Shown: one piece after another, positions 1-43,486 of the stretch | How positions within the stretch are numbered: the stretch's first letter is position 1 | Layout: the number at the start of each line of letters is the position of its first letter | NCBI GenBank assembly: GCA_015056245.1 | Contig: SVGQ01000010.1 | Span: 1-43,486, forward strand | DNA length: 43,486 nt | Direction: 5' to 3' | Origin: Clostridiales bacterium | GTDB lineage: Bacteria; Bacillota; Clostridia; Christensenellales; Aristaeellaceae | Notes under the pieces: generated by a model | The model's input: the letters and a program-made list of their open reading frames with translations, nothing else | Database searches by the model: none | Told to the model about the DNA's origin: nothing | Position numbers and translations under genes: made by a program

Positions 1-126
1 TTTCCTGCCGGGTGTGGGCAGAGCCCACAAAACCTTGCGCCGCAGCGCTTTTCAGCAAGCACAGCGAGCACCGTAGGTGCAAGATGTGCGACTTTTGAAC
101 AGAAGTATGGGTTTTTCGACAGTCTG
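1..126. repeat. Interspersed 126-bp repeat, copy A
   Basis: This stretch recurs at 35622-35747 with only about three mismatches over 126 bp. It contains a TGTGGGC/GCCCACA hairpin at 13-29, a GCGC-rich segment and a GCACC/GGTGC inverted repeat, and it ends in GTTTTTCGACAGTCTG. No convincing protein is encoded. The window begins inside or at the edge of the copy, so its true left end is unseen. It could be a non-autonomous mobile repeat or a structured RNA; the sequence does not decide. Confidence 0.85.
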
Positions 127-127
127 G

Positions 128-350
128 ATTGCGCCATGAAATGGCGCAATATGCAGGTTTCCAAAGGGGCTCAGCCCCTTTGGCGGGTTCCAAGGGCGGC
201 GCCCTTGGCCTGCGGAGCACCAATAAGCACCAGTTATCATCGAAAAACAAACAAATCCATCCCCCCCTTGCGCCATGAAATGGCGCAAAGCGCGGGTGCA
301 GGGTGCCTTGCACCCTGCCGGGGTTGTCAGGGTCAGAGCCCCTGACCCCA
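128..350. repeat. Array of short intergenic palindromes
   Basis: Six near-perfect palindromes follow one another without a gene. They are TTGCGCCAT-gaa-ATGGCGCAA at 128-150 and again at 268-288, CCAAAGGGGC/GCCCCTTTGG at 161-183, CCAAGGGC/GCCCTTGG at 190-208, GCAGGGTGC/GCACCCTGC at 298-318, and GTCAGGG/CCCTGAC at 326-346. Several have CAG or AGA at the centre. The array ends just before the nadE ribosome site. The 1-375 interval contains nothing else recognisable and no clear promoter. Confidence 0.8.
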
Positions 351-375
351 CGTATCCATAAAGGAGGTCACACCC

Positions 376-2289
376 ATGAAAGGCTACATTCGGACGGCGG
401 CGGTCAGCCTGCCGGTACATCTGGGCGACGTAAATGCGAATGAGACAGAAATTCTCATTGCCATGGAGAATTTGCGGATGGAAGGCGTACAGCTGGCGGT
501 ATTCCCGGAGCTGTGCCTGTGCGGCGCGACGCTGGGCGATCTTGTGCGCCAGCCGCTGGTGGTGGAAGCCTGCTGGGCCGCGCTGGAGCGGCTCGCGGGC
601 AAGACCGGCGCTATGGCGGTGGTGGTGGGTCTGCCGGTGCAGATGGGTCACCGGCTGATGAACTGCGCGGCGGTGTTGCAGAATGGAAAGATCATGGGTC
701 TGGTGCCCAAGAAGCATCCCGGCGGCGCGCTGGACGATGACCGGCACTTTGCTGCGGGTGAAAGCTGCATGCGTCCTGTGATGCCGCCTCATGCCATGAA
801 TGGTCTGCCGCCCATGGGCAGCGATTTGCTGTTTGAACTGGGCGAGAGCACCTTTGCAGTATGCTTTGGCAGCGACGCGGCCTCTCCCATGCCCACAGAT
901 GCCCACGCGGCTCTCAGCGGGGCTGAAGTGATCGCCTGTGTGGATGCGGTGAACGCGCTGGCTGGCAGCCATGAAATGCGGCTTGCCATGCTGAAAGGCC
1001 AGAGCGCAAGGCATCATGCGGCGTATGTGTACGCCTGCGCGGGCTTTGGCGAAAGCACCGCCGATCTGGTATTTGACGGCTGGACTGGTATTGTGGAAAA
1101 CGGCAAGGTGCTGGCGCAGGGTCAGCGTTTCGTGATGACCGGCGGCAAGTCCGTTGCGGATGTGGATGTGGAGCGTCTGCGCTTCAAGCGGATGCAGGAC
1201 AGCGCGTTCCGTCAGGCAAAGCCGGCCCATGGTCACCGCCCGCCCATGATGCCCGTTTTGCTGGATCCCCCCGCCGATACGGCCCTGCCTCTGCTGCGGC
1301 CCATTGATCCCATGCCCTTCCTGCCTCAGGACAAGGACGCAGACGCACGGCTTCAGGAGATCATCGATATTCAGACCACGGCGCTGATGACCCGCCTGAA
1401 AGCCATCTGGTGCAAGGATATCGTCATCGGCATCAGCGGTGGTCTGGACAGCACCATGGCACTGCTCATCGCAGCCCGGGCGTTTGACGGCCTGAACCTG
1501 CCCCGTACCGGCATCCATTCCATCACCATGCCCGGCATGGGCACCGGCAAGCGCACCAAGTCCAACGCCGACCGGCTGATGGAATCCCTTCAGGTACATG
1601 CCATGGAGATCGACATCAAGCCCGCTGTGTATCAGCATTTCGCGGATATCGGGCAGGATGAGAATGTGCATGATATCACCTATGAAAATGCTCAGGCCCG
1701 GGAACGCACCCAGATTCTGATGGACTACGCCAACAAGGTGAACGGCATCGTGCTGGGTACCGGCGATATGAGTGAGGCCGCGCTGGGCTTCTGCACCTAC
1801 AACGGCGACCACATGAGCATGTACAACCCTAACTGCACCGTGCCCAAGACCCTGATGCGGGGGCTGGTGAAGTATCTGGGTGAAAAGTGCTTCGGCGGCG
1901 ATGTGCAGAAAGTCTGCGCCGATATTCTGGATACGCCTGTCAGCCCTGAACTGCTGCCCAACATCAACGGCGAGCTGACCCAGCGCACGGAGGATATTCT
2001 GGGCGATTATGCCCTCCATGATTTCTTCCTCTACCACCAGCAAAGCGGCGGCGCAAGCCCGGAAAAGCTTCGTATGCTGGCAGTGCAGGCCTTCGATGGC
2101 GTGTACGGTGAAGAGGTGATCGACAAGCAGCTTTCCACCTTTATCCGTAAGTTCTACACCCAGCAGTTCAAGCGCAACTGCGTACCCGACGGTCCTCAGG
2201 TAGGCACGGTGGGCCTCAGCCCCCGGGGCGGCTGGCAGATGCCCAGCGATATGGTTTCCACCCTGTGGAAAGCCCGGCTGAAAGGCTGA
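376..2289 (+). CDS. nadE: NAD(+) synthase, two-domain (amidase + synthetase)
   Basis: Completes NAD biosynthesis by ATP-dependent amidation of nicotinate adenine dinucleotide in the cytoplasm. The N-terminal carbon-nitrogen hydrolase domain (about 1-270) normally releases ammonia from glutamine. The C-terminal synthetase domain (about 325-600) has the ATP P-loop SGGLDS at 354-359 and a TMPGMGTGKRTKSNA segment typical of the family. The length of 637 residues suits the glutamine-dependent class. The ATG at 376 follows AAGGAGG by 8 nt. In the amidase triad Glu45 (FPELCLCG) and Lys112/113 (GLVPKK) are present. The nucleophile segment reads VCFGSD where the family has VEICED, so the expected Cys position is Gly165 and the nearest Cys (163) is two residues early. 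The glutaminase may therefore be inactive. A DUF1810 gene follows after 49 bp, probably co-transcribed. Confidence 0.93.
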   Translation: MKGYIRTAAVSLPVHLGDVNANETEILIAMENLRMEGVQLAVFPELCLCGATLGDLVRQPLVVEACWAALERLAGKTGAMAVVVGLPVQMGHRLMNCAAVLQNGKIMGLVPKKHPGGALDDDRHFAAGESCMRPVMPPHAMNGLPPMGSDLLFELGESTFAVCFGSDAASPMPTDAHAALSGAEVIACVDAVNALAGSHEMRLAMLKGQSARHHAAYVYACAGFGESTADLVFDGWTGIVENGKVLAQGQRFVMTGGKSVADVDVERLRFKRMQDSAFRQAKPAHGHRPPMMPVLLDPPADTALPLLRPIDPMPFLPQDKDADARLQEIIDIQTTALMTRLKAIWCKDIVIGISGGLDSTMALLIAARAFDGLNLPRTGIHSITMPGMGTGKRTKSNADRLMESLQVHAMEIDIKPAVYQHFADIGQDENVHDITYENAQARERTQILMDYANKVNGIVLGTGDMSEAALGFCTYNGDHMSMYNPNCTVPKTLMRGLVKYLGEKCFGGDVQKVCADILDTPVSPELLPNINGELTQRTEDILGDYALHDFFLYHQQSGGASPEKLRMLAVQAFDGVYGEEVIDKQLSTFIRKFYTQQFKRNCVPDGPQVGTVGLSPRGGWQMPSDMVSTLWKARLKG

Positions 2290-2338
2290 TATCCCAGACC
2301 CGGCCTGCCCTTGGATATCCCAAAAGGAGGAGCCAGCC

Positions 2339-2812
2339 ATGACGGAACCCGCAGCCTGCAGCAGGGGCAGCCAGCCCGATCTGCAGCGCTTCCTGGACGC
2401 GCAGAACGAGTATTGCGCTTATGAAAATGCGCTGCGCGAGATCAACAGCGGCAAAAAGTACGGCCATTGGATCTGGTTCATCTTCCCTCAGATCACAGGG
2501 CTGGGCCACAGCTATGAATCCCATTGTTTCGCCATTGCCAGCATTGAGGAAGCCAGAGCCTATCTGCAGCATCCTGTTCTGGGGCCGCGCCTGATGGAGA
2601 TCTCCGAAGCCCTGCTCCGGCAATCCGGCAGCGCCTACAGCATTCTGGGCCGGCCTGACGATCTGAAGGTTCGCTCCTGCATGACGCTGTTTCAGCAGGC
2701 TGACCCGTCTATTGCCGTGTTCCAGCAGGTGCTGGACAAGTTCTATCAGGGAAAAGCTGATCAAGATTCTCTGCGCATATTGGAAAAGCAGCAGGAAACC
2801 TTCTCTATCTGA
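2339..2812 (+). CDS. DUF1810 family protein
   Basis: A 157-residue cytoplasmic protein of the DUF1810 family, recognised from its N-terminal FLDAQN segment, the GKKYGHWIWFIFPQ block near residues 38-52, and the LGPRL/KVRSCMTLF segments further on. The biochemical function of this family is not established. The ATG at 2339 is preceded by AAAGGAGG at normal spacing. It lies 49 bp after nadE on the same strand and shares a bidirectional terminator downstream, so it probably forms a two-gene transcript with nadE. The first 12 or so residues are extra to the conserved domain. Confidence 0.85.
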   Translation: MTEPAACSRGSQPDLQRFLDAQNEYCAYENALREINSGKKYGHWIWFIFPQITGLGHSYESHCFAIASIEEARAYLQHPVLGPRLMEISEALLRQSGSAYSILGRPDDLKVRSCMTLFQQADPSIAVFQQVLDKFYQGKADQDSLRILEKQQETFSI

Positions 2813-2831
2813 GGCACTGGTAACATAAACA

Positions 2832-2878
2832 AATAACCGGGACGCTGCAGAAAACGGATCTGCAACGCCCCGGTTATT
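2832..2878. terminator. Bidirectional hairpin terminator between convergent genes
   Basis: A long inverted repeat with arms starting AATAACCGGG and ending CCCGGTTATT, interrupted by one mismatch, with a short A-rich loop. It sits between the end of the DUF1810 gene and the end of the leftward secreted-protein gene and can serve both. Confidence 0.8.
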
Positions 2879-2896
2879 CATCTTTTGGGAAACCGA

Positions 2897-3652
2897 TCAC
2901 TTCACCGTGAATGTATCCGTATCCAGCAATTCACCATCCACATAGACCGCAACTTCATATTTTCCGCTGGGGATGCTGCCGGTTTTCTCGATCATCTGCT
3001 CAAAGGATTCGTTCATATCCGCCATCACCTGCCAGAAGCCATTGCTGTCTTCATGGATGGTCATCAAGGCATTTTCGGCTGTCATATGGCCGGTGGGCGA
3101 TTTGACGACCGTCAGCGCAATGCAGGTAATATCATCACTGTACACATTGTGGCGGAAATCCACCTTGATCACAAAGCGATTATCATCCAGCATATCTTCG
3201 ATTTTGCTGGCGGTCAGATCGGTGGCATAATTGTAGCGGTAATCGCCCTGTACGGAATCCGGACGGAAATAGGCCAGATTGACATCGTACAGGCGCAGGC
3301 CGTAGTCTTCAAACTCGCCCGGCACAGGCTGGGAATACATGCCCAGATCCACCGTACTGGTATCAAAATCATTCATTACGCCCACCATATAGGTTTCACC
3401 CGGCACCATATTCAGAATGGTGTAGGAGGATTCACCGGATACCTGATCCGCATACAGGGTGCTGCCCGTATTCAGGTAGTCCTCCTGCGCCCAGATGATG
3501 GTGGAGGTATTGCCAAGGGGATTGTTGAACTCCACCGTTACAAAGCCGCCCAGACCTTCCTCCACGGAGATCAGCTCCACAGACCCCTCCGCCATTGCAC
3601 AGGCAGGGATCAACAGTGCCAAAGCCAACAGGAACATGATGATTTTTTTCAT
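2897..3652 (-). CDS. Secreted protein of unknown function
   Basis: A 251-residue protein that I do not recognise. It opens with a clear signal peptide (two Lys, a run of Leu/Ile/Phe/Ala, then ACAMA|EGS, with cleavage near residue 21). The mature part is acidic, beta-rich and low in Cys. A segment near residue 60 (YTILNMVPGETYMVGV) resembles a fibronectin-III/Ig-like strand pattern, and the last 40 residues (SGKYEVAVYVDGELLDT) look like a second beta sandwich. The ATG at 3652 is chosen over an upstream in-frame codon because AAGGCGG lies 7 nt before it and the signal peptide starts there. It is probably an extracytoplasmic protein. No neighbour suggests its task. Confidence 0.75.
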   Translation of the reverse strand: MKKIIMFLLALALLIPACAMAEGSVELISVEEGLGGFVTVEFNNPLGNTSTIIWAQEDYLNTGSTLYADQVSGESSYTILNMVPGETYMVGVMNDFDTSTVDLGMYSQPVPGEFEDYGLRLYDVNLAYFRPDSVQGDYRYNYATDLTASKIEDMLDDNRFVIKVDFRHNVYSDDITCIALTVVKSPTGHMTAENALMTIHEDSNGFWQVMADMNESFEQMIEKTGSIPSGKYEVAVYVDGELLDTDTFTVK

Positions 3653-3747
3653 GGGATTTCCGCCTTTCTGCTTCAATTGTCAGGAATGGAACGGCGCTGT
3701 TCCACAGATCGTATCATCAGTATGGCAGAAAATGGCGGATATTGCAA

Positions 3748-4263
3748 TCATTTTCTGACAGATCCGTCCTTGTTCATTCCTGTCGCCATCAGCGCAAGCA
3801 ATTCAATCCCCGCATCCGTGCGGAAAAAGGCTTCCTTGGCAGAATCCATCTGTGCCTGAGACATACGGTTTTCCTCCGCATTCACCAGAAAATCCGCTTC
3901 CAGCAGAATGCGCCAGTCCATACCATCCACCCCGGTGACTGTGTGATGATGGCACACCAGAAAGATGACCCGCTCCAATACAGAATCCGGCAAACCGTAC
4001 CGGCTAAGGAAGCGGCGGAGCAATCCTTCGCTTTCCTTCTCCTGCAAATACCCATCCGCGCGCCCGTACTTCTCCCGGCACAGGGGGCAGGCGATATCAT
4101 GCACAACGGAAGCGATCTCCAGTATTCGTTGGGTTTCTGCATCCAATCCGCTCAAACCGCCAATGGTCCGGGCATAAGCATACACCTTGAGAAAATGGTT
4201 CACATCATGGGGATTGCCCTTGTAAAAGGCGATCATGTCCCGGATCATTCCAGCGATCTCCAT
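3748..4263 (-). CDS. HD-domain phosphohydrolase
   Basis: A 171-residue protein of the HD superfamily of metal-dependent phosphohydrolases. The metal ligands can be followed: His23 in DVNHFLKVYAYA, His55-Asp56 in SVVHDIACP, a His105-107 cluster in FLVCHHHT, and Asp124 in LLEADFLVN. The order H...HD...H...D fits small bacterial HD hydrolases of the YedJ/YpgQ kind, whose substrates are nucleotides or phosphomonoesters. The exact substrate cannot be read from sequence. The ATG at 4263 follows AGGAGG by 8 nt; a TTG 24 bp upstream is in frame but lies before that ribosome site. It runs in the same direction as the secreted protein 95 bp downstream. Confidence 0.82.
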   Translation of the reverse strand: MEIAGMIRDMIAFYKGNPHDVNHFLKVYAYARTIGGLSGLDAETQRILEIASVVHDIACPLCREKYGRADGYLQEKESEGLLRRFLSRYGLPDSVLERVIFLVCHHHTVTGVDGMDWRILLEADFLVNAEENRMSQAQMDSAKEAFFRTDAGIELLALMATGMNKDGSVRK

Positions 4264-4365
4264 ATTCGTTTCCTCCTCCTGCGTCAAGGCAGTCCGCTTT
4301 TCTCCTCTATCTGCATATCCTCATCTGCTGATGGAGTGCTTCTGCCGTCTCTCATTCCCCGGGGA

Positions 4366-5688
4366 TCACTCCACGAAAAATGCATCCACTTTTCCATGCT
4401 CCCGGTTGAGCCAGATCTCATACACCGCCGTCAGTACCTCCCGGCCCAACAGCCCAACACCGTTTCGCATGGGCTGATTGTTGCAGCCGTTGGTCAGCAT
4501 CACCACGCCGGTGCGGTCGGAAGGGTCGAAATAAGCGGCGCACAGCATGCCGTGGGCCTTGCCCCCGTGCCCGTACAGGGTTCGTCCCTCCACCTGCATA
4601 TCCTCATAGATGTTCATAAACAGCCCACGCCCGCTTTCACAGCGGACGGAGTAGCGGTCATTCTGCCGGGTGCGCATCTCCTGCACCGCTTCGCTGCCCA
4701 GCACCTGAACATTCCCATAAAAGCCGTCATCGCACAGGGCAATGAGCAGCTTGCACAGATCCGGCGCAGAGATCACCAGCTTGCCGGCGGTCAGATAATA
4801 ATGCTGCTTCGGATCAGGCTGAGTATACGCCGCCCCGGCAGCCCGTTCCTTTTGCAAAGATTTGCTCAGCTGGCTGCCCGGCATCTGGTACAGGTCGCAA
4901 AGCGGCGCATCCATGGGCAGCAGTCCCGGCTGGTACGCCGCCACGATGCCCATGGGGTCAAACACATTTTCCTGCATATAAGCGTCCAGCGTCTGCCCGG
5001 ACAGCTTTTCGATCAGAGCGCCGATGAGCCCGCCGCCCAGATTGCTGTACACGCTCTTGCTGCCCGGCTTTACCCCGGCAAGAAAACTGCCCCGGGCCCA
5101 GTCCCCGGAAAAAATCTTGGACAGGCTGCGCCCGTCTCCGTCCAGTCCTTCGTGATAGGCCGAAGAATCATTCAGGGCAGCGGTATGGGTCATCACTTGC
5201 CGAAGGGTGATGGGGATATCCGGGTATTCCGGATGACGCACCCGAATCCCCAATAGTTCCCCCACATCCGTATCCAGCGGAATATTTTTCTCCGTTAACA
5301 GCTGCATCAGCCCGATGTTACCCACCATCTTAGAAATGGAACCGCACTGAAACAGACTCTCCGGGGTCACCGCATCGCCGTCCTTTGTGCGGCTGCCATA
5401 GCAATAGGTATAGGTCACCTTGCCATTCTGGAATACCGCCACACATGCGCCCATGGTGTGATAATCCTCAAACAGGCCTTGCAGGGTCTCTTCTAGCACA
5501 TCTTTGGTTTCCGGCTGCATAACAGCTGCAGTCTCTGCCGCCTGATCCTCCGCCAGCCCATCATCACCGCCAGCAGATGTTTCCGCACAGGCAATGAAAT
5601 CCCCGGTTTTCATGCATTGTCCCCCCGGCACGACCATGCTCAAAAACATCCACAGCCCCACCAGCAAAGCCCACCATTGCTTCCTCAT
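4366..5688 (-). CDS. Serine hydrolase of the beta-lactamase/penicillin-binding fold, exported
   Basis: A 440-residue class C beta-lactamase-like hydrolase (Pfam Beta-lactamase family). The three catalytic motifs are intact: S117-I-S-K120, Y214-S-N216 and H374-G-G. The N-terminus carries a hydrophobic export signal or anchor (about residues 5-22), followed by an acidic Ala-rich linker to residue 60. Members include D-Ala-D-Ala carboxypeptidases, esterases and peptidases; true beta-lactam resistance is only one possibility, and no resistance claim is supported here. It probably acts outside the membrane. The start at 5688 has AAAGGA upstream. The gene is divergent from the alpha-galactosidase, with 168 bp between them. 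Confidence 0.87.
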   Translation of the reverse strand: MRKQWWALLVGLWMFLSMVVPGGQCMKTGDFIACAETSAGGDDGLAEDQAAETAAVMQPETKDVLEETLQGLFEDYHTMGACVAVFQNGKVTYTYCYGSRTKDGDAVTPESLFQCGSISKMVGNIGLMQLLTEKNIPLDTDVGELLGIRVRHPEYPDIPITLRQVMTHTAALNDSSAYHEGLDGDGRSLSKIFSGDWARGSFLAGVKPGSKSVYSNLGGGLIGALIEKLSGQTLDAYMQENVFDPMGIVAAYQPGLLPMDAPLCDLYQMPGSQLSKSLQKERAAGAAYTQPDPKQHYYLTAGKLVISAPDLCKLLIALCDDGFYGNVQVLGSEAVQEMRTRQNDRYSVRCESGRGLFMNIYEDMQVEGRTLYGHGGKAHGMLCAAYFDPSDRTGVVMLTNGCNNQPMRNGVGLLGREVLTAVYEIWLNREHGKVDAFFVE

Positions 5689-5767
5689 GCGCCCTTTGTT
5701 CCTTTCTTCTCGCTGCCTTCATCATAACGAAAAAACGACTGCTCCGTCAATCCCCCGCTGTATTGCA

Positions 5768-5797
5768 TTGACTTCTCCTGCTTCCACCCGGTATAAT
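5768..5797 (+). promoter_or_regulatory. Sigma-A promoter of the alpha-galactosidase gene
   Basis: TTGACT at 5768-5773 and a perfect TATAAT at 5792-5797 are separated by 18 bp, 60 bp before the start codon of the downstream gene. Confidence 0.75.
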
Positions 5798-5856
5798 CAA
5801 TACAACCAGTCAAAAAAACGCAGCCCTGCTGCTCATATCCAAAGGAGGAACCCCTC

Positions 5857-7008
5857 ATGCAAAAGCCTCTCGCCCCCACGCCGCCCATGGGCTGGAACAG
5901 CTGGAATACTTTCAGCTGGAACATCCACGCCGACCTGATCAAAACCTCTGCCGATGCCATGGTGGTAACCGGCCTCAAGGATGCTGGCTATGAATACATC
6001 GTCATTGACGACTGCTGGAGTCTGCGTGACCGCGTGAACGGCAAGCTGATCCCCGACCCGGAAAAATTCCCCGAGGGCATCAAGCCTGTGGCGGATTATG
6101 TCCATTCCAAGGGCCTCAAGTTCGGCATCTATTCCTGTGCCGGTACCCACACCTGCGCCGGTTATCCCGGCAGTTTCGAGCACGAGTTCGAGGACGCGGA
6201 AACCTTTGCTTCCTGGGGCGTGGACTACCTGAAATACGACTATTGCTACAAGCCCGGCGCCGCCGACGGCGCCAACCTGTACCGCCGCATGGGCATGGCG
6301 CTTCGCAACTGCGGGCGGGATATCGTCTTTTCTGCCTGCAACTGGGGTGCGGACGGCGTTCACCAGTGGATCCGTCAGACCGGCGCGCAGCTGTTCCGCT
6401 CCACCGGCGATATTCAGGACAACTGGGCTTCCATCGAGCGGCTCACCCGTTCCCAGCTGGGCAAGGAATGCTACGGCGGCCCCTTCTGCCACAATGATAT
6501 GGACATGCTGGTGGTGGGCATGCACGGTCACAGCGACAACTCCTGGATCGCCGAGGTAGTGGGCGGCTGCAACACCACCGAGTACAAGACCCACTTTGCC
6601 CTCTGGGCCATCATGAACTCCCCCCTGATGATCGGCTGCGACATCCGTTCCATGACCCCTGAAACCAAAGAGATCCTTACCAACCCGGATATCATCGCCA
6701 TCAATCAGGATATTGAATGCCGCGGACCTTTCTGCATCCGTCAATGGAACAACCCGGAGAAGGTTTTCGCCTTGGTGAAGCCCCTCTTCGGCGGCGACTA
6801 CGCCATCGGTTTCTTCAACTTTGGCGACCAAAAGAGCGAGATGTCCCTGCAATTCTACGATATCGGTCTGCCCTACTCTTCCGGGCGCGCCTTGGAGCTG
6901 TACGACTGCCACACCCACCAGACCATCGGCACCTTCACCGAGCGCTATGCCGCTCAGGTGGATTCCCACGACTGCATGGTTTTCCGGGCCAAAGTGGTCA
7001 AGCGCTGA
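5857..7008 (+). CDS. Alpha-galactosidase, glycoside hydrolase family 27
   Basis: Hydrolyses terminal alpha-1,6-linked galactose from oligosaccharides such as melibiose and raffinose. The family signature is very clear: PPMGWNSWNTF at residues 9-19, YIVIDDCW at 47-54, the nucleophile Asp128 in YLKYDYC, and the acid/base Asp185 in RSTGD. There is no signal peptide, so the enzyme should be cytoplasmic and act on imported oligosaccharides; no transporter gene is adjacent. At 383 residues it is a complete single-module GH27 with a short C-terminal beta domain. The ATG at 5857 follows AAAGGAGG. A small four-cysteine protein begins 3 bp after its stop and is surely co-transcribed. Confidence 0.95.
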   Translation: MQKPLAPTPPMGWNSWNTFSWNIHADLIKTSADAMVVTGLKDAGYEYIVIDDCWSLRDRVNGKLIPDPEKFPEGIKPVADYVHSKGLKFGIYSCAGTHTCAGYPGSFEHEFEDAETFASWGVDYLKYDYCYKPGAADGANLYRRMGMALRNCGRDIVFSACNWGADGVHQWIRQTGAQLFRSTGDIQDNWASIERLTRSQLGKECYGGPFCHNDMDMLVVGMHGHSDNSWIAEVVGGCNTTEYKTHFALWAIMNSPLMIGCDIRSMTPETKEILTNPDIIAINQDIECRGPFCIRQWNNPEKVFALVKPLFGGDYAIGFFNFGDQKSEMSLQFYDIGLPYSSGRALELYDCHTHQTIGTFTERYAAQVDSHDCMVFRAKVVKR

Positions 7009-7011
7009 CCC

Positions 7012-7215
7012 ATGGCAGACTACGAACATTGCCTGCGCTGCGGCGCGTCCCTTCTGGATGACGACATTGCCATCTACCGCAAACTGGTCTATCGGGCAGC
7101 GGAGGAATTTCTCTGCCGGGATTGTCTTGCCAAGGAATTTTCCACCACCCGGGAAAAAATTGACCGGCTGATCCAGTATTACCGGGAAAGCGGGGAGTGT
7201 ACGCTGTTTCGGTAA
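7012..7215 (+). CDS. Small four-cysteine (zinc-ribbon-like) protein
   Basis: A 67-residue protein with two CxxC pairs, Cys7/Cys10 and Cys35/Cys38, spaced as in a zinc ribbon or treble clef. A basic helical tail follows (STTREKIDRLIQYYRES). It starts 3 bp after the alpha-galactosidase stop, so it depends on that transcript and perhaps on translational coupling; I see no strong ribosome site of its own. No function is known to me. A hairpin terminator follows directly. Its small size and clean Cys pattern argue for a real gene rather than chance. Confidence 0.75.
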   Translation: MADYEHCLRCGASLLDDDIAIYRKLVYRAAEEFLCRDCLAKEFSTTREKIDRLIQYYRESGECTLFR

Positions 7216-7220
7216 CACAA

Positions 7221-7258
7221 CAACAGACCCGTCTCTTGAACTGGAGACGGGTCTGTTG
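7221..7258 (+). terminator. Hairpin terminator after the alpha-galactosidase unit
   Basis: Perfect 15-bp arms CAACAGACCCGTCTC and GAGACGGGTCTGTTG around an 8-nt loop, 6 nt after the stop codon. The T-tract after it is weak. Confidence 0.8.
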
Positions 7259-7367
7259 TGGGGCGGATTCTTTTGGGACAATTGATTCTTCGATCATGTT
7301 TGGAAATGATCATTGGCTTCTGGAGTACAAAAGCCCTACAGCAACAACAGCTTTGCAAAACAATAAC

Positions 7368-7411
7368 AAAAAAGCAGGCACAGCAGCGAGAACGCGCTGT
7401 GCCTGCTTTTT
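7368..7411. terminator. Bidirectional intrinsic terminator
   Basis: Arms AAAAAGCAGGCACAGC and GCTGTGCCTGCTTTTT form a strong stem with A and T tracts on both sides. It lies 10 bp past the leftward SipW-type remnant and serves convergent transcription. The 7259-7367 stretch between the two terminators holds nothing recognisable. Confidence 0.85.
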
Positions 7412-7420
7412 GTTATGGCG

Positions 7421-8954
7421 TTACTTTACCACAGGCGTATAGCCATCGGCAAAGAGACCGGCATTGGTTTTATCCACAGCATCCTGCGTAGCGAATACGC
7501 CGCCGCTGATGATGGGAGTTGCAATGCTTGCGCCGACCTTCGTATTGAACAGACCATCGTTGATGGCGACGGTGTTGTTACCCACACTGTTGGTAATGAA
7601 AATGGAAGAAGCGTCACTGCCTACGGGGCTGAACTCGCCGCCGTTAACGGTGAAGTATACTTCGCCGTTTTTCTGACCCTGCAGCCACACCTGCCCGATG
7701 AAAGTACCGCCGTTGAATACGGCAGACATCGTGGGGCTGTTGGTGTAGTTGGAAATACGAACAGAACGACCATTGGATTCGATCGTGCCGCCGTTGATGG
7801 TCAGGTCACCGCCCTTGTGGTCAATGGCAAACACGGTCTTCTGCATGCCTCCTTCTGCATTCCATACATCCGCGGTAGAATTCTTGATGGTAACATCGCC
7901 GTCAATGGTCAGGTCACCGCGGTTATCAATGGTGTAGAAACCGTAATCAGCATCACCGGCTGCACCCGTAGAATAATAGTCGATGGTGCCTTCACCGGAG
8001 ATGGTCAGCGTACCGCTGTTGGAGATAAAGACGGTGGTTTTGGCTTCATCATCCGTACCGGAAAGCGTATAGCCACTGAGCACCAGGTCTACTTCTTTAT
8101 CCTCGGGGATAATGATATCCTCAGTACCCATATCCACATCGTTGGTCAGCACAATGGTGCCGCCCTCAGCCAGCGCAGCGGTCAGCTCTTCAGAGGTGGA
8201 AACGGTGGTTACAGGCAGACCCTTCATTTCGGAGAACCACTTGGTGACATTTTGAACATTAACCTCACCGAAAGCAGCATTCAGAGCGCCGTGTGCACCC
8301 AGATGCTCCATATTTTCCACCTGTACAGCCTGAGACAGGGCAAGGATATCGTAAGTATCGCCCAGCAGCTCCACAACCTCGTTGTCTGCCCAGTGGGTCA
8401 TAACGACCTGCAACAGAGAAGGACGAGTCCACTCGCCGGGCTTCATGATCTCACTGTAGCAGTATTCGAACACCAAATAACGGGTTCCATCGATCTCGAC
8501 ATTGAACATGGAATTATTGGACTGCACGCCATTGGAGTTGGTGTAGCGGTTGATTCCGTTCATGTTCAGTATGATATCAGCCTGATTGCTGGCATAGCCG
8601 ATCATGACGCCTTCGGGAGCTTCAGCAGCAAAAATGGTACGAACATAGGCATCAGAGTTGCCGGTGTTCTCCACGAAGATCATCTTATCGACAGCGCCGA
8701 CCACATAATCATCTCTCCACAGACCATTCCAGGCAGTGCCGTCGTGTACATAGGGGCCCCACTTCAGACTATCGCTCTGCGAATCCATCGCTTCATATGC
8801 GATCGTGGTGTCGACGAGAGGATAGGCGGGATACAGCTTGATGCCGTCTACGAAGGGTTCCAGATCGCCCTCCGCAAGGGTGGCGTTGTATGAAACGCCA
8901 TCTTTACGCTTCATCTCGTGCTGCTCAATGTCTACATTGCCAAGCGTGCTTGTT
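7421..8954 (-). pseudogene. 5'-truncated SipW/TasA-type surface protein with beta-helix tail
   Basis: The reading frame is open from just after the stop of the neighbouring LRR gene, but the first ATG (8914) comes only after the in-frame residues TSTLGNVDIEQHE. That stretch is what normally follows the signal peptide and the AYFTD-type segment in SipW-dependent TasA/camelysin-like proteins. KMIFVENTGNSDAYVR near residue 78 of the ATG-initiated product is also typical of them. Signal peptide and promoter are missing, and there is no good ribosome site before the ATG (only GAGCAGCACGAG). From about residue 245 the protein becomes a right-handed beta-helix-like repeat (GGTIVLTNDV, GTLTISGEGTI, GDLTINGGTIES). 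The product from the ATG would be 497 residues without export signal. I read it as a recombination remnant, but weak translation after the upstream stop cannot be excluded. Confidence 0.7.
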
Positions 8955-11759
8955 TTAGCAATCCTTTTTCAGCTTTGGCATGAGAAGCACGGCCATCACC
9001 AGCAAACTGGTGATGCTTGCCAGCAGCAGCGCCAATGGCTTGGACTCATCTCCGGTAACGGGAACATTGGAGCTGGGCTGCGGTGTGGGTGCTGGAGTTG
9101 CTGTAGCTGTGGGTACAGCCCCGTCTCCCTCCCAGGAGATGACGAACGGGCTGAGAGAGGTGATCTTGACGGAAATACCCTGCGGCAGGAATTGGATGGT
9201 ACCGTCTTCCGATTTGAAAACTTCGGTCTTGCCGCCTAGGTAGGGGTTTTCCATCGTGCCGTAGGTGGTATGGTGGATAATGACGCGGTACTTATTTGGA
9301 CTGTATTGGTCAAGGCCTTCCGGATAGGGGAAGAACAGGGTGTATTTTGCACCGTTTTCCGGAGACGGCAGTTCCACGTCATAATCGTTGGCATCCACCA
9401 GATGCACATTGTAGGTAATGGTGTTCTTCTTGTTGCCGCTTACCGTTTTATCGTATTTGATAAAGACATCGTTGAAGAATAGCTCATCGTCAGCGGTCAG
9501 ATCATCCGGGTCTATGATCAGGATGGGGCTGTCGATGGGGGTAGAAGGCATTTCTCCCGGCTGAATGATCGCACCGCTGTCCGGATCGCCGGAAAGATCC
9601 GTGATTTTGAAATGCCAAGTGGCTTCCTTCAAATGGTTGTTGTCGGCTGCGAAGCTGATGGCGATCGCTTCTGGTTGGGTGCCGTCATAGTAAACATCGG
9701 ATAGGTTTGGGCAATTGTAGAATGCTCGCATGCCGATGGTACGCAGCGTATTGCTGATGTTGACGATCCGCAGGCTCTCGTTGTTAAAAAATATACCAGA
9801 AAGCAGCTCGGTTGTGCCGGATGGGATGGTGATCTCGGAAATCTTAGTGCGTTCGAAAGCATACTCGCCAATGGAGATCAAGGAATCCGGCAACTGGACC
9901 GAACTGAGGGAAGTGCACCAAGAGAACGCGCTTTCGCCGATGGAAACCACAGAATCGGGCAATTGAAGCGATGTTAATGCTTCGCATCTGAAAAATGCAA
10001 CATTGCCGATGCTGGTGAGGCTATCTGGGAATGTGATGGAAGGAATGTTGCAAGCGGCAAATGCATAATTGCCAATGGTGGTAAGATGTTCCGGCAGAGT
10101 AACGGAAGAGAGATTGAAGCAGCTATCGAAAGCCCATTCGCCGATATGGGTGATGCCGCCGCCCTGCTCGACGAAAATAACGGTTTCGATATTGGCTTCG
10201 TGGTCTTGTGTCCACGGCTTGGAAGTGGTGTTGGCAAAGTCGTACATAGCGCCGCTGCCGGTGATGGTCATCGTTTTTCGATCTTCGCTAACGGTCCATG
10301 TCAGATTGTCGCCGCATTTGCCGCTCATCACGACTTTGAAATATGCGGTACCGTCTTTGCAGATCCACGGGACATTCTTTAGATAGTTATTGATGCCGGT
10401 GATCTCAATTTGCTGCATTTCATCGATCAAGCCATCGTAGTATACTTCGGCCAACTGGTCACATCTTGCAAATGCAGTGCTGGCGGACTGGAGGGTATTG
10501 CTTAGGTGAACGGTTGTCAGAGAAGAACAATCGGCAAACGTATCCCGCTGTAACTCGGTAACACCGGAAGGGATCGTGATCTCCGTAAGCGCTGTACAAT
10601 CGGAGAACGCGTAGCTGCCGATGTCGGTCAGATGATCTGGCAATGTAACAGAAGCGAGACTGGAGAAGTCGCTGAATGCGGCTTTGCCAATATAGGTAAT
10701 GCCGTCCCCTTGCTCGACAAATACGACAGTTTTGATCGCCGTATGGTGATCCGCCCAAGGTTGGGGACTGTCATAGTCAATGAAATTGTACATGGCGCCG
10801 CTGCCGGTGATGGTCAGGGTCGTTCCGTCATCGCTCACGGCCCATGTGAGGTTACTTCCGCATGAGCCGCTCATATCAAAACCGTAACGGTCCGCACCAT
10901 CCAAACAGTCCCAAAGGGCGCTTTTGAGGTGTTCGTTGTTGATGTAGATATAGATACCCCTCATTTCGTCCATTGTGCCGTCGTAGCTGACATTCGTCAG
11001 GCTGGTGCAGTCTTCAAAGGCTCCTCTTTCAACGATATGGAGGGTGCTGGCGAAATGTACCTTTTGAAGGGAAGAGCAGTAGCTGAATACCGATTCGCTA
11101 AGTGTTGTAACACCGGCGGGGATGCTGATCTCCGTAAGCGACTCACAATATTCAAATGCAAAGCTCTCAATAGCGGTCAAAGAATCGGGAAATTGAACCG
11201 AGGACAGCGCAGTGCAATGGGAGAATGCCCAAAAGCCAACAGTGGTAAGCCCGTTGGGCAGTCTAACGGAAGCAAGGCTCGAACAATGGGAAAATGCCTG
11301 CATGCCGATGCTGGTAAGGGAATCTGGAAGCGTAATGGAAGCAAGTTTGCTGCAACTGCTAAAGGCGTTTTTGCCGATGGTACGAAGGGAATCCGGCAAG
11401 GTGATCAAGGTGAGGTTCTCACAATTGTAGAACGCAAAATCGCCGATATGGGTAATGTTGCCGCCCTGTTCAACAAAGACCACCGTTTCAATGGTATCTT
11501 CATGGTCATCCCACGGTTTGGCAGAGAAGTTGGCAAAGTTTGCCATTGCACCGCTGCCGGTGATGGTCAGCGTTTTGCCGTCTGTGGAAACAGCCCAAGT
11601 CAGATGGCTGCCATCGCCTGTGGCGCCGCAGTTGCCGCTGTATTCCTTAAATACATTTTCTTCGTTTTCTGCTGCCAGTGCGGGCATGCATAGCGCAAAC
11701 AGTAAAACCAGCAGGAACAGTACTGCTGTCATCCATTTCCGATCGATCTTTCGAAACAT
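8955..11759 (-). CDS. BspA-type leucine-rich-repeat cell-surface protein
   Basis: A 934-residue surface protein. An N-terminal signal peptide (MTAVLFLLVLLFALCMPALA|AEN, cleavage near 34) is followed by three modules. Each opens with a 70-residue unit carrying CG..LTW.VS.D..T.TITGSGAM and TV.FVEQG..IT.IG, then continues into LRR_5/BspA repeats (IGxxAFxxCxxLxxxxLPxxLxx). The C-terminus has a beta domain, a Thr/Pro/Ala linker, the motif VPVTGDES, a hydrophobic stretch and KLKKDC. That arrangement matches a sortase cell-wall anchor with a variant LPxTG. BspA-like proteins bind host matrix or other bacteria; that role is inferred. The ATG at 11759 has GGAGG 7 nt upstream; longer in-frame extension is not plausible. 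The gene is flanked by truncated genes on both sides. Confidence 0.88.
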   Translation of the reverse strand: MFRKIDRKWMTAVLFLLVLLFALCMPALAAENEENVFKEYSGNCGATGDGSHLTWAVSTDGKTLTITGSGAMANFANFSAKPWDDHEDTIETVVFVEQGGNITHIGDFAFYNCENLTLITLPDSLRTIGKNAFSSCSKLASITLPDSLTSIGMQAFSHCSSLASVRLPNGLTTVGFWAFSHCTALSSVQFPDSLTAIESFAFEYCESLTEISIPAGVTTLSESVFSYCSSLQKVHFASTLHIVERGAFEDCTSLTNVSYDGTMDEMRGIYIYINNEHLKSALWDCLDGADRYGFDMSGSCGSNLTWAVSDDGTTLTITGSGAMYNFIDYDSPQPWADHHTAIKTVVFVEQGDGITYIGKAAFSDFSSLASVTLPDHLTDIGSYAFSDCTALTEITIPSGVTELQRDTFADCSSLTTVHLSNTLQSASTAFARCDQLAEVYYDGLIDEMQQIEITGINNYLKNVPWICKDGTAYFKVVMSGKCGDNLTWTVSEDRKTMTITGSGAMYDFANTTSKPWTQDHEANIETVIFVEQGGGITHIGEWAFDSCFNLSSVTLPEHLTTIGNYAFAACNIPSITFPDSLTSIGNVAFFRCEALTSLQLPDSVVSIGESAFSWCTSLSSVQLPDSLISIGEYAFERTKISEITIPSGTTELLSGIFFNNESLRIVNISNTLRTIGMRAFYNCPNLSDVYYDGTQPEAIAISFAADNNHLKEATWHFKITDLSGDPDSGAIIQPGEMPSTPIDSPILIIDPDDLTADDELFFNDVFIKYDKTVSGNKKNTITYNVHLVDANDYDVELPSPENGAKYTLFFPYPEGLDQYSPNKYRVIIHHTTYGTMENPYLGGKTEVFKSEDGTIQFLPQGISVKITSLSPFVISWEGDGAVPTATATPAPTPQPSSNVPVTGDESKPLALLLASITSLLVMAVLLMPKLKKDC

Positions 11760-11859
11760 GTATATCCTCCATTCTATCCATCCGATAGCGAAGCGGAACG
11801 CTTTTGCACGGTTTTTGTTAGCGTTCAAGTGCAATGGGCCGTTTTTGGCTGTTACAGCA

Positions 11860-11883
11860 CCTTCCGATGAGTGCACCGGAAGG
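11860..11883. promoter_or_regulatory. Inverted repeat upstream of the LRR surface gene
   Basis: CCTTCCG and CGGAAGG, 10 bp apart, lie between the broken acetyltransferase gene and the LRR gene. They could be an operator or a terminator stem without a T-tract. Confidence 0.4.
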
Positions 11884-11931
11884 CTGAGGGGGAAACGGGC
11901 GGCATCAGCCGCTGCTGTTTCTTCTCCCCAT

Positions 11932-12222
11932 CTATGAACATATATTAAATACTGCAATCATTCCAATAACAGTATTTGTTTCTTTCCAAACGATCCCCCA
12001 GTCAAAATCTGGTGAAGGCTTCCTTTTTACCCAAGGGCGGGGGTCAATGAACAACAATTCTGGATTTTTTTCACCCTTGCTGGCTTTTCGTCCCCAATAG
12101 GTATAGATCTCATCTCTCCCCAGCCATTCTTTCAAATCCGGTACATCTGCTTCGTTAAGGGTTCGAATCGTCAGCCTGTCCGTTTCAAGGACAGGTTTAT
12201 TGATCTCGTAATCACTTAACAT
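11932..12222 (-). pseudogene. GNAT acetyltransferase, 3'-truncated
   Basis: Only 96 residues remain of a GNAT N-acetyltransferase of the RimJ/RimL-like kind (usually about 170-190 residues). The start is intact: ATG at 12222 with GGAGG before it, then VLETDRLTIRTLNEADVPDL, the usual family opening, and a later TVIGMIAVFN, the strand that precedes the acetyl-CoA-binding motif A. The frame then ends in ICS-stop, so the acetyl-CoA-binding R/Q-x-x-G-x-G/A segment and everything after it are gone. The product is therefore expected to be inactive. The break lies 172 bp upstream of the LRR surface gene and probably marks the edge of a rearrangement. Confidence 0.8.
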
Positions 12223-12401
12223 GGTTCCTCCATCCTATCATTGCCTTCTGTCTCTTCGAGAGATTCAAGCTTGCCGCATTCATTCTGTCACAGCAGAACA
12301 AGAAACAGTGAGCCTTGGCGGGAGAGATGTTCATAACACTCAACCAGCAACAAACAAGCATCTGATGAAAAACGGATACAGGCTTCCTGATTCTCTTCCC
12401 A

Positions 12402-13079
12402 TCAACCATTCCCCGAAGGGATCATCCCCTGCAAAGTGGCGGCAATCCCTGAAATCGGCATGGTCTGCAGCCACACGGTGCCGGGGCCGGTCAGCAGGGT
12501 ATTGAACAGACCTTCGCCGCCCAGCAGCTTGTTTTTCAAACCTGCCACCTGCTGAATATCCATCTTCACCGAGGGGGTGAAGGCAGCCACGTTGCCGGAA
12601 TCCACAATCAGCTGCTGACCGGGCTGCAGCTGATATTCCATCAGGCTGCCGTCGATCTCCACAAAAGCGGTGCCGTTGCCGCTGAGCCGCTGCATAATGA
12701 AGCCCTCGCCGCCAAAGAGAGCCGCGCCGATCTTCTTGCTGAAGTGAATACTCAAATCCACGCCTTCCTCCGCTGCCAGAAAGGAACGCTTCTGCACAAT
12801 CATTTCCTGACCCGGGGCGATCTGCAAAGCCCGGATCTCGCCGGGGAAACTGGCGCCGAAGGTAATCATGCCATCACCATTGGCAGTAAAGATATTCTGG
12901 AACATGCTCTCGCCGGAAAACGCCTTGGAAAACATCTTGCCCAGACCGCCGCCCTTGGTATCCATCTGCATATTGGGGCTCATCCATACCATGGATCCTT
13001 TTTCCGTAATCATGCTTTCACCATGGTTCAGGTAACAGGTCACCACCGGAAAGACACCGCCGTTTACTTCATAACGCAT
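12402..13079 (-). CDS. AIM24/TIGR00266 family protein
   Basis: A 225-residue beta-rich protein of the AIM24 family (named after a yeast mitochondrial protein). It is recognised from a start rich in MRYEVNGGVFPVV, the MITEKGSMVWMSPNMQMDT block, glycine-rich GLGKMFSKAFSGES, and the repeating GEGFIMQRLSG / GPGTVWLQT strands. The function of bacterial members is not established; they are soluble cytoplasmic proteins with a TRAP-like or DUF124 beta fold. The ATG at 13079 is preceded by AAGGAG; an upstream in-frame start lies before that ribosome site and is rejected. It is divergent from whiA, with 204 bp between. The 179 bp between it and the broken GNAT gene show nothing recognisable. Confidence 0.88.
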   Translation of the reverse strand: MRYEVNGGVFPVVTCYLNHGESMITEKGSMVWMSPNMQMDTKGGGLGKMFSKAFSGESMFQNIFTANGDGMITFGASFPGEIRALQIAPGQEMIVQKRSFLAAEEGVDLSIHFSKKIGAALFGGEGFIMQRLSGNGTAFVEIDGSLMEYQLQPGQQLIVDSGNVAAFTPSVKMDIQQVAGLKNKLLGGEGLFNTLLTGPGTVWLQTMPISGIAATLQGMIPSGNG

Positions 13080-13213
13080 GCTTTTTTTCTCCTTCTGTTT
13101 TGCTTTATGATACAAATTGGTTGTTCCAGAATCCGTTTTTTTTATAACACGGTTCCTCCGGGTCTGTCAACTGGATACAATCTTGGAAAATGCCTGTTTT
13201 TGTTTGAAAAGCA

Positions 13214-13243
13214 TTGACTTTTTCCCAACAAAAACAGTACAAT
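13214..13243 (+). promoter_or_regulatory. Sigma-A-like promoter of whiA
   Basis: TTGACT at 13214-13219 and TACAAT at 13238-13243 with 18-bp spacing, 41 bp before the whiA start. Confidence 0.65.
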
Positions 13244-13283
13244 AAAGTATCAGCCAATTGCACAGACCAATAGGAGGACCCCC

Positions 13284-14219
13284 ATGTCTTTTGCATCCGA
13301 CTGCAAAAAAGAACTTTGCGGCCTTGCACTGGAAAAACCCTGCTGTCAGCTCAGCGAGCTAAGCGGCTTGTTTATGGCAGTGGGCAGCCTGAACCTGCTG
13401 GGACGGGGACGCATCGCCATCCAGCTCAGTTGCGAAAACATGGCAGTTGCCCGCCGCATCTATACCCTGATGGATAACGCCCTTGGCGTAACCCCTCAGA
13501 TCCACTATGTGAGCAACACCCATTTCGGCGGACGCCGCAAAGCCGTGCTGACGCTGGGGCCTATGCACAGCCCCGCCTTTCTGTATGGTATGAACATGCT
13601 CAGCGAAAAAGACGGCGTGGAGACTCTCCGTTCCATGACCCCCAATCTGCCGTTGACCCGCAGCTGCTGTATGCGCGCCTTTCTCCGGGGAGCCATGCTG
13701 GGCAACGGCACCATTTCCAACCCGGAATTATCCTACCATATGGAGCTGCCCTTCCACGATGAAACCATGCGCCTGAACCTTGCCAAATGCCTGCTCAAGC
13801 AGGGTTTACCCGTTAAGCAGAGCCACCGCAAGGAGCAGGGCTATCTGTACTATAAACAATGCGAGCAGATCATTACGTTTCTCACTGCCATCGGGGCCCA
13901 CAAAGCTGTGATGCAGATCGAAGAACTGCGGGTCAAGCGTCAGGTGTACGGCAGCGTCACCCGGGCCATGAACTGCGATAATGCCAATATGAACAAATCC
14001 ATGGATGCCAGCGATGCCCAGATCGCGGCGATCGAGAAGCTGCTGAAACTGGGCCAGCTGAATTCTCTTCCCCCCAGCTTGCAGGAAATTGCCGTGGCAC
14101 GGCTCAATATGCCCTCCGCTACCCTGACCGAGCTGGGGCAGAGCCTGAAAAAACCCATCGGCAAAAGCGGCGTCAATCACCGGCTACGGCGGCTGATGGC
14201 GCTGGCGGAAGAATTGTAA
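13284..14219 (+). CDS. whiA: WhiA, DNA-binding regulator of division/sporulation
   Basis: A 311-residue WhiA orthologue. The N-terminal two thirds are the degenerate LAGLIDADG homing-endonuclease fold (SFASDCKKELC at the start, FLRGAMLGNG near residue 135, then a second half). The C-terminal 80 residues are the helix-turn-helix (LPPSLQEIAVARLNMPSATLTELG, then KSGVNHRLRRL). WhiA binds DNA and influences cell division, chromosome segregation and, in actinobacteria, sporulation. The ATG at 13284 has AGGAGG upstream. In Bacillus-type genomes whiA lies in rapZ-gloB-like operons ending in crh; here only whiA and the crh-like gene remain together, with their own promoter. Confidence 0.95.
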   Translation: MSFASDCKKELCGLALEKPCCQLSELSGLFMAVGSLNLLGRGRIAIQLSCENMAVARRIYTLMDNALGVTPQIHYVSNTHFGGRRKAVLTLGPMHSPAFLYGMNMLSEKDGVETLRSMTPNLPLTRSCCMRAFLRGAMLGNGTISNPELSYHMELPFHDETMRLNLAKCLLKQGLPVKQSHRKEQGYLYYKQCEQIITFLTAIGAHKAVMQIEELRVKRQVYGSVTRAMNCDNANMNKSMDASDAQIAAIEKLLKLGQLNSLPPSLQEIAVARLNMPSATLTELGQSLKKPIGKSGVNHRLRRLMALAEEL

Positions 14220-14360
14220 AACTTGCCATTTCCAGCCCCCAGCGGCAGGAAATATTCTCTCCAGTGCGTTTGATCACTGGGAACATTCGCCATCAGCCCG
14301 GCTGCGTGCCGTTTATGATGATACATTTTCGCCCGGTCACCGGGAAAAGGAGTGCTGAAT

Positions 14361-14624
14361 ATGATCCGTGAACCCATCAATCTGAAACCCATCCTGCCCA
14401 TGAAGCGCCAGACCGCCGCTGAAATCGCCACGCTGGCCTCCCGTTACGACTGCACCTTTATTCTGGAAAGCCGCAACGTGATTCTGAATGCCAAGAGCAT
14501 GCTGGGCCTTTTGAGCATGACCATTCCGGACAATGGTGATGTGACCATCGCTGCCGACGGCACCGATGAAGCCGCTGCCATCGCCGCCATGAAGGACCTG
14601 CTCAGCCGCCTGATGGAGGAGTAA
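14361..14624 (+). CDS. HPr-like/Crh-type regulatory phosphocarrier homologue
   Basis: An 87-residue HPr-fold protein. Residue numbering matches HPr exactly. The regulatory serine is kept as Ser46 in LNAKSMLGLLSM, but the PTS-active His15 is replaced by Lys15 and Arg17 by Gln17 (PMKRQTAAE aligns to the family GLHARPAAE). It therefore cannot carry the PEP-derived phosphate of the sugar PTS. It may instead act as a Ser46-phosphorylated co-regulator like Bacillus Crh, which has Gln15. Its place directly after whiA is the same order as Bacillus whiA-crh, which supports this. ATG 14361 is preferred over a GTG at 14352 because AAAAGGAG lies 8 nt before it. It sits 141 bp after whiA. Confidence 0.85.
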   Translation: MIREPINLKPILPMKRQTAAEIATLASRYDCTFILESRNVILNAKSMLGLLSMTIPDNGDVTIAADGTDEAAAIAAMKDLLSRLMEE

Positions 14625-14661
14625 AATCACCAGCCAAAACAAGGATAACCTGTTGTCACTG

Positions 14662-15077
14662 TGTGGATGAACATCAGGAAACCCGCTGCCTGAAATGGAT
14701 TCATTTTCAAAGGGCAAGTTTTCCACATCCTATGAAAATGTGGAAAACCCATTTTCTGCGGTTCTGCTTTTCTGCTTTGACTGCTATCGGCTGTCGATAT
14801 ATGCCGCATGGTTTTTGGATACAAAAGCAGGAAAATCCCATTCTTACGGCGAAAACTATATAGATAATCCGCTGGCAGGCTACAACCTGCTCCTTGTGTA
14901 TGCCCGCGGATTTTACGCCGCAAGAGAACTGCTTCGCTTGCTCGTGGCTGAGGATCTGTCCCTTCCTGTGGAAAACCAGCCCCTTTTTCAAGCGTCAATC
15001 CACAATTCCCAGCCAGCTTTCCATAGGCATTTTTCCTGACAGATCAAGCTAAAGACCATTTTTCCACGTTTTCCACA
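14662..15077. promoter_or_regulatory. DnaA-box cluster upstream of dnaN (candidate oriC)
   Basis: Eight sites resembling the DnaA box TTATCCACA occur in 416 bp without a gene. They are TCATCCACA (minus strand) at 14662-14670, TTTTCCACA at 14719-14727, its reverse at 14739-14747 and at 14967-14975, CAATCCACA at 14996-15004, TTTTCCACG at 15060-15068 and TTTTCCACA at 15069-15077. The pair at 14719/14747 forms an inverted repeat, and a further weak match lies near 15016. The repeated TTTTCCACA form suggests the local DnaA preference. The whole 14625-15142 interval lacks a believable gene. Confidence 0.72.
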
Positions 15078-15115
15078 CCCCCTACTACTACTACTAACTA
15101 TATATACTACTACTA
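15060..15115 (+). other. DnaA-box pair, C-tract and DnaA-trio (origin unwinding module)
   Basis: Two abutting DnaA boxes (15060-15077) are followed by CCCCC at 15078-15082. Then come CTA trinucleotides: five in phase from 15082 to 15096, one at 15098-15100, a TATATA stretch, and three more at 15107-15115. On the other strand this is 3'-GAT repeats. The order box-box, GC-rich spacer, trios is that of the DnaA-trio basal unwinding system described for bacterial origins. It ends 27 bp before dnaN. Confidence 0.72.
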
Positions 15116-15142
15116 CAGAATGTAGGTTTGGAGGTTCCTGAT

Positions 15143-16258
15143 ATGAAGTTTGAATGTGCTGCCCAAGACCTTGTTTACGGATTGGTCAACGCTACCCGTG
15201 CACTTTCGTCCCGTCCCGCCATGCAGATCCTGGAAGGTGTGCTGGTGCGCACCGAGGAAGAGGGCATTTCCATCCTGTGCAGCGATGGCAGCCTGAGCAT
15301 CAAAGCCGATGTAAAGGCGCAGGTGACCACTCCCGGCGAAGTGGTACTGCCGGGCCGTTTGCTCACCGAGATTATCCGCAAGCTGCCGGAAGGCACCGTT
15401 TCCTTTGACATGAACGACAAGATGGCAGTGACCATCCGCTGCGGTCAGAGCCGTTCCACCATTACCGGCATGCCTGCTGATGAATTCCCCCAGATGAAGG
15501 ACCTGATCAACACCCATGCCATGCACTTCCCCCAGAAGAAGCTGCGGGACATGATCAGCAAGGTGACCTTCGCCATCGCATTGCAGGAAAGCCGTCAGGC
15601 GCTGACCGGCTGTTTGATGGAGATGACCCCCACCGAACTGCGTCTGGTGGGTCTGGACGGTTTCCGTCTGGCGCTGCAGGTATATCATGATGATTTCGTG
15701 CTGCCTGAGGGCAAGAGCGAGCTGAAGGCTATCGTGCCCGGCCGCGTCATGACCGAACTGAGCCACATCATGACCGATGACAACGCCATGGCCACCTTCC
15801 ACTTTGATACCACCCACATGATGGCGGTGATGGGCAACATTACGCTGGTGACCAGCCTGCTGGCAGGCGAGTATATCAATTACCGTCAGATCCTGCCCTC
15901 CAACTGGCTGACCCGCGTTTCCGTAAAGCGTAAGGAACTGCAGGAAGCCATTGAGCGCGCCAGCCTGATGGCAAAGGAAGGCAAGAACAACCTGATCCGC
16001 ATGAAGGCTACGGAAGGCAACCTGAAAATCACTTCCAACAGCGAGCTGGGCGATGTGCTGGAAAATCTGGACGCTCATCTGGAAGGCGAGGAAATCGAGA
16101 TCGCCTTCAACAGCCGCTATATCAGCGATGTGATCAAGAATGTGGATGAGGAATGCTGCACCCTGAGCATGAACACCAGCGTCAGCCCCTGCGTCATTTC
16201 TCCTCTGGAGGGCGAAAGTTATCTGTATCTGGTGCTGCCGGTAAGGGTGTATAACTGA
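15143..16258 (+). CDS. dnaN: DNA polymerase III sliding clamp (beta subunit)
   Basis: A 371-residue beta clamp, the ring that tethers the replicative polymerase to DNA. The three clamp domains are recognisable: MKFECAAQDLVYGLVNATRALSSR at the start, the ATFHF... and LLAGEYINYRQILP segment in the middle, and the C-terminal SPLEGESYLYLVLPVRVYN that closes nearly all DnaN proteins. The ATG at 15143 has GGAGG 8 nt upstream; a TTG 15 bp earlier is also in frame but precedes that site. Unusually the gene stands alone. dnaA is not upstream (a crh-like gene is), and recF/gyrB do not follow (a strong terminator and an opposite-strand gene do). The DnaA-box region is retained directly before it. Confidence 0.97.
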   Translation: MKFECAAQDLVYGLVNATRALSSRPAMQILEGVLVRTEEEGISILCSDGSLSIKADVKAQVTTPGEVVLPGRLLTEIIRKLPEGTVSFDMNDKMAVTIRCGQSRSTITGMPADEFPQMKDLINTHAMHFPQKKLRDMISKVTFAIALQESRQALTGCLMEMTPTELRLVGLDGFRLALQVYHDDFVLPEGKSELKAIVPGRVMTELSHIMTDDNAMATFHFDTTHMMAVMGNITLVTSLLAGEYINYRQILPSNWLTRVSVKRKELQEAIERASLMAKEGKNNLIRMKATEGNLKITSNSELGDVLENLDAHLEGEEIEIAFNSRYISDVIKNVDEECCTLSMNTSVSPCVISPLEGESYLYLVLPVRVYN

Positions 16259-16264
16259 TTGACT

Positions 16265-16317
16265 GCACAATGAACCCCCTTGGGCGCTTCATAGCGTTCC
16301 AAGGGGGTTCATTGTGC
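16265..16317. terminator. Strong hairpin terminator after dnaN
   Basis: Arms beginning GCACAATGAACCCCCTTGG pair with CCAAGGGGGTTCATTGTGC, 6 nt after the dnaN stop. It also faces the convergent gene ending at 16347. Confidence 0.85.
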
Positions 16318-16346
16318 TTAATGATTCTTTTCTGGTTCTTTCATAA

Positions 16347-17102
16347 TCATTCTATGGGATAAACTTCAATGATACTTTGAAAATCTGCCGTTTCATCTGC
16401 AGGATAATAATACAAAATAATATTTGAGATACAAACCCCTTCATAGGTCACTCCCAAATCCACATCCAATTCCAACACTACATTGCCCCAGACGGTATAG
16501 GCAATGAGCCTGTGATCGGTATCAATGACCTGCTGCATGAGGGCGGAATCCCATTTGCCATCTTCAAACATGTACTTGATGTACTTTTTGCCGTTCATGC
16601 GGCTGGATTTGAAATACTGCACATTTGGCTGACCGTATTGCCCGGTCATCTGCTCCACCATATTCAGATATTGCTGAATATCGGCGGGAATTCGTTCCTG
16701 CGCTTCCTGGAGGGTGATGCGGGCAGGTTGCAGGCTGCGCAGCTTGATGCGCTGGATAGCTGGTGGAATGATAGTGAACGCTTCGCCGGTTTCAAAGGAA
16801 TAGCCGGTCTGTGCTTCCCCGGGTACGGAAAAATCGATGCTCAGGTCGAACAAATAGCCATATTCCTCGATATTGCAGGCATAACCCGTGAGTACGCCGT
16901 TGGGGTTCATCTCAAAAAGGGCGTTTTTTTCTTTGGCGAGAATATCGGTGACCATTTCCACCGTGCCGGTATCGAAAGGAATGCCCAAGTAGAGATGGAG
17001 GGGAGAGGTGGTTTCTCCGTGGGCCGGGAGGAAGGCGAGAATCAGCAGGATGGCAAGGAGCAGGGCGCAGATGCGGGGATTCTGTTTGTCAGGATGTTTC
17101 AT
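16347..17102 (-). CDS. Secreted protein, paralogue 2 of a tandem pair
   Basis: A 251-residue exported protein of unknown function with a signal peptide (LLLAILLILAFLPAHG, cleavage near residue 30). It shares the invariant block LHLYLGIPFDTGTVEMVTD, the NIEEYGYLFD segment, a PPAI.RI.LR block, QYGQP(N/D)(V/I)QYF and a VWGNV.LELDVDLGV segment with the upstream neighbour, so the two arose by duplication. The C-terminus (YYPADETADFQSI) diverges. The ATG at 17102 follows AAAGGTG; an in-frame GTG 9 bp before is possible. It begins 14 bp after the stop of the paralogue, hence one transcript. No catalytic pattern is visible. Confidence 0.78.
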   Translation of the reverse strand: MKHPDKQNPRICALLLAILLILAFLPAHGETTSPLHLYLGIPFDTGTVEMVTDILAKEKNALFEMNPNGVLTGYACNIEEYGYLFDLSIDFSVPGEAQTGYSFETGEAFTIIPPAIQRIKLRSLQPARITLQEAQERIPADIQQYLNMVEQMTGQYGQPNVQYFKSSRMNGKKYIKYMFEDGKWDSALMQQVIDTDHRLIAYTVWGNVVLELDVDLGVTYEGVCISNIILYYYPADETADFQSIIEVYPIE

Positions 17103-17116
17103 GGTTTTCACACCTT

Positions 17117-17926
17117 TCAGACAGGGTTGGTGGAAAATAATTCCACGGTGTTTCGCTCATAAAAACCATCGGTATAGTCTTCGGAAAGATAGGACAGAAG
17201 AATATCGATATAATATACGCCTTTGTAGCGTACCCCAAGATCGATATCCAGCTTCAGGCACACATTGCCCCAGTAGTTAACGGCAACCAGTCGGTCATCG
17301 TCGGTGACGATCTGGCGCATGATGTCTGGATTCCATTGACCGTCAGGAAATGCGTACAGCTTGTACTGATGATCGTGCTGGGGGCTGGCGGTAAAATACT
17401 GGATATCCGGCTGACCGTATTGCTGGGTCAGCTGCTGAACCATATCCATGTATTGATCAATCATCACAGGAACGTGGGGCAACGCCTCGTTAAGATCCCG
17501 CCACCCGGGCAAAGTGGTACGCAGCAGGATGCGCTCAATCGCTGGCGGGTATCTGGTGAACTCTTTGCCTGTGACAAAGGAATAGGCCTGTTGAGGCTTC
17601 CCGTCGGAAATATCAACCTGCATATCAAACAGATAACCATATTCCTCAATGTTGTGGGCATTGCCGCACAATACGCCATTGGGACTCATCTCAAAGGTAA
17701 CGCCTTTTTCCTTGGCAAGCACATCGGTGACCATTTCCACGGTGCCGGTATCGAAAGGAATGCCCAGATACAAATGCAGACCCTCATTGTTTTCCGCATT
17801 AGCATGCATACCAAAACCACCAAACTGCAAACAGATCATAACCAATACAGCAAATACAAGGCTACGGCGCATGCAATGGCTAAATCCATTTCTTTTGCTG
17901 TGATTCTCAAAATCACAATTCTTCAT
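17117..17926 (-). CDS. Secreted protein, paralogue 1 of a tandem pair
   Basis: A 269-residue protein with a long N-region and a hydrophobic export signal (residues about 22-45, ending in HANA|ENN). The mature part matches the downstream paralogue over most of its length, best at LHLYLGIPFDTGTVEMVTD and in IEEYGYLFDMQVDI, WGNVCLKLDIDLGV. Near-identical DNA around 17738-17778 and 16956-16996 suggests recent duplication, gene conversion or strong constraint there. The ATG at 17926 has AAAGGTG 8 nt upstream; an in-frame GTG lies 9 bp before it. I do not recognise a family and infer only that it acts outside the cell. It is the first gene of the pair. Confidence 0.78.
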   Translation of the reverse strand: MKNCDFENHSKRNGFSHCMRRSLVFAVLVMICLQFGGFGMHANAENNEGLHLYLGIPFDTGTVEMVTDVLAKEKGVTFEMSPNGVLCGNAHNIEEYGYLFDMQVDISDGKPQQAYSFVTGKEFTRYPPAIERILLRTTLPGWRDLNEALPHVPVMIDQYMDMVQQLTQQYGQPDIQYFTASPQHDHQYKLYAFPDGQWNPDIMRQIVTDDDRLVAVNYWGNVCLKLDIDLGVRYKGVYYIDILLSYLSEDYTDGFYERNTVELFSTNPV

Positions 17927-18095
17927 CCATTTCACACCTTTCTATGAAAGCAATTTTTGGATATCTGCCTATAAGACGAATCACAGGATCATTCGGTTCA
18001 AATAGATGAAAAATGCAATCTGTTCTTCTGTATAGATCATAATCCTTGCCTCGAATAGACAATCCCCTATCTAACCATACAGTTTATTTTCACAC

Positions 18096-18305
18096 CCACC
18101 ATCCGGCATACGGGGCCCGCAACGCAGCAGGGGGACGATCCGCCGCCCGACCGCATAGCGGGCGGGAGCGCGGGCGTTCCACCTGCGAGGACGGGCCCAC
18201 TTGCGAGCGGCGGTGGCAGGGCAGGGACCCTGCCACGATAGCCGCGGCTTCTGTCTGTCCAGCACCTAGTGCGAACGCCCCGCCCTCTGATAAGAGGACG
18301 GGGCG
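18096..18305. repeat. GC-rich palindromic intergenic segment with terminator
   Basis: Several palindromes sit in a GC-rich stretch unlike the AT-rich flank at 17940-18095. They include CCGCCCG/CGGGCGG around 18141-18163 and TGGCAGGG/CCCTGCCA around 18210-18235. At the end, 18276-18305, CGCCCCG-CCTCT pairs with AGAGG-CGGGGCG and probably terminates the leftward gene that ends at 18314. No protein is supported. The style matches the palindrome arrays elsewhere in the window. Confidence 0.6.
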
Positions 18306-18313
18306 GACGTGCA

Positions 18314-20323
18314 TCAAGGTTGATAGAAATGTACGATTTTTTTCACCCGTCCGCTTTCCAACCAATACTGTAATACCCACATCTTGCTTTCCAGCGTATG
18401 GGCCGTGTACTGGATGTACTCGGTGCCATCCTCGCTGATCAGGTGCTGACCAACACGGGGATAGTCGTAGTACAGGCCACGGGTGCCGTTGGGGGATTTG
18501 ACCTGCCCGAAATCCTTGTAGGCAGCGGTCACCTCATCGGCGCTGGCACCCAGCTGGATGCCTCTGGGGGTCTTGGTGAAGCCTGAACGCATCTCCACCC
18601 GGGCTAACTGCCATTGGTTGTTGTTGAGGATAAAGACAGCGTATCCCCAATCATAGTCCAGATGGCGGGCCTGATTGGTCAGTTGCAGGTAGGTGGTCTC
18701 GGTGACGGTTTTGGCCTTGCCGAAGTTGGATTCAAACTCCTCCTGGGTGGTCTTGTTGAGCTGGAAGCCGGTGAAGGTGTCGTCATCAAAATTGATGGCG
18801 TTGTCCTTCATACCGTACATCTGGTTCAGATAGGGCGGCGCTTCAAACTTGTAGCCCACTTCCAGAGTGGAGGACATTTTGCCGTACTGGTTGACGCAGA
18901 TGGCTTTGAGGGTCACGCGCCCCGGCGGCATCTGAATGGGTGTGCCGTCGTAGACGGGGCTTTCTTCGGTAGGGGTGGAGCCGTCAATGGTGTAGTAATA
19001 AGTCAGGTTGGCTTCCATCTCTGCCTGCTGCTTTTTGGTGAACTCCTCCACCTTGCCGGGGCGCAGCTCCACGGAGTAGCGCTTTTTGTAGGTGTTGGGA
19101 GCCAGATTGCTCTTGGGCGCAGGCGGCGTGGGATAGAAGAAATTATAGGATACGGACAGGGGATCGCTGACCAGATCGCCGGATACGCACACGGCGCGGA
19201 TCTTGATGTTACCTTCCACAGGCACGATCACGCCATCGTCGGCAAGGAGGCCTTCCTGAGGCAGAATGGCGTTGTCGTCGGTGGTGTAGTAAACATCATA
19301 ACCCTGAGGCGAGGTAATGAGGATATCTTCCTTCATGGCGCTGATCTCGTAGCGTCCCGCCACCAGATTGACCTGCGGACTTTCCGGGATGTAATCCTCC
19401 CGCTGAAGACGGAAGTTTTCCCGCTCGGTGTTTTCGTAGGCCAGCTTCATCATGTCGGCAGCTTCCGGGCGGCGGCCCTGATCCTGATAGATGCGGATCA
19501 AGGCGGTGTAAGCCTCTGTGCGGAAGGTGGATACCTCTGTGGACAGATACAGATACAGTTCCTCGGCAGATTTCTGATCGCTGAGCATCTCGTAGGCGCT
19601 GGCTTTGAGCAGCAGACCGTCATAGTTTTCCGGGTCCATGATGTCGGCTAAGGTAAAGGCAGTGATAGCGGTACTCAGATCGCCGCTGTCCAGATATTCC
19701 TCGCCCACATACCAGTAGGTCTGGGCAGGAATGCTGCTCCATTCCCGGAGCAGTTCTTCCTGCGGTTCCAACAGCAGGGGATCCTTGGAAACCGCCAGTT
19801 CAAACTGCTCGGGGGTAGCTTCCAGCACCAGTTTGCGGGCTGTGATGCGGTGACCCTCGTCGCTTTCGTTCATGTAGACCACATAACCGATGGCAGCGCC
19901 AATGACCAATACGCCAAGAATCAGAAGGATCAACGCCCAGTTGGTGTTGGAACGCTTCACGGGCGCTGTGCGCTTGTTGCGGTGTTTCACATTGGGGGTT
20001 TTTCGTCCGGCAACGACCGGTACGCCCCGGTGTTCCTGGGGACGGCTGGCAGCAGCATAGGACTGGCCTTGTCTGCGTCCCTGAGATGCGCCCTGCCGGA
20101 TGGGTTCTCCATAACCGGGCAGGGGTTCGTAGTCGCCGTATTCCCGCACTTCGCTGGAGCGAGGCGGCAGAGTGATCACTTGTGCAGAGGCTCTGCCCTG
20201 CCGCATGGCCTTCACGCCGCTGGCATTGGATAAACGGAAGCTTTCCGCATCCTGAAAGGTGCCGCAGCGTTCGCAGGTCAAAGCGTCGTCTACTACGTAA
20301 CTACCGCATTTTTTACAGATCAA
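18314..20323 (-). CDS. Zinc-ribbon, TPR and chitobiase-like-domain membrane protein
   Basis: A 669-residue protein of composite build. Residues 3-20 are a zinc ribbon (Cys3, Cys6, Cys17, Cys20), then a basic, Gln/Arg-rich disordered linker to 125 and one transmembrane helix at about 129-150. Outside follow TPR-like helices (about 195-310, EEYLDSGDLSTAITAFTLAD). Two chitobiase/hexosaminidase C-terminal-like beta domains come next (YYTTDDNAILPQEG and YYTIDGSTPTEESPVY). A C-terminal region has two similar halves (FESNFGKAK / ASADEVTAAYKDFG). It is likely an anchored envelope or sensing scaffold; the exact job is unknown. The start is TTG at 20323, with GGGAGG 7 nt upstream and no competing ATG. 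The 182 bp before it are empty. Confidence 0.8.
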   Translation of the reverse strand: MICKKCGSYVVDDALTCERCGTFQDAESFRLSNASGVKAMRQGRASAQVITLPPRSSEVREYGDYEPLPGYGEPIRQGASQGRRQGQSYAAASRPQEHRGVPVVAGRKTPNVKHRNKRTAPVKRSNTNWALILLILGVLVIGAAIGYVVYMNESDEGHRITARKLVLEATPEQFELAVSKDPLLLEPQEELLREWSSIPAQTYWYVGEEYLDSGDLSTAITAFTLADIMDPENYDGLLLKASAYEMLSDQKSAEELYLYLSTEVSTFRTEAYTALIRIYQDQGRRPEAADMMKLAYENTERENFRLQREDYIPESPQVNLVAGRYEISAMKEDILITSPQGYDVYYTTDDNAILPQEGLLADDGVIVPVEGNIKIRAVCVSGDLVSDPLSVSYNFFYPTPPAPKSNLAPNTYKKRYSVELRPGKVEEFTKKQQAEMEANLTYYYTIDGSTPTEESPVYDGTPIQMPPGRVTLKAICVNQYGKMSSTLEVGYKFEAPPYLNQMYGMKDNAINFDDDTFTGFQLNKTTQEEFESNFGKAKTVTETTYLQLTNQARHLDYDWGYAVFILNNNQWQLARVEMRSGFTKTPRGIQLGASADEVTAAYKDFGQVKSPNGTRGLYYDYPRVGQHLISEDGTEYIQYTAHTLESKMWVLQYWLESGRVKKIVHFYQP

Positions 20324-20505
20324 TCAAGTACCTCCCTGTACATCGGAAAAGAAGGCGAAACCCTTGGATGGGGCAGAAAGCGCGCTGTCTGCCGTTTCCC
20401 TTCCCGCTGGATTTATGGTGTGGAATGCAGCGGTTTTGGGAGCTGTCAGCGATGGAGGAATGCATTCCCCTGTGCTGGCAAGATCCAAGCGTTTGGGCCC
20501 ATTCA

Positions 20506-21174
20506 TCAGTCATCCTTGTGGTTGTTCACCCGGCTGCCGTTGATGAACAGCTCAAAACGTACATTCAGGAAATCGGCAGCGGCTTCACACATTTGGATGC
20601 GCTCCAGATAGATGGTCAGGTATTCCATCACGCTGGAGGTTTCATCCATGGTAAGCGACTGACGGATCACCTTGTTTTCGCAGTCGATGGTCACCTTGTT
20701 TTCCTGAATGGCAAAGTTGACCCGGTCGTGGATATCGGTGGGGTCGGGCTTGCCGCCCCTAACGCGGCTCTTGTGGGCATCGCTCTTGTCGCCGATGGCA
20801 AGGGCTGCGCTGACGGGGTTGGAGATGAAGCCGTTGTGTTCCTCATGGTTGCCCACAGCGGTGATGATCGCCACCACATCCGCAATGGGCATGCCCATCT
20901 CCCGAAGCACGGGATAGAGCAGGATAGCGCCGTTGGCGCCGTGATTGTGGCGGTTGATGGCGTTGCCCACATCGTGCACCCAGCCAGCGATGGCAGCCAG
21001 CTCCACCATGTGGTCATCGTAGCCAAGGCAGCGCAGCACCCGGCTGGCGGTATCGCTGACGTAGCCCACATGACGGGGTCCGTGATCGGTATAGCCCATG
21101 GCCTCCAGATACTTGTTGCCGGCGTGTACCAACGCGCGGATGGACTCATTCTGTTTGATCTCTTGTAAAGTCAT
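20506..21174 (-). CDS. HD-domain phosphohydrolase
   Basis: A 222-residue cytoplasmic HD hydrolase distinct from the one at 3748. Visible metal ligands are His35 in HGPRHVGYV, His67-Asp68 in AGWVHDVGN, the following NRHNHG (His76/His78), a His-rich VGNHEEHNG, and an Asp in ALAIGDKSD. The HDVGN and NHEEHNG pattern resembles clostridial HD proteins of unknown substrate that may act on nucleotides or cyclic dinucleotides; this is not shown. The C-terminal 70 residues are beta-rich and lack that pattern. The ATG overlaps the upstream gene's end closely (TAA then G then ATG) and uses AAGGGG in that gene as ribosome site, indicating coupling. Confidence 0.85.
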   Translation of the reverse strand: MTLQEIKQNESIRALVHAGNKYLEAMGYTDHGPRHVGYVSDTASRVLRCLGYDDHMVELAAIAGWVHDVGNAINRHNHGANGAILLYPVLREMGMPIADVVAIITAVGNHEEHNGFISNPVSAALAIGDKSDAHKSRVRGGKPDPTDIHDRVNFAIQENKVTIDCENKVIRQSLTMDETSSVMEYLTIYLERIQMCEAAADFLNVRFELFINGSRVNNHKDD

Positions 21175-21175
21175 C

Positions 21176-22024
21176 TTAGTTTTTCCCCTTGAAAGGATTC
21201 ACCTGCAAACGCTTGACGGCCTTGTAGGTGGGGTCGTTGGAGAAGTCCCGCACAGGCGCTTCGCTGCCCAGACGCTCGATGGCGCTGCGGATCTCGATAA
21301 AGTCGATGTACTTCACATCGTCGCTTTCCGCCACATCCAGGAGGGCTTCCAAAGCACGGTCATCCTCCAGCTTGGCAAGATAACCGGCAAAGAGCGCCTT
21401 TTCATTGGGGCTTTCCTCGAAGCGCCGCAGGGTGTACTGGAATACATCCTCCTCGCCGGGGAAGTTGCACAGCACATCCAACAGCCAGTCCTTGCCCTTG
21501 TCATCCGCGGCGCGGAAGGCCACCATAGCAGGGCCTTTCACAGCGGGACCCATTTCGGTGAGCGCATCGATGGACTTGTCCAGCAGGTCGTCGTCCACAT
21601 TGCGTTCCACCTGCCAGCGCAGGTATTCCACCATGGGCGCGGTGGACTCCATCTCGGTGAGCAGATCGATGGCGATCATGCGGGCTTCGCAGGGGGCGTT
21701 CTCATCGGTGAGCATCGCCATAACGGCGGTATCGTCGCCCAGCTCGGCAATGCGCTCCAGCAGCGGATCCGGCACGGAAACATCCTCGTCCATATAACGA
21801 ATCAGCAGGCCGCAAAGCTCCCCGGCATCGGAACAATCGTCAAAAGCGTTGCCCGGGCACTTGCCGCTAAGCCAATCAGCGGGCGTGTTGAGCCAGGTCA
21901 TGTACACTTCGGGAGCCGCTTCCTCCATCTCATCCGCATTGTGGAAACGGGAGGCGTTCTTCTCCATCCATCCGGTCAGGTAGTCGTTGAAATACTCGTC
22001 AAAATCAATGATCTGGTAAGCCAT
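21176..22024 (-). CDS. Acidic helical-repeat (HEAT-like) protein
   Basis: A 282-residue strongly acidic protein without signal or membrane segment. From about residue 80 it shows repeating helix pairs of the HEAT/ARM kind, for example LLERIAELGDDTAVMAMLTDENAPCEARMIAIDLL in shorter pieces, then LLDKSIDALTEMGPAVKGP and DWLLDVLCNF. Such proteins serve as scaffolds or binding partners; no enzymatic motif is seen. The start at 22024 has GGAGGG upstream. It is coupled with the HD hydrolase that follows, so the two may act together. I do not recognise a named family. Confidence 0.72.
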   Translation of the reverse strand: MAYQIIDFDEYFNDYLTGWMEKNASRFHNADEMEEAAPEVYMTWLNTPADWLSGKCPGNAFDDCSDAGELCGLLIRYMDEDVSVPDPLLERIAELGDDTAVMAMLTDENAPCEARMIAIDLLTEMESTAPMVEYLRWQVERNVDDDLLDKSIDALTEMGPAVKGPAMVAFRAADDKGKDWLLDVLCNFPGEEDVFQYTLRRFEESPNEKALFAGYLAKLEDDRALEALLDVAESDDVKYIDFIEIRSAIERLGSEAPVRDFSNDPTYKAVKRLQVNPFKGKN

Positions 22025-22053
22025 TGTCCCTTTCCCTCCTTTGATACAGGGTG

Positions 22054-23439
22054 TTAATCCAGATACGCAAGATAGTCTTCCACGGTTTCGGCGCTCAGGC
22101 GTCCCCGGCGCAGGATGGTGACCTGTCCGGTCACCCGGATGGCAGCCAGATCTTCCAAAAACTTGGTCGCCATCTCTTCTTTCAGATCGCCAAAGAGCAG
22201 CACTAGGCGCAGCAGGGTATTCCGCTGATCCGGCGGCAGCGCGTAGGATCCGTTCCTGAGGGAATTCAGATCTTCTTCATTGGCCATGCACAGCCCGTCC
22301 AGCGCTCTGGCCTGCTCCGGGTAGCTCATCAACTGTTCGACTGCTTCTTCAGGGCTGTTCTGGGTAAACAGCTCATGAATGTGCAGCTGCGTCACAAGCC
22401 GCCCCACATTGTTGGCAGAGCCGTACAGGGTCAGAGGCATTTTCAGGATTTCTTCGGCAGTGGCTCCGCTTTGCACGCTGTCGGTCATCAGGCGGTAGAA
22501 ATAGTTCACCGCTGCATCGCAGGGATCCAGCTGGTAGCACTTCTGCACAAGCTGCCATGCGGCTTTCACATCCCCGTTGTGCAGATAGGCCACCGCCAAC
22601 TGGTACAGCAGATCGATGCGGTATGCATACTCTTGAGCCAGATTTTGCAGAATGCTCACCGCCAGCCCGCTTTGCCCAAGCCCCAGACACGCGCCGGTCA
22701 CATCCCGCAATTCATTGGGATCCATGGCAACGGAGCAGGCATACAACAAAAGCTTGCCTGCATACTCCGGCCCGTCCAGCTGGCTCATCAGGGGCAGCAA
22801 AGCCAGCGCCTGACTGGCATTGAGCAGACCTTCGTCCACCATACCGTGGACGATCTGGGCCGCTTCCTCTTCCAGGCCGGTTTTCGCCATCAGCTGCACT
22901 TCCAATAGGTCACGGAGCACGCTGTATTTGGGAAAGCTGGGATGGGTGGCATGCACCAGCAGATGATTGGCCCGGTCGTATTCGCCCCGCTCCATCAGCC
23001 GGGTTACCCGCAAAAGCAGGTGCTTGAAACGTCGCTTGGGGGGCTTATCCGGCATGGGCGGGTTTTCTTCGTTCAGGTTCAGGCCGCCTTCCGGGTTCTG
23101 GTAAAGATACGCCATGTAATGCTCATAGGCAAAGCGCGCGTCATCCTCCAGCCCCAGCGCCAGCAGATTCCGGTAGATCAGCCCGTACAGCTTTTCTTCC
23201 TCCGGAAACAGGCACAGAAGCCGGTAGCACTCCCGAAGGGACGAACGCCAGCAGTCAATTTCCCACAGGTACAGGGCATAGCACAGCCCGGTATCAAAAT
23301 CATCCGGGTTCTGCTCCACCGCTGTGCGGTACAGCTGCACCGCCTTTTCCACATCCCCGTTTACCCGGGCGGTGTGGGCTTTTTTCAGCCAGCGGGAGTC
23401 AGGTTTGCTGAAATCAATATGGATAATATTATCGGTCAT
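22054..23439 (-). CDS. Tetratricopeptide-repeat protein
   Basis: A 461-residue cytoplasmic TPR protein. The first repeats are canonical (WLKKAHTARVNGDVEKAVQL, then AVEQNPDDFDTGLCYALYL), with further pairs around 180-230 and 260-330 (YRIDLLYQLAVAYLHNGDVKAAWQLV). The last 90 residues (VTGQVTILRRGRLSAETVEDYLAYLD) look like a separate tail. TPRs mediate protein-protein contacts; no specific partner is evident. The start is either the ATG at 23439, with AAGGAGG only 4 nt upstream, or a TTG at 23457 directly after the hslO stop. I prefer the ATG. It lies 19 bp after hslO and 29 bp before the HEAT-like gene, clearly in one operon. Confidence 0.82.
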   Translation of the reverse strand: MTDNIIHIDFSKPDSRWLKKAHTARVNGDVEKAVQLYRTAVEQNPDDFDTGLCYALYLWEIDCWRSSLRECYRLLCLFPEEEKLYGLIYRNLLALGLEDDARFAYEHYMAYLYQNPEGGLNLNEENPPMPDKPPKRRFKHLLLRVTRLMERGEYDRANHLLVHATHPSFPKYSVLRDLLEVQLMAKTGLEEEAAQIVHGMVDEGLLNASQALALLPLMSQLDGPEYAGKLLLYACSVAMDPNELRDVTGACLGLGQSGLAVSILQNLAQEYAYRIDLLYQLAVAYLHNGDVKAAWQLVQKCYQLDPCDAAVNYFYRLMTDSVQSGATAEEILKMPLTLYGSANNVGRLVTQLHIHELFTQNSPEEAVEQLMSYPEQARALDGLCMANEEDLNSLRNGSYALPPDQRNTLLRLVLLFGDLKEEMATKFLEDLAAIRVTGQVTILRRGRLSAETVEDYLAYLD

Positions 23440-23458
23440 GAGACCTCCTTGGTACAAC

Positions 23459-24367
23459 TCACTTTTCCTCTGCCTTGTTGAGCAGCTTGATCAGATCCCC
23501 CTGAGTGAACTTGTGGCTGCGCTTACAGAAGTGACAGGTCAGCTCTGCGCCGTCGGTTTCGTCCTCAATCATCCGGGACAGCTCTTCCCGGCCCAGAGCG
23601 ATCAGGGCTTTTTCCATGCGCTCCCGGGAGCAGGAGCAGCGATATTCCAGTGGTTTGCGCTCCAGAATCACGGGCTTCAGGCCGTCGAACCAGCGGTTCA
23701 TCAGTTCTTCCATGCTGTCGTAGCACAGTTCCCGGCTGATATCGTACATCAGGGGAGAGCGGAACTCCAGCTGCTCGATCACGTCATCGGGGCAGCCGGG
23801 CAGGGGCTGCAGCAGCACGCCGCCGGCAGACAGAACCGTATCCCCGTTCACCAGCACGCCAAGGCTTTGCAGGGTCGGGCTCTGTTCGCTCTGCAAGTAA
23901 TAGGTGGCAAAATCCTCAGCGATCTCGCCGCTGACCAGCTGGGTCTGACCCACGTAAGGACGCTTCATGCCCAGATCCTTCACCACGCTCATGCGGCCTT
24001 CCTTACCCACCGCCATACCAACGGACAGCTTGCCGTCTGGACGCAGGGGCATGTACAGGTTGGGCACATCCACGCAGCCCCGGACGCTTTCCGCATCCGC
24101 CACGCAGATGATCTTGCCGATGGGGCCGCCGCCGTCAATGGTGACCGTCACGGAGGCTTCGTCCTGCTTGAGCATCGCGCCCATCATGGCGGTGCCCATC
24201 AGGGTGCGTCCCAGAGCGGCGGTGGACAGGGGCGAGGTGCAATGGATGGCAGCAGCCTTCGCCACCACGCCCGTGGCGGTGAGCAGCAGGCCGCGAACCA
24301 TGCCGTCCGCAAGGGTGATGTGGAGCATTTCGTCTTTCATATTCACATTGGTGGGAATGGTATTCAT
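23459..24367 (-). CDS. hslO: Hsp33 redox-regulated chaperone
   Basis: A 302-residue Hsp33, the holdase chaperone that is switched on by oxidation and unfolding. The N-terminal substrate-binding domain is typical (MVRGLLLTATGVV, then ALGRTLMGTAMMGAMLK and GGGPIGKIICVADA). The C-terminal redox switch has its zinc cysteines Cys244-x-Cys246 and Cys278-x-x-Cys281 in correct order. The ATG at 24367 follows AAGGAACC; the longer in-frame region upstream overlaps the methyltransferase end and is not part of it. Placed between a methyltransferase and a TPR gene with short gaps, it is part of the 26.4-18.3 kb leftward operon. Confidence 0.96.
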   Translation of the reverse strand: MNTIPTNVNMKDEMLHITLADGMVRGLLLTATGVVAKAAAIHCTSPLSTAALGRTLMGTAMMGAMLKQDEASVTVTIDGGGPIGKIICVADAESVRGCVDVPNLYMPLRPDGKLSVGMAVGKEGRMSVVKDLGMKRPYVGQTQLVSGEIAEDFATYYLQSEQSPTLQSLGVLVNGDTVLSAGGVLLQPLPGCPDDVIEQLEFRSPLMYDISRELCYDSMEELMNRWFDGLKPVILERKPLEYRCSCSRERMEKALIALGREELSRMIEDETDGAELTCHFCKRSHKFTQGDLIKLLNKAEEK

Positions 24368-24398
24368 AGTGGTTCCTTCCTTTTGCATCAGTTTACGA

Positions 24399-25154
24399 TC
24401 AATCTTCCGGTGGGATGGGCTTGCGGGCGGCGATGAACCAGCGGTTCTCGTGATCCTTGGGCGCTTCCATGCGCTTATCCGCAAACAGACCGATCTTCTC
24501 AAAGCCTACGGTTTTCAGCAGGTCAAAGATCTCCACCGCATCATGAGCATACTGCTTCTGGTATTCTCCGATACGCACATAGGTCTCATCCTGCTGGCGC
24601 ACGAAAATCGCCAGATTCAGTTCCACATACTTATGGGCGGGATGATACTTGTTCTGCCACAGGTAGGCGATATCCTCGGTCTCATCGCCGATGAAATGGT
24701 TGCCCAGCACATGCTCCAGCTTGTAGGGCGTGCTCAGATCCAGCCCCAGAACGCCGCCATCCCGCAGGGTATCGTATGCACAGCGGAAGAATTGCAGCAT
24801 CTCTTCCCCATCTTTCAGATAGTTCAGGCCATCATTGGTGCACAGCACTGCATCCATGTGACGGTGCAGGCGCAACTGCCGCATATCCTGCTTCACAAAG
24901 GGAATGCCCACGCCTTCCTTGCGTGCTTTCTGGGATGCTTCAAACAGCATATCCTGAGAAAGATCCACGCCGGTCATCTGGTAGCCCAGCCTTGCCAGCG
25001 GAATGGTCAGGCTGCCGGTGCCGCAGGCGCACTCGCACACCTTGCCCCGGGTCAGCCCGTAACGCTCCATGAGGGCGTGATAAAAGGCGGCCCATGCTTT
25101 ATAGTCCACATCCGCCATCAGGCGGTCGTACACGGATGCAAATGCTGCGTACAT
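24399..25154 (-). CDS. Class I SAM-dependent methyltransferase
   Basis: A 251-residue methyltransferase with SAM-binding motif I at 41-47 (ECACGTG, from VCECACGTGSLTIPLA), the acidic end of beta2 (GVDLSQDML near 63) and motif IV-like AVLCTNDGLNYL. It opens with MYAAFASVYDRLMADVDY, a start common to small clostridial methyltransferases placed beside hslO. The substrate is unknown. The ATG at 25154 has AAAGGAG 6 nt before it, inside the end of the SASP gene; the SASP stop and this start are one base apart, suggesting translational coupling. Confidence 0.9.
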   Translation of the reverse strand: MYAAFASVYDRLMADVDYKAWAAFYHALMERYGLTRGKVCECACGTGSLTIPLARLGYQMTGVDLSQDMLFEASQKARKEGVGIPFVKQDMRQLRLHRHMDAVLCTNDGLNYLKDGEEMLQFFRCAYDTLRDGGVLGLDLSTPYKLEHVLGNHFIGDETEDIAYLWQNKYHPAHKYVELNLAIFVRQQDETYVRIGEYQKQYAHDAVEIFDLLKTVGFEKIGLFADKRMEAPKDHENRWFIAARKPIPPED

Positions 25155-25155
25155 G

Positions 25156-25368
25156 TTAGTCTCCTTTGCTTGTGTGATGCTTGCGGCCCATCAGCCCGCC
25201 GATGCGCCCGGTTTCTTTGGCAGACAGCCCTGCCCAGCCCACCTGACGCACCTTGTCCAGAATGCCCAGCTCACGGGCGATCTCGTACTTCCGCTTCTCC
25301 TGCTCAGATAAATAGCTGAGCGCGGAACGGCGCAAGGCCCCGCTGAGCAATGGTTCTTTCGGATTCAT
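25156..25368 (-). CDS. Small acid-soluble spore protein, alpha/beta type
   Basis: A 70-residue protein with the alpha/beta SASP pattern: KYEIARELGI (around the germination protease site), KVRQVGWAGLSAKETGRIGGLMGRK. These proteins coat spore DNA and protect it from UV and heat. The clostridial variant with GWxxLxAxxTGRIGGLM is matched well. The ATG at 25368 follows a GGGGGGAG ribosome site; an upstream in-frame start 24 bp earlier lies before that. It indicates a spore-former, provided the other sporulation genes exist. Its expression is normally under the forespore sigma factor, but it is here embedded in an apparent housekeeping operon; I could not identify a sigma-G promoter. Confidence 0.85.
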   Translation of the reverse strand: MNPKEPLLSGALRRSALSYLSEQEKRKYEIARELGILDKVRQVGWAGLSAKETGRIGGLMGRKHHTSKGD

Positions 25369-25426
25369 GGTCTCCCCCCTTTGTTCGGTCATCCCTCACA
25401 GGATGCCCCAAGGGGCGGGGATTCAC

Positions 25427-26422
25427 TTATTCATCCAGATCCGCGGAATAGGTTTCCTCGTAATCGTCGTCTTCCTCTTCGTTATACAGGCCGCGATTCA
25501 CCTGCGCGCCCTCGATCTTCACGTTGATGTACTTATCAAACACAGCGTTGGTGTAGCTGGCATCCACAAAGCGGGACAGGGCAAAGCCCAGCAGCAGATA
25601 CCATGCCGCCAGCACCAGCAAAAAGATGAAAGTGTACTGGGTAAGGAAGTAGCACAGAACAGCCGCAATGATAGACGGCACCAGCGTGCCCAGACGGATC
25701 AGCACGCTGAAGGGCAGACGGGCGATGGACAAGAGCGCCGCATTGCGCAGCACATCCTTGTACTTGAGATCGTAAGTGATGATCAGGGGATAGATGTACA
25801 AAAGCATCAGCGACCAGATGATACCGATGAGGATGCACAGCACCTGAGGCACCATAAACAGCAGGTTGCCCTCTGCCAGACCGCCGTAGTAGAAATTGCA
25901 CACATACACCACAGTGGGCATCACGGCAGTGATCACAGAGGTGATCAGCGCCTGCTTCCAGTTCTGCTTCATGGCATCCACGAAATCGCTGAAAATGAAA
26001 GCGTGCTCATCCCGGGACCAGTTGCGGGTCACGTAGGTGATGCCTGCGGTAAAGGGGCCGGTGATGGCGATGCAGGGGATCAGCAGCAGCAGGGTCTGGA
26101 AAAACAGACCCTTGATGGCATTCAGATACAGGGCGGCATTTTCGCCAAAGGCTTCCATGGTGATCTCGCCAGCATCCAGCTGTGTCTGGAAAGTGCCCAA
26201 GGAATCAATACCGCTGATGCACATGGACAGGAACCGACCGATCACCACGATGGCAGGCAGCCAGACGATCATGTACATCAGATTGAGGCGGAACAGCCCG
26301 GACAGACGGATCCGCAGCATTTCCCAGAACAGCTGCCAACGGTTGGTGGGCAGGTCATCCTTGTTGTAGTCGCCCTGACCCGCCTTGCCGTAATAATACC
26401 GATTCATTGCCTTGCCAAACAT
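25427..26422 (-). CDS. DUF624 (YesL-type) integral membrane protein
   Basis: A 331-residue membrane protein with about six hydrophobic helices (around residues 45-70, 110-135, 165-185, 195-225, 240-260 and 265-290). It has the LFRLNLMYMIVWLPAI opening and the ITGPFTAGITYVTRNWSRDEHAF block typical of DUF624, found beside sugar ABC transporters and carbohydrate regulons in Firmicutes. The function is undefined. The C-terminus is very acidic (EEEDDDYEETYSADLDE) and cytoplasmic by the positive-inside rule. The ATG at 26422 has AGGAGG upstream; an ATG 24 bp earlier precedes that site. It is the first gene of the leftward operon and has its own promoter. Confidence 0.85.
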   Translation of the reverse strand: MFGKAMNRYYYGKAGQGDYNKDDLPTNRWQLFWEMLRIRLSGLFRLNLMYMIVWLPAIVVIGRFLSMCISGIDSLGTFQTQLDAGEITMEAFGENAALYLNAIKGLFFQTLLLLIPCIAITGPFTAGITYVTRNWSRDEHAFIFSDFVDAMKQNWKQALITSVITAVMPTVVYVCNFYYGGLAEGNLLFMVPQVLCILIGIIWSLMLLYIYPLIITYDLKYKDVLRNAALLSIARLPFSVLIRLGTLVPSIIAAVLCYFLTQYTFIFLLVLAAWYLLLGFALSRFVDASYTNAVFDKYINVKIEGAQVNRGLYNEEEDDDYEETYSADLDE

Positions 26423-26477
26423 TGTGGTATTCCCTCCTATTTGCATTGAAAGCCCGAAAAAAGAACGGCTCCCTATG

Positions 26478-26538
26478 GTTTACACAATGCGTAAACTTCT
26501 ACAAACTGCATTATACCACAAATCCGCGCCAATACAAA
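26478..26538 (-). promoter_or_regulatory. Promoter and operator-like palindrome of the DUF624 operon
   Basis: On the minus strand a perfect TATAAT (26515-26510) is preceded by TGG, an extended -10, with a weak -35 TTTGTA (26538-26533) 17 bp upstream. Just downstream, GTTTAC and GTAAAC (26478-26496) form a 6-bp inverted repeat with a 7-bp spacer, positioned as an operator near +15. Confidence 0.65.
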
Positions 26539-26587
26539 GGATATGGGATTTTTTACAGCTTCGTCAAAAGTGGGTTTGGGGAAAACA

Positions 26588-26730
26588 AAAACACCCACCC
26601 CCTGCCTTTATACCACAAAAGCATACAACACGATTTCATACGGTTTTTGCTGAACTGCTTGATGGTATGCGCAATGCATTTTTCCCATACTTTCATCTAT
26701 CCAGACATACAAAAAACACCCACCCCCTGC
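26588..26730. repeat. Short direct repeat in intergenic region
   Basis: The 15-mer ACACCCACCCCCTGC occurs at 26590-26604 and 26716-26730, both times after a run of A. The rest of 26540-26728 holds no gene I can support. Confidence 0.5.
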
Positions 26731-26813
26731 GCTTCCATACAGGAAGCGCAGAGAGCGGGATTCTTAAGGGCCTCAGGCCCTTAAGCGGGGATCCAAGGGG
26801 CAGAGCCCCTTGG
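26729..26813. repeat. Three consecutive palindromes; likely terminator of the PG-binding lipoprotein gene
   Basis: GCGCTTCC/GGAAGCGC at 26729-26749, CTTAAGGGCC/GGCCCTTAAG at 26763-26785 and CCAAGGGGC/GCCCCTTGG at 26793-26813. The centres CTCAG and AGA match the array at 128-350. They begin 5 bp past the stop of the leftward gene at 26819. Confidence 0.75.
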
Positions 26814-26818
26814 CCGCT

Positions 26819-28720
26819 TTACTTCGTGCAAGGCACGGCATTGGAGGAGTACAGCAACTGCTGCGTCATCTGACCTGCCACGCCGTCGATTTCAAGACCG
26901 TTGCAATCCTGGAAGAGCATAACAGCGTTTTCGGTGGCTTCGTCATACTGACCGGTGATGTTGCCGTCATAGTATTTGAGTTCATACAGCGCGTACTGCA
27001 AGGTTTTCACACGGGAACCGGAGGAACCTCGCTCCAGCTTGCTGTAGCTGCCGCTGGCAGGCGTGCCGCCAAAGAGCAGACGCTGGGTGGAAGGGCCAGC
27101 CATACCGGTAACGCGAAGACCCTGAGACCGCTGGAAGGATTCCACAGCCGCCTGAGTGCCAGAGCCATAGTCGCCGTCCAGGGAGCCGGAATAGTAACCC
27201 TTGGCAGACAAGGCGCTCTGCACAGCGGATACATTGGCAGAGGAACCATTGGAAGCGGAAATGGTGGAATAGCCGTTGGAGGTGGCGGTGGAGCCGTAGG
27301 TGACAGGGCTGGAAGAACCGTTGTTGCCGGAACCGGAGCCGGAGCTGGAACCGGAGCCGCTGCCGCCGCCGTTTAGGGCACGCAGAATCGCGTTCTGGGT
27401 ACCGTTGCCGGCAATACCGTCAGCGGTCAGACCATTGGCAGCCTGGAAAGCGGTAACAGCCGCCACGGTGCCAGCGCCGTAATCGCCGTCAACGGAACCG
27501 GTGTAGTAACCGAGGGTGCGCAGGTTCTTCTGCAAAGCGCGAACCGCCGCGCCCTGAGAGCCTTGCTTGAGACTGCCCAGATTGGCGACCACGCTATCGG
27601 CCTTCTTGGCAGAGGAAGAATAGAGCTTGGTAAGCGTGCCGGGGCCAGCAACACCGTCCGCACCCAGACCGTTGCGCTTCTGGAAAGCAATGACCGCCGC
27701 TTCGGTGGTGGCTTCGAATTCGCCGGTGGCTGTGCCGGTCAGGTAACCCAGCACGATTAGGCGATTCTGCATGATCTTCACCTGAGAGCCGGTATCGCCC
27801 AGATCCAGATAAATATCGGTCTTGCCGTTGGTGTAGGCATTGGCGTTGGACGAACTGCTGGAAGAAGAACTGGAACTGCTGGAAGAACTACCGGAGGAAC
27901 TGCTGGAGGAGCTGCTGGAAGAACCGCTGGAATTGCTAGGCCTGCTGGAGGAACCGCCGCCGCCGGAACCAGCGCCGTTGCTGCTGGCGGACACAGCATA
28001 GTAGCTGTACACCGCTTCCAGCGTTCTGGGACCGGCAACGCCATCGGCAGTCAGGTTGTTGTTAGCCTGAAACGCTTTGACAGCATTAAAGGTGCCCTGA
28101 CCAAAATCACCGTCCACAACACCGCTGTAGTACTTGAGTTCCTTCAGGCGGTTCTGCAGCTTCCGCACAGCCTCGCCAGTGGAACCCATGCGCAGGGTGC
28201 CATTGGAGCTGGAGGAAGAACTGGAGGAAGAGCTGCTGGAAGAACTGGAGGAGTTGTTGGAAGAAGAGTTATTCGAGGAAGAATTGTTGGAAGAAGAATT
28301 GCCGGAGCTGCTCGAAGAGCTGCCGGAAGAATTGTCCGTACTGCCGGGAGCCTTGGTGGGCTGCTGAATGGGTGTACCGGCATTGTTGCTGGGCACAGAG
28401 GTGACCACATTGCTGGGCGGATTGGTCACAGTGGTTTCACCCCATGTCCAGTCGCCCCAGTCGCTCTGACCCGCAGACGCATCAGGCGTGTTGGTGGGTA
28501 TAAGGGTGGGAGAGGGCGTGGGTGTGGCTGTGATATTGGGCGTATTGGTGATAACTGTCTGAAAATTGACATCATTGTTATTCAGATTGAAGTCATCATC
28601 AAAGGCGCGGTCGTCAGGGTCGGTATAGCAGCTGGAGAGCAATACGCACGCCAAAACCAGCATCATTGCCAGCGCAAGACGCTTCAAGCCGCTATTCTTT
28701 TGCCTACGATTGTTCATCAT
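26819..28720 (-). CDS. Lipoprotein with five peptidoglycan-binding domains
   Basis: A 633-residue lipoprotein. A signal peptide ends in the lipobox LLSSC, so the protein should be anchored to the outer face of the membrane. After an acidic Thr/Pro linker come five PG_binding_1 modules of about 60 residues each. They are recognised by LQxxLxxLGYYxG..DGDYGxGTxxAVxxFQxxNGLxxDGxAG, the second being more divergent (YLTGTATGEFEATTEAAV). Two nearly pure Ser/Asn/Gly linkers separate modules 1 and 2 and precede module 1. No catalytic domain is present, so it may tether the membrane to the wall or dock on cortex or septal peptidoglycan. The start is chosen at the ATG at 28720, with GGAG 9 nt before; 28717 is equally possible. 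Confidence 0.85.
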   Translation of the reverse strand: MMNNRRQKNSGLKRLALAMMLVLACVLLSSCYTDPDDRAFDDDFNLNNNDVNFQTVITNTPNITATPTPSPTLIPTNTPDASAGQSDWGDWTWGETTVTNPPSNVVTSVPSNNAGTPIQQPTKAPGSTDNSSGSSSSSSGNSSSNNSSSNNSSSNNSSSSSSSSSSSSSSSSNGTLRMGSTGEAVRKLQNRLKELKYYSGVVDGDFGQGTFNAVKAFQANNNLTADGVAGPRTLEAVYSYYAVSASSNGAGSGGGGSSSRPSNSSGSSSSSSSSSSGSSSSSSSSSSSSSSNANAYTNGKTDIYLDLGDTGSQVKIMQNRLIVLGYLTGTATGEFEATTEAAVIAFQKRNGLGADGVAGPGTLTKLYSSSAKKADSVVANLGSLKQGSQGAAVRALQKNLRTLGYYTGSVDGDYGAGTVAAVTAFQAANGLTADGIAGNGTQNAILRALNGGGSGSGSSSGSGSGNNGSSSPVTYGSTATSNGYSTISASNGSSANVSAVQSALSAKGYYSGSLDGDYGSGTQAAVESFQRSQGLRVTGMAGPSTQRLLFGGTPASGSYSKLERGSSGSRVKTLQYALYELKYYDGNITGQYDEATENAVMLFQDCNGLEIDGVAGQMTQQLLYSSNAVPCTK

Positions 28721-28951
28721 ACTTCCACACTCCATTCCTCTATCTGCATATGTTACAAAACTTTCAAATTTTTGTGCGATGTATACAGACACCATCACAA
28801 TTTGTATTGTACAGTCAAACACGAGAAAAATCAATACCTAATATTCAACTGTCCATGATATAAACGAATGGGAATGCGGTTTTATTCCGTCATAAACGAA
28901 ATAATTTTGTCATATTTCCTGTTTTTTCAGTTTTTGGAGATGATATTTGCC

Positions 28952-31900
28952 TCACAGTTCTGTCAGCTCACCGGTGATCACCTTACCCAGCCGGAGGGAG
29001 TACAAACCACACCGCCGTACTTTTCGCCCGGTGGCTTTTTCCAGCGCCTGCCGGTAGAGACTCAGCTGCAATTGATACCGCTGCCACAGTTCCTGCGGGT
29101 CGTTCACATAATCCGTTTTGAAATCCAGCAGCACCCATTCCTCCTCTTCCAGATAGCACAGGTCGATGACCCCCTGCACCATGGTTTCCATGGGCTGATG
29201 GATTCTCAGATTAAAGGGCCATTCACGGCGAATTTCCTTACTGTGCAACATGTTGCGGCCTTCCTGTGAGGTCAGGAATCGGGCTGCCATTTTCACATCA
29301 GCAACAGAAGCCTCCTGAATCGAAAATCTTCCGGTAAGACGAAGATTCTCCCGATGAGCTTCCAGAAAATCGATTACATTGCCTTCTATGAGCGATTGCC
29401 TTGCAGCCTCGATGGAAATGGTGCTCAGCAACAGATGCGTGCACACACCCCGCTGGATCGCGGCATCCTCCTGCCGGGGCAGAAGAAATTCCGGCTTCTG
29501 GGGCAGTGAACCAAGCAATTTCGGCGGGCGGGTCATCAGGGGATACCGTTTCCGCTCAGGCGTGTCTTCCTCCGGATCCACCGGCCCAGATTCCGCAATG
29601 GCTCTGCACAGCGCTGTCACGCCAACTTTCAGCGGCACTGGTTGCTGCGGTCGAATGGGCGTCAGCGGATCGACTACGTTGGAAACCGTCGGCAGAATAT
29701 TGTCGAAAGGAAGCATATTTACACCGAAATCGGTATTGACTTTTTCCTGCAGCTGTGAGTCGCTTGATTCTGCTGTGTCAATGTGGAAAACGACCCTCCA
29801 AACCCCACTTTTTTGTGGAAAACATGTGGGAACTGTGGATGAAGATCGCATTCCACACATTTCCCACATGGAAGATGTGGAAAACATGTCCATGATCATC
29901 TGCTGCGACTGAATCTCTCGCGCCATCTCTGAAAGGCTCGCATCACTTGCATTTTGACTGCTTTCAGATAAGTCTGAATGCATTTCTTCCTTTATATATG
30001 GTTTCTGTTTGGCAACGGGATCAGATTCATCCGCAGAATGATTCTGCAATTCTTCTTCATTGACGGTTTGCAGCAGCCAGTCAGAAAGCGTCTTTGCATT
30101 GCGCACCATGGACAGCTGACCACCCATCTGCCGTTGCTGGATCCAATGGGCGGATTCTTGCTGTGTGGTATCATTGCAGCCTACCATCACCAGTCGATTC
30201 TTGGGACGGGTCATGGCAACATACAGCACGCGGGCTTTCTCTGCCCTTGCTTCTGCCTTTATGCGCATATCGATCACATTCTGCAGCAGTGTAGCGCGTT
30301 TGGTTCTGGCGCCTTTGTTCATATACATCAGCGACAAGCCAAGCTGCGGATGCATGCTGATACTCTTGGTCAGGGTGCGTTTCAGGATGGGATCCTCCAT
30401 CCCCATCAAGTAAACCGTAGGGAACTCCAAGCCCTTGGATTTGTGAATGGTCATGATGCGCACCACATCTTCCCATGGATTGACCACAGTTGGCGACGTG
30501 CTGTCCCCGCCCTGATGCAGCGTGCTGAGAAATCCTGCCAGTCCTTCTGTATGTGCCTGCGCATATTCCCCTGCTTTGTGGCACAGCATGCGAAGATTCG
30601 CCTGACGCAGTTTACCCCCGGGCTGACATCCATAATGGGCATACAGGCCACTGCGCATGAGGAAGTCCCACAAGTATTCCTCCACCGGCATGCTGCGGTA
30701 CAGGAAGCGCTCTTCCTCCAGCATATCCAGCACGCTCTGACAACGGCGGCGAAGCTCGTTGTTTTCTTGCTGTTTCGTGCAGGCCATCAGCGCATCCAGA
30801 TAAGTACTGTCGTGATCCGGCAGGTGCAAACGGATCTCTGTCAGCTCCCGCTCGCTCATATCAAACAACGGGGAACGAAGCTCCGCGATCAAGGCCAGAT
30901 CGTTCCGCAGGTTATCCAGCAGCATCAGATGCTGACAAACCTGCTGCACCTCTTCCGAGCCCATGGCATTCATAGCTGCATCCACATAAACCGGAATGCC
31001 CGCTTTCACCAGCTCGGCTTCCACTTTATCCGCCACACCCTTGACCACGGGCAGCAGAATCACAATGTCACGATAGTGAAGGGGAGCGCCCGGATTGCCT
31101 TCACTGTCCAACTGCGGCTCGCCCACAGTACGCTGGATATCTTCCGCGATCAGCTGCGCCTGACGAAGGATCCTTTCTCGCTTGGGAACATTGCCGATGA
31201 TGTGCAGTTCCGTGATAGGATCTCCCTTGGACGGCTTCCCCGGATACAGCATGGCTGATTCATCGTAGTCGATCTCCGTAACCCGGCTGTCCATCACATG
31301 CCGGAACACCCGGTTAACGGAATCAAGAACCGTCTCTCGACTGCGGAAATTTTTGTTCAAAATGATCCGCCGCTGCTTTGCCTGCGCATCATCAGAGAAG
31401 GATGCCAGCTTGCTCAGGAACAGGGTGGGTTCTGCCTGACGGAAACGATAGATGCTCTGCTTCACATCGCCTACGTAGAAGAAGAACTGGGTACCGTCCT
31501 GCCGCTTCAGTCCATTCAGGATCGCCTCTTGAATCGCGCTCACATCCTGATACTCATCCACGAATACTGCATCAAAACGGCTGGATTCCAATTGACTCAG
31601 TTCGGGATCTGCCAGCACCTCAAGGGTCATGTGTTCCAGATCACCAAAATCCAACACAGCCCGTTCCACCTTCCGGCTGCGGAAGTCCTCATGCAGGGCT
31701 TCCATCAGCCAGCAAAGCCCCCGAATGGCTGGACGCATCTTCTCCATATCTCCAAGGGCGTTGTCCAGTCTGGCAGGCAACACTTTTTTCAGTTCCTTCA
31801 AACAGCCTTTATAGTTTTCCCGGATGGCCTTGAACTGCTCTGCCAGGTCGGCTCCATCAGTGGTTTCCGGCTTCACACGAACCAGCGTGGCAAACTTGGT

Positions 31901-32710
31901 ACTGCCAACCAATTGACACAGCATGTCCAGACTGGACTTGGCGCTGTTTTCCAGTTCCGTCAGCGTGATAAAATCGGCGCTGATGGTCTGCTGATATTTT
32001 TCCGGAAACGCTGGCTCGTTCAGCAGGGCTTTGCCATGCCGCCACTGCACAAGGGCATTGTCGATCAGCAGTGCGCATTCATTGAGCAGCGTTTCGCACA
32101 GCGGATGGTGCTGCAACGTTTCCTGATTCCATTCCTGCTGTGCCTGCTCCCTGAGCCATCCCATGGGATCAGGACGGGTCAGCAAGAATTGATACAGCAG
32201 ATCCATCACGACCACCAGATTCTTTTCCGGCAGCACAGTCAGCAACGCTTTCAGATCCGCATTCTCCTTGGCAGCAGCATAGGCGGCATCCAGCACTTCG
32301 TTCATGCTTTCCTGATACAACTGCTTGGTGGTTCGGTCATCCGCCATGGTGAACTGAGGGTCCACTCCGCAATGACGGAATTGCTCCCGCACCACCTTCT
32401 GACAGTAAGAATGAATGGTACTGATCTGCGCACGATCCAGCAATTCAATCTGTTTTGCCATTTGAGGCTCCTGCCTTGCTGCTGCCTGCAAGCGCAGTTC
32501 CAGCCTTTCCCGAAGCTCGGCTGCTGCGGCACGTGTATAGGTAACCACCAGCATCCGATTCATATCGATGTGATGATCCCGGATCAGGCGAAGAATCCTT
32601 TCCACCAATACGGCGGTTTTGCCGCTGCCAGCTGCCGCAGAGATGAGCAGTTCCTGATTATCGGCTTGTATTGCATTCTGTTGTTCCTGTGTAAAACGAA
32701 CATCAGCCAT
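28952..32710 (-). CDS. addA: ATP-dependent helicase/nuclease subunit A
   Basis: A 1252-residue AddA, the UvrD-type helicase and nuclease subunit that processes double-strand breaks and feeds RecA. Walker A is SAAAGSGKTA (about 24-33), Walker B is VFVDEYQD, and the helicase motifs VGDVKQSIYRFRQAEP and VRIMTIHKSKGLEFPTVYL are intact. The C-terminal RecB-like nuclease motif is LLDFKTDYV. The length is typical. The ATG at 32710 has AGGAGG upstream. The partner addB, usually next to it, is not in the window: parS sites and glgP lie upstream. The stretch coding for about residues 940-1000 is Ser/Met/Glu-rich, poorly like AddA, and carries a cluster of DnaA-box-like sequences. Confidence 0.96.
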   Translation of the reverse strand: MADVRFTQEQQNAIQADNQELLISAAAGSGKTAVLVERILRLIRDHHIDMNRMLVVTYTRAAAAELRERLELRLQAAARQEPQMAKQIELLDRAQISTIHSYCQKVVREQFRHCGVDPQFTMADDRTTKQLYQESMNEVLDAAYAAAKENADLKALLTVLPEKNLVVVMDLLYQFLLTRPDPMGWLREQAQQEWNQETLQHHPLCETLLNECALLIDNALVQWRHGKALLNEPAFPEKYQQTISADFITLTELENSAKSSLDMLCQLVGSTKFATLVRVKPETTDGADLAEQFKAIRENYKGCLKELKKVLPARLDNALGDMEKMRPAIRGLCWLMEALHEDFRSRKVERAVLDFGDLEHMTLEVLADPELSQLESSRFDAVFVDEYQDVSAIQEAILNGLKRQDGTQFFFYVGDVKQSIYRFRQAEPTLFLSKLASFSDDAQAKQRRIILNKNFRSRETVLDSVNRVFRHVMDSRVTEIDYDESAMLYPGKPSKGDPITELHIIGNVPKRERILRQAQLIAEDIQRTVGEPQLDSEGNPGAPLHYRDIVILLPVVKGVADKVEAELVKAGIPVYVDAAMNAMGSEEVQQVCQHLMLLDNLRNDLALIAELRSPLFDMSERELTEIRLHLPDHDSTYLDALMACTKQQENNELRRRCQSVLDMLEEERFLYRSMPVEEYLWDFLMRSGLYAHYGCQPGGKLRQANLRMLCHKAGEYAQAHTEGLAGFLSTLHQGGDSTSPTVVNPWEDVVRIMTIHKSKGLEFPTVYLMGMEDPILKRTLTKSISMHPQLGLSLMYMNKGARTKRATLLQNVIDMRIKAEARAEKARVLYVAMTRPKNRLVMVGCNDTTQQESAHWIQQRQMGGQLSMVRNAKTLSDWLLQTVNEEELQNHSADESDPVAKQKPYIKEEMHSDLSESSQNASDASLSEMAREIQSQQMIMDMFSTSSMWEMCGMRSSSTVPTCFPQKSGVWRVVFHIDTAESSDSQLQEKVNTDFGVNMLPFDNILPTVSNVVDPLTPIRPQQPVPLKVGVTALCRAIAESGPVDPEEDTPERKRYPLMTRPPKLLGSLPQKPEFLLPRQEDAAIQRGVCTHLLLSTISIEAARQSLIEGNVIDFLEAHRENLRLTGRFSIQEASVADVKMAARFLTSQEGRNMLHSKEIRREWPFNLRIHQPMETMVQGVIDLCYLEEEEWVLLDFKTDYVNDPQELWQRYQLQLSLYRQALEKATGRKVRRCGLYSLRLGKVITGELTEL
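29782..29884. promoter_or_regulatory. DnaA-box-like cluster inside addA
   Basis: Within 103 bp of the addA coding region lie TGTGGAAAA (reverse of TTTTCCACA) at 29782-29790, 29814-29822 and 29876-29884, TGTGGATGA at 29834-29842, plus weaker TGTGGGAAC at 29825-29833 and TTTCCCACA at 29860-29868. Both the TTTTCCACA and the TCATCCACA forms recur in the cluster before dnaN. Confidence 0.55.
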
Positions 32711-32820
32711 GATACCCCTCCTGCCATTCTCTCCTACGAAGCATATATAAAGGAAAGAACAGTTGCTATGTAGATTGTACATGAACCGCCCTGTTAACGC
32801 AAGATGGAATGCAAAGCCAA

Positions 32821-32836
32821 TGTTTCACGTGAAACA
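32821..32836. promoter_or_regulatory. parS centromere site 1
   Basis: TGTTTCACGTGAAACA, a perfect 16-bp palindrome identical to the ParB/Spo0J-binding consensus. Confidence 0.95.
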
Positions 32837-32865
32837 CTAAAAGACCATTCCGCAATCACACTGCA

Positions 32866-32881
32866 TGTTTCACGTGAAACA
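32866..32881. promoter_or_regulatory. parS centromere site 2
   Basis: TGTTTCACGTGAAACA, identical to site 1, starting 45 bp after it. Confidence 0.95.
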
Positions 32882-32912
32882 TTCAAAACTGCTATGAGAG
32901 CATACAGTGAAT

Positions 32913-32928
32913 TGTTCCACGTGAAACA
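32913..32928. promoter_or_regulatory. parS centromere site 3
   Basis: TGTTCCACGTGAAACA, the other common form of the parS consensus, starting 47 bp after site 2. The remainder of 32711-33093 holds the glgP promoter and no gene. Confidence 0.93.
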
Positions 32929-33025
32929 ATCCCATCTTTCACCACACTTTCCCCTTTTTTCGGGATATGCTTCCACAGGATGGCAGATATGTCCAAAGCG
33001 TCCAATGCCTTGCCATACGGCACAT

Positions 33026-33054
33026 TTGCCACTTTCCACATTTAGTGCTATAAT
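33026..33054 (+). promoter_or_regulatory. Sigma-A promoter of glgP
   Basis: TTGCCA at 33026-33031 and a perfect TATAAT at 33049-33054, 17 bp apart, with an extended -10 TGC. Confidence 0.8.
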
Positions 33055-33093
33055 ACAGCGGTCATGATGTAAACCATGTAAGGAGGACCCCGA

Positions 33094-35538
33094 ATGCCAA
33101 CCACTACTTTCGATAAAGAATCCATCAAGCGGAGTATTATCGGCAAGTTGCAGCGGTACAACGGCGTTACCATCGCCGAGGCCAGCAAGCAGCAGCTGTA
33201 CAAGGCCGTCGCTATGACGGTTCGCGACCAGATGATGCAGAAGTGGATGATCTCCCGCCATGCCCGCCACGAGGCCAAGGGCAAGCGCGTGTATTATCTC
33301 TCCATTGAGTATCTGCTGGGCCGCCTGATGGACTGCAACCTGATCAACCTGACCAGTGAGCAGGTTTATAAGGATGCTTTGGCTGAACTGGGCATCGATC
33401 TGTTGTCCATTTTCCCCGAAGAGCCGGAACCTGCACTTGGCAACGGCGGTCTGGGCCGACTGGCTGCCTGCTTTATGGACAGCCTTGCTTCCGAGCAGCT
33501 GCCTGCCATGGGCTGCACCATCCGCTACGAGTACGGCCTGTTCCGTCAGAAGCTGATCGATGGTCAGCAGGTGGAAATGCCTGACGACTGGACCCGCAAC
33601 GGCAACGTGTGGGAGATCGCTGTTCCTGAGGATGCCTGCCAGATCCAGTTCGGCGGCTACATCGAGGAAAAGGAAGTGGATGGCCGCAAGGTATACGAAC
33701 TGAAGGATGCCTACACCATCGAAGCCATCCCTTATGATATGCCCGTGGTCGGCTACCAGAACAATTGCGTCAATACCCTGCGCACCTGGTCTGCCCGCGC
33801 CACCACCAGTTTCAACCTGCGTGCCTTTGGCGATGGCGACCATGTAAAGGCCTCTGAAGGCGACCATCTGGCGGGCGTGATCACCAAGGTGCTCTATCCG
33901 GAAGACCGGCACTATGAAGGCAAAAGCCTGCGCCTGAAGCAGCAGTACTTCTTCGTCAGCGCCACGTTGCAGTATGCCATCAAGCAGTTCAAGAAGTACT
34001 ACGGCAACAACTTCGATTTGCTGCCTGACAAGGCTGTATTCCACATCAATGATACCCACCCCGCTCTGGCGATTCCCGAGATGATGCGTCTGCTCATCGA
34101 CCAGGAAGGTCTTTCTTGGGAGATGGCAGAGCGCATCACCAGCCGCTGCATGGCCTATACCAACCATACCGTTATGGCGGAAGCGCTGGAAAAGTGGCCT
34201 GTGGATATGATGAAGTCCACCCTGCCCCGCATCTTCATGATTCTGGAAGAACTGAACCGCCGCGTGTGCGAGCGTCTCTTCCTGAGCTATCCTGATCAGT
34301 GGGAGCGCATCGGTCATATGGCAATCATCGGCTATGGTCAGGTGCACATGGCAAACCTGTGCGTGGCCCTCAGCTACAGCGTCAATGGTGTCAGCCAGCT
34401 TCATGGTCAGATCCTCAACGATACCATCTTCCATGATTACTATCTGCTCAGCCCCAAGAAGTTCACCGCCATCACCAACGGTATCACTCATCGTCGCTGG
34501 CTGCTCAGCGCCAATCCCGGCCTGACCGATTTGATCACCGACGCCATCGGCGACGGCTTCAAGCGTGACGCTTCCAAGCTGGAAGATTTGGTGCCCTATG
34601 CGGATGACGCCGCTTTCCGCCAGAAGTTTGACGCTGTGAAGAAGCAGAACAAGGAACGCCTTGCCAAGCTGATCATGGACCGTCAGGGCATCAAGGTGGA
34701 TCCTGAATTCATCTTCGACGCTCAGTCCAAGCGTCTGCATGAGTATAAGCGTCAACTGCTGAATGCCCTGCACATCAATGTGCTGTACAACCGCATCTGC
34801 GATGATCCCAACTTCACCATGCCGCCCCGCCTGTTCCTGTTCGGTGCCAAGGCTGCACCCGGCTACTGGCTGGCAAAGCAGATCATTCGCTACATCAACG
34901 AGCTGGCCAAGAAGATCGATGCTCATCCCCGCGCCAGCAAGATGCTCAAGATCGTCTACATCGAGAACTACGATGTTTCCACCGCTGAAGTGCTGATGCC
35001 CGCTACCGAGATCAGCCAGCAGCTGTCCACCGCCGGTAAGGAAGCCAGCGGCACCGGCAACATGAAGTTCATGATGAACGGCGCGGTCACCCTTGGCACC
35101 ATGGACGGCGCCAACGTGGAGATCTACGAGCAGGTGGGCGAAGAGAACATCTACATCTTCGGCATGCGTGCTGATACGGTGGAAAGCCTCTACCGTGAAG
35201 GCAGCTACCGCCCCATCGGTATCGTAGAAAACAATGCCGAGATCCGCAAGGTGATGGAACAGTGGCAGTCCGGCTGGATCCTGCCTGACGAAGGCTATGT
35301 GATGAACGCTCTGCGGGCATCCCTGCTGGAAGGCTACACCCCCGACCCCTACTTCGTCCTCAAGGACTTCGGCTCCTACTCCATGGCCAACCTGCGCATC
35401 ATGGACGATTACCAGAACCGCGACAAGTGGCTCAAGATGTCCATCATGAACACTGCCAAGTCCGGTTTCTTCTCCAGCGACCGTACCATTCGCGAGTACA
35501 ACGACCGCGTCTGGCACATTCAGAAGCTGGAAGGCTGA
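33094..35538 (+). CDS. glgP: Glycogen/starch phosphorylase
   Basis: An 814-residue glycogen phosphorylase (GT35), releasing glucose-1-phosphate from alpha-glucan with pyridoxal phosphate as cofactor. The PLP-binding lysine is Lys658 in EASGTGNMKFMMNG. Other family blocks are RVYYLSIEYLLGRLM, GNGGLGRLAACFMDS, FHINDTHPALAIPEMMR, NGITHRRWL and LHEYKRQLLNALH. It is full length. ATG 33094 follows AAGGAGG. No glgA, glgB, glgC or malQ lies near, so it stands alone here. It is the first rightward gene after the parS region. Confidence 0.97.
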   Translation: MPTTTFDKESIKRSIIGKLQRYNGVTIAEASKQQLYKAVAMTVRDQMMQKWMISRHARHEAKGKRVYYLSIEYLLGRLMDCNLINLTSEQVYKDALAELGIDLLSIFPEEPEPALGNGGLGRLAACFMDSLASEQLPAMGCTIRYEYGLFRQKLIDGQQVEMPDDWTRNGNVWEIAVPEDACQIQFGGYIEEKEVDGRKVYELKDAYTIEAIPYDMPVVGYQNNCVNTLRTWSARATTSFNLRAFGDGDHVKASEGDHLAGVITKVLYPEDRHYEGKSLRLKQQYFFVSATLQYAIKQFKKYYGNNFDLLPDKAVFHINDTHPALAIPEMMRLLIDQEGLSWEMAERITSRCMAYTNHTVMAEALEKWPVDMMKSTLPRIFMILEELNRRVCERLFLSYPDQWERIGHMAIIGYGQVHMANLCVALSYSVNGVSQLHGQILNDTIFHDYYLLSPKKFTAITNGITHRRWLLSANPGLTDLITDAIGDGFKRDASKLEDLVPYADDAAFRQKFDAVKKQNKERLAKLIMDRQGIKVDPEFIFDAQSKRLHEYKRQLLNALHINVLYNRICDDPNFTMPPRLFLFGAKAAPGYWLAKQIIRYINELAKKIDAHPRASKMLKIVYIENYDVSTAEVLMPATEISQQLSTAGKEASGTGNMKFMMNGAVTLGTMDGANVEIYEQVGEENIYIFGMRADTVESLYREGSYRPIGIVENNAEIRKVMEQWQSGWILPDEGYVMNALRASLLEGYTPDPYFVLKDFGSYSMANLRIMDDYQNRDKWLKMSIMNTAKSGFFSSDRTIREYNDRVWHIQKLEG

Positions 35539-35552
35539 TCTGTCATGTCATC

Positions 35553-35583
35553 AACCACCGCATGCCTTTGGTATGCGGTGGTT
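35553..35583 (+). terminator. Hairpin after glgP
   Basis: AACCACCGCAT and ATGCGGTGGTT around a 9-nt loop, 15 bp after the stop. The same hairpin, one loop base different, recurs at 35749-35783. Confidence 0.75.
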
Positions 35584-35621
35584 TCAGGTTGTCAAAAAAG
35601 GGGAAGGTGCAGGAAACTCAG

Positions 35622-35747
35622 TTTCCTGCCGGGTGTGGGCAGAGCCCACAAAGCCTTGCGCCGCAGCGCTTTTCAGCAAGCACAGCGAGCACCGTAGGTG
35701 CAAGATGTGCGACTGTTGAACAGAAGTATGGGTTTTTCGATAGTCTG
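35622..35747. repeat. Interspersed 126-bp repeat, copy B
   Basis: Near-identical to 1-126 in the same orientation. On its left a GCAGGAAACT/AGTTTCCTGC palindrome (35610-35630) runs into it. It is enclosed by two copies of the glgP terminator hairpin, as if it had inserted with duplication of about 35 bp, or had been copied together with that hairpin. Confidence 0.85.
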
Positions 35748-35748
35748 C

Positions 35749-35783
35749 AACCACCGCATGCCTCTGGTATGCGGTGGTTTTTT
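35749..35783 (+). terminator. Second copy of the glgP terminator, with T-tract
   Basis: AACCACCGCAT / ATGCGGTGGTT followed by six T. This copy has the T-tract that the first one lacks, so it is the better intrinsic terminator. Confidence 0.8.
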
Positions 35784-35880
35784 GTCTCCACTTTTCTGTA
35801 AAAATGAATGAAAAATTGCTGTTTTATCACCACTTTATGTATAAAAATAGTCGAAATATGACGGTTGTAAGTACAAAAGG

Positions 35881-35909
35881 TTGACAAGCGGATATCCTCA
35901 TGCTATACT
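35881..35909 (+). promoter_or_regulatory. Strong sigma-A promoter with long leader
   Basis: TTGACA at 35881-35886 and TATACT at 35904-35909, 17 bp apart, with extended -10 TGC. Transcription would begin near 35916, leaving about 156 nt of leader before the MBL gene. In that leader ACGCTGCCA occurs twice (35947-35955, 35970-35978). I recognise no known riboswitch there. Confidence 0.8.
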
Positions 35910-36071
35910 ATGCATTGTACGGAAATACGGTATGCAAACAGTTTTCACGCTGCCAATCCGTTTTGAGTGACGCTGCCAGATGAGCAATCATTTTGTAATA
36001 GATCTTCCCTGAACAGCCGTGGGCAAAGTGGGTCTGTTACAGAATTATGACATGTGGAGGCGTTGTTTTTT

Positions 36072-36929
36072 ATGGAAAAATTCCTGAAGCTTACCTACTA
36101 CTATAATAGTGGGTTCTCGGTTCAGGTGGGAGGTACCCTGCTGATCTTTGACTACTGGGAGGGCGAGGATCGTTCGCTGCCCCCCCACAGCCGGATCTCG
36201 GAAACCTTCCTGCAGGCTTTCGAACAGATCTACGTGTTCGTCAGCCATGCCCACCCGGATCATTTTGATCCGGTCATCTACACTTGGTACAAGCACGGCC
36301 TGCCGGTGAGCTATATCGTCAGCCACGATATGCCGGTGGGTACTCGCGGCAGCCGCCTTGCCCCCTTGCAGGAGAAGCAGCTGACGCAGGATATCAAAGT
36401 GAAGGCCTTCGGCAGCACCGATCTGGGTGTCAGCTATCTGGTGACGGTTTACGGCATGACCATCTTCCATGCCGGTGACCTGAACCTGTGGCACTGGCGC
36501 TCTGAAAGCACCCTCAAGGAGATCGAAGAAGCGGAAGAGCGTTTCTACGAATGCATGGCTCCCCTGAAACAGGAAAAGATCGATGTTGCCATGTTCCCGG
36601 TGGATCCCCGCCAGGGCAGCATGTACGATGCGGGCGCCAACCACTTTATCATGACGGAAAAGCCCCGGGTGTTCATTCCCATGCACTGGCAGGACCGCCC
36701 GGAAGTATCCCTTGAATATGCACGCCGCGCCAGAAATCCGCAGACAGAAGTGATCGCTCTGACCCGGGCTGGCACCATCGCCAACCTGAGCTTCTCTGAG
36801 GAAGTACTGGATATTCATATCATCGAACCGCCCAAGGAATTGGATGAGCAGCTTTATCCCCTGCGCAAGCCCGGCGGTGCCGGTGCAGATCCTTTTGCGG
36901 ATACTGACTTGCCGGTGAATCTGTCGTAA
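36072..36929 (+). CDS. MBL-fold metal-dependent hydrolase
   Basis: A 285-residue metallo-beta-lactamase-fold protein of the UlaG/UPF0173-like branch. Metal ligands are visible: His59-x-His61-x-Asp63-His64 in SHAHPDHFDP, then His133 and Asp136 in FHAGDLNLWHW, and a late His in FIPMHWQ. The substrate is unknown; related proteins are hydrolases of lactones, phosphodiesters or nucleic acids. No signal peptide is present, so it should be cytoplasmic. The C-terminal 25 residues are Gly/Pro/Asp-rich and probably disordered. The ATG at 36072 has GGAGG 11 nt upstream; an in-frame GTG at 36054 overlaps that ribosome site and is less likely. Confidence 0.85.
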   Translation: MEKFLKLTYYYNSGFSVQVGGTLLIFDYWEGEDRSLPPHSRISETFLQAFEQIYVFVSHAHPDHFDPVIYTWYKHGLPVSYIVSHDMPVGTRGSRLAPLQEKQLTQDIKVKAFGSTDLGVSYLVTVYGMTIFHAGDLNLWHWRSESTLKEIEEAEERFYECMAPLKQEKIDVAMFPVDPRQGSMYDAGANHFIMTEKPRVFIPMHWQDRPEVSLEYARRARNPQTEVIALTRAGTIANLSFSEEVLDIHIIEPPKELDEQLYPLRKPGGAGADPFADTDLPVNLS

Positions 36930-36936
36930 CGCTTCA

Positions 36937-36964
36937 AAAGCCGCCGGCTGATGCTGGCGGCTTT
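36937..36964 (+). terminator. Hairpin terminator after the MBL gene
   Basis: AAAGCCGCC and GGCGGCTTT around a 10-nt loop, 7 bp after the stop. Confidence 0.85.
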
Positions 36965-37077
36965 GCGCGTTTCCGGTTACGTATGCAGGATTGGGTACAT
37001 GACCAGTCACATATTTTGGCGGCGAAGGGAGCTTTGAAAAGGCAATCATGTAACTTTTCGTTTTGACATGAATTTTC

Positions 37078-37184
37078 TGTCCACACTGGTGGACATTTGG
37101 TCTATCGATTGAAATCATAGATTGTATATCGGAAAAAATGTAACCGATATGCAACCGAATGCGCAAACAGTGCAACGGTTACAT
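37078..37184. promoter_or_regulatory. Two inverted repeats upstream of the EAL gene
   Basis: TGTCCAC-actg-GTGGACA at 37078-37095 is a perfect palindrome. ATGTAACCG (37138-37146) and CGGTTACAT (37176-37184) form a 9-bp inverted repeat 29 bp apart. Both lie upstream of the promoter and are placed as activator or repressor sites. The rest of 36965-37208 is AT-rich and empty. Confidence 0.55.
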
Positions 37185-37208
37185 TTCGGTCGCATTTGCT
37201 TGATTCTA

Positions 37209-37237
37209 TTGACATTTTTCGTTTGCTATGGTATCAC
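37209..37237 (+). promoter_or_regulatory. Promoter of the EAL-domain gene
   Basis: TTGACA at 37209-37214 and a weak -10 TATCAC at 37232-37237 with 17-bp spacing, helped by an extended TGG before the -10. Confidence 0.6.
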
Positions 37238-37267
37238 ATAATCAGTGCTATTTAGCACAGTGACGAA

Positions 37268-37283
37268 TGTTTCATGTGAAACA
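37268..37283. promoter_or_regulatory. parS-like site with one mismatch
   Basis: TGTTTCATGTGAAACA differs from the parS consensus by one central base (CATG for CACG). It lies 18 bp before the start codon of the EAL gene, 4.3 kb from the three perfect sites. Confidence 0.65.
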
Positions 37284-37301
37284 AAAAAGGCGGTGAGAAG
37301 A

Positions 37302-40013
37302 TTGATCAATGGCAAGCCTGTGATTGGCCTTTGTATTACCAAAACCTATGATATCGGCCGGGCGGAGCTGGTGGATCACCTGCATCAGGCGGTGCAGGCT
37401 GCCGGTATGAAGTTGATCGTCTTCAACAGCTTTGTGGACTTCTTCCATCGGGATGAGTTCGACGAAGGCGCGCGTTTTGTCTATGATGCGCTCCAGTTCA
37501 GCGTGGTGGATGTGCTGGTGATCCATGAACAGAGCTTCTTTAACAAGGAGCTGGTGGAAGAATTGGTCGCCCGGGCACATGCAGCAGGCAAGCCGGTGGT
37601 GGTTGTCAACGGTCAGCGGGAAGGCTGCTTCTCCGTCACCGGGGATCATGAAAAAGCCTATTGCGATGTACTGCGCCACGTGATCCGGGATCATCAGGTG
37701 ACGGATACCTGGTTTATGGCTGGCTACGAAAAAGGTGATATGGTTTCCAGTGAGCGCATCGCCTGCTACCGTAAAGTATTGGAAGAAAGCGGTCTCCCCT
37801 TTGAGGAGGATCGTCTTCTGTACGGCAATCTGTGGGCTGATCCGGCAAAGGAAGCCATGGATCGGAAAATGCAGGGGCGTATCAAGCCGCCGCGGGCGAT
37901 CCTCTGCGCCAATGACAGCATGGCCCGTGCCGTATGCGACTGGCTGATCGGGCATGGCTGGAACGTGCCGGAGGATACCATCGTTACCGGCTATGACGGG
38001 CTGCCCGATGCAGAATTGTTCACGCCTGAGCTGACCACCTGCTCTGAAAACGCTCCGGGCATGGCCCAGTGCATACTGGAGGCTGCCAAGGCAGGTCTGG
38101 CGGGACAAGCGCCCTGCAATTACAAGAATGCCTATCAGGCGATCGTCTCCGAATCCTGCGGCTGTCCCCGCCACTATCATGGCGACTATCGGGAATTGGC
38201 CAAGGAACAGTATCTGACCATTTCCGATATGGAAATGCATGAGACCCAGATGTTCGTCTGGCTGGAGAGGATCTTCAAGATCCGGGATATGAACGGCCTT
38301 TACAACACCCTCAGCGGCGCCATTCTGCCCAACAGCTATATGTGCCTCAAGTCGGACTATGTGGCAAATGCCATTGATGAAAGCCGTCGGGGGCGCGCCT
38401 GCACGCCGGAGGATGAGCTGGTGGTGATCCCCTCCAGCAAGAATTTCGATCAGGCCAATCATAACAGCATCATAATGCTGTCCCAGCAGGTGCCCTTTGC
38501 CCAGCGATGGGCGGCATCGGATACCATGTTCGTGCTCAGCGCTGTGCATGTGAAGGATGAACCCTGCGGCTTCTATGCCGCTGAAACGGATTCCATGCGT
38601 CGCTGCATGCATAGCCTCAAGCGGGTGCAGAACACACTGAACATTGCCTTCAATGTGTCGGTGAACCACTTCCGGCGGGAGAATCTGCAGCGCAGCGTGG
38701 AAAATGCCGCCAAGACCAACCCGGTCACCGGACTGCCTAACCTGAAGGGTGCGGTGGAGTGGTACGAGGAGTTCCGCAAGCAGCATAACGATGAGTACTG
38801 CATCTCCGTTTCTGTCTATGGTATGCCCAAGTTTTCCTATATCAGCGAAAACTACGGTGTCCGGGACGCGGAGGAGACCCAGCGCTTTGTGGCAGAGTGC
38901 CTGAAGTTTGCCAATCCGCTCAACTGCTTTATCGCTCATGTGGCGGATGATTGCTTCATGGTGCTGAACTATTACAACGATCAGAGCGAAGTGGATCCCA
39001 CCATCGACCGTGCCACCAGCGCTTTCTACAGCCAGATCGAAGGCTTCAACAAGGAAAGCACCAAGGAGTACTACATCGAGGTGAATGCTGGCTGCACCAT
39101 CGTCAGCAAGGGCTGGACCAGCTCGCTGGAAAGCCTGATCAAGTTCGCCAACTCGGATATGTACATCAACCGGCTCAATCTGGGCATGGGCAAGGTGGTC
39201 AAGGAAGAGGAAAGCCCCAAGGATCACTACCGCGCCTTTGAGATGCTGGTGGACAAAAACCTGTTCCTCTATCATTTCCAGCCCATCATCTCTGCCCGTA
39301 CCGGCGAGATCTTCGGTTATGAAGCCCTCATGCGTACCGACAGCACCATTGGCCTCAACCCGCTGGAAATTCTGGCGGCTGCCAAGGAGTACGGCCGTCT
39401 GTACGATATCGAAAAAGCGACCCTGTTTAATGTAATGGGCTGCTTTGCGGACAAGCGGGATGTGTTCGGCGACAAGAAGGTGTTCATCAACACCATTCCC
39501 GGTCACTTCCTCAACGAAAGTGACCTGAACACCCTGATCGACCGCCATGGCAGCTACATGGACCGCTTCGTCTTTGAGCTGACCGAGCAGGAGACCATGA
39601 GCGACAAGGAACTGGACAGCCTGCGCCGCCTCAGCGGTTCCCACGGCGTCAGCCAGATCGCCATTGATGACTTCGGTACCGGTCACAGCAACATCGTCAA
39701 TCTGCTCCGCTATGCGCCGCAGGTGATCAAGATCGACCGTTATCTGGTGCAGGAGATCTGCAAGAGCCAGAACAAGCAGCTCTTTGTGCGCAATGTGGTG
39801 GAATTCGCCAAGCTCAACGGTATTATGACCCTTGCCGAGGGCGTGGAGACCTCCAACGAGCTGCATCAGCTCATCGATCTGGGCGTGGATCTGATTCAGG
39901 GCTACTACACGGGCCGTCCTCAGCTGGAGCCGCTCACCACCCTGCCGGATGACATCCGCCGGGAGATCCTGGCTGCCAATCCGACTTTTGCGCAGCAGAG
40001 TCAGTTAAATTGA
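37302..40013 (+). CDS. Periplasmic-binding-protein-like/GGDEF/EAL c-di-GMP phosphodiesterase
   Basis: A 903-residue signalling protein. Residues about 4-290 are a LacI-type sugar-binding fold (PVIGLCITKTYDIGRAELVD, later PRAILCANDSMARAVCDWL and IVTGYDG), without DNA-binding head and without signal or membrane helix, so it senses something inside the cell. A linker region follows, then a degenerate GGDEF domain (NPVTGLPNLKGAVEW, with VADDCF at the active loop), hence not a cyclase. The C-terminal EAL domain keeps the catalytic set: YEALMR, FINTIP, FELTEQE, IAIDDFGTG, VIKIDRYL, LAEGVET and LIQGYY. It should hydrolyse c-di-GMP. The start is the TTG at 37302, with AAGGCGG 8 nt before it; upstream in-frame codons overlap the parS-like site and are rejected. 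Confidence 0.88.
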   Translation: MINGKPVIGLCITKTYDIGRAELVDHLHQAVQAAGMKLIVFNSFVDFFHRDEFDEGARFVYDALQFSVVDVLVIHEQSFFNKELVEELVARAHAAGKPVVVVNGQREGCFSVTGDHEKAYCDVLRHVIRDHQVTDTWFMAGYEKGDMVSSERIACYRKVLEESGLPFEEDRLLYGNLWADPAKEAMDRKMQGRIKPPRAILCANDSMARAVCDWLIGHGWNVPEDTIVTGYDGLPDAELFTPELTTCSENAPGMAQCILEAAKAGLAGQAPCNYKNAYQAIVSESCGCPRHYHGDYRELAKEQYLTISDMEMHETQMFVWLERIFKIRDMNGLYNTLSGAILPNSYMCLKSDYVANAIDESRRGRACTPEDELVVIPSSKNFDQANHNSIIMLSQQVPFAQRWAASDTMFVLSAVHVKDEPCGFYAAETDSMRRCMHSLKRVQNTLNIAFNVSVNHFRRENLQRSVENAAKTNPVTGLPNLKGAVEWYEEFRKQHNDEYCISVSVYGMPKFSYISENYGVRDAEETQRFVAECLKFANPLNCFIAHVADDCFMVLNYYNDQSEVDPTIDRATSAFYSQIEGFNKESTKEYYIEVNAGCTIVSKGWTSSLESLIKFANSDMYINRLNLGMGKVVKEEESPKDHYRAFEMLVDKNLFLYHFQPIISARTGEIFGYEALMRTDSTIGLNPLEILAAAKEYGRLYDIEKATLFNVMGCFADKRDVFGDKKVFINTIPGHFLNESDLNTLIDRHGSYMDRFVFELTEQETMSDKELDSLRRLSGSHGVSQIAIDDFGTGHSNIVNLLRYAPQVIKIDRYLVQEICKSQNKQLFVRNVVEFAKLNGIMTLAEGVETSNELHQLIDLGVDLIQGYYTGRPQLEPLTTLPDDIRREILAANPTFAQQSQLN

Positions 40014-40054
40014 GCATGAAATGCAAGAATGTACAAAATTAGAAATGCTTTTGT

Positions 40055-40088
40055 AACAAACCGTCCTCGTTTTCGGGGGCGGTTTGTT
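40055..40088 (+). terminator. Hairpin terminator after the EAL gene
   Basis: AACAAACCG and CGGTTTGTT arms with a 16-nt interior, 42 bp past the stop; the T-tract is weak. Confidence 0.65.
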
Positions 40089-40202
40089 CTTATGAAAAAA
40101 GGCTTTTCAACGTGCGTGCGCAAACGATTGTGCATACGGGTGTTTGAAAATTTTACGAAGTATGAAAAAACATGAAAGGTATTTGAATTTTGGCGCACAA
40201 AA

Positions 40203-40231
40203 TTGAATGCAATCTTTAGCAATGTTATACT
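40203..40231 (+). promoter_or_regulatory. Promoter of the vWA surface-protein gene
   Basis: TTGAAT at 40203-40208 and TATACT at 40226-40231, 17 bp apart, with extended -10 TGT. The leader is about 75 nt. Confidence 0.7.
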
Positions 40232-40311
40232 CATGAAGGAAGGGAAAAATTGTATTTCTCTTTCCTTTGATGATATTTATGATTCAATACCAACTGGAGG
40301 ATCTGCCACAT

Positions 40312-43300
40312 ATGAATGTAAGCAAAAAGAATATGAAAAAGCGTTTGATTGCTTTACTGCTGACCGTTTTGATGGCGGTTGGCTGTTTGCCGTATGTGTA
40401 TGCGATGGCGGAGGTGGATCCGTTAAGGCCCGACGATCTGCTCTATCTGGATGGTCAGCCTGTCAATTCCAATGCGGATATCACGCTGCATAAGCAGGCA
40501 AAGCGCGTTGGAGCGGATGAGTGGGAAGTGACCGTTTCAGCCTTGCTTACCAACAAGGAGATCCACAAGCAGAATGCTGAAGTGGTCGTATTGCTGGACC
40601 TTTCCGGCTCCATGAATTGGTGCACTGATCCTGCTCATCTGGCCAGCAGTGATGGAGATGGCAACCATGTGCACAGCAGTGCCTGTATAGCGAAGTCCGG
40701 CTGTCAGAAGGAGCCTCATGAGCATACTGTTGCCGATTGTTATGAGCCGTGTACGAAGACAGGTAACCATGGTAATGGGCATGGTTGTACCAGAATTAAT
40801 GGTGACAGATATCTTCTGACTTGTACAAAACCTGCACACACACACACGCGGTCTTGCTGCGGGCATATGACGCAGAGTCAGTATAGAAGCACCAACCAAT
40901 GCTTCTATTACGATGAAAACGGAAATAAAGTATACCTCGAAAAAAGACTCACATATGCTCATGAAGCAATTGAACGCTTGGCATCCAATCTGCCTGAAGG
41001 TACGGATATCAAGTATACGTGGTTCAAGTCCAGTTCGGCTGGTACCAGCGCTTCTTTGGCAGCTTTGAAAAGTGTTTCAACAGGCACCTATACGCCATTG
41101 ACAGCCGGTACGAAGAATGCTATCAATCAGTTTGATTCCAATAGTTCATCGAAGAAATTTCTGGTTGTCGTAACGGATGGTTTTTCAACCGATGAATATC
41201 CCACAAATCAACCCTATTTTACAAACTTCAAAAATAATGGCGGCACTGTATTCACCATCGGTTTCACTGTCTATGCAGAGGAACTGGTGGAGATGGCATC
41301 CGATGAAGATAAGTTCATGTTTGCTGAAGACAATCTGGATCTGACGACTGCCATCGACAGTATCACCAATACGATCTCTGCCATGATCGATGATCCCATG
41401 GGTGAGAATGTGGACTTTATCCATGGTTCGCTGACGCCCGGAGACAATATGACCAATGTTGGCGGCAGCAGCGATGATGAAGGCTTTACTGCGGATAAAG
41501 ACGGTATTGTCTGGAATCCAGAAACTGATCCTATCAGCGCTGGCGAATACTCCTATTCTTATCGCGTAAAGCTGTCGGAAGATGCTCAGCAGAGCGCAGG
41601 TGTTTATAGCGGCGAAGAGCTCAACAAAACCACCACGCTGAATTACAGCGTTACCAGCAGCGATGGTAAAACGACTGCATATACCGTCAAGTTCCCCATT
41701 CCGGAAGCAACTTATCAAGTTGCCACTTTGCAGGTCAAGTGGGTGGATGCAAACGGCAATGAGCTGCCAGGTTATGCCGCGACAGCCGTGGAGCCTGTCA
41801 TTACAGACTATCAGTCTGACGACTATACGCCTGCATTCAAAACAAATTATAAAAATGCGCCTGCCAGTGTAGCCAAGAACAGCAACAGCAATTATTTCTA
41901 TCAGAATACGGTGATCACGAAGGGTGGTCAGAAGGTTTACGAAGGCAATATTCTGGAAGACGATTTTGACCTGACTGATTTGGATCCCAAAGAATATGTG
42001 GTAACACATCAGTATAAAGAGATTCAGAAATATGCGGTCATCTATGAATATGAAGCCGGAACGCCTGAAAATACGCCTGATGTTTTGCCCACGCTTCCGG
42101 TAGAAGGCCCCAAAACCGTCGGCGAAACGGTGAATGTAAAAGATATCGAAGCAGTGGCGGGCTATCGGTTTTCCGGCTGGCGGCCCAAGAATGATGAAGT
42201 AACCATCGCAGATGGCGAGTTCACCATGCCTGCTCAAAACGTGGTGTTGGTGGGCAGTTGGGAAAAGTTACCTGCTTATCGTGTCTCTTACGAGTACATC
42301 GACCCTGTGCCCGCTGACGCGCCCGGTGTGCCTACGGATGACAAGGAATACTACGAAGGCGATACCGTAATTGTAGCTGAGAACCCGACCCTGGAGAATT
42401 ACACCTTCTCCGGCTGGACTGTGGTGGACAATGACGCAACCATCGGTGCAGACGGCAATCTGACCATGCCCGCAAAGAACATCGTGCTGCAAGGTCAGTG
42501 GACGGAGAACGAAAAGTACACCGTCACGTACAAGTACATCGACCCTGTGCCTAATGGTGCGCCTGTTGCCCCAACTGACACCAACCAGTACTATGAAGGC
42601 GATACCGTAACCGTAGCCGGTAACCCGTCCCTGAAGAACTACACCTTCTCCGGCTGGACTGTGGCGAACGACGCTGCCACCATCGGTACGGACGGCAAGC
42701 TGACCATGCCCGCGCAGAACATTGTGCTGCAAGGTCAGTGGACGGAGAACGAAAAGTACACCGTCACGTACAAGTACATCGACCCTGTGCCCACTGGTGC
42801 ACCTTCAGTTCCCACTGATACCAACCAGTACTATGAAGGCGATACCGTAACCGTAGCCGGTAACCCGTCCTTGAAGAACTATACCTTCTCGGGCTGGACT
42901 GTGGCAGACAGTGCCGCCACCATCGGCACGGATGGCAGGCTGACCATGCCCGCAAAGAACATCGTGCTGCAAGGTCAGTGGACGGAGAACGAAAAGTACA
43001 CCGTCAAGTACGAGTATATTGGCACTGTGCCCACTGGTGCACCTTCAGTTCCCACTGATACCAACCAGTACTACGAAGGCGATACCGTAACCGTAGCCGG
43101 TAACCCGTCCCTGAAGAACTACACCTTCTCCGGCTGGACTGTGGCAGACAATGCCGCAACCATCGGTGCAGACGGCAAGCTGACCATGCCCGCACAGAAC
43201 ATTGTGCTGCAAGGTCAGTGGACGGAGAACGAAAAGTACACCGTCACGTACGAATATATCGGCACTGTGCCCGATGGCGCGCCCGGTGAGCCTACGGATG

Positions 43301-43486
43301 ATAAGCAATACTACGAAGACGACAGTGTAACGGTAGCCGGTAACCCGTCCTTGAAGAACTACACCTTCTCCGGCTGGACTGTGGCAGACAATGCCGCAAC
43401 CATCGGTGCAGACGGCAAGCTGACCATGCCCGCACAGAACATCGTGCTGCAAGGTGAGTGGACGGAGAACGAAAAGTACACCGTCA
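40312..43486 (+). CDS. von Willebrand A / InlB-repeat surface protein (3' end outside window)
   Basis: An open frame of at least 1058 residues that leaves the window without a stop. The ATG at 40312 has GGAGG 11 nt upstream. A signal peptide (KKRLIALLLTVLMAVGCLPYVYA) leads to a vWA domain with MIDAS Asp96-x-Ser98-x-Ser100 (LLDLSGS) and VVVTDG at 285-290. Between these motifs is an insert of about 80 residues very rich in Cys and His (C..PAH, HEHTVADCYEPC, HTHTRSCCGH). After a beta region come InlB B-type repeats of 80 residues (YEGDTVTVAGNPSLKNYTFSG, TMPAQNIVLQGQW), one divergent and five close copies. This is the build of a large adhesin or pilin-like wall protein; a sortase motif would lie beyond the end. 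Expression has its own promoter. Confidence 0.88.
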   Translation, partial: MNVSKKNMKKRLIALLLTVLMAVGCLPYVYAMAEVDPLRPDDLLYLDGQPVNSNADITLHKQAKRVGADEWEVTVSALLTNKEIHKQNAEVVVLLDLSGSMNWCTDPAHLASSDGDGNHVHSSACIAKSGCQKEPHEHTVADCYEPCTKTGNHGNGHGCTRINGDRYLLTCTKPAHTHTRSCCGHMTQSQYRSTNQCFYYDENGNKVYLEKRLTYAHEAIERLASNLPEGTDIKYTWFKSSSAGTSASLAALKSVSTGTYTPLTAGTKNAINQFDSNSSSKKFLVVVTDGFSTDEYPTNQPYFTNFKNNGGTVFTIGFTVYAEELVEMASDEDKFMFAEDNLDLTTAIDSITNTISAMIDDPMGENVDFIHGSLTPGDNMTNVGGSSDDEGFTADKDGIVWNPETDPISAGEYSYSYRVKLSEDAQQSAGVYSGEELNKTTTLNYSVTSSDGKTTAYTVKFPIPEATYQVATLQVKWVDANGNELPGYAATAVEPVITDYQSDDYTPAFKTNYKNAPASVAKNSNSNYFYQNTVITKGGQKVYEGNILEDDFDLTDLDPKEYVVTHQYKEIQKYAVIYEYEAGTPENTPDVLPTLPVEGPKTVGETVNVKDIEAVAGYRFSGWRPKNDEVTIADGEFTMPAQNVVLVGSWEKLPAYRVSYEYIDPVPADAPGVPTDDKEYYEGDTVIVAENPTLENYTFSGWTVVDNDATIGADGNLTMPAKNIVLQGQWTENEKYTVTYKYIDPVPNGAPVAPTDTNQYYEGDTVTVAGNPSLKNYTFSGWTVANDAATIGTDGKLTMPAQNIVLQGQWTENEKYTVTYKYIDPVPTGAPSVPTDTNQYYEGDTVTVAGNPSLKNYTFSGWTVADSAATIGTDGRLTMPAKNIVLQGQWTENEKYTVKYEYIGTVPTGAPSVPTDTNQYYEGDTVTVAGNPSLKNYTFSGWTVADNAATIGADGKLTMPAQNIVLQGQWTENEKYTVTYEYIGTVPDGAPGEPTDDKQYYEDDSVTVAGNPSLKNYTFSGWTVADNAATIGADGKLTMPAQNIVLQGEWTENEKYTV
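42281..43486 (+). repeat. Five 240-bp tandem repeats within the surface-protein gene
   Basis: Units begin near 42281, 42521, 42761, 43001 and 43241, with a sixth starting at 43481. The period is exactly 240 bp (80 codons). Units 2-5 are highly alike at the DNA level, the first less so, and a more diverged unit precedes them near 42020. Such arrays change copy number by recombination, and the window edge may reflect assembly difficulty. Confidence 0.93.

What the first reader, a model, noticed from the sequence alone, without database searches (positions are those of the whole stretch)
14662..15142. Candidate replication origin: DnaA boxes, C-tract and DnaA-trio before a solitary dnaN
Seen: two abutting boxes TTTTCCACG and TTTTCCACA are followed by five C and then nine CTA trinucleotides in two groups, plus several further boxes upstream. 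Known: this order (boxes, GC-rich spacer, 3'-GAT repeats) is the DnaA-trio unwinding module of bacterial origins. Odd: dnaA is absent; whiA and a crh-like gene are upstream and recF/gyrB are missing downstream. Inference: the origin or half of a split origin stayed with dnaN while dnaA moved.
Basis: partly seen in the sequence, partly recalled or inferred. Interest (0 to 1): 0.85.

Follow-up and report, generated by a model that had tools for sequence, protein, structure and literature searches.

The report
Replication origin left by its dnaA
In a group of uncultured gut Clostridia the chromosome's replication start appears to have stayed beside the gene dnaN while dnaA, the gene for the protein that opens it, moved far away and took the other half of the origin along.

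Summary
Two abutting DnaA boxes, a CCCC spacer and CTA repeats (15060-15115) precede dnaN. All 14 close relatives fetched share this module. A pattern search of 396 genomes gave 15 hits, all 48-237 bp upstream of dnaN, and no control hits.

dnaA lies on another contig. In three near-closed genomes of the same family it is 1.21-1.32 Mb from dnaN, about three quarters of the way to the expected terminus. GC skew turns at dnaN in three large genomes and one same-genus contig, but is weak or unclear in this window and in three close-relative contigs. All 25 parS-like sites in ten family genomes lie within 23 kb of dnaN; three perfect ones are in this window.

Among 40 genomes in a tree the split needs one change (support 78/94). 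A DnaA-box cluster without trios went with dnaA, so a bipartite Clostridia-type origin was cut in two. An extra DnaA-box cluster lies inside addA. Verdict: new variant of a known kind; origin firing is inferred, not measured.

The parts
15060..15068 (+). distal box of the pair, TTTTCCACG (1 mismatch to TTWTCCACA)
   Evidence: first 7 bases invariant in 15 aligned rows
15069..15077 (+). box next to the trios, TTTTCCACA
   Evidence: last 8 bases invariant in 15 rows
15078..15081 (+). 4-base G+C-rich spacer (CCCC)
   Evidence: always 4 bases in the 15 rows, letters vary
15082..15096 (+). five DnaA-trios, CTA on this strand (3'-GAT-5' on the other)
15097..15115 (+). A+T-rich stretch and second, more variable CTA group; presumed duplex-unwinding stretch
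   Evidence: unwinding inferred
14719..14727 (+). upstream DnaA box, exact
14739..14747 (-). upstream DnaA box, exact, inverted
14967..14975 (-). upstream DnaA box, exact, inverted
14662..14670 (-). upstream DnaA box, 1 mismatch
15143..16258 (+). dnaN, sliding clamp
   Evidence: three Pfam domains; only PF00712 match in the genome
32821..32928 (.). three parS sites (32821, 32866, 32913), each matching TGTTNCACGTGNAACA fully
   Evidence: the four sites of the genome at up to 1 mismatch are all on this contig
37268..37283 (.). fourth parS-like site, 1 mismatch
29782..29884 (.). second DnaA-box cluster (3 exact, 2 with 1 mismatch) inside the addA-like gene
28952..32782 (-). addA-like gene (UvrD helicase and PD-(D/E)XK nuclease domains) that holds the cluster

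Best explanation
15060-15142 is the unwinding half of the chromosome origin (the counterpart of incC/oriC2 between dnaA and dnaN in Bacillus and Clostridioides). DnaA made elsewhere binds the two boxes, extends as a filament over the trios and opens the A+T-rich stretch before dnaN; ParB binds parS close by. An ancestor had dnaA - unwinding module - dnaN. In the lineage of this genome dnaA left with its own upstream box cluster (the oriC1-like half, probably now a promoter and autoregulatory site), and the half beside dnaN went on as the origin. Shown: module, its conservation, separation of dnaA, skew turn at dnaN in relatives, parS clustering, boxes at dnaA. Inferred: DnaA binding, unwinding, initiation here, and that the dnaA-side boxes no longer act in the origin.
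For: Conserved in 14 of 14 close relatives. Fifteen hits in 396 genomes, 15 of 15 upstream of dnaN on its strand, 0 control hits. Outside the window's genus a matrix of the module has its best hit before dnaN in 18 of 20 split loci; 16 of these score 13.6 or more, above every background hit seen (highest 8.2). Skew: G382 20 of 20 samples fit an origin at dnaN; G179 turns from minus to plus at dnaN in 1-kb steps, with one of its 20 samples against; G035 turns at about 65 kb, dnaN at 64.3 kb, dnaA at 16.6 kb; G347 (same genus) has its cumulative minimum in the 75-80 kb bin, module at 79.9 kb. The dnaA contig of G221 is negative in 8 of 8 samples, with no turn at dnaA. 25 of 25 parS-like sites of ten family genomes are within 23 kb of dnaN. 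dnaA side: 2-8 boxes and no trio run in 27 of 27.
Against: Cumulative skew of the window has its minimum near 35-37 kb, not at 15 kb. G221's dnaN contig shows no clear turn. In G399 there is a local minimum at the module but the lowest value of the contig is at its other end, and G396's dnaA contig has no steady polarity. In G179 the 20-kb sample 39 kb past dnaN is still negative. The module is degenerate in genera g3, g4, g9 and g13, and in g6 it has another form. The parS control pattern also hit 5 times in 15 genomes. No read depth, binding or unwinding data.
Confidence: 0.9

Rival explanations
1. The origin still needs both halves: the dnaA-linked boxes act with the module by long-range contact, so the origin is bipartite across 48 kb to 1.3 Mb.
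For: Boxes at dnaA are kept in 27 of 27 loci; both halves are stated to be essential in vivo in B. subtilis (PMC6669920, passages) and melting in vitro needed both in C. difficile (PMC7561715, passages).
Against: Such distances have no precedent that I know of (recalled), and autoregulation of dnaA explains its boxes more simply.
Confidence: 0.05
2. The boxes and CTA repeats are only a regulatory leader of dnaN, and the chromosome starts elsewhere.
For: The module sits directly before dnaN and its start codon in 15 of 15 pattern hits.
Against: Skew turns and parS sites mark the same place in four genomes of three genera; box, 4-base spacer and trio order matches the published module.
Confidence: 0.03
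3. dnaA and dnaN only look apart because of fragmented or mis-binned assemblies.
For: The window's genome has 189 contigs and 81% completeness; 22 of 32 family genomes have the two genes on different contigs.
Against: In four large assemblies and in G399 both genes lie on one contig 48 kb to 1.32 Mb apart; 15 kb upstream of dnaN are present here without dnaA.
Confidence: 0.01

Closest known systems
B. subtilis incC / basal unwinding system (BUS)
   Same: two boxes, short spacer, CTA-type trios, before dnaN (PMC6669920 and PMC8287927, passages)
   Different: there dnaA lies directly upstream and incA/B beyond it; here dnaA is far away
C. difficile bipartite oriC1/oriC2
   Same: trios in the half before dnaN, boxes without a clear trio in the half before dnaA (PMC7561715, passages)
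   Different: the halves are only a dnaA gene apart there
Cyanobacterial dnaN-side oriC (Synechococcus elongatus, Cyanothece)
   Same: oriC beside dnaN, dnaA encoded separately, TTTTCCACA boxes (PMC7198777, PMC4674748, PMC6323995, passages)
   Different: another phylum; the passages I saw do not describe a split bipartite origin with a trio module
B. subtilis DnaA-box clusters outside oriC
   Same: DnaA-box groups near the origin (PMC5295017, passages)
   Different: the one found here lies inside a coding gene, addA; function untested

Membership tests
DnaA-trio / BUS unwinding module | DnaA box or boxes, spacer, then trios with middle A on the bound strand | tested here: met
   rules as in PMC8287927 passages
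DnaA-trio / BUS unwinding module | DnaA-dependent strand opening | not testable with these tools
   needs purified DnaA or a living strain
Chromosomal oriC | minus-to-plus GC skew turn at the site | tested here: met
   met in G382, G179, G035, G347
Chromosomal oriC | skew turn in the window itself and other same-genus contigs | tested here: inconclusive
Chromosomal oriC | parS cluster near by | tested here: met
Chromosomal oriC | read-depth or marker-frequency maximum | not testable with these tools
   no reads held
Bacillota-type bipartite origin around dnaA | dnaA between the two box clusters, next to dnaN | tested here: not met
Bacillota-type bipartite origin around dnaA | second box cluster upstream of dnaA | tested here: met
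   27 of 27 dnaA loci with 2-8 boxes in 400 bp

The most novel reading that the evidence does not exclude
Cutting the bipartite origin made initiation depend on one half, and in one branch a new DnaA-binding site arose inside the coding sequence of addA near the origin to do the job of the lost half (holding or delivering DnaA), while dnaA itself, copied late in each round at about three quarters of the arm, became a position-based timer of initiation.
Probability: 0.12. Interest if true: 0.8.

Novelty: new variant of a known kind. Interest (0 to 1): 0.62.

Why it matters
Evolution has done the experiment of taking dnaA out of a bipartite origin. What stayed together (unwinding module, dnaN, parS) and what scattered (dnaA, rnpA, parB) points to which parts must be in cis. 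It makes testable whether the dnaA-side half is part of the origin or only dnaA's promoter. It also warns that placing the origin at dnaA, a common practice (recalled), would miss it by up to 1.3 Mb in these genomes and would upset growth-rate estimates from read depth.

Tried and rejected
Origin at dnaA: rejected, no skew turn at dnaA in G382, G179, G035 or G221. Contig-break artefact: rejected. Using the window's own skew: uninformative. dnaA neighbourhoods were compared in 24 genomes to see whether dnaA landed in one place: neighbours are shared within genera, and one small gene family (c2) recurs in seven genomes of g1, g4 and g7, but no common site for all emerged; the ORF picking was crude. 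ORFs 29978-31258 and 31298-32773 (+) were first taken for genes; they lie antisense to addA and have no Pfam match. A strict trio search missed degenerate modules in G035, G179, G212, G284, G311 and G374, so a weight matrix was used; G212 and G243 still fail. Among linked genomes G391 has only a weak hit at -376, and G201 and G274 none as best hit. Literature: a search for Christensenellales with oriC found 0 papers, and two phrase searches gave 0; I did not establish from a call that the genome belongs to that order.

The count of one split holds only for the 40 tree rows. G131 (family f10) has the module and dnaN on contig C29 and dnaA on C22. Of 24 dnaA loci of other families among the 30 fetched, 18 have dnaN beside them, 3 end at a contig edge, and 3 (G286, G027, G006) show no dnaN in the about 1 kb after dnaA. 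So the separation may be older or repeated. G365 and G155 were labelled split although no dnaN was found in them at all. Two rows of the tree have odd composition and four have long branches.

Full report
What is there. The intergenic stretch before dnaN (14625-15142) carries two abutting DnaA boxes, a 4-base spacer, five CTA trios, an A+T-rich stretch and a second CTA group, with four more boxes upstream. Six boxes with up to 1 mismatch compare with a shuffle mean of 0.24 (maximum 2 of 500; mononucleotide shuffles). (CTA)3 or longer occurs at three places in the window: two here and one at 36095.

Conservation. A scan with DnaN found 17 loci: 14 with DnaN 73-96% identical and 3 distant ones. 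All 14 close ones have the module 66-77 bp before dnaN. Across 396 genomes of the order a pattern with up to 2 mismatches hit 15 times, once per genome, and its reversed control never; all 15 lie 48-237 bp upstream of a dnaN on its strand. A matrix built from 15 rows of the close group has its best hit upstream of dnaN in 18 of 20 split loci outside the genus. Sixteen of these score 13.6-58.7; G035 (3.0) and G374 (-2.1) are weak; G243 and G212 miss. The best score at 20 dnaA loci is 4.4.

Where dnaA is. In the window's genome it is on contig C100, dnaN on C118. In the sampled family (34 genomes) dnaN was found in 32: in 6 it is directly beside dnaA, in 4 on the same contig at 48 kb (G035) or 1.21-1.32 Mb (G179, G284, G382), in 22 on another contig. 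In G399, whose DnaN is 91% identical, both are on one contig 102 kb apart in opposite orientation. Ten of ten genomes checked from other families have them adjacent (G004, G067, G331, G045, G017, G033, G031, G054, G126, G152). On a DnaA plus DnaN tree of 40 rows the label needs one change, support 78/94, 78% of 200 bootstraps. Cases outside the tree suggest that it may not be the only one (see Tried and rejected).

Where replication starts. Twenty 20-kb samples of G382: 11 from 1.03 to 2.73 Mb are negative and 9 from 2.90 Mb round to 0.86 Mb positive; dnaN is at 2.744 Mb, the point opposite it at 1.05 Mb, dnaA at 1.424 Mb. G179: 12 negative and 8 positive, turn at dnaN (1.671 Mb) in 1-kb steps, but one sample just beyond it is negative. 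G035: turn between the 62.5 and 67.5 kb bins, dnaN 64.3 kb, dnaA 16.6 kb. G347, same genus: cumulative minimum in the bin 75-80 kb, module at 79.9 kb. Against: the window, G221 C10, G399 and G396 give no clear or only local signal. If the origin is at dnaN, dnaA lies 78%, 74% and 75% of a half-chromosome away in G382, G179 and G284 (positions; arithmetic mine; G284's skew was not sampled).

parS and the old neighbourhood. In 15 genomes every parS-like match (up to 1 mismatch) is within 23 kb of dnaN, counting G126 across its contig end; ten of these genomes are of the family and hold 25 sites. The reversed control pattern gave 5 sites. In G382 rnpA is at 2.91 Mb and the best ParB match at 1.87 Mb; in G033 and G031 dnaA, dnaN, rnpA and parB lie within 15 kb. 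So module, dnaN and parS stayed together while dnaA, rnpA and parB dispersed.

The other half. In 27 of 27 split dnaA loci examined, 400 bp upstream of dnaA hold 2-8 boxes with up to 1 mismatch, often a close pair near -100, and no run with an exact CTA trio. In B. subtilis and C. difficile the origin is bipartite with the trios in the dnaN-side half (PMC6669920 and PMC7561715, passages). The simplest reading is that dnaA carried the upstream half off and that the dnaN-side half alone is the origin.

A further element. The addA-like gene 28952-32782 holds 3 exact and 2 near boxes at nt 2899-3001 between its helicase and nuclease domains, in three reading frames. The same stretch in relatives: at least 2 exact boxes in 15 of 17 genomes of genera g1 (with G399), g4, g7 and g10, in 0 of 9 other split genomes and 0 of 6 linked ones examined. 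The stretches were not of equal length, and the genomes G129, G293, G212, G004, G201, G264, G274, G331, G391 and G031 were not examined. A 32-bp box spacing recurs in 7 of 7 close-group genes. Codon-shuffled genes with a cluster gave a mean of 0.04-0.14 exact boxes (maximum 2 of 100). It lies 14.7 kb from the module here and about 4 kb in G347. Boxes in several frames of a variable linker suggest selection on DNA; its role (DnaA titration, or help to the origin) is open.

Known or new. Origins beside dnaN with dnaA elsewhere are known from cyanobacteria (PMC7198777, PMC4674748, PMC6323995, passages), and the module is widespread (1755 of 2070 origins; PMC8287927, passages). For Firmicutes the context rnpA-rpmH-dnaA-dnaN is described as conserved (PMC7561715, passages). 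I found no report of this split, but my ten searches of one open-access library were narrow. Two relatives are titled Candidatus Limiplasma, placed by NCBI in Clostridia, Eubacteriales incertae sedis.

Noticed in passing
window 29782-29884: DnaA-box cluster inside the addA-like gene, conserved in place in genera g1, g4, g7 and g10 and absent from the other genomes examined.
   Followed up: partly
window 32821-32928 and 37268: Three perfect parS sites and one with 1 mismatch, between addA and glgP and beyond; in G035 parS also lies beside glgP.
   Followed up: yes
G131 C29 (L077) and C22: A genome of another family with the module before dnaN and dnaA on a different contig: possibly a second, independent separation.
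   Followed up: no
L003 10827-11321: Small ORF without Pfam match divergent from dnaA; the family c2 that recurs beside dnaA in seven genomes of g1, g4 and g7 looks similar by eye, not by a test.
   Followed up: no
G338 C56:21276-25031 and G142 C112: The addA matches of these relatives contain one stop codon each; real or assembly error not checked.
   Followed up: no
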